This document shows positions 1-64,000 of a stretch of DNA of 64,000 bases, piece by piece; the stretch's first letter is position 1; each line of letters starts with the position of its first letter. The notes below the pieces were generated by a model. It did not search any database and had not been told where the DNA came from. It worked only from the letters and a program-made list of their open reading frames with translations. The position numbers and the translations under genes were made by a program. The DNA is from Burkholderia sp. MS389 (GTDB lineage Bacteria > Pseudomonadota > Gammaproteobacteria > Burkholderiales > Burkholderiaceae), in contig NZ_CP045994.1 in NCBI RefSeq assembly GCF_016899425.1, positions 1,302,001-1,366,000 of the forward strand. The letters run 5' to 3'.

Positions 1-270
1 GGCGAATTCGCGGCGCGCGAGCAGCAGGCCGGAGATCGTCGACAGCGCGAGCGTCGCGAGCGTGACGCCCGCGGACAGCGCAACCGTCTCGCCGAGGCTC
101 TTCATGTAGCGCGCATTGCCGAGCAGCGCCGCGTAGTGCGAGAAGAAGGCGCCGTCCGCGGATACCTGCACGAGCGAAGCCATCGGCAGCAGCCAGAACG
201 CGGCGAATACCGCCAGCGCCGGCGCGACGAGCGCAATGCGCCAGCGCAGCGGAAAAGTCAGGTCGAGCAT
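1..270 (-). CDS. ABC transporter permease, N-terminal fragment
   Basis: First 90 residues of an inner-membrane permease of a binding-protein-dependent ABC importer; the rest lies beyond the left edge. The ATG is at 268-270 on the minus strand, 17 nt after the stop of the binding-protein gene, so the two are probably co-transcribed. A hydrophobic segment at about residues 10-28 is followed by a periplasmic stretch and a second segment at about 60-80, the usual start of permeases for iron, polyamine or phosphonate-type importers. The EAA loop that contacts the ATPase is not in view. The family call comes from topology and context; the substrate is unknown. Confidence 0.75.
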   Translation of the reverse strand, partial: MLDLTFPLRWRIALVAPALAVFAAFWLLPMASLVQVSADGAFFSHYAALLGNARYMKSLGETVALSAGVTLATLALSTISGLLLARREFA

Positions 271-287
271 CGGTTGCGTCCCGCGGC

Positions 288-1316
288 TTACTGCATGATC
301 TGCAGGTACTGCTGGCCGAACGCCTGCTGGCCGGCCGCCATCTTGCCGAAGTCGACCGGTTTCGCCCGCGCGTATTCGCTCGCCGGCAGGAACTTCGCGG
401 CGATGTCGGCGCCGAGCGTCTGCGCACGCACCGGGCGCAGGTAGGCATTGGCCCACAGCTTCTGGCCTTCGTCCGACAGCACGAAGTCGAGCACCTTCTT
501 GCCGTTCGCGTCGTGCGGCGCGCCCTTCACGAGGCTCATCACGTACGGCACCGCGATCGTGCCTTCCTTCGGAATCACGAACTCGACGTTCGCGTTGTCC
601 TTGTATTTCGCGCGATACGCGTCGAAGTCGTAGTCGAGCAGGATCGGAATCTCGCCGGACAGCACGCGTGCATAGGCCGTTTGCTTCGGCACGATCGGCG
701 CGTTGGCCTTGAGCTTGCGGAACCAGTCGAGGCCCGGCTTGAAGTTGTCGAGGCTGCCGCCGAGCGCCTGGTTGACGGCGACCGCGCCCGCATAGCCGAC
801 GAACGCGCTCGACGGATCGAGATAGCCGACCATGCCCTTGTATTCGGGCTTCAGCAGGTCGGCCCACGAACGCGGCACCGGCTTGCCGTCGAGCGCGTCC
901 TTGTTCACGAAGAAGCCGAGCGTGCCCGAGTGGATCGCGAACCAGTAGCCTTGCGGGTCCTTCAGGTTCGCGGGGATGTCGTTCCAGTGCGCGGGTTTGT
1001 ACGGCGCGATCACGCCCTTGTCCTTCGCCTGGAATGCCGACGACACGCCGAGGTAGACGACGTCGGCCACCGGGCTCTTCTGCTCGGCGATCAACTGCGC
1101 GATCGCCTGGCCCGAGTTCTTGTTGTCGGACGGCACGCGGATGCCGGTCTTCTGCTTGATCGCGGCGATCTGCGCGGCCCAGTCGGCCCATTCGGGCGGG
1201 CAGTTGTAGCAGATCGCCGTTTCGTCGGCATGGGCGGCGGGAGCGCCGGCGACGAGCGCGGCGAAGGCGAGCGGCGCGGCAAGCGCGCGCAGCAGCGAGG
1301 TCAGGCGAAAGGACAC
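288..1316 (-). CDS. Periplasmic substrate-binding protein of an ABC importer
   Basis: A 342-residue solute-binding protein. Residues 1-31 form a Sec signal peptide (Arg near the N-terminus, hydrophobic Leu/Ala core, AHA-DE cleavage region). The mature part has the two-lobe fold of the iron/thiamine/2-aminoethylphosphonate binding-protein group, shown by the early AQLIAEQKSPVADVVY region and the late SLVKGAPH stretch. I chose the GTG at 1314-1316 because GGAG lies 7 nt upstream and it opens directly into the signal peptide; a longer open frame upstream reads as low-quality Arg-rich sequence. It lies between the LacI-type regulator and a permease, so that regulator probably controls its uptake function. 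The ligand cannot be read from the sequence. Confidence 0.85.
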   Translation of the reverse strand: MSFRLTSLLRALAAPLAFAALVAGAPAAHADETAICYNCPPEWADWAAQIAAIKQKTGIRVPSDNKNSGQAIAQLIAEQKSPVADVVYLGVSSAFQAKDKGVIAPYKPAHWNDIPANLKDPQGYWFAIHSGTLGFFVNKDALDGKPVPRSWADLLKPEYKGMVGYLDPSSAFVGYAGAVAVNQALGGSLDNFKPGLDWFRKLKANAPIVPKQTAYARVLSGEIPILLDYDFDAYRAKYKDNANVEFVIPKEGTIAVPYVMSLVKGAPHDANGKKVLDFVLSDEGQKLWANAYLRPVRAQTLGADIAAKFLPASEYARAKPVDFGKMAAGQQAFGQQYLQIMQ

Positions 1317-1380
1317 GGTGAATCTCCGGGCGAGTGGTGTGGTACGGGGTGATCGGTTGCGTCGCGCGTGCGTGTTGCGA

Positions 1381-2406
1381 TCAGGCGTTGCGCAGTTGCA
1401 GGTCGGTGGCGGGCGGAGCAATCGTCGCGCCGTCGCGCACCGCATGCGGCAGGATCGTCGACGTGCGGTCGATCGGCGCGCCGCCGATGCATTCGACGAG
1501 ACGCTGCCACGCGTGGCGGCCGATGTCGCGGTTCGGCGTCGCGACGCTCGCGAGCGGCGGCGCAAGCAGCTCGCCGATCGCGATCCCGTCGAAGCCGAGC
1601 ACCGACAGGTCGTCCGGAATCGAGAAACCCGCGCGGCGCAGGCCGCGCATCACGACCATCGCGAGCAGGTCGTTGCTGCAGAAGAGGGCGGTCGGGCGCG
1701 TGGCGTGCGCGGTGAGATGCACGAGCACCGCATCGGGCAGCTCGGGCGCGTTGAAGTCGACTTCGACGGGCGGCAGCGGCGCCACGCCGACTTCCTCGAG
1801 CGCCTGCGCATAACCGAGATGACGCTGGCGCGCGCGATCCGACGCGGCGAGCGAACCGGCCAGCATCAGCACGCGGCGATGGCCGTGCGCGGTCAGCCGT
1901 TGCACGCCGTCATACGCGGCGCGGCGGTTGTCGACCGACACCGACGGGCGGCGCTGCGTGTCGTTGTGCATCAGCACGTAATGCGGGCCGTCGCGGTCGA
2001 GCATGTCGAGCAGCGGGTGCGTGTCCGCATCGGCGACGGTGAGGATCAGCCCTTCGACGCGCTGCTCGCGCAGCGTCTCGATCGCATGACGCTCGCGCGC
2101 CGCGTCGTATTCGGTCGTCATCAGGATCAGCTTGAAACCGGCCGCGGTCGCGAGTTCGTCGATGCCTTGCAGGCAGTCGGCGAACACCGGGTTCGACAGC
2201 GTCGGCACGACGACGCCGACGAGCCGCGTGCGCTCGCCGCGCAATTGCCGGCCGAGCGGGCTCGGGCGGAACTGCAGCGTGTCGATGGCGGTGCGGATCG
2301 TCTGCAGCGTGGCGGGGCTGACGGTATGCGGCGCGTTGATCGCACGCGAAACGGTGGCGATCGAGAAGCCCGCGAGGGCGGCGACGTCCTTGATGGTCGA
2401 GGTCAT
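1381..2406 (-). CDS. LacI/GalR-family transcriptional regulator
   Basis: A 341-residue repressor. Residues 2-25 form the LacI headpiece (TIKDVAALAGFSIATVSRAI), including the recognition helix and the start of the hinge. The rest is a periplasmic-binding-like effector domain, with the family phrase LVGVVVPTLSNPVFA near residue 60 and VLGFDG near the end. The ATG at 2404-2406 is chosen because the headpiece starts right there. The gene leads a minus-strand unit with the binding protein and permease. Two AAACGTTT palindromes just upstream suggest autoregulation. The effector is probably the imported solute, by inference. Confidence 0.92.
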   Translation of the reverse strand: MTSTIKDVAALAGFSIATVSRAINAPHTVSPATLQTIRTAIDTLQFRPSPLGRQLRGERTRLVGVVVPTLSNPVFADCLQGIDELATAAGFKLILMTTEYDAARERHAIETLREQRVEGLILTVADADTHPLLDMLDRDGPHYVLMHNDTQRRPSVSVDNRRAAYDGVQRLTAHGHRRVLMLAGSLAASDRARQRHLGYAQALEEVGVAPLPPVEVDFNAPELPDAVLVHLTAHATRPTALFCSNDLLAMVVMRGLRRAGFSIPDDLSVLGFDGIAIGELLAPPLASVATPNRDIGRHAWQRLVECIGGAPIDRTSTILPHAVRDGATIAPPATDLQLRNA

Positions 2407-2421
2407 GAAGTCATGCGATGT

Positions 2422-2456
2422 AAACGTTTTCGGCCGGGGAATTATCGAAAACGTTT
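2422..2456. promoter_or_regulatory. Paired LacI-type operators upstream of the lacI-family gene
   Basis: AAACGTTT occurs at 2422-2429 and again at 2449-2456. The extended arms AAACGTTTTCG (2422-2432) and CGAAAACGTTT (2446-2456) are exact inverted copies, 16 to 47 nt upstream of the regulator ATG. AANCGNTT-centred palindromes are the usual target of LacI-family catabolic repressors, so this is probably the site of the adjacent regulator. Centre-to-centre spacing is 27 bp. Confidence 0.75.
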
Positions 2457-2702
2457 GTGACTTCGCGATGACGCACGCGACGCTTGTTTCGCGAGAAGCA
2501 CGATACAAACGTCAGACCGTTGGGGCCGTGGGACGACGCGCGGTCGATTGTATCGGGGCAGGTCGCGGGGCGGGACGAAATCGGCGGGCCGTGTGGAGTC
2601 GGTGTCGTATCGGCGTCGAACGCTGAGGAAGAAGCGATGCGATGACGGCCGGTGTCGCGATGCGGCACGGCGGAATAAGGGAACGCATGCGCCAAGCAAT
2701 GG

Positions 2703-2708
2703 TAGAAT
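2703..2708 (+). promoter_or_regulatory. Possible -10 element of the tRNA-Leu gene
   Basis: TAGAAT ends 15 nt before the first base of the mature tRNA, a fitting distance for a tRNA promoter. No convincing -35 element is visible 16-18 nt upstream. The 317-bp stretch between the LacI gene start and this tRNA shows no credible coding sequence otherwise. Confidence 0.4.
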
Positions 2709-2723
2709 CGCGTCCGCCCTCTT

Positions 2724-3057
2724 GCCGGGGTGATGAAATTGGTAAACATAGCGGACTTAAACGATTGAGTGCCCGGCCGGAAACGGTCGGTGCAGAACCC
2801 TTCAAATTCGGCGAAACCCCTGATGTGCGCATCGAGGCAACGCCGAGCCAAGCCTCGCGGCATCCGCGAGGAAGGTGTAGAGACTAGACGGGGGGCGCCT
2901 AAGGCGCATGGGCAGCGGTCATGCCCGCGCGCGACGGTGAAGGCATAGTCCAGCGCACGAACGGCTCGCGTACGCGACGCCGGCTTTGAAAGAAGCAGTG
3001 TGACGAAAATCCGCCGCCTTAACTGGCTTGCCGGTTCGAGTCCGGTCCCCGGCACCA
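2724..3057 (+). tRNA. tRNA-Leu(UAA), interrupted by a group I intron
   Basis: The 5' exon (2724-2758) begins with acceptor strand GCCGGGG. The 3' exon (3006-3057) ends CCCCGGC, discriminator A and an encoded CCA. Joining the exons gives an 87-nt tRNA with anticodon arm GCGGA-CTTAAAA-TCCGC, anticodon UAA, a long class II variable arm, and a T arm with TTCGAGT in the loop. Split reading is required: the anticodon stem halves lie 247 nt apart in the DNA. The break falls between anticodon bases U34 and A35, the position used by the tRNA-Leu(UAA) intron of cyanobacteria and chloroplasts. A strong terminator follows at 3095. Confidence 0.95.
2759..3005 (+). ncRNA. Group I intron (IC3-like) inside tRNA-Leu(UAA)
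   Basis: This is a 247-nt self-splicing-type intron. The 5' exon end ACTT pairs with GAGT in the intron, giving the U-G pair at the splice site, and the last intron base is G. P2 is CCGGCCG (2773-2779) with a GAAA tetraloop and CGGTCGG (2784-2790). P4 is TCGGCG (2808-2813) with CGCCGA (2841-2846). A P5/P6-region hairpin is CTCGCGG-CAT-CCGCGAG (2854-2870). P7, the guanosine-binding helix, is GACTA (2882-2886) with TAGTC (2946-2950). From memory, the cyanobacterial tRNA-Leu intron has the same layout with different pairs in P4 and P7, so the helices appear to covary. No homing endonuclease is encoded. Confidence 0.93.
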
Positions 3058-3094
3058 TCGATTGCGTCGACGCGATTCGATTCAACGAAGGCGT

Positions 3095-3135
3095 AAAAAA
3101 CCCGCGAGAAATGCAGCGCTCGCGGGTTTTTTATT
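3095..3135 (+). terminator. Rho-independent terminator after tRNA-Leu
   Basis: The arms AAAAAACCCGCGAG (3095-3108) and CTCGCGGGTTTTTT (3119-3132) are perfectly complementary around a 10-nt loop and end in a T tract. It lies 38 nt after the tRNA CCA. Confidence 0.92.
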
Positions 3136-3308
3136 TGGCGCACGCACATGCAGCGGCGCGTCCGCGCCGCTCACGATGCGCTTCACTGCGCCGAAAACCG
3201 CGCCATGTGATACTGGTACGCACGTCGCACCGGACGCTTGCGTCGCCACCGGCCAACGCGTCCCGCCGACAGCCTTCACATCGTTTGCCTCTCGCAAGAC
3301 CATCCGTC

Positions 3309-3935
3309 ATGACCGAATCGACCCATCACTATTACGAGCCGTCGCAAGGCCACGGCCTGCCGCACGACCCGTTGAACGCGATCATCGGCCCACGCCCGAT
3401 CGGCTGGATTTCATCCCGCGGCAGCGACGGCACGCTGAACCTCGCGCCGTACAGCTTCTTCAACGCGTTCAACTATCGGCCGCCGATCATCGGCTTTTCG
3501 AGCACCGCCGCGAAGGACAGCGTGCGCAACGTGCAGGAGACCGGCGAGTTCGTGTGGAACCTCGCGACGCGCGATCTGGCCGAGCGGATGAACCAGACCT
3601 GCGCCGCCGTGCCGTACGACGTGAACGAGTTCGAACTCGGCGGCTTGACCGCGGTGCCGTCGCGCCTCGTCGACGTGCCGCGCGTCGCGGAAAGCGGCGT
3701 GAACTTCGAATGCAAGGTGACCGACGTGATCCGGCTGCGCGATCACCACGGCGTCGAGACGCCGGCCACGCTGGTGCTGGGTGAGGTCGTCGCGGTCCAT
3801 ATCCGCCATGACCTGCTGAAGGACGGCATCTTCGACACGTTCGGCGCGGGCATCATTCTTCGTGCGGGCGGCCCGTCGGCCTATGTACACGTGACGCCCG
3901 ACAGTCGCTTCGATCTGTTCCGTCCCGACGCGTGA
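3309..3935 (+). CDS. Flavin-reductase-like (FMN-binding split-barrel) protein
   Basis: A 208-residue cytosolic protein of the DIM6/NTAB flavin-reductase-like family, which binds FMN or FAD and often serves as a reductase or small oxidoreductase. The N-terminal IIGPRPIGWISSRGSDG motif (about residues 26-42) and the following NLAPYSFFNAF are typical flavin-binding elements; length fits the family (about 200). The ATG at 3309 starts the conserved region. The open frame continues upstream into the tRNA gene, which I treat as non-coding. The gene stands alone between two terminators. The substrate is unknown. Confidence 0.85.
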   Translation: MTESTHHYYEPSQGHGLPHDPLNAIIGPRPIGWISSRGSDGTLNLAPYSFFNAFNYRPPIIGFSSTAAKDSVRNVQETGEFVWNLATRDLAERMNQTCAAVPYDVNEFELGGLTAVPSRLVDVPRVAESGVNFECKVTDVIRLRDHHGVETPATLVLGEVVAVHIRHDLLKDGIFDTFGAGIILRAGGPSAYVHVTPDSRFDLFRPDA

Positions 3936-3990
3936 TCGATCGCACGCCGCAGTAAGCCGGCAACCGGGCGCACGAGCGCCCGCATCCGAC

Positions 3991-4030
3991 GAAAGACCTC
4001 GCGACGATCCAGGATTTCGCGGGGTCTTTT
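3991..4030 (+). terminator. Rho-independent terminator after the flavin-reductase-like gene
   Basis: AAAGACCTCGCG (3992-4003) pairs imperfectly with TCGCGGGGTCTTTT (4017-4030), ending in four T. The remaining bases to the bkdA1 start (4031-4323) hold no credible gene. They presumably carry the bkd promoter, but I could not identify clear -35/-10 elements. Confidence 0.8.
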
Positions 4031-4296
4031 GCTTCGTACCCTCACATGATCGGGACGACACCGATCCGTCCGTCCCTCGATGCCCGCTCGTCGTCGCCGC
4101 CAGCCCAGCGACGATGCGCTGCAGCAAACACGTCCTTCGCCGATCGCCACCATGGCAAATCTGCTCACCACGAACGAGCGGCTTGGGCATCGACGCCCGC
4201 CGCTGCCAGGCATAGATTTCCAAGGTTGACGTGCTTATCCGCGCGTCAGCTCGCGCGCAGGCCGGCAACCGGCCCGCGCGTTCCCAAACAGCGTGA

Positions 4297-5556
<1,260 letters not shown>

Positions 5557-5558
5557 TC

Positions 5559-6599
5559 ATGGCGCAACACGAGACAGGGACGGCCACGCAGCCGATGACG
5601 ATGATCCAGGCGCTGCGCTCCGCGATGGACGTGATGCTCGGGCGCGACAGCGATGTGGTCGTGTTCGGGCAGGACGTCGGCTATTTCGGCGGCGTGTTCC
5701 GCTGTACCGAAGGACTGCAGAACAAATACGGGAAATCGCGCGTGTTCGATGCGCCGATCTCCGAAGGCGGGATCGTCGGCGCGGCGGTCGGGATGGGCGC
5801 GTACGGATTGCGGCCCGTCTGCGAGATCCAGTTCGCCGACTATTTCTACCCGGCATCCGACCAGATCGTGTCGGAAGGCGCGCGGCTGCGCTATCGCTCG
5901 GCCGGCCAGTTCACCGCGCCGATGACGATCCGGATGCCGTGCGGCGGCGGCATCTACGGCGGGCAGACGCACAGCCAGAGCCCGGAAGCGATGTTTACGC
6001 AGGTGTGCGGGCTGCGCACGGTGATGCCGTCGAATCCGTACGACGCGAAAGGGCTGCTGATCGCGTCGATCGAGAACGACGATCCGGTGATCTTCCTCGA
6101 ACCGAAACGGCTGTACAACGGGCCGTTCGACGGCCATCACGAACGGCCCGTCACGTCGTGGCTCAAGCATCCGGCGAGCGCGGTGCCGGAAGGCTACTAC
6201 ACGGTGCCGCTCGATACGGCCGCCGTCGTGCGGCCCGGCAACGACGTGACGGTGCTGACGTACGGCACGACGGTGCACGTGTCGCTCGCCGCGGCCGAGG
6301 AGACGGGCATCGACGCGGAAGTGATCGATCTGCGCACGCTGTGGCCGCTCGATCTCGACACGGTCGTCGCGTCGGTGCGCAAGACCGGGCGTTGCGTCGT
6401 GGTGCACGAGGCGACGCGTACCTGCGGCTATGGCGCGGAGCTCGTGTCGCTGGTCCAGGAACACTGCTTCTACCACCTCGAAGCGCCGGTCGAGCGCACG
6501 ACGGGCTGGGACACCCCGTATCCGCATGCGCAGGAATGGGCGTACTTTCCGGGGCCCACCCGGGTCGGTGAAGCGTTGCGACGCGTGATGGAGGCGTGA
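5559..6599 (+). CDS. bkdA2: Branched-chain 2-oxoacid dehydrogenase E1 beta subunit
   Basis: 346 residues. It completes the E1 active site with the alpha subunit. The N-terminal pyrimidine-binding domain is visible (FGQDVGYFGGVFRCTEGL at about 33-50, DAPISEGGIVGAA after it), as is the C-terminal transketolase domain (VIDLRTLWPLD, then VVVHEA). The start codon follows the bkdA1 stop by 2 nt and the bkdB start follows its stop by 1 nt, so the three are one transcript and probably translationally coupled. Length and motifs are normal for the family. Confidence 0.94.
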   Translation: MAQHETGTATQPMTMIQALRSAMDVMLGRDSDVVVFGQDVGYFGGVFRCTEGLQNKYGKSRVFDAPISEGGIVGAAVGMGAYGLRPVCEIQFADYFYPASDQIVSEGARLRYRSAGQFTAPMTIRMPCGGGIYGGQTHSQSPEAMFTQVCGLRTVMPSNPYDAKGLLIASIENDDPVIFLEPKRLYNGPFDGHHERPVTSWLKHPASAVPEGYYTVPLDTAAVVRPGNDVTVLTYGTTVHVSLAAAEETGIDAEVIDLRTLWPLDLDTVVASVRKTGRCVVVHEATRTCGYGAELVSLVQEHCFYHLEAPVERTTGWDTPYPHAQEWAYFPGPTRVGEALRRVMEA

Positions 6600-6600
6600 G

Positions 6601-7914
6601 ATGGGGATTCATGTCATCAAGATGCCGGATATCGGCGAAGGGATCGCCGAGGTCGAGCTGGTGGCCTGGCATGTGGAAGTCGGGCAGACGATCAAGGAAG
6701 ACCAGCCGCTCGCCGACGTGATGACCGACAAGGCGGCGGTCGAGATTCCGTCGCCGGTGACGGGCAAGGTGATCGAACTGGGCGGCCGGATCGGCGAGAT
6801 GATGGCGGTCGGCAGCGAGCTGATTCGGCTGGAAGTCGAAGGCGACGGCAACCTGAAGGCCGCGGCACCGGTGCGGGAAACAAAGGTAGCAACCGCACCG
6901 GTCGCGGCGGCGGCGCCGGCGAAGCCGGTGGCGGACGTGCCGGCCGAGCCGCCGGTGCAGCCCGCCGCGCATCGCGCACCGGCGAAACCGCGCCGCGACG
7001 AACCGGCCGCGCAGCCGCGCGCGGCGCTTGCGCCGGGCGAACGGCCGCTCGCGTCGCCGGCCGTGCGCCAGCGTGCATGGGACATGGGCATCGAGCTGCG
7101 CTACGTGCGCGGCACCGGCGAAGCCGGGCGGATCCTGCATGAGGATCTCGATGCGTATGCGCGCACCGGCGGCGGTTCGGCGCGAGGGGCGCAACCGCGC
7201 GGTTACAACGAACGCCACGACGAAACCGAAGTGCCGGTGATCGGCTTGCGGCGCGCGATCGCGCGCAAGATGCAGGAAGCGAAGCGCCGCATTCCGCACT
7301 TCAGCTACGTCGAGGAAATCGACGTGACCGAACTCGAATCGTTGCGCACGGAACTGAACCGCCGCCACGGCGACACGCGCGGCAAGCTCACGCCGTTGCC
7401 GCTGCTGATCCGCGCGATGGTGATCGCGCTGCGCGACTTCCCGCAGATCAACGCGCGCTTCGACGACGAAGCGGGCGTCGTCACGCGCTACGGCGCGGTG
7501 CACATGGGTGTCGCGACGCAGACGGACGGCGGCCTTACGGTGCCCGTGCTGCGTCATGCGGAAGCGCGCGACGTGTGGTCGATCTCCGCCGAAATCGCGC
7601 GGCTCGCCGACGCGGTGCGCGCGAACCGCGCGCACCGCGACGAGCTGAGCGGGTCGACGATCACGATCTCGAGCCTCGGCGCGCTCGGCGGCATCGTGTC
7701 GACGCCTGTGATCAATCATCCGGAAGTGGGCATCGTCGGCGTGAACCGGATTGTCGAGCGGCCGATGATCCGCGACGGCGCGATCGTCGCGCGCAAGATG
7801 ATGAACCTGTCGTCGTCGTTCGATCATCGCGTCGTCGACGGCGCGGACGCGGCCGAATTCATCCAGGCCGTGCGCGCGGTGCTCGAACGCCCGGCGCTGC
7901 TGTTCGTGGAGTGA
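6601..7914 (+). CDS. bkdB: Branched-chain 2-oxoacid dehydrogenase E2 (dihydrolipoyl acyltransferase)
   Basis: 437 residues; the core of the complex, transferring the acyl group from lipoamide to CoA. Lipoyl domain at residues 1-80, with the lipoylated Lys44 in [10 protein letters not shown]. An Ala/Pro linker spans about 90-140. The peripheral-subunit-binding domain is at about 145-185 ([20 protein letters not shown]). The catalytic acyltransferase domain ends in [11 protein letters not shown], with His409 and Asp413. Only one lipoyl domain is present, as is usual for branched-chain E2. It is spaced 4 nt from lpdV. Confidence 0.95.
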
Positions 7915-7918
7915 GCCG

Positions 7919-9310
7919 ATGAAGAACGAACACACCACACTGCTCGTCATCGGCGGCGGCCCGGGCGGCTACGTCGCCGCGATCCGCGCGGGTCAGCTCG
8001 GCATTCCGACCGTGCTCGTCGAGCGCGACCGGCTCGGCGGCACCTGCCTGAACATCGGCTGCATTCCGTCGAAGGCGCTGATCCACGTGGCCGACGCGTT
8101 CGAACAGGCGTGCGGTCATGCCGGCGAAGGCGCGCTCGGCATCCGCGTGCGCACGCCCGAGATCGACATCGCGAGAAGCGTCGCATGGAAGGATGGCATC
8201 GTCGATCGTCTGACGCGCGGCGTCGGCACGCTGCTCAAGAAGAACGGCGTGCGCGTGCTGCACGGCGAAGCGCGCGTGATCGACGGCAAGACCGTCGAAG
8301 TCGTCGGCGGCGGCCATACGGTGCGGATCGGTTGCGAACACCTGTTGCTCGCGACCGGTTCCGAACCGGTCGAGCTGCCGTCGATGCCGTTCGGCGGGCA
8401 CGTCGTGTCGTCCACCGACGCGCTGTCGCCCGCGACGCTGCCGAAGCGGCTGGTCGTCGTCGGGGCCGGCTATATCGGGCTCGAACTCGGGACCGTCTAT
8501 CGGAAGCTCGGCGTCGACGTCAGCGTCGTCGAAGCGGCCGAGCGCGTGCTGCCTGCGTACGATGCCGAACTCGTGCGGCCGGTGGCCGATTCGCTCGCGC
8601 GGCTCGGCGTGCGGCTGTGGCTCGGCCACAAGGTGCTCGGGCTGGACGCGCACGGCGCGGTGCGCGTGCAGGCAGCCGATGGCGCCGAGCAGACGTTGCC
8701 GGCCGACCGCGTGCTGGTCGCCGTGGGCCGTCGGCCGCGCGTCGACGGGTTCGGGCTCGAGACGCTGATGCTCGATCGCAACGGCCGCGCGCTGCGGATC
8801 GATGACGAATGCCGCACGTCGATGCGCAATGTCTGGGCGATCGGCGACGTCGCGGGCGAGCCGATGCTCGCGCATCGCGCGATGGCGCAAGGCGAGATGG
8901 TGGCCGAGCTGATCGCGGGCCGGCGTCGCGAATTCACGCCCGCGTCGATCCCGGCCGTGTGCTTCACCGATCCCGAGATCGTGACGGCCGGCTGGTCGCC
9001 GGACGATGCACACACGGCTGGCGTCGATTGCCTGAGCGCGTCGTTCCCGTTCGCCGCGAACGGGCGGGCGATGACGTTGCAGGCGACCGACGGATTCGTG
9101 CGCGTCGTCGCGCGGCGCGACAATCACCTGATCGTCGGCTGGCAGGCGGTCGGGCGCGGGGTGTCGGAGCTGGCCGCGGCGTTCTCGCAGTCGCTGGAGA
9201 TGGGCGCGCGGCTGGAGGACATCGGCGACACGATTCACGCGCATCCGACGCTCGGCGAGGCGCTGCAGGAAGCGGCGTTGCGCGCGCTCGGACATGCGCT
9301 GCATGTCTGA
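7919..9310 (+). CDS. lpdV: Dihydrolipoyl dehydrogenase (E3) of the branched-chain complex
   Basis: 463 residues. This FAD enzyme reoxidises dihydrolipoamide and reduces NAD. FAD-binding GGGPGG is at 12-17; the redox disulfide is Cys43/Cys48 in [13 protein letters not shown]; the NAD-binding [10 protein letters not shown] is near 185; and the C-terminal HPTLGE carries the catalytic His442-Glu447 pair. It ends the bkd operon and so is a complex-dedicated E3. A GC-rich hairpin follows 18 nt after the stop. Confidence 0.94.
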
Positions 9311-9327
9311 CGTAATTGCCTGACGGG

Positions 9328-9362
9328 GCGCCGCCGGTACGTCACGCACGTATCGGCGGCGC
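9328..9362 (+). terminator. Long hairpin after lpdV, possible transcription stop
   Basis: GCGCCGCCGGTACGT (9328-9342) and ACGTATCGGCGGCGC (9348-9362) form a 15-bp stem with one G-T pair and a 5-nt loop. No T tract follows, so it may protect an RNA end or act as a weak stop rather than be a classic terminator. Confidence 0.45.
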
Positions 9363-9552
9363 TTGCGGCGTCTGATGAACGTCATGTTGTTTCAGTCGAC
9401 ATTCGGTCGCGCGGGACCGCACCCGACAGCGCCGTAATTTTTCGAGACGAGCGGAGGGTTGTCGACGCCACGTCAGCCGACGATCATGTCGATAGCCGGA
9501 AACCGGGCCGCTTCGGGTCCGCCAACGCAGGCTCCACACGGAAGCACGAGAC

Positions 9553-10182
9553 ATGAAACTGCTGCTCGTCGGCGCGACCGGACTCGTCGGGCGCCACGTT
9601 CTCGACGTCGCGCTGGCCGATGCGCGGGTCGACCAGGTGATCGTCCTCGCGCGCCGGCCGTTGACGCCGCATCCGAAGATGCGCGCACTGGAGGTCGATT
9701 TCGACCATCTGCCCGACACGGGCGACTGGTGGCACGCGGATGCCGTGATCTGCACGCTCGGCACCACGATGCGGGCCGCCGGCTCGCAGGCGGCCTTCCG
9801 GCGCGTCGATCACGACTATCCGCTCGCGGTCGCGCGGCTCGCGCACCGGCACGGCACGTCGACCTACGTGCTGAATTCCGCACTCGGCGCCGATGCTGCG
9901 TCGCGCATCTTCTACAACCGCGTGAAGGGCGAGGTCGAGCAGGCGCTCGCCGGCGTCGGGTTCGATTCGCTCACTTACGTGCGGCCGGGCCTGATCGGCG
10001 GCAGCCGCGACGAATTCCGGTTCGGCGAGCGGCTGTTCGCGTTCGCGCTGAGCGCCGCCGCGCCGGTGCTGCCGGCGAAGTGGCGCGTGAATCCCGCGTC
10101 GCGGATTGCGCGCGCGTTGCTCGACGCGGCAATCGACGCACGGCCGGGCGTGCAGGTCGTCGCATCCGACCAACTGGTCTGA
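9553..10182 (+). CDS. NAD(P)-binding Rossmann-fold protein (atypical SDR)
   Basis: A 209-residue cytosolic protein of the atypical short-chain dehydrogenase group (NAD(P)H-binding, HTATIP2/NmrA-like). The dinucleotide-binding GATGLVGRHVL is at about 7-17. A conserved YVLNSALGAD strand follows, then FYNRVKGEVE, where Tyr and Lys hold the SDR active-site spacing, and YVRPGLIGG. ATG at 9553, with no strong ribosome-binding site. It stands alone downstream of the bkd operon with a 240-bp gap. The substrate is unknown. Confidence 0.82.
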   Translation: MKLLLVGATGLVGRHVLDVALADARVDQVIVLARRPLTPHPKMRALEVDFDHLPDTGDWWHADAVICTLGTTMRAAGSQAAFRRVDHDYPLAVARLAHRHGTSTYVLNSALGADAASRIFYNRVKGEVEQALAGVGFDSLTYVRPGLIGGSRDEFRFGERLFAFALSAAAPVLPAKWRVNPASRIARALLDAAIDARPGVQVVASDQLV

Positions 10183-10607
10183 TACGGCGCGGACGGGTGC
10201 GCCCGTCCGGCCATTCGTCTGCGTTTCCGTCGAGCGTGCCGAACTGCTCGGCGAGCGCGGCGTGCACGATGTCCATCCCGGCAGTCATTTCATCCAGCGC
10301 CTGACCTTTCATTTTTCCAACGCCAGACTTGCGGCGAAATCGCCCGGACGTGCACGGATCTCTCGGACGATTTCGAAAATCGATTGATTCCGGGTAATCA
10401 CCGATATCTCGCAAGTTGTATATACAAGATCATCCGCTGGCAATGTCGGCACACGTCGTGCCGCTTGCGCGCCAGCGTGCAGATCGTGCGTGCGTGGCGC
10501 ATGCCGGCGATCCACGGCGCCCCGCATCCGTCGAGCCGAAAGGGCGGCTCGCAGCTTCCTGTCCTGTTCAAACCCTGTGTGGTCCTGAGTATTTTGGAGA
10601 TTGACCC
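10183..10607. other. 425-bp intergenic stretch before the NCS1 permease gene
   Basis: No gene I can support. It holds the TTGTATATACAA palindrome at 10416-10427. On the minus strand, short open frames meet at about 10311 with overlapping stop and start codons, but they have no recognisable homology and one runs on antisense to the upstream gene, so I do not call them. Confidence 0.5.
10416..10427. promoter_or_regulatory. GntR-like palindromic operator upstream of the permease/porin genes
   Basis: TTGTATATACAA is a perfect 12-bp palindrome in an otherwise GC-rich region, 180 nt before the permease start. Sites centred on GTNTAC or TTGTATACAA are typical of GntR (FCD-type) regulators. No GntR gene is in this window, so the regulator would act in trans. 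Confidence 0.55.
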
Positions 10608-12032
10608 GTGTCAACGAATTCCAGTGGAAAAGCCGGCGGACTGATCGAGGTACGCTCGATCGACTTCATTCCCGACGCCGAGCGCCACGGCGGCCTGCTG
10701 AGCCAGTTCACGCTGTGGCTGTCGGCGAACATGCAGATCACGGCTATCGTCACGGGCGCGCTCGCGGTCGTGCTCGGCGGCGACGTGTTCTGGTCGCTGG
10801 TCGCGCTGCTGCTCGGCCAGCTCGTCGGCGGCGCGGTGATGGCGCTGCACGGCGCGCAGGGGCCGCAGCTCGGGCTGCCGCAGATGATCTCGAGCCGCGT
10901 GCAGTTCGGCGTGTATGGCGCGATGATCCCGATCGTGCTCGTGTGCCTGATGTACATCGGCTTTTCCGCGAGCGGCTCGGTGCTGGCCGGGCAGGCCGTC
11001 GCGCAACTGCTGCACGTCGACGACGCGGCCGGCATCCTGCTGTTCGCGGCCGTGATCGTCGTGCTGACCGTGTTCGGCTATCGCGCGATCCACTTCGTCG
11101 GCCGGATCGCGAGCGTGGTCGGCATCGTCGCGTTCGTCTACATGTTCGCGCAGCTGTTCGCGAACCACGACGTCGGCGCGCTGCTCGCGAACAAGCATTT
11201 CTCGCTCGCGAGCTTCCTGCTCGCGATGTCGCTGTCCGCGTCGTGGCAGATCGCGTTCGGCCCGTACGTGGCCGACTATTCGCGCTACCTGCCGCGTTCG
11301 ACGTCGTCGGTGGCGACGTTTCTCGCGGTCGGCCTCGGTTCGGTAATTGGCGCGCAGGCGGCGATGGTGTTCGGCGTGTTCGCGGCCGCGCTGGCCGGCA
11401 GCCAGTTCGCGCACCATGAGGTGTCGTACATCGTCGGCCTCGGCTCGACGGGCGCCGTGGCCGCGCTGCTGTACTTCAGCATCGCGTTCGGCAAGGTCAC
11501 GGTGACTGCGCTCAACGCGTACGGCAGCTTCATGTCGATGGCGACGATCGTCAGCGGCTTTCGCGGCAAGGGCGCGGTATCGTCGAAGAGCCGCCTCGTG
11601 TACATCTTCGGGATGATCTGCGTATCGACGCTGATCGCGCTCGCGGGCCGTCATTCGTTCCTGAAGGAATTCACCGCGTTCATCCTGTTCCTGCTCGCGT
11701 TCTTCACGCCGTGGAGCGCGATCAACCTGGTCGATTACTACTGCTTCACGCGTTCGCGCTACGACGTGCCGGCGCTGTCCGATCCCGACGGCCGCTACGG
11801 TCGCTGGAACGTGATGGCGATCACGATCTACGTGGTCGGCATCCTGGTGCAACTGCCGTTCATGTCGACGCACATCTACACGGGGCCGCTCGTCGATGCG
11901 CTCGGCGGCACCGACATCTCGTGGATCCTCGGCCTCGTCGTGCCGGCCGTGCTGTATTACGTCGGCGCCCGCGCGTCGCGACGCAGCATTCCCGAACGCC
12001 TGATCCTGCCGCTCGAACGCGGCGAGGTCTGA
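10608..12032 (+). CDS. NCS1-family nucleobase/allantoin-type permease
   Basis: A 474-residue inner-membrane symporter with about 12 hydrophobic segments. The N-terminal region leading to LWLSANMQITAIVTGALAV and the later SWQIAFGPYVADYSRYLP match the nucleobase:cation symporter-1 family (cytosine, purine, hydantoin or allantoin uptake). The GTG start at 10608 is supported by TTGGAGA 7 nt upstream. A porin gene lies 182 nt downstream on the same strand and could deliver the same solute across the outer membrane. The exact substrate is not readable. Confidence 0.87.
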   Translation: MSTNSSGKAGGLIEVRSIDFIPDAERHGGLLSQFTLWLSANMQITAIVTGALAVVLGGDVFWSLVALLLGQLVGGAVMALHGAQGPQLGLPQMISSRVQFGVYGAMIPIVLVCLMYIGFSASGSVLAGQAVAQLLHVDDAAGILLFAAVIVVLTVFGYRAIHFVGRIASVVGIVAFVYMFAQLFANHDVGALLANKHFSLASFLLAMSLSASWQIAFGPYVADYSRYLPRSTSSVATFLAVGLGSVIGAQAAMVFGVFAAALAGSQFAHHEVSYIVGLGSTGAVAALLYFSIAFGKVTVTALNAYGSFMSMATIVSGFRGKGAVSSKSRLVYIFGMICVSTLIALAGRHSFLKEFTAFILFLLAFFTPWSAINLVDYYCFTRSRYDVPALSDPDGRYGRWNVMAITIYVVGILVQLPFMSTHIYTGPLVDALGGTDISWILGLVVPAVLYYVGARASRRSIPERLILPLERGEV

Positions 12033-12214
12033 CACCGACGTATCACGTCGTTCGTCGGGCCGGTCTGCCGCCGGCCTGAGCGGCCCGACGCGCCGAACCG
12101 GCGCGACCGGCAACCGCACCGCACATCCTCTTCGTTATCCGCGATGCCGGCATGGTGGACCATCGTGCCCGGCGTCGTTCCATTCTCCTTTCATTGAATA
12201 GCAGGACTAATAAA

Positions 12215-13273
12215 ATGAACGCACGAGGACATCGTTCCTGGGCGCGACCGGTGCATGCCGGTCTTCGGATGGCCGTCGCGGCCGCTTGCGTCGCCGGTTC
12301 GGACGCCGCGCTCGCGCAGGACGGCGTCACGCTGTACGGCGTGATCGACGAATTCGCGCAATACGTGAACACGGGCAACGGCTATACGGCCGCGATCAAC
12401 TCGGGCGGCCAGTGGGGCAGCCGGTTCGGGCTGAAGGGCGGCGAAGAGATCGGCGGCGGCCAGAAGATCGAGTTCGCGCTGGAAAACGGCTTCAACCCGA
12501 ACGACGGCTCGCTCGCGAGCGCCGGCACGATGTTCAACCGGCAGGCGTGGGTCGGCATCGCGGGGCAGTGGGGCAAGGTGCGCGCGGGCCGGCAGAATTC
12601 GCCGCTGTTCAACGACCAGGGCGGGCAGGATGCGTTCGGCGGCGTCACGCAGGCGTCCGGCATGGACAACCTGACCGTGTTCGCATTCCGCACGAGCAAT
12701 ACGCTGTCGTACCAGAGCCCGGAGATGGCCGGTTTCCAGGGCGGGCTGTACTTCGGGTTCGGCGACGCGGGCGGCGTGCGCTCGGCCGGCTCCAGCCGGC
12801 AGTTCGACCTGACCTACGAACACGGCCCGTTCGGCGCATTCGTCGCGGGCCAGTGGTTGAAGAACGCCGCGGCGACCACGACGGATCGCACGATCATGGC
12901 CGGCGCATCGTACGCAATCGGCAAGGCCACCGTTTACGGCGGGTTCTCCGCGGTGAAGTGGGCCGACCTCGGAATCGATTCGCGCGTGTACGGGCTGTCG
13001 GTCAAATATCAGATCAACCCGGCGAACGCTATCGCGCTCGGCTACGCGTACCTGCACGACCAGTCGTCGCAACGCAATAACGCGGACCAGCTCGGACTGA
13101 TGTACGAGTACGACCTGTCGAAGCGCACGAGCTTCTACGGCGCGCTGTCGTACCTGCGCAACCGCAACCAGGCCGACTACACGCTTGCCGGCGCGGCAAA
13201 CCCCGGCCTGCCGCTCGCGTACCCGGGCGCGAATGCGCGCGGCGTGCAACTCGGCATCGTGCATCGCTTCTGA
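12215..13273 (+). CDS. Outer-membrane porin (Gram-negative trimeric type)
   Basis: 352 residues. Signal peptide of about 35 residues ends near ALAQDGVTLYG; VTLYGVID is the first strand typical of Burkholderia and Neisseria-type porins. Alternating strands run to a C-terminal Phe (GVQLGIVHRF), the outer-membrane insertion signal. AGGA lies 10 nt before the ATG at 12215; an earlier in-frame ATG lacks this and would spoil the signal peptide. Its position suggests it serves the same nutrient as the upstream permease, but this is inference. Confidence 0.92.
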   Translation: MNARGHRSWARPVHAGLRMAVAAACVAGSDAALAQDGVTLYGVIDEFAQYVNTGNGYTAAINSGGQWGSRFGLKGGEEIGGGQKIEFALENGFNPNDGSLASAGTMFNRQAWVGIAGQWGKVRAGRQNSPLFNDQGGQDAFGGVTQASGMDNLTVFAFRTSNTLSYQSPEMAGFQGGLYFGFGDAGGVRSAGSSRQFDLTYEHGPFGAFVAGQWLKNAAATTTDRTIMAGASYAIGKATVYGGFSAVKWADLGIDSRVYGLSVKYQINPANAIALGYAYLHDQSSQRNNADQLGLMYEYDLSKRTSFYGALSYLRNRNQADYTLAGAANPGLPLAYPGANARGVQLGIVHRF

Positions 13274-13331
13274 CGCACGCAATGCGCCGGGCCGCGTGCG
13301 CCCGGCGCGTGCATCGGGCGCACCCGCGTCA

Positions 13332-14288
13332 TCATTTCCCCAGCCGCTCCGCGAGCGAGTAGCGCTGCATGCAGCGCTCCATCGCGTCGAGAAACGCATG
13401 CTCCGCCGCATTCATCTTGCGGTCGCGATGCCACAGCAGGAACACGTCGACATCGACGAGCCCGTCGTCGGGCGGCAACCGCCACAGCCGTTGCTGCGCG
13501 ATGTCGTCACGTACGATGTGCTCGGGCAGGCAGCCGATGCCATAGCCCGCGAAGATCAGCCGCCGCACTTCGTCGAGGCTCGGCGACGACGCGACGATGC
13601 GCCCCGTGAAGCCCTTCTGGTCGCGAAACACGGTGAGCGGCGACAGGCTGTCGCCGATCTGGTCGCTCGTGAACGACACGAAATTCTCCGCGAGCAGATC
13701 GTCCATCCGCAATTGCGTCTGCCCGAACAGCCGGTGATGGCGGCCGCAGTAGATCGCATAGCGCTGGCGCAGGAAGCAGCGCATCTCCAGCTTGTCGTGC
13801 GGCGTGCGGCACAGGCCGAGCCCGGCCGTGGCCGTCTTCTGCAGCAGCGACGACAGGATGTCCGACGAACGCATCACTTCGATCTGCAGATCGATACGCG
13901 GATACGCGCGATGGAAATCCGCGAGGAATTCGTCGTAGACGGGCGATTCGATGCGGCTCACCGTCAGCAGCCGGATCGAGCCGGTCAGGTCGGCGGTGCT
14001 GTCGTCGATTTCGGTTTCGAGGCGCGAGATGCCGCCGTAGATGTCGCTCGCGATCCGGTACACGGCTTCGCCGGCCGGCGTCGGCGCGAAGTGCGCGCCG
14101 CGCCGCTCGATCAGCCGGCGCTCGAGCGTCTCCTCGAGCCGCCGCAGCGCCTGGCTCACGGCCGGCTGCGTGACGTGCAGGCGCGCGGCCGCGCGGCTCA
14201 CGCTGCGCTCCTGCATGATCGCCAGATAGGTGCGCAGCAGGTTCCAGTCGAGGCGATCGTTGAGGAACGGGGCGAGGTCGGGGCGCAT
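13332..14288 (-). CDS. LysR-family transcriptional regulator
   Basis: 318 residues. The winged helix-turn-helix covers about residues 9-68 (LLRTYLAIMQERSVSRAAARL, then QPAVSQALRRLEE), followed by a substrate-binding-like effector domain. I chose the ATG at 14286-14288 because GGAG sits 7 nt upstream; the ATG 30 nt earlier has no ribosome-binding site. It is transcribed away from an MFS transporter, an M20 amidohydrolase and an acetylpolyamine-deacetylase-like gene, so it is their likely regulator. A dyad between the two genes is a candidate binding site. Confidence 0.9.
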   Translation of the reverse strand: MRPDLAPFLNDRLDWNLLRTYLAIMQERSVSRAAARLHVTQPAVSQALRRLEETLERRLIERRGAHFAPTPAGEAVYRIASDIYGGISRLETEIDDSTADLTGSIRLLTVSRIESPVYDEFLADFHRAYPRIDLQIEVMRSSDILSSLLQKTATAGLGLCRTPHDKLEMRCFLRQRYAIYCGRHHRLFGQTQLRMDDLLAENFVSFTSDQIGDSLSPLTVFRDQKGFTGRIVASSPSLDEVRRLIFAGYGIGCLPEHIVRDDIAQQRLWRLPPDDGLVDVDVFLLWHRDRKMNAAEHAFLDAMERCMQRYSLAERLGK

Positions 14289-14316
14289 CGGGTCTCCGGG
14301 CGGGCGACGGGCAGGC

Positions 14317-14362
14317 ATTAGTTGAATTTATATAGAGAATAATAACTTGAAATTTGACTAAT
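14317..14362. promoter_or_regulatory. Dyad in the LysR/MFS divergent promoter region
   Basis: ATTAGTTGAATTT (14317-14329) and AAATTTGACTAAT (14350-14362) are inverted copies at 11 of 13 positions. They flank an AT-rich stretch in a GC-rich genome. The placement between divergent genes is that of a LysR-type regulator site. Confidence 0.6.
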
Positions 14363-14476
14363 GATTTGCGGCCACCGATAAAGGGGGGCGCCGCAGCGTG
14401 CGGCGCGAGGCCGCGACAGACGGCCGTCCTCACGATAGTGCGTGCCGCTCCGCCGCGGCGCGCGTCAGGAGCCCGC

Positions 14477-15787
14477 ATGACTCAGTCCCTTCCTTCCGCC
14501 CGCCAGCCGGCACGCGCCGCGACGGCCGCGTTCATCGGCACGATGATCGAGTGGTACGACTTCTACATCTACGCGACCGCGGCCGCGCTCGTGTTCGGCG
14601 AACTCTATTTCCCGTCGCACGACCCGTTCGTCAGCACGATGGCGTCGTTCGCGACGTTCGCGGTCGGCTTCTTCGCGCGTCCGCTCGGCGGCGTGATCTT
14701 CGGCCATCTCGGCGACCGCATCGGCCGAAAGAAGGCGCTGATGACGACGTTGATGATGATGGGCGTCGCGACCGTCTGCGTCGGGCTGCTGCCCGCCTAT
14801 TCGAAGGTCGGCGTCCTCGCGCCGGTGCTGCTCGTCGCGCTGCGGGTCGTGCAGGGGATCGCGGTCGGCGGCGAATGGGGTGGCGCGGTGCTGATGGCGG
14901 GCGAGCATGCGCCGCAGGGGCGCCGCACGTTTTTCGCATCGTTCGCGCAGCTCGGCAGCCCGGCCGGGCTGATCCTGTCGCTGATCGCATTCCGCGCGGT
15001 CACGTCGATGGACAAGGCCGACTTCCTCGCGTGGGGCTGGCGCCTGCCGTTTCTCGCGAGTTCGGTGCTGCTCGTGGTCGGCATCCTGATCCGGCTCGGC
15101 GTGAACGAGTCGCCGGAGTTCGCGCGGGTCAAGGAAGCGAACCGCACGGTGAAGCTGCCGGTCGCGGAAGTGTTCCGTTCCGCGTCGGGGCTCGTGCTGC
15201 TCTGCATCGGCGCGAACACGATCGGCATCGCGGGCGTCTATTTCACGAACACGTTCATGATTGCGTACACGACGCAGTACGTCGGCGTGTCGCGCTCGCT
15301 GATCCTCGACAGCCTGTTCGCGGTCGCGATCATCCAGTTCTTCGCGCAGCCGCTCGCCGCGTGGATCGCCGAGCGCATCGGCGGCGCACGCTTCCTGAAG
15401 CTCGCGGCGCTGCTCGCGATGCTGTCGCCGTATCCGATGTTCATGCTCGTGCAGGGTGGCACGTCGGCGTCGCTGATCGCCGGCATCGCGCTCGCCGTCG
15501 TCTGCATGGCCGGCTTCTATTCGGTGATCGCGGGCTTCGTCAGCGACGTGTTTCCCGCCCACGTGCGCTATTCGGCGATCTCGCTCGCTTACCAGATTTG
15601 CGGCGCGATCGCGGGCGGCCTGACGCCGCTCGTCGGCACGTGGCTCGCGCATCGCTTCACGGGCCAGTGGTGGCCGCTCGCGGTGTTCTACACGTGTCTC
15701 GCCGGCATCTCGCTGCTCTGCATCGTCGCGCTCGACGCGCGCCGCGCCGCGCAGCCGGCCGCCGCCGAAGCGCTCGGCTCGCATTGA
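14477..15787 (+). CDS. MFS transporter, metabolite:H+ symporter (MHS) type
   Basis: A 436-residue inner-membrane protein with 12 hydrophobic segments. FIGTMIEWYDFYIYATAAAL near the N-terminus and the loop-2 motif GHLGDRIGRKKAL identify the MHS branch (dicarboxylates, osmolytes, aromatic acids). The ATG at 14477 follows AGGA by 7 nt; the frame is open further upstream but without hydrophobic or conserved sequence. It starts a unit with the M20 hydrolase and the deacetylase-like gene, so it probably imports their substrate. Confidence 0.9.
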   Translation: MTQSLPSARQPARAATAAFIGTMIEWYDFYIYATAAALVFGELYFPSHDPFVSTMASFATFAVGFFARPLGGVIFGHLGDRIGRKKALMTTLMMMGVATVCVGLLPAYSKVGVLAPVLLVALRVVQGIAVGGEWGGAVLMAGEHAPQGRRTFFASFAQLGSPAGLILSLIAFRAVTSMDKADFLAWGWRLPFLASSVLLVVGILIRLGVNESPEFARVKEANRTVKLPVAEVFRSASGLVLLCIGANTIGIAGVYFTNTFMIAYTTQYVGVSRSLILDSLFAVAIIQFFAQPLAAWIAERIGGARFLKLAALLAMLSPYPMFMLVQGGTSASLIAGIALAVVCMAGFYSVIAGFVSDVFPAHVRYSAISLAYQICGAIAGGLTPLVGTWLAHRFTGQWWPLAVFYTCLAGISLLCIVALDARRAAQPAAAEALGSH

Positions 15788-15818
15788 ACCTCAACGAACG
15801 AATCGATCCGGAATCCCA

Positions 15819-17090
15819 ATGAACGACCTGCTGGAAATCGACGGCGCCCGCCTGTGGCAGAGCCTGGCCGACATGGCGCGCGTCGGCGCGACGCCGCGCG
15901 GCGGCGTGCGGCGTGTCGCGCTCACCGATGACGACCGGCGCGGGCGCGACCTGTTCGCGCAATGGTGCCGCGACGCGGGGCTGACGGTGAGCGTCGATGC
16001 GGTCGGCAACCTGTTCGCGCGTCGCGACGGCGCCGATGCGCAGGCGGCTCCCGTGCTGATCGGCAGCCATCTCGACACGCAGCCCGAAGGCGGCCGCTTC
16101 GACGGCGTCTACGGCGTGCTCGCCGCGCTCGAACTCGTGCGCACGCTGAACGACGCGGGCATCGCGACCGACAAGCCGCTCGAGATCGTGTCGTGGACCA
16201 ACGAGGAAGGCGCGCGCTTCGCGCCGGCGATGCTCGGGTCGGCCGTGTTCACCGGCGCGCTGCCGCTCGACGACGCGCTCGCGAAGCGGGACGCCGACGG
16301 CGTCACGCTCGGTGCGGCGCTCGACGCATGCGGCTATCGCGGCACGCGCGCAACGGGCGGTGCGGTCGACGCGTATTTCGAGGCGCATATCGAACAAGGG
16401 CCCGTGCTCGAGGCGAACGGCACGACGATCGGCATCGTCACGGGCGGGCAGGCGATCCGCTGGCTCGACGTGACGGTGACGGGCGTGGCTGCGCACGCCG
16501 GCACGACGCCGATGCCGTATCGCAAGGACGCGTATTTCGCGAGTGCGCAGATCGCGCTCGAACTCGAACGGATCGTCGCCGCTTATGCACCGCGCGGGCT
16601 CGCGACGATCGGGCAGGTCGGCATCCGCCACGCATCGCGCAACACGATTGCCGGCGAGCTGACGTTCACGGTCGACCTGCGTCATCACGACGATGCCGAA
16701 GTCGATGCGATGGAGCGCGACCTGCGCGAGGCGTGCGCCCGCATCGCCGCCGCGCGCGGCGTGCAAGTGGCGATCGACACCTGCTGGCGCAGCCCGGCGA
16801 CGCCGTTCGATCGCGATTGCGTGGGGCTGGTGGCGCAGGCCGCGGCTGCGTTCGGCTACACGCACGAGCGGATCGTGAGCGGCGCCGGCCACGATGCGAT
16901 CCTGCTCGCGCGTCGTTTCCCGACCGCGATGGTGTTCATTCCGTGCGTCGACGGCCTGTCGCACAACGAAGCCGAGGATGCGTTGCCCGACGACGTGACG
17001 CGCGGCGCGAACGTGCTGCTCCATGCGGTGCTCGCGCGCGCGGGCATCGCGGCGCGCATCGACGCGGCTGCCGCCGCGCACGGCGCCTGA
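15819..17090 (+). CDS. M20-family Zn amidohydrolase (carbamoylase/allantoate amidohydrolase type)
   Basis: 423 residues. Metal ligands: His84 in GSHLDTQPEGG, Asp95 in FDGVYG, Glu129/Glu130 in WTNEEGARF, His190 in EAHIEQG, and a late His in GLSHNEAE. The dimerisation domain is marked by HAGTTPMPYRKDA. The family hydrolyses N-carbamoyl amino acids, ureidoglycolate or allantoate, releasing NH3 and CO2 or an amine. It is encoded 31 nt after the MFS gene and 24 nt before the deacetylase-like gene. Substrate choice between carbamoyl-amino acids and acylated amines is open. Confidence 0.88.
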   Translation: MNDLLEIDGARLWQSLADMARVGATPRGGVRRVALTDDDRRGRDLFAQWCRDAGLTVSVDAVGNLFARRDGADAQAAPVLIGSHLDTQPEGGRFDGVYGVLAALELVRTLNDAGIATDKPLEIVSWTNEEGARFAPAMLGSAVFTGALPLDDALAKRDADGVTLGAALDACGYRGTRATGGAVDAYFEAHIEQGPVLEANGTTIGIVTGGQAIRWLDVTVTGVAAHAGTTPMPYRKDAYFASAQIALELERIVAAYAPRGLATIGQVGIRHASRNTIAGELTFTVDLRHHDDAEVDAMERDLREACARIAAARGVQVAIDTCWRSPATPFDRDCVGLVAQAAAAFGYTHERIVSGAGHDAILLARRFPTAMVFIPCVDGLSHNEAEDALPDDVTRGANVLLHAVLARAGIAARIDAAAAAHGA

Positions 17091-17114
17091 TCCGGCTAAT
17101 CGACGAGGACGACG

Positions 17115-18137
17115 ATGAAAACCTATTTCCATCCCGAACAACTGCTGCACCATCCGCGCAGCTACCTGTCGCGCGGCCAGATGCGCGAACCGCAGGAAGT
17201 GCCCGAGCGCGCGGCGCGGCTCGTCGCGGCCGTCCGGTCGCTCGACTTCGACGTGCGCGAGCCGACCGACCGCGGCACCGCGCCGATCGCGGCCGTGCAC
17301 GACATGAACTACCTGCGCTTTCTCGAGGATGCGCACCGCGACTGGAAGCAGATGCCCGACGACTGGGGCGACGAAGTGATGTCGAACGTGTTCGTGCGCG
17401 ATCCGAACCCGTTGCGCGGCGTGCTCGCGAAAGCCGCGCGCTATCTCGCCGACGGCAGTTGCCCGGTCGGCGCGAACACGTGGCGCGCGGCGTACTGGTC
17501 CGCGCAGGGCGCGCTGGCCGCGGCGGCCGACGTCAACGACGGCGCACGCGAAGCCTACGCGCTGTGCCGGCCGCCCGGCCATCATGCGCGCCGCGACGCG
17601 GCGGGCGGCTTCTGCTACCTGAACAACGCGGCGATCGCCGCGCAGGCGCTGCTCGGCCGCCATCGCCGCGTCGCGATCCTCGATACCGACATGCATCACG
17701 GGCAGGGCGTGCAGGAGATTTTCTACGGCCGCGACGATGTGCTGTACGTATCGATTCACGGCGACCCGACCAACTTCTACCCGGTCGTCGCGGGCTACGA
17801 GGAAGAGACGGGCGCGGGCGCCGGCGACGGCTTCAACCTCAACCTGCCGATGCCGCACGGCGCGCCGGAGTCGACGTTCTTCGCGCGGCTCGACGACGCG
17901 CTGCGCGCGCTCGCGCGGTTCCAGCCCGATGCGCTCGTGCTCGCGCTCGGCTTCGACATCTACAAGGACGATCCGCAATCGCAGGTCGCGGTCACGACCG
18001 ACGGGTTCGGCCGGCTCGGCCGCGCGATCGGCGCGCTCGGGTTGCCGACGGTGATCGTGCAGGAAGGCGGCTATCACCTCGAGAGTCTCGAGGCGAACGC
18101 GCGCGCGTTCTTCGGCAGGTTCGCCGCGGGACGCTGA
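17115..18137 (+). CDS. Histone-deacetylase-family amidohydrolase (acetylpolyamine type)
   Basis: A 340-residue arginase/deacetylase-fold Zn enzyme. The paired catalytic His156-His157 are in PPGHHARRD; Zn ligands include Asp192 and His194 in LDTDMHHGQG and a later Asp in ALGFDIYKDDP; GGYH closes the site. The N-terminal region with RSYLSRGQMREPQEVPERA is typical of bacterial acetylpolyamine amidohydrolases. Context with a transporter and an M20 hydrolase suggests degradation of an N-acylated amine. Acetylpolyamine is the best guess, not proven. Confidence 0.88.
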   Translation: MKTYFHPEQLLHHPRSYLSRGQMREPQEVPERAARLVAAVRSLDFDVREPTDRGTAPIAAVHDMNYLRFLEDAHRDWKQMPDDWGDEVMSNVFVRDPNPLRGVLAKAARYLADGSCPVGANTWRAAYWSAQGALAAAADVNDGAREAYALCRPPGHHARRDAAGGFCYLNNAAIAAQALLGRHRRVAILDTDMHHGQGVQEIFYGRDDVLYVSIHGDPTNFYPVVAGYEEETGAGAGDGFNLNLPMPHGAPESTFFARLDDALRALARFQPDALVLALGFDIYKDDPQSQVAVTTDGFGRLGRAIGALGLPTVIVQEGGYHLESLEANARAFFGRFAAGR

Positions 18138-18241
18138 TCGGGCCGTCGGAACCGGACCGCGCGCCGGAAACGACAACGGCCGCATGGCGCGGCCGTAAAA
18201 ATGCGTGCGGACGGTTCCCGGTAGTCCGGGCTTCCCCGCGC

Positions 18242-19447
18242 TTACGAATTCGCGGTGGCCGGCGAGCGGCGGCGCTGCGTGACCTGCAGCATGACGAGGG
18301 CGAGCCCGGCGGCGGCGATCAGCGCGCCGACGAGCGGCACCGCCGCGTAGCCGAACCCGGCCGAGATCGCCGCACCGCCGGCGGCGGCGCCGAACGCGTT
18401 GCCGAGGTTGAACGCGCCGATGTTGACGGCCGACGCGAGGCCCGGCGCTTCATGGGCCGCGCGCATCACGCGCATCTGCAGCGGCGGCACGACCGCGAAC
18501 GTCGCGATCCCCCAGACCAGCAGCGTGACGGCGGCGCCCGCGTGGGTCGCGGCGAGCAGCGGGAACGCGGCCATCGTCGCGATCAGCAGCAACAGGAAGC
18601 CGATCAGCGTGCCGTCGAGCGAGCGGTCGGCGAGGCGCCCGCCCGCGATGTTGCCGATCGAGAAGCCGACGCCGATCAGCACGAGCATCGCGGTCACGAA
18701 GCCGGGCGTGGCGCCCGTCAGGTGGGCGAGCGTTGGCGCGACGTACGTATAGAGCGTGAACATCGCGCCGGCGCCGAGCACCGTCGTCGCGAGCGCGCCG
18801 AGCACGACCGGGCGCGTGAGCACGGAGAGTTCGGCGCGCAGGTCCGGCATCTTGCCGGCTTCGCCCTTCGGCAGCGCGGCGAACAGGCCGGCGATCGCGA
18901 CCAGGCCGAGGCCCGCGGTCGCCGCGAACGACATGCGCCAGCCGATCATCTGGCCGAGCCAGGTCGCGGCCGGCACGCCGCCGACGTTCGCGATCGTCAG
19001 CCCCATGAACATCGTCGCGACCGCGCTGGCCTGCTTGTCGCGCGGCACGAGGCTCGCCGCGACCACCGAGCCGAGCCCGAAGAACGCGCCGTGGTTGAGG
19101 CTCGTCACGAGGCGGGCGAGCAGCAGCGTCGTGTAGTCCGGTGCGGCGGCCGACAGCAGGTTGCCGATCGTGAAGATCGACATCAGCGCGATCAGCGCGG
19201 AGCGGCGCGACCAGCGCGCGAGCAGCAGCGTCATCAGCGGCGCGCCGACCATCACGCCGATCGCATACGCGCTGATCAGCATGCCGGCTTGCGGAATCGA
19301 CACGTGCACGCCGTCGGCGATCACGGGCAGCAGGCCCATCGGCGAGAACTCGGTGGTGCCGATGCCGAACGCGCCGGCGGCGAGCGCCAGCAGCGGCAGC
19401 GCGGCGCTGCCGCCCGGACGGGACGGAGAGGAAGTCGTGGGGTTCAC
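18242..19447 (-). CDS. MFS efflux transporter (AraJ/sugar-efflux-like)
   Basis: A 401-residue, 12-segment inner-membrane protein of the drug:H+ antiporter-1 branch. GIGTTEFSPMGLLPVIADG in the first segment is a signature of the AraJ/YdhP group. The GTG start at 19445-19447 is supported by AGGAG 8 nt upstream; the open frame extends further upstream but without membrane sequence. It converges on the deacetylase-like gene with a 104-bp gap. Efflux of a sugar, arabinose-like compound or drug is possible; no substrate is evident. Confidence 0.86.
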   Translation of the reverse strand: MNPTTSSPSRPGGSAALPLLALAAGAFGIGTTEFSPMGLLPVIADGVHVSIPQAGMLISAYAIGVMVGAPLMTLLLARWSRRSALIALMSIFTIGNLLSAAAPDYTTLLLARLVTSLNHGAFFGLGSVVAASLVPRDKQASAVATMFMGLTIANVGGVPAATWLGQMIGWRMSFAATAGLGLVAIAGLFAALPKGEAGKMPDLRAELSVLTRPVVLGALATTVLGAGAMFTLYTYVAPTLAHLTGATPGFVTAMLVLIGVGFSIGNIAGGRLADRSLDGTLIGFLLLLIATMAAFPLLAATHAGAAVTLLVWGIATFAVVPPLQMRVMRAAHEAPGLASAVNIGAFNLGNAFGAAAGGAAISAGFGYAAVPLVGALIAAAGLALVMLQVTQRRRSPATANS

Positions 19448-19939
19448 GCGGCGGGCTCCTGTAAGCGGGGGACAACGGCACGAAGCCATTGAGGACAGCC
19501 CGAAGTGTGCCTGCATTACTTTTGCGGAAAAAGCCGCATCCGGACGAAATTATCTTGATTTCATGTCAATAATGCGGCGTGTGTGGGGCGTGACTCGACG
19601 CGCAACAGGAAAAAAGCCCCGACCACAGGGGGTCCGTGGCCGGGGCGGAAACGCATCCTCTCTTTGGCACGAGGAATTGGATGCGCGGGCAGTATATTTC
19701 GGGCCAGGACGATTCGAATCGGCGTTAAACGGCCGTTTTGGGTGTCAATTTGAAAATAGCGGCGTCGTGACGCCGTCCGTCGGCGTTCTGAAAGATTTTT
19801 CGGTGGCACGGCGGCGTCGTTCAGTGCTCAAAAACAGCGAAAACGGCGAAAGCGGCGAGATCGCGGAGGGCGATTCCGTCCAGCGGCCGGCGCTGCAAGT
19901 TGCATCGCCCGATCGCGCGGCGAGGCATCCGGCGTACGT
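19448..19939. other. 492-bp stretch without a gene
   Basis: It holds the presumed promoter of the MFS efflux gene next to 19448 and the minus-strand terminator at 19610-19646. The rest (19650-19939) is somewhat AT-richer than the surroundings, with no recognisable coding or RNA feature. Confidence 0.5.
19610..19646 (-). terminator. Rho-independent terminator, minus strand
   Basis: On the minus strand GCCCCGGCCAC pairs with GTGGTCGGGGC (one mismatch), followed by TTTTTT. It lies 294 bp beyond the stop of the LysR-type gene at 19940 and probably ends that transcript. Confidence 0.75.
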
Positions 19940-20851
19940 TCAGCCCGGTTCGCCGGCCGCGTCGCGGACCGCCGCGAGAAACCGCGCCACGACGGGCGAC
20001 GGGGCTGCCGCCGCGCCGTCGAACACGAACTCGATGTCGAAGCGGCTCGCGAGCGCGTCGAGCGCGACGAGCCGGACCGTGCGCGGGCAGGTCGGCGACG
20101 CGCTTTCCGGCACGAACGCGCAGCCCATGCCGGCCGCGACGAGGCCGATCAGCGTCGGGATGTCGCTGCCGACCTGCGCGATGCGCGGCGTGAAGCCGGC
20201 CTGCTCGCACTGCGTCATCAGGAACCGGTGGTGCGCGGCGGAGCGCTGCGCATCGAACCAGACGAACGGCTCGTTCGCGACGTCGGCCAGCGTGCGCGGC
20301 GCGACGAAGCGGCCGCCCGGCGGCGCGGGCATCGCGAGCACGAAGCGGTCGCTCAGCAGCCGCACGCCCGTCAGGTGCGGCGCTTCCTCGCGACGCCACG
20401 CCATGATCCCGGCGTCGAGCTGGCCGCGCATCAGCGCGCTCGCCTGTTCGGCCGACAGCATCGGCGCGATCGACAGTTTCACGTCCGGGCACGCATCGCG
20501 AAACGCCTTGAGGACGTTCGCGACGACCGGCAGCGGCAGGCAGTTCGGCAGCGCGCCGAGCCGCAGTTCGCCGAGCTGGCCGGCCGCGCTGCGCAGCGCG
20601 CGCTCGCGGCTGTCCTGCAGCATCGCGAGCAGGCCGGTCGCATCGTGCAGGAAGCTCGTGCCGGCCGCCGTGAGCGTGACGCCCGTCGCGCGACGAATCA
20701 GCAGCGGCGTGCCGATCGCGTCCTCGAGTTCGCGGATCTGTCGCGACAGCGCGGGTTGGACGATGCCGGCCGCACGGGCGCCGGCCATCACGCTGCCGGC
20801 CTGGGCGACGGCGACGAAGTAGCGCAGGTGACGCAGTTCGATCTGGCGCAT
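19940..20851 (-). CDS. LysR-family transcriptional regulator
   Basis: 303 residues. The N-terminal MRQIELRHLRYFVAVAQAGS leads into the helix-turn-helix (ARAAGIVQPALSRQIRELED) and then the effector domain. The start at 20849-20851 is the family's canonical first residue; longer upstream starts add unrelated residues. It is divergent from the PLP-dependent dehydratase gene across 161 bp and is its likely regulator. It is of the CbbR/NAC-like small-HTH subtype; the ligand is unknown. Confidence 0.9.
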   Translation of the reverse strand: MRQIELRHLRYFVAVAQAGSVMAGARAAGIVQPALSRQIRELEDAIGTPLLIRRATGVTLTAAGTSFLHDATGLLAMLQDSRERALRSAAGQLGELRLGALPNCLPLPVVANVLKAFRDACPDVKLSIAPMLSAEQASALMRGQLDAGIMAWRREEAPHLTGVRLLSDRFVLAMPAPPGGRFVAPRTLADVANEPFVWFDAQRSAAHHRFLMTQCEQAGFTPRIAQVGSDIPTLIGLVAAGMGCAFVPESASPTCPRTVRLVALDALASRFDIEFVFDGAAAAPSPVVARFLAAVRDAAGEPG

Positions 20852-21012
20852 GCGGTGTGGGGTCTGATGTGTGGATATGCCTGTGAAGCATAGCAAACGC
20901 CATTCGATGGTATTGGAAAGCATGGCAGGCCTGCCGTACGATGACCGTCATTGCCGAATGCGCGTCGTTGCGCGTCGTGTGCGTTTCCTCCGTCCTCATT
21001 GCGTTCCGTCCC

Positions 21013-21933
21013 ATGCCGCTTCATATCCCGACTCCTTATATCCGCTCGCCGATCGCATCCCGCCGGCTCGGCACGACCATCCGGCTGAAGCTCGAGGCGC
21101 TGCAGCCGTCGGGTTCGTTCAAGCTGCGCGGCATCGGCGCCGTCTGCGAGGCGCGGCACGCCGCCGGCGCACGGCGATTCGTGTCGTCGTCGGGCGGCAA
21201 CGCGGGCATCGCGGTCGCGTACTGCGGCCGCGAGCTCGGCGTGCCGGTGCGCGTCGTCGTGCCGGAAAGCACGTCGGCGCGGGCGCGCGAGTTGATCCGC
21301 GTCGAAGGCGCGGAACTCGTCGTGCACGGCGCGAGCTGGGCCGAGGCGAACGCGTTCGCGCAGTCGGCGCTCGACGCGCACGACGCGTTCGTGCATCCGT
21401 TCGACGATCGCGTGCTGTGGCAGGGCCACGCGACGATGATCGACGAGATGGCGGCGGCCGGCCCGAAGCCCGACGCGGTCGTGCTTGCTGTGGGCGGCGG
21501 CGGTCTGCTGTGCGGCGTGCTGGAAGGGCTGGCGCGCAACGGCTGGCACGACGTGCCGGTCGTCGCGGCCGAGACGGAAGGCGCCGACTGCTATGCGCGC
21601 TCGGTCGCGCAGGGGCGTCCGGTCGAACTGGCGGCCATCTCGAGCATCGCGACGACGCTCGGCGCGAAGCGGCCGTGCGACGCGGCGGTCGAATGGGCGA
21701 CACGCCACGCGATCCATCCGGTCGTCGTGTCCGACGCCGACGCGGTGGCGGCGTCGCTGCGGTTTCTCGACGAACACAGGATCGTCGTCGAGCCCGCGTG
21801 CGGCGCGGCGCTGGCCGCGCTGGAGCGGCCGGTGCGGGTGCTCGCGTCGGCCGCGGACATCGCCGTGATCGTCTGCGGCGGGGTGGCCACGACCGCCGAG
21901 GATCTGCAGACGCTGCGCGCGACGTTGCGGTAG
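21013..21933 (+). CDS. PLP-dependent serine/threonine dehydratase-like enzyme
   Basis: 306 residues of fold type II PLP enzymes. The cofactor Lys37 lies in PSGSFKLRG, the substrate-phosphate loop is SSGGNAGIA, and the cofactor phosphate loop is GGGGLLCG near residue 165. These enzymes deaminate L-serine or L-threonine to 2-oxoacids. It is shorter than biosynthetic IlvA and has no C-terminal regulatory domain, so a catabolic role is likely. ATG at 21013; the upstream extension of the open frame is not conserved-looking. It is divergent from a LysR gene. Confidence 0.86.
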   Translation: MPLHIPTPYIRSPIASRRLGTTIRLKLEALQPSGSFKLRGIGAVCEARHAAGARRFVSSSGGNAGIAVAYCGRELGVPVRVVVPESTSARARELIRVEGAELVVHGASWAEANAFAQSALDAHDAFVHPFDDRVLWQGHATMIDEMAAAGPKPDAVVLAVGGGGLLCGVLEGLARNGWHDVPVVAAETEGADCYARSVAQGRPVELAAISSIATTLGAKRPCDAAVEWATRHAIHPVVVSDADAVAASLRFLDEHRIVVEPACGAALAALERPVRVLASAADIAVIVCGGVATTAEDLQTLRATLR

Positions 21934-21962
21934 GCGAGTGCGCGGGTGAGCAGCGCACTCGC
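21934..21962 (+). terminator. Hairpin directly after the dehydratase stop
   Basis: GCGAGTGCGC (21934-21943) and GCGCACTCGC (21953-21962) are exact inverted copies with a 9-nt loop, starting 1 nt after the stop. No T tract, so it is a weak or Rho-assisted stop at best. The stretch on to 22184 holds nothing else I can name. Confidence 0.4.
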
Positions 21963-22184
21963 GAGACGGCGGATTGCTTGCGATTGTCGCGCGCGGTGAC
22001 GGCGGGTCTGGCGCGTGCATGGCGAACCGCCACGCGTCGACGTTGCCTTACCGTCAATCCCGCGCGACCATGCGCGGTCGACGCACGGCCGGATGGGCGG
22101 AAACGACTTCAGGAACGTTGCGGAAGGGGGGCGTGTCGTCGCGCCGCGCCGCATGCGGCCGGGCGCGACGATACGGGAGCGCGA

Positions 22185-23378
22185 TCAATTCGCGATGGGT
22201 GCGCTCGCGCCGGACGGCGTGGACGATGCGACGGGGTTGGCGGTAGCCGGCGCAGGCGATGCGCTTGACGGCGCCGATGCCGATGCGGGCGTGGATGCCG
22301 CTGACGAAGGCGCGGCCGAGGACGACGACGGCGTAGCGGTGGCCGCGGCTGTTGCCGGCTCCGACAGAGCCAGGGGCGGGGAAACCGGCGCGGCCGTCGA
22401 ACCGGAGGTCGACGAAGGTGCCGGCGCGGTTGCCGGACCGGAAACCGGCTTAGGCGCCGAAGCTGGTGCAGCAGACGAAGCGGGAGCGGGAGCCGGGGTC
22501 GATGCAGGCGCCGGGCCGGCAGCCGAAGCCGGCGCAGGCGCAGGCGCAGAAGCGGCCGCGGGTGCCGCCCCCGAGGCCGGCACCGGCCCGGACGCCGCCG
22601 TCGGCGCCGCGGCGCGCATCGCAGCCGGCGCCGCGATGGCCGATGCCGCGGCCGGCACGGCATTCGCGCCCGACCCCGGCGCGACACCCGTCGCCGACAG
22701 CGGCACCGGCGCCGCGGGCGGCGTCGGCACGACCGGCGTCGTCATCTTCATCGGTTCGCCCTGCGGCGTCGGCGCGGGCTCGGGCAGCGGCGCGACGGGC
22801 TCCTTCTCCGCGGCCTTCACGGTCGCGCGGTCGCGGCGCGCCGGGTCGATCTTCAGGAAATGGTCGACGAGCGTGAAGAAGCGTTCATAGAACACGCCGG
22901 CGGGAATCGTCTCGCTCGCGGTCTTGACGAGCGCGTCGTCGCTCGACCCGATCGGCAGCGACAGCGAGCCGAACACGCTCAAGCCCACGCTGGCCGACGT
23001 ATTCGATTTCTTCAGCGTATAGCGGTCCTGCACCGCGTTCACGTACGCGATGCTCGACGCGCCGTCCGCCGTCGCGTCCGCGCACACGACGTGAAACTCG
23101 ATCACGACGTGCATGTCGTTGCTCGGCTGGAAATTCTTGCTGCCGTCGACCGCGTCGTTGCGCGACGACGACACCACGTAGCCCTGGCTCAGCAGCGCGC
23201 GCCGGGCGGCCTCGCAGGCCGCGTCGGATTTCGAGTGGAACGTATGCGCATACGGGCTGCTGGTCGCGTCGAACTGTTCCTGCTGGTAGATCGGCTTGGG
23301 CGGCGACGAGCATGCCGCCAGCACGGCCGCGGCCGCGAGCGCGCACGAAACGGAAAACAGGCGAAATCGGTTGTGCAT
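22185..23378 (-). CDS. DUF2242-type lipoprotein with a long Ala/Pro/Ser tail
   Basis: 397 residues. Lipoprotein signal with lipobox LAAC, acylated Cys23, so anchored in the membrane facing the periplasm. The folded part (about 30-215) matches what I know of the DUF2242 family (PIYQQEQFD, SSSRNDAVDGSKNFQPSNDMH). After about residue 225 comes some 170 residues of Ala, Pro and Ser with almost no charge, a probable disordered or wall-spanning tail that is not part of the family core. Start at 23376-23378 chosen for the signal peptide. Function unknown. Confidence 0.82.
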   Translation of the reverse strand: MHNRFRLFSVSCALAAAAVLAACSSPPKPIYQQEQFDATSSPYAHTFHSKSDAACEAARRALLSQGYVVSSSRNDAVDGSKNFQPSNDMHVVIEFHVVCADATADGASSIAYVNAVQDRYTLKKSNTSASVGLSVFGSLSLPIGSSDDALVKTASETIPAGVFYERFFTLVDHFLKIDPARRDRATVKAAEKEPVAPLPEPAPTPQGEPMKMTTPVVPTPPAAPVPLSATGVAPGSGANAVPAAASAIAAPAAMRAAAPTAASGPVPASGAAPAAASAPAPAPASAAGPAPASTPAPAPASSAAPASAPKPVSGPATAPAPSSTSGSTAAPVSPPLALSEPATAAATATPSSSSAAPSSAASTPASASAPSSASPAPATANPVASSTPSGASAPIAN

Positions 23379-23493
23379 GGCGTCTTTCAGAAGGCTCGGC
23401 GAGAGGCGGCGCAAGGGGAGTGCCCGGATTGATGCGGCGCACATCTCGTATGGCCGGGGCGACATTATAGTTTCGTTTGGTGTCGCGCTCGCT

Positions 23494-24387
23494 TCAGTCG
23501 GCCGGCGCGCCGCGCGCCGCGGCCAGCAATTGCGCCGTCAGCGGATGATGTTCGCCGCGCCGGGAGCGGATCGCGTGGATCTCCTCGGTCACGTCGCCCG
23601 CGCGCCCGAGCCGCCTGAGCCCGCGCAGCAGCGACGCATCGTTCGCGCCGAGTTCGCTCAGCGGAAACACGCCGAGGCCGCGCGCCGCGAACACGGCCAT
23701 CAGCGCGCTGTCCTCGAACTCGCCGGCCACGCGCGGCACGATCCGCGCGCTTTCCAGCCACAGGTCGAGACGCGCGCGCAATGCCGAATGCGCAGTCGGC
23801 AGCAGCACCGGCAGCTCGGCCAGGCAGTGCGGATAGCGCTGCCGCGCGGCCGGCGTGACGAGCGCCGCGGGCCCGTACCAGTCGACCGGCGACGCGACGA
23901 GCCGCTCGCTCGTCACGCGCAGGTTCGACCCCGATGGCGCGCCTTGCCCGGCCAGCACGAGATCCAGGTGATGCAGCGCGAGTTCCGCGAGCAGCGCGTC
24001 GTGCTCGCCTTCGTGGCACAGCAGCCGCAGCGTGGGCGTGTCGAGCACCGGGGCCAGGATTGCGTGCGCGGCGAGCTTGGAGATGCCGTCCGCGAGGCCG
24101 ACCGCGAGCCGCACGGTCGGCTGGCTGGCCGCCGCGCGCACGTCGTCGGGGATCAGCCGGCCCATCTCGAAGATGATTTCCGCGCGCGCAAAGGCGGCCT
24201 GCCCGGCGTCGGTCATCGCGACGCCGCGCCCGGCCGGGCGCAGCAACTGGTGGCCGAGCGCTTTCTCCAGCTCGCGCACCTGCGCGCTGATCGTCTGCAC
24301 GGCCATGTCCAGCCGGCCGGCCGCGCGCGCGAAGCCGCCTTCCTTCACGACGACCCAGAAATAGTACAGATGGCGAAAATTCAGCAT
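23494..24387 (-). CDS. nhaR: LysR-family regulator, NhaR-like
   Basis: 297 residues. The N-terminus MLNFRHLYYFWVVVKEGGFA and the DMAVQTISAQVRELE recognition region are characteristic of NhaR, the activator of Na+/H+ antiporter genes in enterobacteria. No antiporter gene is adjacent. It is instead divergent from a terC gene over 110 bp of AT-rich DNA, so it may regulate that. Start at 24385-24387 chosen by family alignment. The subfamily call is from the N-terminal pattern only. Confidence 0.82.
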   Translation of the reverse strand: MLNFRHLYYFWVVVKEGGFARAAGRLDMAVQTISAQVRELEKALGHQLLRPAGRGVAMTDAGQAAFARAEIIFEMGRLIPDDVRAAASQPTVRLAVGLADGISKLAAHAILAPVLDTPTLRLLCHEGEHDALLAELALHHLDLVLAGQGAPSGSNLRVTSERLVASPVDWYGPAALVTPAARQRYPHCLAELPVLLPTAHSALRARLDLWLESARIVPRVAGEFEDSALMAVFAARGLGVFPLSELGANDASLLRGLRRLGRAGDVTEEIHAIRSRRGEHHPLTAQLLAAARGAPAD

Positions 24388-24497
24388 CGGCGCGCGATAT
24401 ATCGAAAAAACCGAACTCAAAGTCAGATTCTCGCTGATTTTTCCGAAGTACGGGGCGGCATATCATCGGGCTTTCCACTTTCGTATCGGCCCATCCC

Positions 24498-25253
24498 ATG
24501 GACTACCTGCTGACGCTTGCCACCGACCCCGCCGTCTGGGCCGCGCTCCTGACGCTCGTCGTGATGGAAGTCGTGCTCGGCATCGACAACCTGATCTTCA
24601 TCTCCATCCTCAGCAACAAGCTGCCCGAAGCGCAGCGCGCCCGCACGCAGCGCCTCGGCATCGCGCTCGCGCTGGTGATGCGCCTCGCGCTGCTCGGTAG
24701 CGTCGCGTGGATCGCGAGCCTGACCGAACCCGTGTTCACGCTGTTCGATCATGCGTTTTCGTGGCGCGACATGATCCTGCTGTCGGGCGGCCTGTTCCTC
24801 GTGTGGAAGGCGACCACCGAGATCCATCACCACGTGTCGCACGACGGTGACGGCGCGGGCGGCGCCGCCGGCGCGGCCGGCCTGACGATGTGGGCCGCGA
24901 TCGGCCAGATCGTGATGCTCGACATCGTGTTCTCGATCGACAGCATCGTGACCGCGATCGGCATGACCGAGCACGTTCCGATCATGTTCGTCGCCGTGAT
25001 CGTCGCCGTGAGCGTGATGCTGTTCGCCGCGCAGCCGCTCGCGCGTTTCATCGACCGCAACCCGACGATCGTGATGCTCGCGCTGTCGTTCCTGGTCGTG
25101 ATCGGCATGACGCTGATCGCCGAAGGGTTCGGTTCGCACGTGCCGAAGGGGTACATCTATGCGGCGATGGCGTTCTCGGCGTTCGTCGAGGGCATGAACA
25201 TGCTGGCGCGGCGCGCGAAGGCGAAGCGTGCGGCGCACGTGGCGCGCGACTGA
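24498..25253 (+). CDS. TerC-family integral membrane protein
   Basis: 251 residues, seven hydrophobic segments. The TerC signature [18 protein letters not shown] is near residue 20, and the second half has [17 protein letters not shown], each with a membrane-embedded Asp. The family is linked to manganese export and tellurite resistance. A His-rich loop ([12 protein letters not shown]) lies between segments. A NhaR-like regulator is divergent and a small zinc-ribbon protein is 90 bp downstream. Role as a Mn exporter is inferred from family. Confidence 0.9.
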
Positions 25254-25343
25254 GCCGGCGCGCGGGATGCCGGCCGCCGCGGCGGCCGGTTCGCGCGCCT
25301 CGTACGGAATCCGGATGAAATTCGCACGGAAAGGAGAAACGCG

Positions 25344-25646
25344 ATGAAATGTCCTGTCTGCAAGACGCCCGACCTGCTGATGGCCGAGCGCCAGTCGATC
25401 GAGATCGACTACTGTCCGACCTGCCGCGGCGTGTGGCTCGATCGCGGCGAGCTCGACAAGCTGATCGCACGCGAGACCGGCGACGCGCCGGCTCGCCGCG
25501 ATGCCGCGCCGGCGCAGCACGACGCGCACGCGTCGCGCGAGCGCGACGACGGCTGGGGCCGCGACGGCCGCTCGCACGACGATCGATACCGGCACGACGG
25601 CCGGCGCCGCAAGAAGTCGGTGTTCGACCTGTTCGATTTCGATTGA
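25344..25646 (+). CDS. Small zinc-ribbon (TFIIB-like) protein
   Basis: 100 residues. One zinc ribbon with Cys3, Cys6, Cys24 and Cys27 (CPVC and CPTC), then GVWLDRGELDKLI, the usual form of the zf-TFIIB family. The C-terminal half is rich in Asp, Arg and His and ends in KKSVFDLFDFD. GGAG sits 9 nt before the ATG. The family is common but uncharacterised; it may bind nucleic acid or sense metal. Possibly co-transcribed with terC. Confidence 0.87.
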   Translation: MKCPVCKTPDLLMAERQSIEIDYCPTCRGVWLDRGELDKLIARETGDAPARRDAAPAQHDAHASRERDDGWGRDGRSHDDRYRHDGRRRKKSVFDLFDFD

Positions 25647-25685
25647 ATCTGAAGTCCGTGCGTTTGAGCGCGCACGGCCCGATGC

Positions 25686-25727
25686 AAAAAAGCCCCGCCC
25701 GGCATCACGCCGGAGCGGGGCATTTTC
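25686..25727. terminator. Bidirectional terminator between convergent genes
   Basis: AAAAAAGCCCCGC and GCGGGGCATTTT flank an inner CGG/CCG pair. The A run on the left serves as a T tract for minus-strand hsp20 transcripts and the TTTT on the right serves the plus-strand zinc-ribbon gene. Confidence 0.85.
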
Positions 25728-25758
25728 ATGCGCGTCGCGTCAGCACACGCGTCGACCC

Positions 25759-26169
25759 TTACGCATTGCCGGCCGTCACGTCGATGCGGCGCGGGCGCGT
25801 TTCCTCGCGGCGCGGGATCGTCAGCGTCAGCACGCCGTCGCGCAGGTTCGCGTCGATCCGCGACGTGTCGAGATCGGCGCTCAGCACGAACGACCGTGCA
25901 TAGCGCGTCGCGCGCACTTCCGCGTGTCGCACGCGCAGGTCGGCCGGCGTGTCGAGTTGCGTCGCGGCTTCGATCGTCAGCGTCGTGTCGTGCACCTTCA
26001 CGTCGAGGTTCTCGCGCGGCACGCCGGGCAGGTCGGCCCGCAGCGTGACGCCGCGCGCGTCCTCGACGATGTCGACGGACGGGGTGATCGCGGGCCGGCG
26101 CGCGGCTTCGGCGGCGGCAGCGTGAACGGTGCTCGGGTGGCGTTCGGCCAGGGTCGGGTTCGTGTTCAT
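25759..26169 (-). CDS. Small heat-shock protein (Hsp20/alpha-crystallin)
   Basis: A 136-residue ATP-independent holdase. The alpha-crystallin domain runs from about residue 45 (VDIVEDARGVTLRADLPGV) to ANLRDGVLTLTIPR, the conserved terminal strand motif. The C-terminus RPRRIDV serves as the I-X-I/V oligomerisation tail. Start at 26167-26169. It follows a second hsp20 gene after 16 nt, so both are expected from one heat-shock transcript. Confidence 0.9.
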   Translation of the reverse strand: MNTNPTLAERHPSTVHAAAAEAARRPAITPSVDIVEDARGVTLRADLPGVPRENLDVKVHDTTLTIEAATQLDTPADLRVRHAEVRATRYARSFVLSADLDTSRIDANLRDGVLTLTIPRREETRPRRIDVTAGNA

Positions 26170-26185
26170 GTCGGTATCCTGAAGA

Positions 26186-26626
26186 TTACTGAATGGTGAT
26201 CGCACGCGGCTTCGATGCTTCGCGCCGACCGACGCGAATCAGCAGGCAGCCGTTCTCGTAGCGGGCGCTGACCTGCTCGGGGGCCGCGTCGCGCGGCAGT
26301 TCGACCACGCGGCGGAACGCGCCGTGAAAGCGCTCCTGCGCATACGTGCGCACGTCGTCGCCTTCGGTGCGCGGCGCCGGTTTGCGCTCGCCGCTGATCG
26401 TCAGCAGGTCCTTGTCGATCGACACGTCGAAGTCGGCCGCGGCCATGCCGGGTGCGAACGCGACGATCTCGATCGCATCGTCGGTGGCGCCGACGTTGAG
26501 CGCGGGAAACGCGCCGGCGCGCCCCGCACGGATGCCGGACGGCCGTTCGCCGAGCAGGCTCGCCATCTGCCGCTGCACGCGGGCGAATTCGTCGAACAAG
26601 TCGTAGCCGTGATGGATACCGCTCAT
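26186..26626 (-). CDS. Small heat-shock protein (Hsp20/alpha-crystallin)
   Basis: A 146-residue chaperone. The N-terminal arm YDLFDEFARVQRQM is like IbpA. The crystallin domain spans about 50-135 with IVAFAPGMAAADFDVSIDKD and the terminal YENGCLLIRVGRRE, and the tail ends RAITIQ. AGGAGG precedes the ATG at 26624-26626 at ideal spacing; the frame is open upstream without any conserved sequence. It is the first gene of the pair. A sigma32-like promoter lies 128 bp upstream. Confidence 0.91.
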   Translation of the reverse strand: MSGIHHGYDLFDEFARVQRQMASLLGERPSGIRAGRAGAFPALNVGATDDAIEIVAFAPGMAAADFDVSIDKDLLTISGERKPAPRTEGDDVRTYAQERFHGAFRRVVELPRDAAPEQVSARYENGCLLIRVGRREASKPRAITIQ

Positions 26627-26753
26627 GTTGGTCCTCCTGAACAGGGAACGCGGGAGACGTGACGGCGCGACGCCTGCGGCGGGCGCGACGGGTGGCTCCA
26701 CGGGGTCGATAACGGGGGCGGTGCGTTGCATGCGGCACTGCCCGACGACGCTT

Positions 26754-26782
26754 AATTAGTGGCCGCCGCCGCGCATTTCAAG
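26754..26782 (-). promoter_or_regulatory. Sigma32-type heat-shock promoter of the hsp20 pair
   Basis: On the minus strand CTTGAAA (26782-26776) is an exact match to the sigma32 -35 consensus; 13 nt later comes CCACTAATT (26762-26754), a partial match to CCCCATNTA. Spacing and position upstream of two chaperone genes fit. Confidence 0.7.
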
Positions 26783-26873
26783 AGGGAATTTGCAATCGGC
26801 GTCGACGCGTGCGCAGGGGATTCGATGCGACAATCGCCGCGACATATCCGCAGACCAACCACACGGGACAACC

Positions 26874-27791
26874 ATGGACATTCGACGTATCGCGATCGTC
26901 GGCGCCGGCGTGATCGGCGCGAGCTGGGCCGCTTTCTACCTGACGCAAGGCTTCGACGTCGTCGCGACCGACCCGGCGCCGCAAGCCGACGCGCGGCTGC
27001 GCGACGCGCTCGCCGCCTTCCTCGGCGAGCGGGCCGCCGAACCTTCCGCGCGGCTGTCGTTCGACGCCGATCTCGTGCGCGCGCTGGACGGCGTCGACTT
27101 CGTGCAGGAGAACGGCCCCGAGCGGCTCGACCTGAAGCGCGCGCTTTACCGCCAGATGGACGACGTGCTGCCCGCGCACGTGCCGATCGCATCGAGCTCG
27201 TCGGGCCTGAAGATGTCCGAGATCCAGACCGCGTGCGCGAAGCATCCGGAGCGCTGCCTGATTGCGCATCCGTTCAATCCGCCGCACCTGATTCCGCTCG
27301 TCGAGCTGGTCGGCGGCGACGCGACCGGCCAGGACGTGATCGCGCGCGTGAAGCAGTTCTACGATGCGCTCGGCAAGCAGACGATCGTGCTGAACAAGGA
27401 GATGACCGGCCACGTCGCCAACCGGCTCGCGGCCGCGCTGTTCCGCGAGGTGTATCACCTCGTCGGCGAAGGCGTCGTGAGCGTCGCCGATGCGGACAAG
27501 GCCGTCGCGTGGGGCCCCGGCCTGCGCTGGGGACTAATGGGGCAGTGTCTGACCTATCACCTTGGCGGCGGCGCGGGCGGGATCGCGCATTTCCTCGAAC
27601 ACCTGTCGGGGCCGATCACGAGCTGGTGGGACGACCTCGGCACGCCGTCGTTCGATCCGGAAGTCGATCGCAAGCTGACCGACGAGCTGCGCACGATCCA
27701 GGGCGAGCGCTCGATGCAGGAACTGGCGGCGGAGCGCGACCGGTTGCTCGTCGAGCTGATCGACGCGCGGCGCCGCAGCTTCCTGCCCTGA
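26874..27791 (+). CDS. 3-hydroxyacyl-CoA dehydrogenase-family enzyme (L-carnitine/gulonate dehydrogenase-like)
   Basis: 305 residues. N-terminal NAD-binding domain with IVGAGVIGASWA (about 7-18); catalytic His in IAHPFNPPHLIPLVELVGG (about 138-156), as in carnitine and L-gulonate dehydrogenases; C-terminal helical domain with GHVANRL. It lacks the thioesterase extension of some carnitine dehydrogenases. ATG at 26874. No neighbour points to a pathway, so the substrate (carnitine, gulonate or a hydroxy acid) is open. Confidence 0.83.
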   Translation: MDIRRIAIVGAGVIGASWAAFYLTQGFDVVATDPAPQADARLRDALAAFLGERAAEPSARLSFDADLVRALDGVDFVQENGPERLDLKRALYRQMDDVLPAHVPIASSSSGLKMSEIQTACAKHPERCLIAHPFNPPHLIPLVELVGGDATGQDVIARVKQFYDALGKQTIVLNKEMTGHVANRLAAALFREVYHLVGEGVVSVADADKAVAWGPGLRWGLMGQCLTYHLGGGAGGIAHFLEHLSGPITSWWDDLGTPSFDPEVDRKLTDELRTIQGERSMQELAAERDRLLVELIDARRRSFLP

Positions 27792-27828
27792 TCCTCATCC
27801 GGTCGCGCCAGCGCAGTGGCGGCGCCGG

Positions 27829-28113
27829 TCATTGCTGCGACATCGCCTGGCTGGCGGGCGGCGTGTGAGCCAGCCACGTGGGGCTCACGGCCTGCACGAG
27901 TTCGCGGTTGCGCGCACGGGTCGCGGCGTTCGGCGGGTAGTTGCCGTCGTTGGTCGGCAGTTCGCCGTCGAGATAGGCCTGCTTGAGCTGGTCGATGACT
28001 TCCGCGCGTGTCAGGCCTTGTTGTGCGGGGGCCGACGCGTCGGTCTGGGCAAAGGCGGGGGACAGCAAGGCGGCTGCAGTGGTCGCGACGGCGAATCGCA
28101 GGACGTTCTTCAT
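27829..28113 (-). CDS. Small secreted DUF4148 protein
   Basis: 94 residues. Signal peptide MKNVLRFAVATTAAALLSPAFA, cleaved before QTDA. The mature part has LTRAEVIDQLKQAYLDGELP then NYPPNA, the hallmark of DUF4148 proteins, which are numerous in Burkholderia. Periplasmic or secreted; function unknown. It stands alone, convergent to the dehydrogenase gene with a 37-bp gap. Confidence 0.87.
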   Translation of the reverse strand: MKNVLRFAVATTAAALLSPAFAQTDASAPAQQGLTRAEVIDQLKQAYLDGELPTNDGNYPPNAATRARNRELVQAVSPTWLAHTPPASQAMSQQ

Positions 28114-28284
28114 GGCGGGCTCCGATCAAGGGGACGGGGTGCCGGACTCGCGCGGCGATGCGCGGTGCGTTCGGATGGGGCCCATTGTCGCGAGCGGGTG
28201 CTGCGCGGACGATGACGCGTTCCGGGCAAAGCTGTCAGGTGCCGCTGGATGCGACCGCGCCCGCGTGCGGTGCCCGCCGTGCCG

Positions 28285-29133
28285 TTACAACTCGGCCGCC
28301 GCCGTGATCAGCGTGGCTTCGAGCGCGAGCGTCGAGCGCGACGCGGCCGCCGGGCGATCGATCACGTATTCGAGTTCGCCGAGTTCCGGCAGCCCCGCAT
28401 CGAGCCGCGCGAGCCCGGCCGGGATCACGTAGCCGGCGAACGCGCTGACGCCGAGCCCCGCGCTCGCGGCCGCCCGCAGCACCGCGATGCTGCTGCTCAC
28501 GACGGCGATCCGGTACGGCCGCCCGACGGCCTCGAGCGATTCGAGCACGCGGCGGCGCGACACGCTCGGCTCCGGATGCATCGCGAGCGGCAGCACGGCC
28601 TCGTGGCCGGTGATCCGCGAATCGGGGCCGGTGCACCAGTACAGCGGTTCGCTGCGGATCACGCGGCCGCGCCGGCTGCCGGCGATGCGCTTCGCGAACA
28701 CGAGATCGTGCCGGCCCTCGTCGAGCGCGTCGAACAGGTCGCCCGACAGCCCGGTCGAGATCGCGAGCTCGACGTCCGGGTTGCGCTGCACGAAGCTCGC
28801 GAGCGCGGCCGTCAGGTGCGCCGACGCGAAATCCTCCGACATTGCGAGCCGCACCTTGCCCGACAGCGGCGGCCCGCAGACCGACGTGACGGCCTCGTCC
28901 ATCAGTTCGAGGATGCGCACTGCGTAGCGGAACAGCGCGTCGCCGTGCTGCGACAGGTGCACGTTGCGCGTGTCGCGCTCGAACAGCGGCCGGTCGAGCA
29001 GCTCCTCGAGCCGGCGGATATGCTGGCTGACAGTCGACTGCGACAGGTTCACGCGCTCGGACGCGGCGGTGAAGCTGCCGGACTGGGCGACGGCGACGAA
29101 GCTGCGCAGCAATTCGGGCGGTAACGGACGCAT
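28285..29133 (-). CDS. mdcR: LysR-family regulator, likely of malonate use
   Basis: 282 residues. Helix-turn-helix at about 8-66 (LLRSFVAVAQSGSFTAASERVNLSQSTVS), then an effector domain. It is divergent from madL over 331 bp and is the only regulator next to the malonate genes, matching the MdcR arrangement known from Klebsiella and Pseudomonas. The start ATG at 29131-29133 aligns with the family; the open frame upstream is not conserved-looking. The symbol rests on context. Confidence 0.85.
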   Translation of the reverse strand: MRPLPPELLRSFVAVAQSGSFTAASERVNLSQSTVSQHIRRLEELLDRPLFERDTRNVHLSQHGDALFRYAVRILELMDEAVTSVCGPPLSGKVRLAMSEDFASAHLTAALASFVQRNPDVELAISTGLSGDLFDALDEGRHDLVFAKRIAGSRRGRVIRSEPLYWCTGPDSRITGHEAVLPLAMHPEPSVSRRRVLESLEAVGRPYRIAVVSSSIAVLRAAASAGLGVSAFAGYVIPAGLARLDAGLPELGELEYVIDRPAAASRSTLALEATLITAAAEL

Positions 29134-29464
29134 TGCTAAATCCACTGAATCGGTTTCGACAACTTCATAAATGGCCGGATTTTGCGGCGCTAGTATCGGA
29201 TCACGCGCCAGTGCGGCCTCCGCGAACGAGGGGCATCGGACGCGTAGCCCGTGTCGCGCCGCCGGCTGCACCAATCAGTCTAAGCCATCCGGCGTCCGGC
29301 CCGAACCCGCATCATCCCATCGACCCCCGAGAACGCGCTCGCACGACGAGCCGCCGGGCCGCGGCGCCCCGCCGCAGGAGACAGACAGTCCGCCCCGGGA
29401 TCGGCGTGCGGGCCTGGCTCCCGCACGCGTCAGGCGCCCGTCACGAAGAGACTGGAGACGACTC
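29134..29464. other. 331-bp divergent promoter region, mdcR/madL
   Basis: No gene. AT-rich around 29134-29185, next to mdcR, where a regulator would be expected to bind; I could not fix a single convincing LysR dyad. The madL ribosome-binding site (GGAG, 29452-29460) closes the region. Confidence 0.45.
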
Positions 29465-29860
29465 ATGATCATCTACGGAACCGCGCTGCTGGCGTTCTGC
29501 CACCTGGCCGGACTGTTCCTCGGCGACCTGCTCGGCAGCGCGATCGGCGTGAAAACCAACGTCGGCGGCGTCGGCATCGCGATGCTGCTGCTGATCTGCC
29601 TGCGCCTGTGGCTGCACCGGCGAGGCTGGCTGCCGAAGGAGACCGAGGCGGGCGTCGGTTTCTGGGGCGCGATGTACATCCCGGTCGTCGTCGCGATGGC
29701 CGCGAACCAGAACGTCGTCGCCGCGCTGAAGGGCGGGCCGGTCGCGCTGCTGGCCGCGGTCGGCGCGGTCGCGATCTGCGCATGCTGCATCGCGGTACTC
29801 GCGCGCACGGGCCGCGACGACACGGCCTTCGCGGGCGTGCCGCAATTCGAAGAACAATAA
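29465..29860 (+). CDS. madL: Malonate transporter subunit MadL
   Basis: A 131-residue inner-membrane protein with four hydrophobic segments. IYGTALLAFCHLAGLFLGDLLG at the start and GFWGAMYIPVVVAMAANQNVVAAL in the middle are typical of MadL. With MadM it makes a two-component Na+-dependent malonate carrier, as known from Malonomonas. It is followed by madM after 11 nt and is the first gene of the malonate set. Confidence 0.92.
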   Translation: MIIYGTALLAFCHLAGLFLGDLLGSAIGVKTNVGGVGIAMLLLICLRLWLHRRGWLPKETEAGVGFWGAMYIPVVVAMAANQNVVAALKGGPVALLAAVGAVAICACCIAVLARTGRDDTAFAGVPQFEEQ

Positions 29861-29871
29861 CGGAGGCCGCC

Positions 29872-30639
29872 ATGCTGCAGATGCTCGAAAAAACCGTCGC
29901 CCACAACGGGCTCGTCGCGTCGTTCGCGTTGGTCGGCCTGATCATGTGGCTGTCTTCGATCGCGTCGCGCAAGCTCACGTTCGGCCGCGTGCACGGCTCG
30001 GCGATCGCGATCGTGATCGGCCTCGTGCTCGCCTACGTCGGCGGCGCGTTCACCGGTGGCGAGAAGGGGCTGGCCGACGTCAAGCTGTTCGCCGGCATCG
30101 GCCTGATGGGCGGCGCGATGCTGCGCGATTTCGCGATCGTCGCGACCGCGTTCGAAGTGCAGCCGACCGAGGCGCGCAAGGCCGGGCTCGTCGGCGTCGT
30201 GTCGCTGCTGCTCGGCACCGTGCTGCCGTTCATCGTCGGCGCGTGCGTCGCGCGCGCGTTCGGCTATACCGATGCGGTCAGCATGACGACGATCGGGGCG
30301 GGCGCCGTCACCTACATCGTCGGGCCCGTCACGGGCGCGGCGATCGGTGCGAGCTCCGACGTGATCGCGCTCAGCATCGCGACGGGGCTCGTGAAGGCGA
30401 TCATCGTGATGGTCGGCACGCCGGTCGCGGCCAACTTCATGGGACTGAAGACGCCGCGCTCGGCGATGATCTTCGGCGGGCTCGCGGGCACCGTCAGCGG
30501 CGTGAGCGCGGGCCTTGCCGCGACCGACCGCCGGCTCGTGCCGTACGGCGCGCTGGTCGCGACGTTCCATACCGGCGTCGGCTGCCTGCTCGGGCCGTCG
30601 CTGCTGTTCTTCACGACGCGCGCGCTGGTCGGCGCGTAG
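29872..30639 (+). CDS. madM: Malonate transporter subunit MadM
   Basis: A 255-residue inner-membrane protein with seven or more hydrophobic segments. Signature stretches include SRKLTFGRVHGSAIAIVIG, ADVKLFAGIGLMGGAMLRDFAIVAT and the late FHTGVGCLLGPSLLF. CGGAGG lies 7 nt before the ATG. Partner of MadL. A 17-bp perfect inverted repeat begins 3 nt after the stop, so part of the transcription may end here before mdcA. Confidence 0.92.
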   Translation: MLQMLEKTVAHNGLVASFALVGLIMWLSSIASRKLTFGRVHGSAIAIVIGLVLAYVGGAFTGGEKGLADVKLFAGIGLMGGAMLRDFAIVATAFEVQPTEARKAGLVGVVSLLLGTVLPFIVGACVARAFGYTDAVSMTTIGAGAVTYIVGPVTGAAIGASSDVIALSIATGLVKAIIVMVGTPVAANFMGLKTPRSAMIFGGLAGTVSGVSAGLAATDRRLVPYGALVATFHTGVGCLLGPSLLFFTTRALVGA

Positions 30640-30641
30640 GG

Positions 30642-30677
30642 CGATGGATGCGGCCCGCGCGCGGGCCGCATCCATCG
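30642..30677. repeat. 17-bp perfect inverted repeat between madM and mdcA
   Basis: CGATGGATGCGGCCCGC (30642-30658) and GCGGGCCGCATCCATCG (30661-30677) are exact inverted copies with 2 nt between. It would fold as a very stable hairpin in RNA but lacks a T tract. Between transporter and enzyme genes it may reduce read-through or stabilise the madLM message. A possible -10 (TAGAAT, 30733-30738) precedes mdcA. Confidence 0.75.
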
Positions 30678-30769
30678 CGGCGTCCTCTGAGTCGCATTCT
30701 GCAACATCATCAATCGGCAGCGGCGCCAGGCTTAGAATGCCGCTGAACCCTCGAAGCGGAGAACTGTTC

Positions 30770-32416
30770 ATGACCGGATGGAATCACGCGCGGCAGGCGC
30801 GCGATGCACGCGTCGCGGCCGGCGCGGCGTACGCGCAGGGCAAGCGGGTCGACGCGCGCGACACCGTCGCGTTGCTCGAAGCGGTGCTGCGGCCAGGCGA
30901 CCGCGTGTGCCTCGAAGGCGACAACCAGAAGCAGGCCGATCTGCTCGCCACCGCGCTCGCCGACGTCGACAGCGCGAAGCTCCACGACCTGCACATGGTG
31001 CAGTCGGGCGTCGTGCTGCCCGAGCACCTCGACGTGTTCGAGCGCGGCATCGCGACGCGTCTCGACTTCGCGTATTCGGGCCCGCAGTCGCAGCGCATCG
31101 CGAAGCTGCTGTTCGGCGGCAAGATCGCGCTCGGCGCGGTGCATACCTATCTCGAACTGTTCGCCCGCTACTTCATCGACCTCACGCCGCAGGTCGCGCT
31201 GATCGCGGCCGTGAGCGCCGACGCCGACGGCAACCTGTACACGGGCCCGAACACCGAGGACACGCCGACCGTCGTCGAAGCCACCGCGTTCAAGGACGGC
31301 ATCGTGATCGCGCAGGTCGACCGCATCGTCGACAAGGTGCCGCGCGTCGACATCCCGGGCGATCGCGTGCATTTCGTCGTCGAGGCCGGCCGGCCGTTCT
31401 ACGTCGAGCCGCTGTTCACGCGCGATCCGGCCGCGATCACCGAGACGCAGATCCTCACCGCGATGCTCGCGATCAAGGGCATCTACGAGCCGTATGGGAT
31501 CAAGCGCCTGAACCACGGGATCGGCTTCAACACGGCCGCGATCGAGCTCCTGCTACCCACCTACGGCGCGAAGCTCGGGCTGAAGGGCAAGGTCTGCACG
31601 CACTGGGCGCTCAATCCGCATCCGACGCTGATTCCCGCGATCGAATCGGGCTGGGTCGAGCAGATCCACTGCTTCGGCTCCGAAGTCGGGATGGACGACT
31701 ACATCCGCGCGCGCTCCGACGTATGGTTCACGGGCCCCGACGGGTCGCTGCGCTCGAACCGCGCGTTCTGCCAGACGGCCGGGCTCTATGCGTGCGACAT
31801 GTTCATCGGCTCGACGCTGCAGATCGACCTGTCCGGCCATTCGTCGACGGTCACCGCCGAGCGGATCGCCGGTTTCGGCGGCGCGCCGAACATGGGCAGC
31901 GACGCGCGCGGCCGGCGCCATCCGAGCGAACCGTGGTTGAAGGCGGGCGCGGAGGCCGATCCCGACACGCCGGCGGCGCTGCGGCGCGGGCGCAAGCTGG
32001 TCGTGCAGATCGGCGAGACGTTCGGCGACAAGAACGTGCCGATGTTCGTCGAGAAGCTCGATGCGCTGAAGCTCGCGGACAAGCTGCAGCTCGACCTCGC
32101 GCCGATCATGGTCTACGGCGACGACGTCACGCACATCGTCACCGAGGAGGGCATCGCGAACCTGCTGATGTGCCGCGACAAGGACGAACGCGAGCACGCG
32201 ATCCGCGGCGTGGCCGGCTATACGGACGTCGGCCGCGGCCGCGACCGGAAGATGGTGGAGCGGCTGCGCGAGCGCGGCGTGATCCGCCGCCCGGAGGATC
32301 TCGGCATCGATCCGCTCGACGCCGACCGCCGCTGGCTCGCCGCGCGGTCGATCAAGGATCTCGTGCACTGGTCGGGCGGGCTTTATGCGCCGCCGGCCCG
32401 GTTTCGCAACTGGTGA
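30770..32416 (+). CDS. mdcA: Malonate decarboxylase alpha subunit (acetyl-ACP:malonate ACP transferase)
   Basis: 548 residues, normal for MdcA. It swaps the acetyl on the acyl-carrier subunit for malonate, giving malonyl-S-ACP and acetate. CoA-transferase-like fold; recognisable phrases include VCLEGDNQKQADLLA, HTYLELFARYFIDLTPQVALIAA, GIGFNTAAIELLLPTYG and MGSDARGRRHPSEPW. ATG at 30770; the frame is open back into madM but shows no family sequence there. It leads a chain of tightly packed genes, with mdcC starting 10 nt later. Confidence 0.95.
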   Translation: MTGWNHARQARDARVAAGAAYAQGKRVDARDTVALLEAVLRPGDRVCLEGDNQKQADLLATALADVDSAKLHDLHMVQSGVVLPEHLDVFERGIATRLDFAYSGPQSQRIAKLLFGGKIALGAVHTYLELFARYFIDLTPQVALIAAVSADADGNLYTGPNTEDTPTVVEATAFKDGIVIAQVDRIVDKVPRVDIPGDRVHFVVEAGRPFYVEPLFTRDPAAITETQILTAMLAIKGIYEPYGIKRLNHGIGFNTAAIELLLPTYGAKLGLKGKVCTHWALNPHPTLIPAIESGWVEQIHCFGSEVGMDDYIRARSDVWFTGPDGSLRSNRAFCQTAGLYACDMFIGSTLQIDLSGHSSTVTAERIAGFGGAPNMGSDARGRRHPSEPWLKAGAEADPDTPAALRRGRKLVVQIGETFGDKNVPMFVEKLDALKLADKLQLDLAPIMVYGDDVTHIVTEEGIANLLMCRDKDEREHAIRGVAGYTDVGRGRDRKMVERLRERGVIRRPEDLGIDPLDADRRWLAARSIKDLVHWSGGLYAPPARFRNW

Positions 32417-32426
32417 GGAAGAGGGC

Positions 32427-32741
32427 ATGGAACAGTTGAACTATCGCTTCACCGCGCGCGAACGCGCGAAGGGCGAGCAGGCCGCGGCGCTCGTCGGCGT
32501 GGTCGCGTCCGGCAATCTCGAGGTGCTCGTCGAGCGCGTGCTGCCGGGCAACGAATGCGAAATCGACATCCGCACCGCGGCGGTCGGGTTCGGCGCGGTG
32601 TGGCAGGCGGTCGTGTCGGATTTCGTCGAACGGCGCACGCCGGGCGGCCTGAAGCTGTCGATCAACGACGGCGGCGCGCGACCCGACATGGTGTCGCTGC
32701 GGCTCGCGCAGGCCGTGCGCGCGATCGAGGGAGATGCATGA
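32427..32741 (+). CDS. mdcC: Malonate decarboxylase acyl-carrier subunit (delta)
   Basis: 104 residues. It carries the 2'-(5''-phosphoribosyl)-3'-dephospho-CoA group on a Ser, expected to be Ser28 in VASGNLEVLVE, the position matching the modified Ser of Klebsiella MdcC. Its stop overlaps the mdcD start (ATGATGA at 32738-32744), a sign of coupled translation. GAGGAAGAGG precedes the ATG. Confidence 0.93.
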   Translation: MEQLNYRFTARERAKGEQAAALVGVVASGNLEVLVERVLPGNECEIDIRTAAVGFGAVWQAVVSDFVERRTPGGLKLSINDGGARPDMVSLRLAQAVRAIEGDA

Positions 32742-33673
32742 TGAGCGACGTGATCCACGACGCACCGGCGTTCGTCGCGAATGCGGCGAGCTGGTACGAA
32801 GCATCGGCGCGGCAGCGCATCGACGGGCTGCTCGACGCGGGCAGTTTCAGCGAATTCCTCGGGCCGGCCGAGCGCATGACGAGCCCGCACTTGCCGCTGT
32901 TCGGCCTGCCGCAGCAGTTCGACGACGGGATGGTGGTCGGCCACGGCCGGCTCGACGGCCGGCCGGTGTTCGTCGCCGCTCAGGAAGGCCGCTTCATGGG
33001 CGGCGCGTTCGGCGAAGTGCACGGCGCGAAGCTCACCGGGCTGCTGCGCGCCGCGCGCGAAGTCGGCAAGCCGGTGCTGATCCTGTTCGATACGGGCGGC
33101 GTGCGGCTGCAGGAAGCGAACGCGGGCGAGCTCGCGATCGCCGAGATCATGCGTGCGCTCGTCGAAGCGCGTGCGGCCGGCGTGCCGGTGATCGGGCTGA
33201 TCGGCGGCCGCGCGGGCTGCTATGGCGGCGGCGGGTTGCTCGCCGCGTGCTGTTCGGCGCTCGCGGTGTCGGAGCAGGGGCGCATCAGCGTGTCGGGCCC
33301 CGAAGTGATCGAGACCAATCGCGGCGTCGAGGAATTCGACTCGAAGGATCGCGCGCTGATCTGGCGCACGATGGGCGGCAAGCACCGGCGCTTGATCGGC
33401 GGCGCCGATCGCTACGTGGCCGATACGCCCGACGCGTTCCGCGCGGCGGCGCTCGATCTGATCGGTCGCGCGCCGACGTTCGATGCGGCGATGCTGCGCG
33501 CGGAACAGGCGCGTCTCGAAGCGCGGGTCGAACGGTTCGGCGGCTGCAACGATGCGCTCGACGTGTGGCGCGCGCTCGGGGCCACCGAGCCGGAAGCGAT
33601 CCCCGGCATGCCCGACGAAGCATTCGCGAAGCTCGCCGACCAGTTACAGGAGCCGCAGCATGACGCTCGATGA
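32741..33673 (+). CDS. mdcD: Malonate decarboxylase beta subunit
   Basis: 310 residues. Carboxyltransferase/crotonase fold; with MdcE it decarboxylates malonyl-S-ACP to acetyl-S-ACP. Signature stretches: EGRFMGGAFGEVHGAKLTG, ILFDTGGVRLQEANAGE and GLIGGRAGCYGGGGLLAA, which forms the oxyanion loop. Two ATGs are adjacent (32738 and 32741); I prefer 32741 because GGAG is 7 nt upstream of it. It overlaps mdcE by 14 nt. Confidence 0.93.
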   Translation: MSDVIHDAPAFVANAASWYEASARQRIDGLLDAGSFSEFLGPAERMTSPHLPLFGLPQQFDDGMVVGHGRLDGRPVFVAAQEGRFMGGAFGEVHGAKLTGLLRAAREVGKPVLILFDTGGVRLQEANAGELAIAEIMRALVEARAAGVPVIGLIGGRAGCYGGGGLLAACCSALAVSEQGRISVSGPEVIETNRGVEEFDSKDRALIWRTMGGKHRRLIGGADRYVADTPDAFRAAALDLIGRAPTFDAAMLRAEQARLEARVERFGGCNDALDVWRALGATEPEAIPGMPDEAFAKLADQLQEPQHDAR

Positions 33674-34367
33674 AGTACTGACCTCGCTGTTCCCCAACGG
33701 CCATTCGATCGTGCGCAATGGCGGCCTGCTGACGGGCCACGCGGAACTGGCCGGCACGCGCGTCGACGTGATCGGCGTTGCTGACCGCTTGCCGTTCGGC
33801 CTCGACGAGGCGCTGACGCTCGCGTCGCGCGTGCTCGACACGGTCGCGCGCGGCGGCGACACGCCGATCGTCGTGCTGGTCGACAGCGACAGCCAGCGGA
33901 TGAGCAAGCGCGACGAACTGCTCGGCCTGAACGAAGGACTGTCGCATCTCGCGAAGTGCCTGATACACGCGGATCTCGCCGGACACCGGACGATCGGCGT
34001 GCTGTACGGCCACACGGCCGCGGGCGCGTTCATCGCGACCGCGCTCGCGACCCGCACGCTGCTCGCGGTGCCGGGTGCCGAGCCGGAGGTGATGGACCTG
34101 CCGTCGATGTCGCGCGTGACCAAGCTGCCGATCGACGTGCTGAAGGAGATGGCGCGTTCGACCCCGGTGTTCGCGCCGGGGCTCGACAACCTCGTGAAGA
34201 TGGGCGCCGTCGACGCCGTGCTCGATCCGTCCCGCGCGCTCGACGCGCAGGTCGGCGAATGGCTCGGCAAGCCGGCCGAGCGCGTCGACCGGCGCGCGGC
34301 GCGCGGCCGGCCGGTCGCGACCGACGTCGCCGCCCGCGTCGAGGCCCTTGCGCGTGCCGCACGCTGA
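33660..34367 (+). CDS. mdcE: Malonate decarboxylase gamma subunit
   Basis: 235 residues. Second half of the malonyl-S-ACP decarboxylase; carboxyltransferase fold. The stretch VLVDSDSQRMSKRDELLGLNEGL and the later YGHTAAGAFIATALAT are characteristic, as is VMDLPSMSRVTKLP. ATG at 33660 lies inside the end of mdcD; GGAG is 7 nt upstream. Its own end overlaps the mdcG start. Confidence 0.93.
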   Translation: MTLDEVLTSLFPNGHSIVRNGGLLTGHAELAGTRVDVIGVADRLPFGLDEALTLASRVLDTVARGGDTPIVVLVDSDSQRMSKRDELLGLNEGLSHLAKCLIHADLAGHRTIGVLYGHTAAGAFIATALATRTLLAVPGAEPEVMDLPSMSRVTKLPIDVLKEMARSTPVFAPGLDNLVKMGAVDAVLDPSRALDAQVGEWLGKPAERVDRRAARGRPVATDVAARVEALARAAR

Positions 34368-35022
34368 GCTGCCGCTGCGCCGCCACACGCTCGTCACGCT
34401 GACGGCGGGCGGGTGGGGCGCGGCCTTTGCCCACGACCCCGCGCTCGCGGGCGATCCGCTCGTGCGCGCATGGGCCGAACGCGGCTGGCCGCTGATCGTG
34501 CGTCGCGCGTCGCCGGATGAAGCCGATGCCGGCCGCGTGCCGCTCGGCCTGCCGTTGCCGCCGCCGGCGGGCAAGCGGCGCATCGCGCTGAACGTGGCCG
34601 CCCACGCGCTCGCGACGGTCGGCCCGCTGCCGGCGTTGGCGGACGTACGCTCCGGAGCGCCCGCCGCGTGGCATGCGCCGCTGCGCGAGCTCGATGCGCT
34701 CGGCGCGCGCTGCGGCGTGCAGGGCCGCGTGTTCGGCAGCCTCGCCTGGCAGGCGCTGACCGGCGAGCCGTACCTGAGCGCATCGTCCGATCTCGACATC
34801 GTGTTCCCGCTGCCGGACGCCGCGTCGCTCGCGCCGTTGCTCGACGGTCTCGCGACGATCGATGCGCGCGCGCCAATGCGCATCGACGGCGAACTGCTGC
34901 GCGACGACGGCGCGGGCGCCAACTGGCGCGAACTGCACGCGCGGTTGCCCGAAGTCGCGGTGAAGACCGCGACTACCGTCGAATTGATGTGCGCCGATGC
35001 GTTCATCGGGGGCACGCAATGA
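34354..35022 (+). CDS. mdcG: Malonate decarboxylase holo-ACP synthase (phosphoribosyl-dephospho-CoA transferase)
   Basis: 222 residues. A nucleotidyltransferase that attaches the dephospho-CoA-derived prosthetic group to MdcC. Metal-binding Asp pair in SSDLDIVFPLP (about 148-158), preceded by RVFGSLAWQALTG. No ATG suits; I take GTG at 34354, with GAGG 9 nt upstream, over a TTG 6 nt earlier. It overlaps mdcE by 14 nt and mdcB by 4 nt (ATGA). Confidence 0.88.
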   Translation: MPHAELPLRRHTLVTLTAGGWGAAFAHDPALAGDPLVRAWAERGWPLIVRRASPDEADAGRVPLGLPLPPPAGKRRIALNVAAHALATVGPLPALADVRSGAPAAWHAPLRELDALGARCGVQGRVFGSLAWQALTGEPYLSASSDLDIVFPLPDAASLAPLLDGLATIDARAPMRIDGELLRDDGAGANWRELHARLPEVAVKTATTVELMCADAFIGGTQ

Positions 35023-35885
35023 ACGCCGCGGCTGCCTGCCGCGTCGCGGCGCCGTCCGAGGCCGAGCGCATCGCCGCGCTGGCCGAGCGCAGCCTCGTGC
35101 TCGAGATCGACACCTACCCGAAGCCGGGCCTCGTCAGTCACGTCGACACCGGCAGTCACGCGGACATGGATGCCGCGACGTTCACGCGCAGCGCCGTCGT
35201 GCTGCGGCCGTACTTCGCGGAACTCGCCGACGCGGGCGCCCGCGACGCCGACATGGCCGTGCTGCGCAAGATCGGCCTGCGTGCCGAGCACGCGATGCTC
35301 GCCGCGACCGGCGGCGTCAATACGCATCGTGGTGCGATCTTCGGGCTCGGGCTGCTGTGCGCGGCCGCCGGCCGGCGCACGATACCGGGCGCGCTGCCGG
35401 CCGGGACGACGCTCGGTGCGTTCGTGTCGCGCCGCTGGGGCGTCGAGATCCTCGGCGGTCCACGTGTGCCGGACAGTCACGGCGAGCGCGCGAGCCGCCG
35501 CTACGGTGTCGGCGGCGCGCGTCGCGAGGCGGCCGACGGCTTTCCGACCGTGTATGCGATCGGCTTGCCCGCGCTGCGCCGCGCGCGGCGCGACCTGCCG
35601 GGCGACCCGGAAGCCGCGCGCGTCGCCGCGTGCTTCGCGCTGATCGCCGCGCTCGACGACACGAATCTGCTGCACCGGGGCGGGCAGGACGGCCTCGATT
35701 TCGCCCGTGCGACCGCCCGTGCGTTCGTCGCGCGCGGCGGCGTGCGGGCGCGCGACTGGCGGCTGCGCGCGGCGGCCGCGCATCGTGCGTTCGTCGCGCG
35801 CCGGCTGAGTCCGGGCGGCGCGGCCGACCTGCTCGCGATGAGCGTCTTCGTCGATGCGCTCGAAGCCGAAGGGCACGCGCGATGA
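35019..35885 (+). CDS. mdcB: Triphosphoribosyl-dephospho-CoA synthase
   Basis: 288 residues, CitG/MdcB family. It makes the prosthetic-group precursor from ATP and 3'-dephospho-CoA. LEIDTYPKPGLVSHVDTGSH (about 28-47) and GGVNTHRGAIFGLGLL (about 99-114) are the family motifs. Start overlaps the mdcG stop and its stop overlaps the mdcH start, both as ATGA, so translation is coupled through the set. Family enzymes are usually about 280-300 residues. Confidence 0.92.
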   Translation: MNAAAACRVAAPSEAERIAALAERSLVLEIDTYPKPGLVSHVDTGSHADMDAATFTRSAVVLRPYFAELADAGARDADMAVLRKIGLRAEHAMLAATGGVNTHRGAIFGLGLLCAAAGRRTIPGALPAGTTLGAFVSRRWGVEILGGPRVPDSHGERASRRYGVGGARREAADGFPTVYAIGLPALRRARRDLPGDPEAARVAACFALIAALDDTNLLHRGGQDGLDFARATARAFVARGGVRARDWRLRAAAAHRAFVARRLSPGGAADLLAMSVFVDALEAEGHAR

Positions 35886-36817
35886 CGCTGGCCATCCTGT
35901 GTTCGGGGCAAGGCGCGCAGCGCGCCGACATGTTCGATCTGACCGGATCGGCGCCGCAGGCCGACGCACTGTTCGCGCATGCGGGCCGGCTGCTCGGCGA
36001 CGATCCGCGCACGTGGGTCCGACAGGCCGGCCCCGACGCGCTGCAGGAAAACCGGGCCGCGCAGATCCTCTGCACGGTCCAGGCGCTCGCGGCCGCCGCG
36101 CTGCTCGACGCTGTGTGGCCACGCCGGCGCTGCGTCGCGGGCTACAGCGTCGGCGAGGTCGGCTCGTGGAGCGTCGCGGGAAGGATCGACCCGCACGAGG
36201 CGCTCGATCTGGCCGATGCGCGTGCACGCGAGATGGATGCCGCGAGCGGCGGCGACGAGCGGATGGTGTTCGTGCGCGGCCTGACACGCGCGCAACTGGC
36301 GCAGTTCTGCGACGGTCGCGACGCGGCTATCGCGATCGCGAACCCCGGCGATGCGTTCGTGGTTGCGGGGCGGCACGCCGACGTCGATGCCGTGGCCGAC
36401 GACGCGGCGCGCGCCGGCGCGCTGCGTGTCGCGCCCGTCTGCGTGCGGATCGCGTCGCATACGCGTCGGCTGGCGGCGGCCGTGCCGGCCTTCCGCGCGA
36501 CGCTGGCCGCGACGCGCGTGCGCCGGCCGTTGCCCGGCACCCGGCTGTTCTCGGGGATCGATGGCGCGTCCGTGCTCGATGTCGACACGGGCCTCGACAA
36601 GCTCGCGCGGCAGATCGCGGAGCCGGTCGAATGGGCGGCCTGTCTCGCCGCGTGCGTGGAGGCCGGCGCGACCGCGTTTCTCGAACTCGGCCCCGGGCGC
36701 GCGCTGGCCGAGATGGCCGGTGGCGCGTATCCCGCGTTGCCCGCGCGCAGCCTCGCGGATTTCCGTTCCGTCGACGGCGTGACGCGTTGGCTCGCGCGCG
36801 TCGCGGCCGGCGGCTGA
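35882..36817 (+). CDS. mdcH: Malonyl-CoA:ACP transacylase of malonate decarboxylase
   Basis: 311 residues, FabD-like fold. It primes the decarboxylase by loading malonyl from malonyl-CoA. The nucleophile Ser is in VAGYSVGEVGSWS (about 86-98), where FabD has GHSLGE; the partner His is in RIASHTRRL. The opening LAILCSGQGAQRADMF is the usual start. It is the last gene of the malonate chain, with no recognisable terminator right after it. Confidence 0.92.
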   Translation: MTLAILCSGQGAQRADMFDLTGSAPQADALFAHAGRLLGDDPRTWVRQAGPDALQENRAAQILCTVQALAAAALLDAVWPRRRCVAGYSVGEVGSWSVAGRIDPHEALDLADARAREMDAASGGDERMVFVRGLTRAQLAQFCDGRDAAIAIANPGDAFVVAGRHADVDAVADDAARAGALRVAPVCVRIASHTRRLAAAVPAFRATLAATRVRRPLPGTRLFSGIDGASVLDVDTGLDKLARQIAEPVEWAACLAACVEAGATAFLELGPGRALAEMAGGAYPALPARSLADFRSVDGVTRWLARVAAGG

Positions 36818-36908
36818 TCGGCGGGGCGAAACCCGGCCCGAAACACAGCGGCCGGGCACCCGTTCCGCACTGTGTGTTGCGTCGGCGCAGCAGCGTCGCA
36901 GCCGCCTC

Positions 36909-36936
36909 TTGTCACGCGAATTGGCGTCGCTACAAT
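36909..36936 (+). promoter_or_regulatory. Sigma70-type promoter overlapping the PLD-like gene start
   Basis: TTGTCA (36909-36914), a 16-nt spacer, then TACAAT (36931-36936). Transcription would begin at about 36943, only a few bases before the ATG at 36947, which would leave almost no leader. Confidence 0.6.
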
Positions 36937-36946
36937 GGCGCCCGCC

Positions 36947-37456
36947 ATGAGACCAGCCGCCTTCCTCCTCGCCGCGTTCTGCTGCGCGACGAGCGTCCAC
37001 GCCAGCCAGATTCCGTCCGACGCCGCATCGGTCGGCACGTACTTTTCGTATGACAACGCGGCGGCCGACGCGACCGTCGATCTGATCGAACAGGCGCAGC
37101 GCCGCGTGCTGCTGGCCGGCTATACGCAGGTGCCGCCGACGGTCGCGAGCGCGCTGCGGGCGGCCCGCGCGCGCGGGATCGAGGTGCGCGTCGTGCTCGT
37201 GCGTTCGCCGCGCGCGGGCAAGACCAGCGGCGCCGGCTATCTGAAGTCCGCAGGCATCGACGTCGCGATCGATTCGCGGCACGGCGGCCCCGCGTCGCGC
37301 TTCGCGATCGTCGACGACAGCGTCGCGCTGACGACGCTGTCCGACGGCGCGGCCGAGCACGCCGACACGGTGAACGTGTTCCGGCGCGCGCCCGAACTCG
37401 CGCAGTCCTACGCGCAGTCGTTCTGGCGGCTGTACCGGCAGGCCGCCGGCCTCTGA
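36947..37456 (+). CDS. Secreted phospholipase-D-like protein with a degenerate active site
   Basis: 169 residues. Signal peptide MRPAAFLLAAFCCATSVHA. The body has the PLD nuclease-like fold: GTYFSYDNAAADATVDLIEQ, VLLAGYTQVPP, then ARARGIEVRVVLVRSP. Where the catalytic HxK(x4)D should be, the sequence reads PASRFAIVDDSVALTTLSDG: Asp remains but the His and Lys are replaced. So it may be inactive as a nuclease or use another site. An in-frame ATG 12 nt earlier is possible. Family call moderate. Confidence 0.7.
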   Translation: MRPAAFLLAAFCCATSVHASQIPSDAASVGTYFSYDNAAADATVDLIEQAQRRVLLAGYTQVPPTVASALRAARARGIEVRVVLVRSPRAGKTSGAGYLKSAGIDVAIDSRHGGPASRFAIVDDSVALTTLSDGAAEHADTVNVFRRAPELAQSYAQSFWRLYRQAAGL

Positions 37457-37581
37457 CCCTTTCCCGCGGCGCGTCGCGCACCGGTATGACCCTGCTTGCA
37501 TCGGCGCGACCGATGAACCATGCTCGTTGACAGGCGTCGGCGCGGGTTGCGCGCGCCCGGCGCAACGGCAGGGAGCCGATC

Positions 37582-38229
37582 GTGACCGAAAGCAGTTTTG
37601 CCGATCGCGCCGATGCCGGCCGCCAGCTGGCCGACGCGTTGCGCGAATACGCAGGGCGAACCGACGTCGTCGTGCTCGCGCTGCCGCGCGGCGGCGTGCC
37701 CGTCGCGTATCCGGTCGCGTGCGCACTGCGCGCGCCGCTCGACGTGCTGGTCGTGCGCAAGCTCGGCGTGCCGTTCGACCCCGAGCTCGCGATGGGCGCG
37801 ATCGCGACGGGCGGCGCGACCCATCTGCAGCGTTCGGTGATCCGCGCGATGGACGTATCGGATGCGCAACTCGCCGACGTGATCGCGCGCGAGACGACCG
37901 AACTGCAACGCCGCGAGGCGCTGTATCGCGGCGCGGCGCCGCCGCTGGCGGTGGATGGACGCATCGCGATCGTCGTCGACGACGGTGTCGCGACCGGCGC
38001 ATCGATGCGCGTCGCGCTGCAGGCGCTGCGCGAGCGCCGTCCGGCGCGCATCGTCGCGGCGGTGCCGGTCGCGCCGGCGGGCGCGGCGCATGCGTTCGAC
38101 GGCCTGGCCGACGTATTCGTCGCGGTGTCGCAGCCGGCGCGGCTCTTCGGGATCAGCCAGTTCTACGCGCGCTTCGAGCAGACGAGCGACGACGAGGTGC
38201 GCGCGCTGCTCGACGCGGCGCGCCCCTGA
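37582..38229 (+). CDS. Phosphoribosyltransferase-family protein
   Basis: 215 residues. The PRPP loop is IVVDDGVATGASM (about 132-144), with the early LPRGGVPVAYPVA and VVRKLGVPFDPELAMGAI typical of the stand-alone phosphoribosyltransferase-like proteins often paired with erythromycin-esterase or hydrolase domains. GTG start with AGGGAG 7 nt upstream. The substrate base is unknown; such proteins often have no proven transferase activity. It converges on the PHA-depolymerase-like gene with 7 nt between stops. Confidence 0.85.
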   Translation: MTESSFADRADAGRQLADALREYAGRTDVVVLALPRGGVPVAYPVACALRAPLDVLVVRKLGVPFDPELAMGAIATGGATHLQRSVIRAMDVSDAQLADVIARETTELQRREALYRGAAPPLAVDGRIAIVVDDGVATGASMRVALQALRERRPARIVAAVPVAPAGAAHAFDGLADVFVAVSQPARLFGISQFYARFEQTSDDEVRALLDAARP

Positions 38230-38236
38230 CGCTTCG

Positions 38237-39454
38237 TCACGTCCGACGGTTCCGGCGCGGGCGCGGTCGGCCGGCTTCCGCCAGCGCGAACACGCGTTGC
38301 ATCGCCGGATGGACGTTGCCGTGCCAGCGTGGCCCCGTAAACAGTCCGTAGTGATCGCAATCGTCGACGTCGACGCGATGGCGCGCGTCGGCCGAGAGGC
38401 CGCTGCACAGGCCGAGCGCCGCATGCGTCTGGCCGGCGCCCGTGACTGTGTCGCGGGCGCCTTCGACGGTCAGCAGCGCGACGTCGCGCAACGCGGCCGG
38501 TTCGACGCGCCGGCCACGCACGCGCCACGCGCCGGTCGCGAGCAGCATGCGCTGGAACACGACGTCGACCGTATCGAGAAAATAATCGGCCGGCATGTCG
38601 AGCAGCGCGGTGTATTCGCGCAGCGCCCGCCGGGCGTCGGCAAGCCCGGCCATGTCGAAGCGGGAGGCTGCCAGCGCGTAGGTCTCGATCAGCGCCAGGA
38701 AGCGTTGCGGATACATCAGCGCGATCTCGCCCTGTTGCAGATAGGTCGGGAACACGCGGCGGCCATGCCCCGCGAACCCGGGCGGCACGATGTCGATCAG
38801 GTGGCGCCGGCACCAGTCGAGCGAATGGGCGGCCGCCGCGGCGCCGAGCGCGCTCGGGTTCAGCCGCGCATCGAGCGGGCCGCCGATCAGCGTGATGCTC
38901 GCGGGCGGAGCGAGGCCGCGCGCGGCCCGCAGCGCGAGTGCGCCGAGCGCGGGCACGGTCGCCTGGCACACGGCGACGACGTGCAGCGGCCGATCGTCGT
39001 GCTGGAGCGCGTCGACGAAGCCGTCGAGCATCGCGACGTACTCGTCTAGCCCGAAACGGCCTGCCGCGAGCGGCACGTCGCGCGCATTGCGCCAGTCGGT
39101 CACGCAAACGTCGCCATCGGCGAGCAGCGTTTCGGCGGTTTCCCGCATCATCACGGCCGCGTGCCCGACGAGCGGCGCGCACAGCAGCACGGTGCGGCGC
39201 GCGTCGGCGTGCGCGAAGCGCCGCAAGTCGCAAAACGGCGTGTGCGCGACCACCTGCTCGCCGACGTCGGGCCACGCGAGATCGAAGCCCGGCGGCGCGG
39301 CCTGCGGCCCGAGCAGCGGTTCGAACAGGTCGTCGTAGCACGACGACGCGGCATGCGGCAGCGACGCCGCGGGCCAGGCATCGAACGCGTACCGCGTCGC
39401 CGCGCGCCATGCGCGCATCCATTCCCGCTGCTGCTCGACGACGGCGTACCACAT
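38237..39454 (-). CDS. phaZ: Intracellular polyhydroxyalkanoate depolymerase-like protein
   Basis: 405 residues, alpha/beta-hydrolase fold. It matches the intracellular PHB depolymerase family of Ralstonia and Burkholderia: the N-terminal MWYAVVEQQREWMRAWRAA, the Cys nucleophile in VVAVCQATVPAL (in place of a lipase Ser), and the late DDCDHYGLFTG with the catalytic His. Start at 39452-39454 chosen because MWYAV.. is the family N-terminus; two earlier ATGs lack ribosome-binding sites. It would hydrolyse stored polyester granules in the cytosol. Confidence 0.84.
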   Translation of the reverse strand: MWYAVVEQQREWMRAWRAATRYAFDAWPAASLPHAASSCYDDLFEPLLGPQAAPPGFDLAWPDVGEQVVAHTPFCDLRRFAHADARRTVLLCAPLVGHAAVMMRETAETLLADGDVCVTDWRNARDVPLAAGRFGLDEYVAMLDGFVDALQHDDRPLHVVAVCQATVPALGALALRAARGLAPPASITLIGGPLDARLNPSALGAAAAAHSLDWCRRHLIDIVPPGFAGHGRRVFPTYLQQGEIALMYPQRFLALIETYALAASRFDMAGLADARRALREYTALLDMPADYFLDTVDVVFQRMLLATGAWRVRGRRVEPAALRDVALLTVEGARDTVTGAGQTHAALGLCSGLSADARHRVDVDDCDHYGLFTGPRWHGNVHPAMQRVFALAEAGRPRPRRNRRT

Positions 39455-39620
39455 GGCGGACCCTGGGGCGGAAGGAGCGTGAATATTCATTATGGTCACT
39501 GTGGCCGCGCAGCGGGAGGCGGATGTGCGGGCGGCTGATCTGCATCACGCGCACGCTAGGCGCTGCCGCGCGACGCTGCTACAGTCGTCGGTCCCATTCC
39601 CTCGAAACGGAGCGTTTGCG

Positions 39621-40250
39621 ATGAAACTGATCGGTATGCTGGATTCGCCGTTCGTGCGCCGGGTCGCCATTTCGGCGAAGCTGCTCGACCTGCCGTTCGA
39701 ACACGAGTCGATCTCGGTATTCCGTCATGTCGAGCGGTTCAGGGCGCTCAACCCGGTCGTCAAGGCGCCGACGCTCGTGACCGACGGCGGCGCGACGCTG
39801 ATCGATTCGTCGCTGATCGTCGACTATCTCGATCATCTCGCCGCGCAGGAGCGGCGCCTGCTGCCCGACGCCGTCGATGCCCGATTGCGCGCGCTGGTGC
39901 CGATCGGGTTCGCGCTGGCCGCCGCCGAGAAAACCGTGCAGTTCGTCTACGAGCAGGCACTGCGGCCGTCGGACAAGCAGCACGAACCGTGGGTCGAACG
40001 CGTGCTGAGCCAGCTCGAAGGCGCATACGGCGCACTGGAGCCGCTGGTCGCGGCCACGAACGGCTGGTTCGGCGGCGCGCGGCTGCTGCAGTCGGACGTG
40101 ACGGTCGCGGTGGCGTGGCGCTTCACGCAGTTCATGGCGGCCGACTACCCGGCGCTGGCGCGGATCGATCCGGCCCGTTATCCGGCGCTCGCCGCCCATT
40201 CCGCGCGGGCGGAAGCGCTGCCGGCCTTCGTCGATACGCCGCTCGCGTAG
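39621..40250 (+). CDS. Glutathione S-transferase
   Basis: 209 residues. Thioredoxin-like N-domain (MKLIGMLDSPFVRRVAISAKLL; glutathione contacts at KAPTLV and DSSLIVDYLDHL near residue 65), then a helical C-domain. Ser9 or a neighbouring residue in the SPFVRR motif probably activates glutathione. GGAG lies 8 nt before the ATG. It is divergent from the phaZ gene over 166 bp; no neighbour hints at a substrate. Confidence 0.9.
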   Translation: MKLIGMLDSPFVRRVAISAKLLDLPFEHESISVFRHVERFRALNPVVKAPTLVTDGGATLIDSSLIVDYLDHLAAQERRLLPDAVDARLRALVPIGFALAAAEKTVQFVYEQALRPSDKQHEPWVERVLSQLEGAYGALEPLVAATNGWFGGARLLQSDVTVAVAWRFTQFMAADYPALARIDPARYPALAAHSARAEALPAFVDTPLA

Positions 40251-40434
40251 CTTTTGAAGCGGTTCGCCGGGCTGCCGCACGCCGCTGTCAGGCGCCGCTC
40301 GCCGTTGTCCGGCAAGCCGCTGCCGATTGTTCTCGGCCGCTGACAAGTGACTTCGCATTCGCGCTGTTTATCCGGACGCGACCGATCCCTAGAATCCACT
40401 CCATCAAATCACGCATTGCCAGATGGAGCCGATG

Positions 40435-40629
40435 ATGAAAGCCCTGATTGAATCGAGCCTGTACCACCCGTCCGTCGTGTTGGCGCTTGCCGGGCTCACG
40501 CAGCTGATGGTCGAGCGCGATTTCAATCTCGGCCAGGTCGGGATGATCGTCGCGGCGCGCGGTGCGCAGGCAGCCGTGTCACGGTCGCGCGCGCTGATCT
40601 TCTGCCGTCACTGCGAAGCGCACGCATGA
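40435..40629 (+). CDS. Small hypothetical protein
   Basis: 64 residues: a partly hydrophobic N-terminal half (IESSLYHPSVVLALAGLTQL) and a basic, Cys-containing tail ending CRHCEAHA. Of three close ATGs (40423, 40432, 40435) the last has GGAG at 5-nt spacing. A TAGAAT sits at 40390-40395. It is followed by two strong terminators, which supports a transcribed unit. I recognise no family. Confidence 0.45.
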   Translation: MKALIESSLYHPSVVLALAGLTQLMVERDFNLGQVGMIVAARGAQAAVSRSRALIFCRHCEAHA

Positions 40630-40649
40630 ACGCGCACGCCGACTGAATG

Positions 40650-40681
40650 AAAAAAGCCCGGCCGGCGCAAGCCGGTCGGGC
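40650..40681 (-). terminator. Rho-independent terminator, minus strand (end of the MHS transporter)
   Basis: On the minus strand GCCCGACCGGC pairs with GCCGGCCGGGC around TTGC, followed by TTTTTT. It serves the transporter gene that ends at 40737. Confidence 0.88.
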
Positions 40682-40698
40682 GGATCGGGTTCGATCGG

Positions 40699-40724
40699 GC
40701 CCCGGCTTCGGCCGGGGCTTTTTC
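40699..40724 (+). terminator. Rho-independent terminator, plus strand
   Basis: GCCCCGGC (40699-40706), loop TTCG, GCCGGGGC (40711-40718), then TTTTTC. The UUCG loop adds stability. It follows the small ORF at 40435. Confidence 0.9.
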
Positions 40725-40736
40725 ATTGGGCGACGC

Positions 40737-42227
40737 TCACGCGCGGGCGGGCGTCGCGACGCCGTAGATGTCCGATTCGTCGTCGTCCTCGCGCAACTGG
40801 CGCGCGAGCTGGTGCGCTTCGCGGCGCGTCGCGACGGCCGGCGGCGAGCCCTTCAGCGGCTGGCGCGCGGTTTCGGCGAGCGCGACGACCGACACGATGC
40901 CGATCAGCGCGGCGCCCATCATGTAGTACGCGGGCATCATCAGGTTGTGCGTCACGTCGACGAGCCATGCGGTCACCAGCGGCGTCGTGCCGCCGAACAG
41001 CGACACCGACACGTTGAAGCCGATCGCGAGCGCGCCGTAACGGATCTCGGTCGGGAACAGCGCGGGCAGCGCCGATGGCATCACGCCGGTGAAGCACGAC
41101 AGCAGCACGCCGAGGATCAGCAGGCCGCCGAACACCGATGCCGTGGTGCCCGTGTGGATCAGCATCAGCGACGGGATCGACAGCACCAGCAGGCCCACGC
41201 AGCCGGCGAGCATCACCGGCTTGCGGCCGACCTTGTCGGACAGGCGGCCGGCGTACAGCGTCATCGGCATCATCAGCACCATCACGAGCAGCACCAGCAC
41301 GAGGCTGTGCGATTCGTCGAAGTGCAGCGTCGACGACATGAAGCTCGGCAGGTACGACAGCACCATGTAGTCGGTCACGTTGAAGATCAGCACGAGGCCG
41401 ACGCACAGCAGCAGTGCACGCCAGTTGCGCAGCAGCGTCTCGCGGAAGCGCGTCTTCGGCACGGCCTTGTCCTGCGCTTCGCGCGCTTCGGCCTGGCGCT
41501 TGAACGCGGGCGTTTCCTCGAGCTTCATCCGGATGTACAGTCCGATCAGGCCGAGCGGCCCGGCGATCAGGAACGGCACGCGCCAGCCCCACGACAGCAG
41601 CGCGTCCTGCGACAGCGACGCGGTGAGCAGCGCGACGACGCCCGCGCCCAGCACATAGCCGATCAGCGTGCCGAACTCGAGGAAGCTGCCCATGAAGCCG
41701 CGACGCTTGTCGGTCGAGAATTCGGCGATGAAGGTCGCCGCGCCGCCGTATTCGCCGCCGGTCGAGAACCCTTGCACGAGGCGGGCGACGAGCAGCAGGA
41801 TCGGCGCCATGATGCCGATCGACGCATAGCTCGGGATCAGGCCGATCGCGAAGGTGCCGACGGCCATCATGATCATCGTCGCGGCGAGCACGCGCTGGCG
41901 GCCGATGCGGTCGCCGAGCGGCCCGAACACCATGCCGCCGAGCGGACGCACGAGAAACGCGGCCGCGAACGTGCCGAAGGTCGCGAGCAACTGCGCGGAC
42001 GGGCTGCTGGACGGGAAGAACACCTTGCCGAGCGTGACGGCGATATAGCTGTAGACGCCGAAATCGAACCATTCCATCGCATTGCCGATGGCCATCGCGC
42101 TGACGGCGCGCTTGAGCAGGCTCTGGTCGACGACGGTGATGTCGTCCGCGGCGAGCGGGGCTTCGCCGGACGGCGAAGCGGTGGAAGAGACAGCGGTCGG
42201 GCTGACGTGTGTTGCGGTCAAGGTCAT
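40737..42227 (-). CDS. MFS transporter, MHS/ProP type
   Basis: 496 residues, 12 hydrophobic segments. MAIGNAMEWFDFGVYSYIAVTL near the N-terminus and VFGPLGDRIGRQRVLAA identify the ProP-like MHS branch, which imports proline/betaine or organic acids with protons. AAAGGAG lies 6 nt before the ATG at 42225-42227. The N-terminal cytosolic arm is about 45 residues. The charged C-terminal tail (REDDDESDIYG) lacks the long coiled coil of osmosensing ProP, so an osmosensor role is less likely. Confidence 0.88.
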   Translation of the reverse strand: MTLTATHVSPTAVSSTASPSGEAPLAADDITVVDQSLLKRAVSAMAIGNAMEWFDFGVYSYIAVTLGKVFFPSSSPSAQLLATFGTFAAAFLVRPLGGMVFGPLGDRIGRQRVLAATMIMMAVGTFAIGLIPSYASIGIMAPILLLVARLVQGFSTGGEYGGAATFIAEFSTDKRRGFMGSFLEFGTLIGYVLGAGVVALLTASLSQDALLSWGWRVPFLIAGPLGLIGLYIRMKLEETPAFKRQAEAREAQDKAVPKTRFRETLLRNWRALLLCVGLVLIFNVTDYMVLSYLPSFMSSTLHFDESHSLVLVLLVMVLMMPMTLYAGRLSDKVGRKPVMLAGCVGLLVLSIPSLMLIHTGTTASVFGGLLILGVLLSCFTGVMPSALPALFPTEIRYGALAIGFNVSVSLFGGTTPLVTAWLVDVTHNLMMPAYYMMGAALIGIVSVVALAETARQPLKGSPPAVATRREAHQLARQLREDDDESDIYGVATPARA

Positions 42228-43098
<871 letters not shown>

Positions 43099-43125
43099 GC
43101 GCGGCCGCGACGCGGGCCGCGGGTA

Positions 43126-43860
43126 TTACGCTGCTTCGGCGGTATCTGTCTCGGCGGACTGGCGCCACACGCAGGTGCCCTTGACCGACTTGTCGAGCTC
43201 GTCGAGTTGAGCCTGGTGCGCGGCCAGCTCGTCGTCGCTCGCGACCACCACGGCGAGGTCGAGTGCGGCGAGCGACACGCGCTGGCCGTTCGCCGCACCG
43301 CCGCCGACGCCCGCGTCGTCGAGCATGTCGATCACGAGGCTGTCCTGGCCGCGCGTCATCGCGAGATACACCTCGGCGAGCAGCTCCGAGTCGAGCAGTG
43401 CGCCGTGCAGCGTGCGGTGCGCGTTGCTGATGCCGAAACGGTCGCACAGCGCGTCGAGCGAGTTGCGCTTGCCGGGGAACATCTGCTTGGCCTGCACCAG
43501 CGTGTCGATCACGCCGCCGCAATGCTCGGTGAACGGCGGCAGGCCGAGCCGTGCGAATTCGGCGTCGAGAAAGCCGAGGTCGAACGGCGCGTTGTGGATG
43601 ATCAGCTCGGCGTCCTTCACGAAGTCGAGGATCTGATGGGCGACTTCCGCGAATTTCGGCTTGTCGCTCAAGAATTCGGTCGTGAGGCCGTGCACCGCCA
43701 GTGCGCCCGGATCGCTGTCGCGTTCGGGGTTCACGTAGAAGTGCAGGTTGTTGCCGGTGAGCCGCCGGTTCAGCAGCTCGACGCAGCCGATTTCGATGAG
43801 ACGGTCGCCCGTGCGGGCGTTCAGGCCGGTGGTTTCGGTATCGAGAATGATCTGGCGCAT
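43126..43860 (-). CDS. dnaQ: DNA polymerase III epsilon subunit (proofreading exonuclease)
   Basis: 244 residues. DEDDh 3'-5' exonuclease: Asp7 and Glu9 in ILDTETTGL (Exo I), the Asp in IIHNAPFDLGFLD (Exo II) and HGALLDSELLAEVY (Exo III). The C-terminal tail ends near TCVWRQSAETDTAEAA and would bind the alpha subunit. Start ATG at 43858-43860. It follows rnhA after 40 nt; dnaQ next to rnhA is a common bacterial pairing. It converges on the YnfA-family gene. Confidence 0.95.
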   Translation of the reverse strand: MRQIILDTETTGLNARTGDRLIEIGCVELLNRRLTGNNLHFYVNPERDSDPGALAVHGLTTEFLSDKPKFAEVAHQILDFVKDAELIIHNAPFDLGFLDAEFARLGLPPFTEHCGGVIDTLVQAKQMFPGKRNSLDALCDRFGISNAHRTLHGALLDSELLAEVYLAMTRGQDSLVIDMLDDAGVGGGAANGQRVSLAALDLAVVVASDDELAAHQAQLDELDKSVKGTCVWRQSAETDTAEAA

Positions 43861-43900
43861 GTCGGGAAAAGCAGGAAAAACGGGAGAGGGCGGCCGGTGT

Positions 43901-44344
43901 TCAGGCGGCCAGCGATTCGACGCCGCGGTTCGCGAGCGCGTCCGCGCGCTCGTTTTCGGGATGACCTGCATGGCCCTTGACCCAGCGCCATTCGATCTCG
44001 TGCTGCACGACGAGCGCGTCGAGCCGCTTCCACAGGTCGGCATTCTTCACCGGCGTCTTCGCCGCGGTGACCCAGCCTTTCTTCTTCCACCCGTGGATCC
44101 ACTCGCTGATGCCCTTCTGCACGTATTGCGAGTCGGTATGCACGATCACCCGGCACGGCCGCTTCAGCGCTTCGAGCGCGGCGATCACGCCCATCAGCTC
44201 CATGCGGTTGTTGGTCGTGTTCGGCTCGCCGCCGAACAGTTCCTTTTCCTTGTCGCCGTAGCGCAGCAGCGCGCCCCAGCCGCCGGGGCCGGGGTTGCCC
44301 TTGCAGGCGCCGTCGGTATAGATGTCGATGGTGTCGATTGTCAT
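43901..44344 (-). CDS. rnhA: Ribonuclease HI
   Basis: 147 residues. It cleaves the RNA of RNA:DNA hybrids. Catalytic Asp11 in [14 protein letters not shown], Glu49 in NRMELMG, Asp71 in HTDSQYV and a late Asp in NERADALAN; the basic handle GWKKKGW is present. Start ATG at 44342-44344 overlaps the stop of the methyltransferase gene (TCAT on the plus strand), so translation is probably coupled. Confidence 0.96.
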
Positions 44345-45153
44345 GAACGTTCTTGGTGAGTGGTCGGGGAGGCCGCCGGCGTCAGGCCCGGTGCGAGCAC
44401 GGGCTTCTTCATCTTGATCGGGCCGACGAGGCGCATGCCGCGCACGCGCTTGACGGCCGTCACCATGTAGACGGCGCCGAAGATCGGCCACCAGCGGTCG
44501 CCGGCGGCCTCCATGAAGCCGTAGCGGGCCAGCCACTGGTCGGTGGCGAGCGGCGGCCGGTAGCAGCCGAAGCGGCCGCGTTCGAGGTCGAAACCGAGCA
44601 GCTTGATCCAGTCCTTCAGCCGGATGAACGCGATCTGGTCGCGCGTGGCCGGCACGAACGGGCGGTTCGCCATGCGCCCGAACGACTGCCGCATGCCCCA
44701 CAGGCTCAGCGAATTGAAGCCGGTGATCACGAGCTGGCCTTCCGGCATCAGCACGCGCTCGGCCTCGCGCAGCAGGCGGTGCGGGTCGGACGTGAATTCG
44801 AGCGTGTGCGGCATCACGATCAGGTCGACGCTCTGCGACTCGAACGGCAGGTCGAGCAGGTCGCACCAGGTCGTGCTGCGGTCGGCGGGCGCATGGCCCG
44901 CCGTGTGCGCTTCGCGCGCCCACGGATACTGATACGGCGCGCTCGCGCCGCTCGCCGGGTCGAGCACGAGGCCGCGATACGGCATGCGGTTCTCCCGCAG
45001 CGCGTCGAGCTGCGGCAGGCCGAGCTGCAGCGCGTGGAAGCCGAAGACGTCGGACACGATCCGGTCGAGCTGCGCCTGTTCCCAGCCCAGCACGTAGCGG
45101 CCGGGCGGCGAGTCGGTCCAGGCGGGCCAGTCTATAATTTGTGGATCGGACAT
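44341..45153 (-). CDS. SAM-dependent methyltransferase, class I
   Basis: 270 residues. The central methyltransferase_11 core shows [24 protein letters not shown], the post-motif II region, and [19 protein letters not shown] (motif III). The SAM-binding glycine motif is not classic, being replaced by [14 protein letters not shown]. This type often sits just before rnhA in betaproteobacteria. It is divergent from gloB over 18 bp. Target unknown. Confidence 0.88.
45133..45138 (+). promoter_or_regulatory. Possible -10 element of gloB
   Basis: TATAAT, an exact -10 consensus, 33 nt before the gloB start, inside the 5' end of the divergent methyltransferase gene. No good -35 is visible 17 nt upstream. 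Confidence 0.4.
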
Positions 45154-45171
45154 AACGATGATTGCGCGCCC

Positions 45172-45993
45172 ATGAACGAGCTGGAATACGTGCCGGTTCC
45201 GGCATTCGAAGACAACTATATCTGGCTCGTCTCGGACGGCCGCGATGCGATCGCCGTCGATCCGGGTGAAGCCGCGCCCGTACGCCGGGTTCTTGCCGAA
45301 CGCGGATGGCGGTTGACCGCTATTTTACTCACGCACCACCACGCCGACCACGTCGGCGGTGTCGACGCGCTGCGTAATAGCCAACCGGACGATGCTCTCC
45401 TCCCCGTTTACGGTCCCGCCGCCGAAGCGATCGGCGTGGTCACGCGGCCGCTGGCGGGCGGCGATCGCGTGACGCTCGACGCGCCGACCGTCGCGTTCGA
45501 CGTGCTCGACGTGCCGGGGCATACGCGCGGCCACATTGCGTATTTTCAGACGGCCGGTCAAGGCGCGGCCGGGCAGGGCAACGCGGAGCCGCACGTGTTC
45601 TGCGGCGACACGCTGTTCTCGTGCGGCTGCGGCCGCCTGTTCGAAGGCACGCCCGCGCAGATGCTCGCGTCGCTCGACGCGCTCGCGGCGCTGCCGGGCG
45701 ACACGCGCGTGCATTGCGCACACGAATACACGCTGTCGAACATCCGCTTCGCGCTCGCGTGCGAGCCCGGCAATGCGGCGCTCGCCGCGTGGCGCGACGA
45801 CGCGCAGGCGCTGCGTGCGCGCGGTGTGCCGACGCTGCCCACGACGATCGCGCACGAGCGCGCGGTCAACCCGTTCATGCGGGCCGACAGCGCGGCGATC
45901 CGCGCGACGCTCGAGGCCGAGCTGCACGAAACGGTGACGGATCGTCTGGCCGCGTTCACGCTGATGCGCGAATGGAAAAACCGGTTCCGGTAA
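45172..45993 (+). CDS. gloB: Hydroxyacylglutathione hydrolase (glyoxalase II)
   Basis: 273 residues. It hydrolyses S-D-lactoylglutathione to lactate and glutathione, the second step of methylglyoxal removal. Metallo-beta-lactamase fold with THHHADH (His55, His57, Asp59, His60), then [25 protein letters not shown] and a late CAHEYT. The C-terminal glutathione-binding region ends KNRF. It is divergent from the methyltransferase gene. Confidence 0.95.
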
Positions 45994-46078
45994 CGTTTTT
46001 CGGAGGACTCCAAAGCTCAAGCGGTGTCTGTAAAAATTGCTCCAAATGTAGGATTTCGCTGAGTTTTCGGTGTTTTTA

Positions 46079-46107
46079 TTGACGTGAAGCACGCACTTCC
46101 GTAGTAT
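46079..46107 (+). promoter_or_regulatory. Sigma70 promoter of mltD
   Basis: TTGACG (46079-46084), 17-nt spacer, TAGTAT (46102-46107). Start of transcription would be near 46114, 31 nt before the mltD ATG. Confidence 0.72.
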
Positions 46108-46144
46108 CGCCTGCAATTTCCAGCCGTCGGAAGCAGAGATTTTC

Positions 46145-47731
46145 ATGCGACTTATATTGAGTGCGATGGTGGTGCTGCTACTCGCCGCTTGTGCGAGCCA
46201 GCCCCCTGTCGCCAACACCGCCGCCGATCCGCAGGCGACGTCCAACTACCTCCGTAAATCAGCCACCGCCAAAGAAACTGTCGACGTCGACAAGCAATCC
46301 GTCGGCGACCTGACCACGGCAGACTCCGATCTCTGGGCGCGCATCCGCCGCGGCTTCCAGATGCCCGACCTGCAGAGCGATCTGGTCGACATGCAGACGA
46401 CCTGGTATACGCAGCGTCCCGATTACGTGCAGCGCATGACCGAGCGCTCGCAGAAGTACCTGTACCACATCGTCGAGGAACTCGAGGCGCGTCACATGCC
46501 GACCGAGCTCGCGCTGCTGCCGTTCATCGAGTCCGCGTACAACCCGCAGGCGCTGTCGGTCGCGAAGGCGGCCGGCATGTGGCAGTTCATGCCCGGCACC
46601 GGCCGCACGTACAACCTGAAGCGCAACATGTGGCAGGACGAGCGCCGCGACGTGCTCGCGTCGACGAGCGCCGCGCTCGACTACCTGTCCCGCCTGCACG
46701 ACATGTTCGGCGACTGGTATCTGGCGCTGGCCGCGTACAACTGGGGCGAAGGCAACGTGCAGCGCGCGATCGCGCGCAATCAGGCGGCCGGCCTGCCGAC
46801 CGACTACCAGAGCCTGCGGATGCCGAACGAGACGCGCAACTACGTGCCGAAGCTGCAGGCGGTGAAGAACATCATCGCGAGCCCGCAGCAGTACGGCCTC
46901 GCGCTGCCCGATATCCCGAACCATCCGTATTTCGTGACGGTGACGACGTCGCGCGACATCGACGTGGCGGTGGCCGCGAAGCTCGCGAACCTGCCGCTCG
47001 ACGAATTCCGCTCGCTGAACCCGTCGTTCTCGAAGCCCGTGATCCTCGGCGCGACCGAGCCGCAGATCCTGCTGCCGTTCGACAACGCGTCCGCGTTCGA
47101 GAAGAGCCTGAAAGCCTACAACGGCCAGCTGTCGTCGTGGACCACCTACACGGTCAGCGAGCGTGCACGCCCGGCCGCGATCGCCGAGAAGATCGGCGTC
47201 GACGCCGATACGCTGATGTCGGTCAACAAGATTCCGGCCGGCATGCGCCTGAAGCCGGGCTCGACGATCGTCGTGCCGCGCGGCGATGACGACGACGAGG
47301 ACATCAGCGCCGACGTCGCCGAAAACGGCGCGCTCGCGATGGAGCCGGACGTTCCCGATACGCGCAAGATGCTGATCCGCGTGCGTCGCAAGCAGTCGAT
47401 GGCGGCGCTCGCCGGCCGCTACGGCGTGTCGGTCGGCCAGTTGAAGGCGTGGAACCGTACGCACCGCGATCTCGTGATGCCGGGCCAGGCGCTCGTGCTG
47501 CACGTGCCGGTCGGCCGTTCGGTGCCGGCGGAACCCGGTCCGGAGCGGATCGCGACGTCAGCCGCCGGTGCGCACATCGAGCGCGCGAGCCTGGCGGTGG
47601 GCGGCAAGTCGCATGGTGGCAAGCGCAGCGTCGCCAAGTCGTCGGCGAAGTCGGCGAAGTCGGCGAAGGCTGCCGCTCCTGTGAAAGCCGCGCCGGCCAA
47701 GACTGCCGCGCACAAGGGCAAGAAGAAGTAA
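46145..47731 (+). CDS. mltD: Membrane-bound lytic murein transglycosylase D
   Basis: 528 residues. Lipoprotein signal with lipobox LAAC, acylated Cys16. The SLT catalytic domain is at about 105-260, with the catalytic Glu129 in LPFIESAYNPQ and the MWQFMPGTGR and ALAAYNWGEGNVQRAI motifs. Two LysM peptidoglycan-binding domains follow (about 345-395 and 415-465). The last 45 residues are Lys/Ala/Ser-rich, encoded partly by a TCGGCGAAG tandem repeat. It cuts the glycan backbone in the periplasm. It has its own promoter. Confidence 0.93.
   Translation: MRLILSAMVVLLLAACASQPPVANTAADPQATSNYLRKSATAKETVDVDKQSVGDLTTADSDLWARIRRGFQMPDLQSDLVDMQTTWYTQRPDYVQRMTERSQKYLYHIVEELEARHMPTELALLPFIESAYNPQALSVAKAAGMWQFMPGTGRTYNLKRNMWQDERRDVLASTSAALDYLSRLHDMFGDWYLALAAYNWGEGNVQRAIARNQAAGLPTDYQSLRMPNETRNYVPKLQAVKNIIASPQQYGLALPDIPNHPYFVTVTTSRDIDVAVAAKLANLPLDEFRSLNPSFSKPVILGATEPQILLPFDNASAFEKSLKAYNGQLSSWTTYTVSERARPAAIAEKIGVDADTLMSVNKIPAGMRLKPGSTIVVPRGDDDDEDISADVAENGALAMEPDVPDTRKMLIRVRRKQSMAALAGRYGVSVGQLKAWNRTHRDLVMPGQALVLHVPVGRSVPAEPGPERIATSAAGAHIERASLAVGGKSHGGKRSVAKSSAKSAKSAKAAAPVKAAPAKTAAHKGKKK
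47642..47668 (+). repeat. Three tandem TCGGCGAAG units in mltD
   Basis: Exact 9-bp repeats at 47642, 47651 and 47660, coding for a Ser-Ala-Lys repeat in the basic C-terminal tail. In frame, so copy-number change would alter tail length without frameshift. Confidence 0.85.
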
Positions 47732-47803
47732 GCGCGGCCGTCGCGCGCGGCGCAGCGGCCGGTGAGGCCCGGACGATTGCGCTATCATCCGACGAATTCG
47801 ACG

Positions 47804-47838
47804 AAACGCCGTCACCGAGGTGACGGCGTTTTCGTTTG
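47804..47838 (+). terminator. Rho-independent terminator after mltD
   Basis: AACGCCGTCACC (47805-47816) pairs with GGTGACGGCGTT (47819-47830) around a tiny loop, followed by TTCGTTT. It separates mltD from the next MFS gene. Confidence 0.78.
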
Positions 47839-47891
47839 TGCGCGGCGCGTCGGCGGCTGCGTCGCGCGTCTTCATCCAACAAGGAGAAGCG

Positions 47892-49109
47892 ATGTCGTCG
47901 GTGCAGGTGAGGGTGCTCGCGCTGTTTTCGGTCGGGTATTTCGTGTCGTACGTGTTTCGCGGCGTCAATCTGGGCTTCGCGCCGTTCGTCACGCACGAGC
48001 TCGGGCTGTCGGCCGCCGATCTCGGCCTGCTCACCAGCCTGTATTTCCTCGGCTTCGCGGGCGCGCAGATTCCGGCCGGCGTGATGCTCGACCACTTCGG
48101 CCCGCGCCGTGTGACGGCCGGCATGCTGCTGTTCGCGGCGGCCGGCGCGGCCGTGTTCGGCGCGGCGCACGGCATCGGCATGATGATGGTCGGCCGGCTG
48201 CTGATTGGTGTCGGCGTGTCGGTGTGTCTCGGCGCGGCGTTCAAGGCGCTCGCGCAGCATTTCCCGGTCGGCCGGCTGCCGCTCGTCAATGGCCTCGTGA
48301 TGGCCGTGGGCGGCCTCGGCGGCGTGATGGTCGGCTCGCCGCTGACCTGGCTGCTCGGCTGGGCGAGCTGGCGCGCGATCTGTTTCGGCCTCGCGGTGCT
48401 GACGGTGATCGTCGCGGCGTCGATCGGCTTCGGCGCGCCCGACGCGCAGCAGGCGCGCCACCAGGGCGGGCTCGTCAGCCAGTTCAAGGGCACGTGGCAC
48501 ATCCTGACGAGCCGCGCGTTCTGGAAGATTGCGTCGTTCTCCGTCGTCACGCAGGGCGTGTTCTACGCGATGCAATCGTTGTGGGTCGGGCCGTATCTGC
48601 GCGATGTCGGCGGGTTCGACACGCCGCATGCCGCGCGCCTCGTGTCGGTGCTCGGCTTCGCGATGATGGCCGGCTGCGTTGGCTTTGGCGCGGCGGCGCG
48701 CGTGCTCGAGCGGCGCGGCGTGTCGGTTTACGCCACCTGCGGCATCGGCATGGCGCTGTTCGTCGCGACGCAGCTCGCGATCGTCGCGCGCGTGCCGTTG
48801 TCGCCCGCGATGCTGTGGGCCGCGTACGGAATGTTTGGCGGCGTGGGCATCCTGACCTACGCGGTGATGGCCGGACATTTTCCCGCCCATCTGATCGGCC
48901 GCGCGAACACCACGCTCACGCTCGTGATCTTCCTGTTGATCTTTGCGTTCCAGATCGGCGTTGGCGCGGTGCTATCGCACTGGCCGGCGGTCGACGGCCG
49001 TTATCCGGCGGCCGCGCACTTCACCGCGTGGGGCGTGCTGCTCGCGCTGCAGCTTGCGAGCGCGGTGTGGTACGTGTGGCCCGCGCGCGGGACTGGTCAA
49101 GCGCACTGA
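47892..49109 (+). CDS. MFS transporter
   Basis: 405 residues, 12 hydrophobic segments. Early YVFRGVNLGFAPFVTHELGL and MLDHFGPRRVTAG (the loop-2 motif) place it in the NNP/ACS-like organic anion MFS group; the substrate is unclear. AAGGAG lies 6 nt before the ATG at 47892; the frame opens at 47820, inside the terminator hairpin, which I reject as the start. Stands alone between the mltD terminator and the carA promoter. Confidence 0.85.
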   Translation: MSSVQVRVLALFSVGYFVSYVFRGVNLGFAPFVTHELGLSAADLGLLTSLYFLGFAGAQIPAGVMLDHFGPRRVTAGMLLFAAAGAAVFGAAHGIGMMMVGRLLIGVGVSVCLGAAFKALAQHFPVGRLPLVNGLVMAVGGLGGVMVGSPLTWLLGWASWRAICFGLAVLTVIVAASIGFGAPDAQQARHQGGLVSQFKGTWHILTSRAFWKIASFSVVTQGVFYAMQSLWVGPYLRDVGGFDTPHAARLVSVLGFAMMAGCVGFGAAARVLERRGVSVYATCGIGMALFVATQLAIVARVPLSPAMLWAAYGMFGGVGILTYAVMAGHFPAHLIGRANTTLTLVIFLLIFAFQIGVGAVLSHWPAVDGRYPAAAHFTAWGVLLALQLASAVWYVWPARGTGQAH

Positions 49110-49212
49110 TCCGGCGGTACGCTGGCGGGTAGGGCGGCCGCGGAAACGGGGCCGTAGCACGGTGCGCTGCGCCGCCGGACGCGGCGCACACACGATCGGA
49201 CGGCCATATCCA

Positions 49213-49242
49213 TTGAAGATGGGCCCATTTTCAGGCTATAAT
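49213..49242 (+). promoter_or_regulatory. Sigma70 promoter of carA
   Basis: TTGAAG (49213-49218), 18-nt spacer, TATAAT (49237-49242). It predicts a leader of about 225 nt before the carA start. The rest of the 365-bp gap (49110-49474) has no gene. I saw no clear attenuator hairpin in the leader. Confidence 0.72.
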
Positions 49243-49474
49243 TTGAAAGTTTGTGCTGATCAACCTCGCACCCTAGCGCCTACCTCATTCATCCCGTTCA
49301 TCCGCCGCACGCCGCCTGCCGGGCGATGCCGCGAAGCCTCGTGCGCCACGCGCCGGGTTCGCGTCTCGACAACGCAGGCCGCGTCCAGCTAGCGACCGCG
49401 CGCGCCCACGCAGCGCGGCGCTTGCGCGGCAGGGTAAACAGGTCGGCAGCAGGGTGTTCCCCAAGGAGCCTCCC

Positions 49475-50620
49475 GTGTTGCCGTCTTTTTCTCCCGCCTT
49501 GCTTGCACTCGCCGACGGCACGGTCTTTCGTGGTTATTCGATCGGGGCCGAAGGCCATACGATCGGCGAAGTCGTGTTCAATACCGCGATCACCGGCTAT
49601 CAGGAAATCCTGACTGATCCGAGCTACTCGCGCCAGATCGTCACGCTCACCTATCCGCATATCGGCAACGTCGGCGTCAACGCCGAAGACGTCGAAGCCA
49701 CGAAAGTCCATGCCGCCGGCCTGATCATCCGCGATCTGCCGACGCTCGCATCGAACTTCCGCATGGACCGCACGCTCGGCGATTACCTGCGCGACGAAGG
49801 CGTCGTCGCGATCGCCGGCATCGACACCCGCAAGCTGACCCGCATCCTGCGCGACAAGGGCGCGCAGAGCGGCTGCATCCTGACGGGCTCCGACGACGAA
49901 GCGAAGGCGATCGAGCTCGCGCGCTCGTTCGAGGGCCTTGCCGGCATGGATCTCGCGAAGGTCGTGTCGACCACCAAGCCGTTCGAGTGGAAGCAGACGG
50001 AATGGCGTCTCGAAGGCGGCTACGGCATGCAGGAGTCGCCGAAGTACCGCGTCGTCGCGTACGACTTCGGCGTCAAGTACAACATCCTGCGCATGCTCGC
50101 GGAGCGCGGCTGCCACGTGACGGTGCTGCCGGCTCAAGCCAGTGCGGAAGATGCGCTCGCGCTGAATCCGGACGGCGTCTTTCTGTCGAACGGCCCCGGC
50201 GATCCGGAGCCGTGCGATTACGCGATCGCGGCCACCAAGGCATTCATCGAGCGCGGCGTGCCGACCTTCGGCATATGCCTCGGCCACCAGATCATGGGCC
50301 TCGCGGTCGGCGCGAAGACGCTGAAGATGAAGACGGGCCACCACGGCGCGAACCATCCGGTGAAGGATCTCGGCGACGGCCGTGTCGTGATCACGTCGCA
50401 GAACCACGGCTTCGCGGTCGATGCCGATTCGCTGCCGGCCAACGCGCGCGTGACGCACGTGTCGCTGTTCGACGGCACGCTGCAGGGCTTCGAGCTGACC
50501 GACAAGCCGGCGTTCTGCTTCCAGGGCCACCCGGAAGCGTCGCCCGGCCCGCACGACATCGGCTACCTGTTCGACCGTTTCACCGCGCTGATGGACGCGG
50601 CGAAGCAGCGCACCGCTTAA
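49475..50620 (+). CDS. carA: Carbamoyl-phosphate synthase, small (glutaminase) subunit
   Basis: 381 residues. It releases NH3 from glutamine for CarB. Class I glutamine amidotransferase: nucleophile Cys268 in FGICLGHQ, with His352 and Glu354 in [10 protein letters not shown]; the N-domain has [18 protein letters not shown] chose the GTG at 49475 with AAGGAG 6 nt upstream; a GTG 21 nt earlier covers that ribosome-binding site. It supplies carbamoyl phosphate for pyrimidines and arginine. Confidence 0.95.
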
Positions 50621-50657
50621 CGTCATCGACGCAACCGAAGAACCGGAGATTCGCATC

Positions 50658-51317
50658 ATGTTCGGCCACGCACTCGGCATCACGGATATCTGGACCTACG
50701 TGTTCGGCGTGATCTTCATCATCCTGCTGCCGGGGCCGAACTCGATGTACGTGCTGTCGCTCGCCGCGCAGCGCGGCGTGAAGGCCGGCTATCGCGCGGC
50801 CTGCGGCGTGTTCGTCGGCGATACCGTGCTGATGATACTGTCGGCCGCGGGCGTCGCGTCACTGCTGAAGGCGAACCCGCTGCTGTTCTCCGTCGTCAAG
50901 TACGGCGGCGCCGCGTACCTGCTGTACATCGGCACCGGGATGCTGCGCAGCGCGTGGAGCAAGCTGCGCGCGCGCGGCGATGCGCCGGTCGAGGCGCCGC
51001 AGGCGGTCGACGGCGAACGTCCGTTCCGCAAGGCGTTGATCGTGAGCCTGCTGAATCCGAAGGCCATCCTGTTCTTCATCTCGTTCTTCATCCAGTTCGT
51101 CGACCCGGCATTCCCGCATCCCGCGCTGTCGTTCGTCGTGCTCGGGGCGATCGCGCAATGCGCGAGCTTCCTGTACCTGAGCACGCTGATCTTCGCGGGC
51201 GCGCGGCTCGCCGAGCACTTCCGCCGCCGCCGCAAGCTCGCGGCAGGCGCGGCGAGCAGCGTGGGCGGCCTGTTCATCGGTTTCTCGGTGAAGCTGGCGC
51301 TCGCGACCCTGAGCTGA
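50658..51317 (+). CDS. leuE: LysE/RhtB-family amino acid exporter, leucine-efflux type
   Basis: 219 residues, about six membrane segments. [20 protein letters not shown] (about 16-35) is the LysE signature; [19 protein letters not shown] and [20 protein letters not shown] support the LeuE subgroup. It lies between carA (37 nt upstream) and carB (49 nt downstream) on the same strand, so it is probably co-transcribed with both. No link with carbamoyl phosphate synthesis is known to me. Confidence 0.87.
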
Positions 51318-51366
51318 GCGCCGCCGGCCGACCCACGACAACGATTACTTATTGAATTCACAAGCC

Positions 51367-54621
<3,255 letters not shown>

Positions 54622-54651
54622 GCAGTCAGTTACCTGTCGAAGCAACACGTG

Positions 54652-54711
54652 CCGCGATTAGGCGGTGTTTCCAGTGCATCGGAAGCGCGCTTAATCGCGG
54701 TGATTTTTTTT
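54652..54711 (+). terminator. Terminator after carB
   Basis: CCGCGATTA (54652-54660) and TAATCGCGG (54692-54700) pair across a 31-nt loop and are followed by TGATTTTTTTT. It separates the car genes from greA. Confidence 0.75.
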
Positions 54712-54739
54712 ATAGCCGTTTTTAGCGATTGAGCCGTTT

Positions 54740-55216
54740 ATGAGCACCATTCCGTTGACAAAGCGTGGCGCAGAGCAACTGCGCGATGAATTGCAGCGCC
54801 TCAAGTCCGTCGAGCGGCCGGCCGTGATCAACGCGATCGCGGAGGCCCGCGCACAGGGCGATCTGTCCGAAAACGCCGAATACGACGCCGCGAAGGAAAA
54901 GCAGGGCTTTATCGAGGGCCGCATCGCGGAACTCGAATCCAAGCTGTCCGCCGCGCAAATCATCGATCCCACGGTGCTCGACGCCGATGGCCGCGTGGTG
55001 TTCGCCGCGACGGTCGAACTCGAGGATCTCGAATCGGGCGACACCGTCAAGTATCAGATCGTCGGCGACGACGAAGCCGATATCGATCACGGCCTGATCT
55101 CGGTCAGCTCGCCGATCGCGCGCGCGCTGATCGGCAAGTCCGAAGGCGACGTCGCGGCCGTGCAGGCGCCGAGCGGCGTGCGCGAGTACGAGATCATCTC
55201 GGTCAGCTACATCTGA
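54740..55216 (+). CDS. greA: Transcription elongation factor GreA
   Basis: 158 residues. It binds RNA polymerase and stimulates transcript cleavage in stalled complexes. N-terminal coiled coil with the acidic tip motif [20 protein letters not shown] (the Asp-Leu-Ser-Glu-Asn loop near residues 41-45) and a C-terminal FKBP-like domain ending [12 protein letters not shown]. Family length is exact. No clear promoter between the carB terminator and the ATG. Confidence 0.96.
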
Positions 55217-55230
55217 AGCGGGGCGACGTG

Positions 55231-55689
55231 ATGCCGCATCGCGTGTTCCGTCTGCTGTCGGCCGTGTGGGTCGGCAGCCTGCTGACGATCGGGTATGCGG
55301 TCGCGCCTGTCCTGTTCAAGACGCTGGAGCGGATGACGGCCGGTTCGGTCGCCGCCCAGCTGTTCCGCATCGAGGCGATCCTCGGCGTCGTGTGCGGCGT
55401 GCTGCTGCTCGCATTGTCGAATCAGCAGGTGCGGCGCGGCAGCACCGAATATCGCCGCGTCCGCTGGATCGTCGCCGCGATGGTCGTGTGCGTGCTGGTC
55501 GGGTATTTTGCGCTGCAGCCGTTCATGAACGCGCTGCGGGTGGCCGCGATGGATGCGGGCACCGATATCGCGAATTCGCCGTATGCGAGCCGCTTCGGGA
55601 TGCTGCACGGCGTGTCGAGCGTGTTCTATCTCGTCGAAAGCGTGCTGGGGCTGATGCTGGTCTGGCGTCTGCCGGCGCGCGACGCCTGA
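55231..55689 (+). CDS. DUF4149 membrane protein
   Basis: 152 residues, four hydrophobic segments. VWVGSLLTIGYAVAPVLFKTL at the start and the late GMLHGVSSVFYLVESVLGL are the DUF4149 pattern. It starts 14 nt after greA; an ATG at 55231 is preferred to the in-frame GTG 3 nt earlier. Function unknown. The position after greA is a usual one in related genomes, as I recall it. Confidence 0.87.
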   Translation: MPHRVFRLLSAVWVGSLLTIGYAVAPVLFKTLERMTAGSVAAQLFRIEAILGVVCGVLLLALSNQQVRRGSTEYRRVRWIVAAMVVCVLVGYFALQPFMNALRVAAMDAGTDIANSPYASRFGMLHGVSSVFYLVESVLGLMLVWRLPARDA

Positions 55690-55757
55690 GCGCCGCGCCG
55701 CCGCGCGTTGCGCGACGACGGGCAGGGCGGCACGGGAATCCGTGCCGCACGGGCGTC

Positions 55758-56285
55758 TTACTTGTCCTGGAACGGCCGCTTCGTGCTGGCCTGGCGCTTT
55801 TTCGCGCGCTTCACGGTGCCGCCTGCCGTCACGCGTTCGTTGCCGCGCACCGTGACCTTGACCGGCCTCGGGCGGCGCACGGGGCTCGCGTTCGGCGACA
55901 CCTTGACGACCTTGACGGTGCGCGGTGCACGGCCTTTCTTGTCGTCGACGGCTTCGGCCGCGCTCGGCAGCGCGCCGGCACGTCGGCCGCGGGACGGGGC
56001 CGCCGCCGCGGCCTCGGGCTTCCAGATCACCAGCAGCTTGCCGATGTGCTGGATCGGCGCCGCGTTCAGGCGGTCGCAGATCTCGTCGTAGATCGCGATG
56101 CGTTCGTCGCGTTCGTCGCCGAACACGCGGATCTTGATCAGCTGGTGCGCGTCGAGGTGCACCTTGATTTCCTTCAGCACGGCGTCGGTCAGCCCTTCGG
56201 CGCCGATCAGCACGACGGGCTTGAGCGCATGGGCCTGGGAGCGCAGCGCGGAGCGCTCGGCGGGAGAAAGCGAAAGGGCGGGCAT
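55758..56285 (-). CDS. yhbY: YhbY/CRS1-family RNA-binding protein with basic tail
   Basis: 175 residues. Residues 1-95 form the CRM domain (LRSQAHALKPVVLIGAEGLTD, where GAEG takes the place of the GxxG RNA loop, then VHLDAHQLIKIRV). Family members are usually about 97-105 residues; here 75 more form a Lys/Arg/Pro-rich tail (KKGRAPRTVKVVKVSP, VKRAKKRQASTKRP). YhbY binds the pre-50S subunit in E. coli. Divergent from rlmE over 193 bp. Confidence 0.92.
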   Translation of the reverse strand: MPALSLSPAERSALRSQAHALKPVVLIGAEGLTDAVLKEIKVHLDAHQLIKIRVFGDERDERIAIYDEICDRLNAAPIQHIGKLLVIWKPEAAAAAPSRGRRAGALPSAAEAVDDKKGRAPRTVKVVKVSPNASPVRRPRPVKVTVRGNERVTAGGTVKRAKKRQASTKRPFQDK

Positions 56286-56478
56286 GGAAATGTCGAAATC
56301 TAAATAAGGGCGCGCTGACTGAAAAGCGATCGCGGGACGTTACCGCGTCAGCCGTGCGCCGAAACCACGTAAAATCGCGGCTTGGGCCTGAAAAGGGGCC
56401 GCAGCCGCGCGAAGAAGACGCGTATTATCCGCTAAAAGCGCGGCTTCACGAAGCAATGGGCAGCAATCTCTCTCTCGA

Positions 56479-57141
56479 ATGGCAAAAAACCGCTTCAACC
56501 AGCACTGGCTGCACGACCACATCAACGACCCGTACGTCAAAATGGCGCAGCGGGAGGGCTATCGCGCGCGCGCCGCGTACAAGCTGAAGGAAATCGACGA
56601 GCAGGACAAGCTGATCCGTCCGGGCCAGGTGATCGTCGATCTCGGCGCCACGCCGGGCAGCTGGAGCCAGTATGCCCGCAACAAGCTCGCGCAGGGCAGG
56701 AAGCGCGACGCGGAGCGCGAAGGCGGCATCGACGGCACGATCGTTGCGCTCGACATCCTGCCGATGGAGCCGATCGCCGACGTCCACTTCCTGCAGGGCG
56801 ACTTCCGCGAGGACGACGTCCTCCACCAGCTCGAGGAAGTGCTCGAAGGCCGCGCGGTGGACCTTGTTATTTCGGACATGGCCCCCAACCTCTCCGGCGT
56901 GGCCTCGGCGGACGCGGCGCGCATCGAGCATCTCTGCGATCTGGCGCTCGAATTCGCGCAGAACCATCTGAAGCCGGACGGTGCGCTGCTCGTGAAGTGC
57001 TTTCACGGCAGCGGCTACAGCCAGATCGTCGAGAAGTTCAAACAGCAGTTTAAGGTTGTCGCGCCGCGCAAGCCCAAGGCATCCCGCGACAAATCGTCCG
57101 AAACGTTCATTTTGGGTCGGCAGCTGAAGCATCCGCGCTGA
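56479..57141 (+). CDS. rlmE: 23S rRNA (uridine-2'-O) methyltransferase RlmE (FtsJ)
   Basis: 220 residues. It methylates U2552 in the A-loop of 23S rRNA. The catalytic K-D-K-E tetrad is present: Lys in [10 protein letters not shown] (about 35), Asp in [10 protein letters not shown] (about 132), Lys in LLVKCFHG (about 173) and Glu in SSETFILG (about 208). SAM-binding [11 protein letters not shown] follows the first Lys. It precedes ftsH by 166 bp, the classic rrmJ-ftsH order. Confidence 0.95.
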
Positions 57142-57307
57142 TGCGGAACGCGATGCCGCAAACGGGCTCCGGCCCTTGCCGGACAAGCGAAGCGCTATCG
57201 CGGCGGTTGTCAATGCTTATGGCAGGGGTGGTCGGACTGGATTAGAATGACCGAGGGGCGCCGCAAGGAAAATGTAGGCGCTCGTCTACGAGTGAAGGAG
57301 TGGTGCT

Positions 57308-59203
<1,896 letters not shown>

Positions 59204-59279
59204 TCTCCGCTTTAGCACCGTTCACGGGCTGGTGTGGCTTCACACCGGCCCGTTTTGCATTCATCCACGCCCGTTGCTC

Positions 59280-60173
59280 GTGTCCGATTCCGCAGTGTCC
59301 CCGTTCATTCCCGCGCCGCTCCAGTGCGGCCGCTTCGAACTGACGTTCGAACGTCCGCTCGTGATGGGCATCCTCAACGCCACGCCCGATTCGTTCTCCG
59401 ACGGCGGCCGCTTCCTCGCGCGCGACGATGCGTTGCGCCAGGCCGAGCGGATGATCGCCGACGGTGTGGACCTCATCGACATCGGCGGCGAATCGACGCG
59501 CCCCGGCGCGCCGCCGGTGCCGCTCGACGAGGAGCTCGCGCGCGTGATTCCGCTCGTCGAGGCGCTGCGGCCGTTGAACGTGCCGCTGTCGATCGATACG
59601 TACAAGCCGGCCGTGATGCGCGCGGCGCTGGCCGCCGGCGCGGACCTGATCAACGATATCTGGGGGTTCCGCCAGCCGGGCGCGATCGACGCGGTGCGCG
59701 ACGGCAACAGCGGTCTGTGCGCGATGCACATGCTCGGCGAGCCGCAGACGATGCAGGTCGGCGAGCCCGACTACGGCGACGTCGTGACCGACGTGCGCGA
59801 TTTCCTCGCCGCGCGCGCGCAGGCGTTGCGCGACGCGGGGGTGGCGGCGGAGCGGATCTGCGTCGATCCCGGTTTCGGGTTCGGCAAGGCGGTCGTCGAC
59901 GACAACTATGCGCTGCTGGCCGCGTTGCCGGACACGGCGCCCGCGCGGCCCGACGGGCGCGCTTATCCGATTCTCGCGGGCATGTCGCGCAAGTCGATGC
60001 TCGGCGCGGTGATCGGAGGCAAGCCGCCGATGGAGCGCGTCGCGGCGAGCGTGGCGGCCGCGTTGTGCGCGGTCGAGCGGGGCGCCGCGATCGTGCGCGT
60101 GCACGACGTCGCGGCGACGGTCGATGCGCTGAAAGTATGGAATGCCGTGCGCGCAGCCGCGCGGCAACGATAA
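59280..60173 (+). CDS. folP: Dihydropteroate synthase
   Basis: 297 residues. It joins 4-aminobenzoate to hydroxymethyl-dihydropterin diphosphate in folate synthesis, and is the sulfonamide target. TIM barrel with VMGILNATPDSFSDGG (pterin loop 1), IDIGGESTRPGA (loop 2), the DPGFGFGK strand and SRKSM. The start is uncertain: GTG at 59280 gives the family N-terminus, GTG at 59295 is possible, and neither has a strong ribosome-binding site. It lies 76 nt after ftsH. Confidence 0.9.
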   Translation: MSDSAVSPFIPAPLQCGRFELTFERPLVMGILNATPDSFSDGGRFLARDDALRQAERMIADGVDLIDIGGESTRPGAPPVPLDEELARVIPLVEALRPLNVPLSIDTYKPAVMRAALAAGADLINDIWGFRQPGAIDAVRDGNSGLCAMHMLGEPQTMQVGEPDYGDVVTDVRDFLAARAQALRDAGVAAERICVDPGFGFGKAVVDDNYALLAALPDTAPARPDGRAYPILAGMSRKSMLGAVIGGKPPMERVAASVAAALCAVERGAAIVRVHDVAATVDALKVWNAVRAAARQR

Positions 60174-60212
60174 GCAAGTCAGAAAGACGAAAGACGAAGG
60201 AGGAAGGACCCC

Positions 60213-61568
60213 ATGGGACGTCGATATTTCGGCACGGACGGCATTCGCGGCACGGTGGGCGAAGCGCCCATCACGCCGGACTTCGTGTTGCGCCTCGGCT
60301 ATGCGGCCGGCAAGGTACTGGCCGGCTCGGCCGACGTCGCGGCGGGCTCGCGTCCGACCGTGTTGATCGGCAAGGACACGCGCGTATCGGGCTACATGCT
60401 CGAAGCCGCGCTCGAGGCCGGATTCTCGGCGGCCGGCGTCGACGTGATGCTGGCCGGCCCGATGCCGACGCCCGGCGTCGCGTATCTGACGCGGGCGCTG
60501 CGTCTGTCGGCCGGTGTCGTGATCAGCGCGTCGCACAACCCGTATCACGACAACGGGATCAAGTTTTTCTCGGCCGACGGCAACAAGCTGCCCGACGACA
60601 CCGAAGCCGCGATCGAAGCATGGCTCGACAAGCCGCTCGAATGCGCGGCGTCCGACGGGCTCGGCAAGGCGCGCCGCCTCGACGACGCCGCGGGCCGCTA
60701 CATCGAATTCTGCAAGAGCACGTTCCCGGCTGCGTTCAACTTGCGCGGGCTGAAGCTCGTGATCGATTGTGCGCACGGCGCCGCGTACCAGATCGCGCCG
60801 CACGTGTTCCACGAGCTCGGCGCTGACGTCATTCCGATCGGCGTCGCGCCGAACGGCTTCAACATCAACGACGGCGTCGGCGCGACCGCGCCCGACGCGC
60901 TGGTGCGCGCGGTGCGGGCGAACCATGCCGATCTCGGCATCGCGCTCGACGGCGACGCCGATCGTCTGCAGGTCGTGGACGCGACCGGTCGCCTGTACAA
61001 CGGCGACGAGCTGCTCTACGTGCTCGTGAAGGACCGGATCGCGACCGACGGCAAGGTCGAAGGCGCGGTCGGCACGCTGATGACGAACCTTGCCGTCGAA
61101 GTCGCGCTGCAGCGCGAGGGCGTGAAGTTCGTCCGTGCGGCGGTCGGCGACCGCTACGTGCTCGAGCAGTTGCGCGAGCACGGCTGGCAGCTCGGCGCGG
61201 AAGGGTCGGGCCACATCCTGTCGCTCGACCGGCACTCGACCGGCGACGGCATCGTGTCGGCGCTGCTCGTGCTGGCCGCGCTCAAGCGCAGCGGCCGCAC
61301 CCTTGCGCAGGTGCTCGACGGCGTCACGCTGTTCCCGCAGAAGCTGATCAACGTGCGGATGAAACCCGGCGCCGACTGGAAGGGCAGCGCGTCGATTCGT
61401 GCGGCGATCGATGCCGCCGAAGCCGCGCTCGCCGGCAGCGGCCGCGTGCTGATCCGCGCATCGGGCACGGAGCCCGTGCTGCGCGTGATGGTCGAAGCAC
61501 GGCAGGCGGCCGATGCGGTGCGCCATGCGGAGACGATCGCCGACGCGGTGCGCGCGGCGACGGCCTGA
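60213..61568 (+). CDS. glmM: Phosphoglucosamine mutase
   Basis: 451 residues. It turns glucosamine-6-phosphate into glucosamine-1-phosphate for peptidoglycan and [14 protein letters not shown] opens it; the phosphoserine Ser107 is in [13 protein letters not shown]; the Mg site is DGDADR (about 248-253), and the C-terminal [14 protein letters not shown] binds phosphate. AGGAGG lies 9 nt before the ATG. Follows folP by 39 nt, probably in the same operon. A terminator follows at 61628. Confidence 0.96.
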
Positions 61569-61627
61569 CGGGGGGGCGCGCGCGGCGGTCCAACCGCCCG
61601 CGCGCTGGCTCCCGACGAATGTGTGTG

Positions 61628-61652
61628 CGGCGCCCTCGGGCGCCGTCGTTTT
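61628..61652 (+). terminator. Rho-independent terminator after glmM
   Basis: GGCGCC (61628-61633) and GGCGCC (61638-61643) pair around CTCG, followed by GTCGTTTTT. The short loop makes it tight. Confidence 0.75.
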
Positions 61653-61900
61653 TGTCAGACGCAAAGGTTTGCGTTACCTAATAGAAGCAAGCTTCGGTAA
61701 ACGCATCCCTTCCATCGAATCCGGCATCCGACCCCGAATCAGACTTCCGGCCGGACCGGGCTTCCCGTCCGTCCGACGCCGCGCTACGATGCGCTCGCCC
61801 GCCGTTGAAACGGCGTTCATCCCCTCCCTTCGAGCCAGGCAATTCTTGCCGCCAGCGCCGCTCCCGCGCCCCGACGCGCGACCCGATATTCCCTTTCAAC

Positions 61901-61950
61901 CAGTCATGTTACTGTCACGCCAGTTTCATCGATTGTCACATTACCGTCAT
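61901..61950 (+). promoter_or_regulatory. Array of Pho-box half sites upstream of pstS
   Basis: CAGTCAT (61901), CTGTCAC (61912), GTTTCAT (61923), TTGTCAC (61933) and CCGTCAT (61944) recur at 11, 11, 10 and 11 bp. PhoB sites are pairs of CTGTCAT-like repeats 11 bp apart, so this is a multi-site PhoB region. A possible -10 (TAACCT) lies at 61961-61966. The pstS ATG is 57 nt beyond the last repeat. The 61569-62006 gap otherwise has only the glmM terminator. Confidence 0.88.
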
Positions 61951-62006
61951 GAGCAGCCCCTAACCTTCGCGGTGCCGTAGTCATCCGCTCACACACTGGA
62001 GGTCTC

Positions 62007-63041
62007 ATGAAATTGATGCAAACCGCGATTGCCGGCCTGGCTGGCGCGCTTTTCGCCGTCGCCGCTCAAGCTGCCGACATCACGGGCGCAGGCAGCACGT
62101 TCGCGATGCCGATCTATACGAAATGGGCTGCCGACTACCAGCAGTCCGGCGGCGCGAAGGTCAACTACCAAGGCATCGGCTCGTCGGGCGGCCTGAAGCA
62201 GATCAACGCGAAGACGGTCGATTTTGCCGGTTCGGACGCGCCGCTGAAGGACGAAGATCTCGCGAAGGAAGGCCTGTTCCAGTTCCCGACGGTGGTCGGC
62301 GGCGTGGTGCCGGTCGTCAACGTGCCGGGCGTGAAGGCCGGCGAACTGACGCTGTCGGGCCCGGTGCTCGGCGACATCTACCTCGGCAAGATCAAGAAGT
62401 GGAACGACCCGGCGATCGCCGCGCTGAACCCGAAGGTCAAGCTGCCGGATACGGACATCGCCGTGGTCCGCCGCGCCGACGGCTCGGGCACGAGCTTCAT
62501 CTGGACGAACTACCTGTCGAAGGTCAACGACGAGTGGAAGTCGAAGATCGGCGAAGGCACGACGGTCAACTGGCCGACGGGCACGGGCGGCAAGGGCAAC
62601 GACGGCGTCGCGGCCTTCGTGCAGCGCCTGCCGGGCGCGATCGGCTACGTCGAGTGGGCGTACGCGAAGAAGAACAACATGACCTACACTGCGCTGAAGA
62701 ATTCGACGGGCACGGTGGTCGAGCCGAAGACGGAAACGTTCAAGGCCGCTGCAGCCGGCGCGAACTGGTCGAAGTCGTTCTACCAGATCCTGACGAACCA
62801 GCCGGGCAAGGACGCGTGGCCGGTCGTCGGCGCGACGTTCGTGCTGCTGCACGCGAAGCAGGACAAGCCGGAGCAGGGCGCGGAAACGCTGAAGTTCTTC
62901 AGCTGGGCGTTCAAGAACGGCGAGAAGGCTGCCGACAGCCTCGACTACATCTCGCTGCCGGCGACGGTCGAGACGGAAATCCGCAAGCAGTGGAAGACGA
63001 AGGTGACGGACGCTTCGGGCAAGCCGGTCGCCGCCGAGTAA
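62007..63041 (+). CDS. pstS: Phosphate ABC transporter, periplasmic binding protein
   Basis: 344 residues. Signal peptide ending [14 protein letters not shown]. Phosphate-binding elements: [11 protein letters not shown] (about 26-36), [12 protein letters not shown] (about 55-66), [25 protein letters not shown] (about 154-169). The ligand is held by Ser, Asp, Arg and Gly residues of these loops. TGGAGG lies 6 nt before the ATG. It is the first gene of the pst set and is expected to be induced when phosphate is low through the upstream Pho boxes. Confidence 0.96.
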
Positions 63042-63135
63042 GCCATCCAGCGGTTCGCTGCCCGGCCGTGCCGGTCGGGCAGTGTGTGCGGTAAAGCCGG
63101 GCGTTACGGCGCCCGGCGATCAAAAGCAGGCACCC

Positions 63136-64000
63136 ATGTCTGATATTTCATACCCGTCCTCCCGATCGCCCGACCGTGCGCAGCAGCGCGCGCCGAGCCG
63201 TCTCGGGGATGTCCTGTTCGGCGGCCTTGCGCGGCTCGCCGCGATCGTGACCCTGCTGCTTCTCGGCGGGATCATCATTTCCCTGATCATTGCGTCGCTG
63301 CCGACCATCCAGAAGTTCGGCCTCGGCTTCCTGTGGCAATCCGAGTGGGATCCCAACTCGGACATCTACGGCGCACTCGTGCCGATCTACGGCACGATCG
63401 TGACGTCGATCATTGCACTCGTCATCGCGGTGCCGGTCAGTTTCGGCATCGCGCTGTTCCTCACCGAGCTCGCGCCCGTGTGGCTGCGCCGTCCGCTCGG
63501 CATCGCGATCGAGCTGCTCGCCGCGATTCCGTCGATCGTGTACGGCATGTGGGGGCTGCTCGTGTTCGCGCCGATCTTCGCCGAATACTTCCAGAAGCCC
63601 ATCGGCCGGCTGCTCAAGGACGTGTGGGTGCTCGGCCCGCTGACGTCCGGCGCGCCGATCGGCATCGGCATCCTCGCGGCCGGCGTGATTCTCGCGATCA
63701 TGATCATCCCGTACATCGCGTCGGTGATGCGCGACGTGTTCGAGGTCACGCCGGTGCTGCTGAAGGAATCGGCATACGGGATCGGCTGCACGACCTGGGA
63801 AGTGATGTGGAAGGTCGTGCTGCCCTATACGAAGACCGGCGTGATCGGCGGCGTGATGCTCGGCCTCGGCCGCGCGCTCGGCGAAACGATGGCCGTGACC
63901 TTCGTGATCGGCAACACGAACCTGCTCGACAGCGTGTCGCTGTTCGCGCCGGGCAACAGCATCACGTCGGCGCTCGCGAACGAATTCGCGGAAGCGCAGC
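63136..64000 (+). CDS. pstC: Phosphate ABC transporter permease PstC, N-terminal part
   Basis: 288 codons in view; the right edge cuts the gene near its end. Membrane segments start at about 35-55, with [38 protein letters not shown] and the EAA-loop region [21 protein letters not shown] followed by [12 protein letters not shown]. It pairs with PstA in the channel. It lies 94 nt after pstS on the same strand. Confidence 0.95.

What the first reader, a model, noticed from the sequence alone, without database searches (positions are those of the whole stretch)
2724..3057. tRNA-Leu(UAA) with a cyanobacterial-type group I intron in a betaproteobacterium
Seen directly: split anticodon stem halves, an encoded CCA, and a 247-nt insert with P1, P2 (GAAA loop), P4 and P7 pairings, a splice-site U-G pair and a terminal G. 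Known from the field: introns at this exact U34/A35 position are the classic tRNA-Leu(UAA) introns of cyanobacteria and chloroplasts, while the well-studied betaproteobacterial case (Azoarcus) is in tRNA-Ile. Either this lineage inherited or gained the Leu-type intron, or it came by transfer between distant groups. The P4 and P7 pairs seem to differ from the cyanobacterial ones while keeping pairing, which would favour a functional, long-established ribozyme. How widespread it is in Burkholderia I cannot say.
Basis: partly seen in the sequence, partly recalled or inferred. Interest (0 to 1): 0.78.

Follow-up and report, generated by a model that had tools for sequence, protein, structure and literature searches.

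The report
Burkholderia tRNA-Leu gene with self-splicing intron
The window holds the only gene found in this genome for the tRNA that reads the leucine codon UUA, split by a small self-splicing (group I) type intron; the element is real, was present in each genome of the genus that was searched, and belongs to a known kind of intron.

Summary
Rfam's group I model matches at 35.7 bits, E 1.9e-7, below its curated cut-off of 50, so default scans miss gene and intron. Covariation supports the fold with its P3/P7 pseudoknot. None of 67 typed tRNA genes is another Leu(UAA), so UUA reading should depend on splicing. 65 of 65 genomes of the genus (Burkholderia) carry it. "Cyanobacterial-type" holds for the insertion site only: cyanobacterial introns form their own clade (100/100), Burkholderia ones group with Paraburkholderia and kin (99/79; 93/81), though a joint clade with cyanobacteria is not rejected (AU p 0.16, 0.29). 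Same-site introns occur in alpha-, beta- and gammaproteobacteria, Bacteroidota and cyanobacteria; 62 of 399 genomes of the order have a related intron, in several tRNA genes. Verdict: real, ordinary in kind. The breadth, and an HNH endonuclease-like gene in five gammaproteobacterial versions, are the better leads.

The parts
2724..2758 (+). 5' exon of tRNA-Leu(UAA), ends in U34 (C32 U33 U34)
   Evidence: ARAGORN -i
2759..3005 (+). group I intron, 247 nt, last base G (omega G)
   Evidence: ARAGORN -i; RF00028 E 1.9e-7; own covariance model R1, which was built with this sequence included, 120.3 bits at 2795-2951
3006..3057 (+). 3' exon of tRNA-Leu(UAA), starts with A35, ends in encoded CCA
   Evidence: ARAGORN -i
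2755..2770 (+). P1: 2755-2760 paired with 2765-2770; splice-site U2758-G2767 pair
   Evidence: pairs set out; U-G in 41 of 41 rows of A1
2773..2790 (+). P2: 2773-2779 with 2784-2790, GAAA loop
   Evidence: 6 of 7 pairs with changes on both sides, 94.1% of cells paired
2798..2895 (+). P3: 2798-2803 with 2890-2895 (encloses P4-P6)
   Evidence: 6 of 6 pairs with changes on both sides across 61 introns, 100% of cells paired
2808..2846 (+). P4 2808-2813 with 2841-2846; P5/P5a 2819-2825 with 2830-2837
   Evidence: P4 99.2% paired, P5/P5a 72.7%
2847..2876 (+). P6 2847-2849 with 2874-2876; P6a 2853-2860 with 2864-2871
   Evidence: P6a 81.6% paired in A1
2882..2950 (+). P7 (guanosine-binding helix) 2882-2886 with 2946-2950, pseudoknotted with P3
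   Evidence: 99.3% of cells paired, 3 of 5 pairs with changes on both sides
2898..2937 (+). P8 2898-2899 with 2936-2937 plus variable extension (2904-2932)
   Evidence: extension helices paired in 51.5-93.5% of cells in A1
2955..3001 (+). P9 2955-2958 with 2998-3001, enclosing P9a/b (2962-2982) and P9c (2983-2996)

Best explanation
A tRNA-Leu(UAA) gene interrupted after U34 by a small ORF-less group I ribozyme. Inferred steps: the pre-tRNA is transcribed; the intron folds into P1-P9, with the 5' exon CUU held by GAG of the guide in P1; a guanosine bound in P7 attacks after U34; the freed exon attacks after the terminal G; the exons join to a tRNA with anticodon UAA. Since no other gene for this tRNA was found, splicing should be required to read UUA codons. 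The intron was probably present in the ancestor of Burkholderia, Paraburkholderia and allies, is inherited vertically in Burkholderia, and was lost (or gained) in some sister genera.
For: Exact gene and intron call; RF00028 E 1.9e-7 (5). Covariation: in 41 Burkholderia-type and near genes 94.0% of cells paired, 39 of 87 pairs changed on both sides, 0 of 500 shuffles as high on five measures, slid controls at most 43.5% paired; across 61 introns of wide origin P3 100% and P7 99.3% paired, with changes on both sides in 6 of 6 and 3 of 5 pairs. 67 of 67 RF00005 matches of the genome typed, none Leu(UAA); the pattern GGACTTAAAATCC with up to 1 mismatch finds only Leu(CAA) and Sec genes; the intron model R1 finds no second intron of this kind in the genome. 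65 of 65 genomes of the genus have a full-length match, 82-100% identity. The 29 rows of Burkholderia and allies are one side of a branch, support 99/79 and, without 14 long or odd rows, 93/81 (44, 46, 80). Splicing shown in a related kind: the Bartonella tRNA-Arg(CCU) group I intron splices in vivo and in vitro (PMC7717549, passages).
Against: No RNA evidence of any kind was available. The score is below Rfam's gathering cut-off. One of five covariation measures on A2 (further pair types) is reached by 39 of 500 shuffles. UUA is rare (4 of 14,251 codons in a rough ORF set of the window), so the demand on splicing is small. The fold was drawn by hand on the window's own sequence, which by itself favours it over slid versions (note in the description of the counting tool). 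The support values of the 29-row group are not starred.
Confidence: 0.95

Rival explanations
1. The intron was acquired from cyanobacteria (or a plastid) by homing into the same tRNA-Leu(UAA) site.
For: Same insertion point and P1 pairing; holding Burkholderia-type and cyanobacterial rows together is not rejected (AU p 0.161; p 0.287).
Against: The 12 cyanobacterial rows are one side of a branch with 100/100 support; the Burkholderia type lies in a starred set of 76 rows (98/94) of proteobacterial and Bacteroidota introns without cyanobacteria; same-site introns are widespread in between.
Confidence: 0.05
2. Dead intron: the gene is a pseudogene and UUA is read by another tRNA.
For: UUA is rare; the Rfam score is modest.
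Against: Present in 65 of 65 genus genomes, helices kept by compensatory changes, acceptor and T stems 100% paired in A1 with changes on both sides, no other Leu(UAA) among 67 typed genes.
Confidence: 0.02
3. The Burkholderia intron is a separate, later gain within Burkholderiaceae rather than an old inheritance with losses in sister genera.
For: Betaproteobacterial Leu(UAA) introns as a whole are not one clade (AU p 0.0267); the genus codes g5 (2 of 14 with intron) and g6 (6 of 13) are mixed, and g3 shows an empty site in 14 of 14.
Against: Introns of Burkholderia, Paraburkholderia and allied genera form one group, and filled and empty sites lie at the same place: intron-less L090 has the same upstream gene (73.5% identity; LacI-type by eye, no family search) as intron-bearing L272, L273, L277 and L278 of the same genus code g6 (66-73%).
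Confidence: 0.2

Closest known systems
[quoted passage not shown] primary papers recalled, not held)
   Same: Same tRNA, same insertion point in the rows compared here, same P1 pairing of CUU with GAG
   Different: P3, P4 and P7 sequences differ with pairing kept; separate clade in the tree
Betaproteobacterial tRNA-Ile(CAU) introns: Azoarcus (review passage PMC3984707), Acidovorax and Burkholderia tRNA-Ile2 (PMC8450103, passage)
   Same: Same catalytic core motifs in the CAU introns fetched here; same class of host bacteria
   Different: Other tRNA and other place in the anticodon loop (33/34 or 36/37); separate clades in the tree. The published sequences themselves were not compared
Gammaproteobacterial tRNA-Leu(UAA) introns of a Beggiatoaceae genome and Thiomargarita (PMC4853749, passage)
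   Same: Same tRNA interrupted by a putative group I intron
   Different: Another class; the gamma rows fetched here, one Rhodanobacter excepted (L159), fall apart from the Burkholderia type and from the main betaproteobacterial groups; five gamma copies carry an HNH-type ORF
Alphaproteobacterial tRNA-Arg(CCU) introns incl. Bartonella BbgpI (PMC7717549, passages)
   Same: tRNA group I intron in an un-annotated tRNA gene; shown there to self-splice
   Different: Other tRNA; Arg(CCU) introns fetched here sit at 36/37

Membership tests
Group I intron (Rfam RF00028) | Covariance-model match | tested here: inconclusive
   35.7 bits, E 1.9e-7 over the whole model, but gathering score is 50
Group I intron (Rfam RF00028) | P3-P9 core with the P3/P7 pseudoknot | tested here: met
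   P3 100% and P7 99.3% of cells paired across 61 introns, with compensatory changes; 0 of 500 shuffles as high on four of five measures, 39 of 500 on the fifth
[quoted passage not shown]
   U2758-G2767 and G3005; U-G in 41 of 41 rows. In 153 of 153 parsed Leu(UAA) introns the exon ends GGACTT and the intron ends in G, partly by construction: boundaries were slid to T and G
Group I intron (Rfam RF00028) | Guanosine-initiated self-splicing | not testable with these tools
   needs RNA
tRNA-Leu(UAA) | Cloverleaf with long variable arm, UAA anticodon, CCA | tested here: met
   ARAGORN on the joined exons
Cyanobacterial tRNA-Leu intron lineage | Falls within or next to the cyanobacterial clade | tested here: inconclusive
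   Best trees place it apart; AU does not reject a joint clade (p 0.161; 0.287)
Subgroup IC3 | Subgroup-specific peripheral and core features | not tested
   The label IC3 for Azoarcus and Synechococcus pre-tRNA introns was seen in a reference title (PMC3984707); that it fits here is a resemblance of the core by eye

The most novel reading that the evidence does not exclude
Small tRNA group I introns are a persistent, mostly overlooked and mobile feature of proteobacterial anticodon loops: one lineage is fixed in Burkholderia, sister lineages have moved between tRNA genes (Leu UAA to Leu CAA; also Ser, Thr, Arg, Asn and CAU tRNAs), and an HNH endonuclease encoded antisense in P6a, or free-standing beside the tRNA gene, drives homing into tRNA-Leu(UAA).
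Probability: 0.35. Interest if true: 0.6.

Novelty: new member of a known kind. Interest (0 to 1): 0.4.

Why it matters
A tRNA gene that looks essential for reading UUA is invisible to default scans here, because a curated cut-off and an intron-blind tRNA search skip it. Its presence in each genus genome searched, beside clean empty sites in sister genera, makes the old question of gain, loss and mobility of bacterial tRNA introns testable on culturable relatives, and the HNH-bearing versions offer a possible mobility mechanism.

Tried and rejected
Default ARAGORN and Rfam gathering scans gave nothing, a limit of settings and not evidence of absence. The other matches (His, Leu and Trp leaders, sRNAs, 3052-3200) are all below their gathering scores and lie around a terminator-like hairpin (about 3100-3133, by eye, loop of about 10; the scan, which allows loops of 3-8, found no terminator and no promoter).

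Twin ribozyme idea: five gammaproteobacterial loci gave two core hits each. Reading L115 and L152 showed one intron split by an insert; L115 has an antisense HNH-type ORF there and the other four loci match it over its full length. Rejected.

75 were parsed as Leu(UAA) introns of 202-401 nt. Not among these: the five HNH-bearing ones, called at 682-697 nt, and L119, L186 and the cut-off L178, found by R1. Of the other 35, 24 hold an intron-less Leu(UAA) gene in the stretch, mostly with TTGAG following by chance; 7 are SAR11 (Pelagibacteraceae) stretches; 4 (L167, L171, L172, L211) were not resolved. Of the SAR11 stretches L125 was read and holds only a 5' tRNA fragment; L125, L134 and L198 have Rfam tRNA matches elsewhere, not typed, and R1 found nothing in any of the seven. 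Not counted as introns.

ARAGORN misnames some introns (Phe aaa, Ser aga, Pro cgg, Val tac, Asp gtc and others); junctions were corrected by rule or by my reading. Two model hits stay untyped: L338 (G223:C60) and L087 (G180:C30). Rows dropped: a false Ala call in L239; L254 (unsure end), L164_2, L239_2 and all but ten of the Burkholderia rows before the first tree (138 rows left); 14 long or odd rows before the second (124 rows). A first synteny check used a wrong frame for the downstream neighbour, corrected; with the right frame the downstream gene was matched only in loci of the own genus.

Papers: four primary papers on cyanobacterial and gammaproteobacterial introns that I asked for are not held and are recalled only. 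Searches for a report of the Burkholderia Leu intron; none seen in the listings (two were empty). The library holds open-licence papers only, so this is no proof of absence.

Full report
Check of the observation. With introns allowed, ARAGORN calls one tRNA in the window, Leu(taa) at 2724-3057 with a 247-nt intron between gene bases 35 and 36, tRNA position U34/A35. Without introns it finds none, and Rfam at gathering scores finds nothing in the window. At relaxed threshold RF00028 aligns end to end at 2749-2961 with 35.7 bits and E 1.9e-7 in a 601-base stretch, and is the one RF00028 match at E <= 0.001 in the genome (E 5.7e-7). So the element is real, and below the curated cut-off. The boundary could slide by up to 3 bases without changing the spliced product; the U-G pair and the terminal G decide for U34/A35. 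[quoted passage not shown] the cyanobacterial rows parsed here fit 34/35 by the same rule.

Structure. I drew P1-P9 on the gene and counted the pairs on 41 aligned genes, 37 of Burkholderia and allied genera and 4 of other betaproteobacterial lines (A1): 94.0% of 3460 cells paired against 87.3% in shuffles, 39 of 87 pairs changed on both sides, 0 of 500 shuffles as high on any of five measures; versions slid by 1-3 columns fall to 35.2-43.5% paired. P7 and four of the six P1 pairs do not vary in this set, so they say nothing there. On 61 introns of wide origin (A2) P3 is 100% and P7 99.3% paired with many compensatory types (P7: third pair C-G or G-C, fourth U-A or C-G, fifth A-U, U-A, C-G or G-C). 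P5/P5a is only 72.7% paired there, and in A1 P6a 81.6% and the P8 extension 51.5-93.5%: these outer parts are variable. One of the five measures in A2 (further pair types) is reached by 39 of 500 shuffles.

Need for splicing. The own genome (7.75 Mb, 3 contigs) has 67 RF00005 matches; all 67 lie in fetched loci and were typed: Leu CAG 3, GAG 2, CAA 1, TAG 1, no Leu UAA. A pattern search for an intron-less anticodon arm with up to one mismatch finds only a Leu(CAA) and a Sec gene, and the intron model R1 finds no second intron. In a rough set of 35 long ORFs of the window UUA makes 4 of 14,251 codons. That splicing is needed for UUA is therefore inferred from the gene list, not shown.

Distribution. 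Genus: 65 of 65 genomes have a match over query bases 1-334, 82-100% identity (counted from the listing). The genus is Burkholderia: contig G453:C4 and the named record NZ_CADFEI010000004.1 (Burkholderia sp. BCC1644) have the same length, 485,599 bases, and hold the gene at the same place; the species of the window was not determined. Family: of 150 genomes drawn (read from the listing, which is cut off at the weak end), genus codes g1 (15 of 15), g177 (11 of 11) and g164 (8 of 8) all have full-length matches, g6 has 6 of 13 and g5 2 of 14. The other 7 of g6, 11 of g5 and 14 of 14 of g3 show the two exon halves side by side, that is, an empty site; one g5 genome is unclear. In g4, 4 of 13 have a full-length match at only 68-69% identity; the one of these in the tree (L073) falls with the Achromobacter-type rows. 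In g6 the empty site of L090 and the filled sites of L272, L273, L277 and L278 share the same upstream gene (LacI-type by eye). Near matches on plasmid records are 9 Mycetohabitans and 3 Candidatus Vallotia records.

Wider kin. These are not frequencies. A covariance model of the core (R1; it includes the window's sequence) finds one intron in the own genome and at least one in 62 of 399 genomes drawn from the order, 46 of 158 genera (strict filters lose some weak ones, and a few weak hits are not checked). Among the hits whose host gene was read, after correcting ARAGORN's misnamings by the junctions, are tRNA-Leu(UAA), Leu(CAA), Ser(UGA), Thr(UGU), Arg(CCU), CAU tRNAs at two places (33/34 and 36/37) and Asn(GUU); some CAU and Asn assignments rest on my reading of the exons, and two hits stay untyped (L338, L087). 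The Burkholderia genus itself also has, in single genomes, a Thr(UGU) (L244), an Arg(CCU) (L245) and CAU introns (L246, L247).

Tree. With 138 introns and 220 columns the Burkholderia, Paraburkholderia and allied rows (29) are one side of a branch at 99/79; the 12 cyanobacterial rows at 100/100. Without 14 long or odd rows: 93/81 and 100/100. The set of 29 was named after the first tree was seen. Holding it together with cyanobacteria is not rejected (p 0.161; p 0.287). Betaproteobacterial Leu(UAA) introns as one clade are rejected weakly (p 0.0267), and all Leu(UAA) introns as one clade more firmly (p 0.00472). The Leu(CAA) introns fall among Achromobacter-type Leu(UAA) introns (supports 85/77 and 87/74, not starred), which suggests movement between the two Leu genes. 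Some 215 columns cannot settle deep order.

Mobility lead outside the window. Five gammaproteobacterial Leu(UAA) introns (L115, L144, L152, L182, L212) are called at 682-697 nt and hold, on the opposite strand, a stretch that matches the 154-codon ORF of L115 over its full length (65-71% identity); in L115 and L152, which I read, it lies in P6a. The L115 protein matches Pfam HNH_3 at E 4.8e-4, below the curated cut-off (20.2 against 24.8 bits). Homologues at 45-50% identity lie 74 and 197 bases from the intron-bearing tRNA-Leu gene in two betaproteobacterial loci, L072 and L080. The window's own gene with some 1.5 kb either side (L001, L067) shows no such match. Homing is my inference.

What is known. 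[quoted passage not shown] tRNAscan-SE 2.0 reports tRNA-Ile2 introns in Acidovorax and Burkholderia (PMC8450103, passage). [quoted passage not shown] The Azoarcus pre-tRNA-Ile intron has crystal structures (PMC3984707, passage). The Bartonella tRNA-Arg(CCU) intron splices in vivo and in vitro (PMC7717549, passages). A gammaproteobacterial tRNA-Leu(UAA) intron paper of 2002 is recalled, not held. I saw no report of the Burkholderia Leu intron in ten searches, which cover open-licence papers only.

Verdict. A real and very probably working group I intron, perhaps undescribed as such but of a known kind; interest moderate, mainly for its breadth and for the mobile relatives.

Noticed in passing
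L115:2308-2772 (minus), also L144, L152, L182, L212: Antisense HNH-type ORF of 154 codons inside P6a of gammaproteobacterial tRNA-Leu(UAA) introns of about 690 nt (ORF listed in L115, full-length matches in the other four).
   Followed up: partly
L072:1891-2337 and L080:864-1304: HNH homologues (45-50% identity) 74 and 197 bases from intron-bearing tRNA-Leu(UAA) genes, possible collaborative homing.
   Followed up: partly
L244, L245, L246, L247 (Burkholderia genus genomes G430, G456, G437, G436): Further group I introns in tRNA-Thr(UGU), tRNA-Arg(CCU) and CAU tRNAs in single Burkholderia genomes.
   Followed up: partly
L249, L250, L251: Introns in tRNA-Leu(CAA) at 34/35 with C instead of U before the splice site, nested among Leu(UAA) introns in the tree.
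   Followed up: partly
L261:9560-9631 against the gene at 2414-2748: A partial 3' copy of the tRNA-Leu gene (86% over 72 bases) about 7 kb from it in G432, as an island attachment site would leave.
   Followed up: no
plasmid records NC_014718.1 and NZ_CP047397.1 among 12: Matches to the window's tRNA-Leu gene lie on large second replicons of Mycetohabitans (9 records) and on 66-72 kb plasmids of Candidatus Vallotia (3 records, one over most of the gene).
   Followed up: no
G164 (L086, L251, L340, L343): One genome of the order with four matches to the intron model, two of them in Leu genes and one in tRNA-Ser(UGA).
   Followed up: partly
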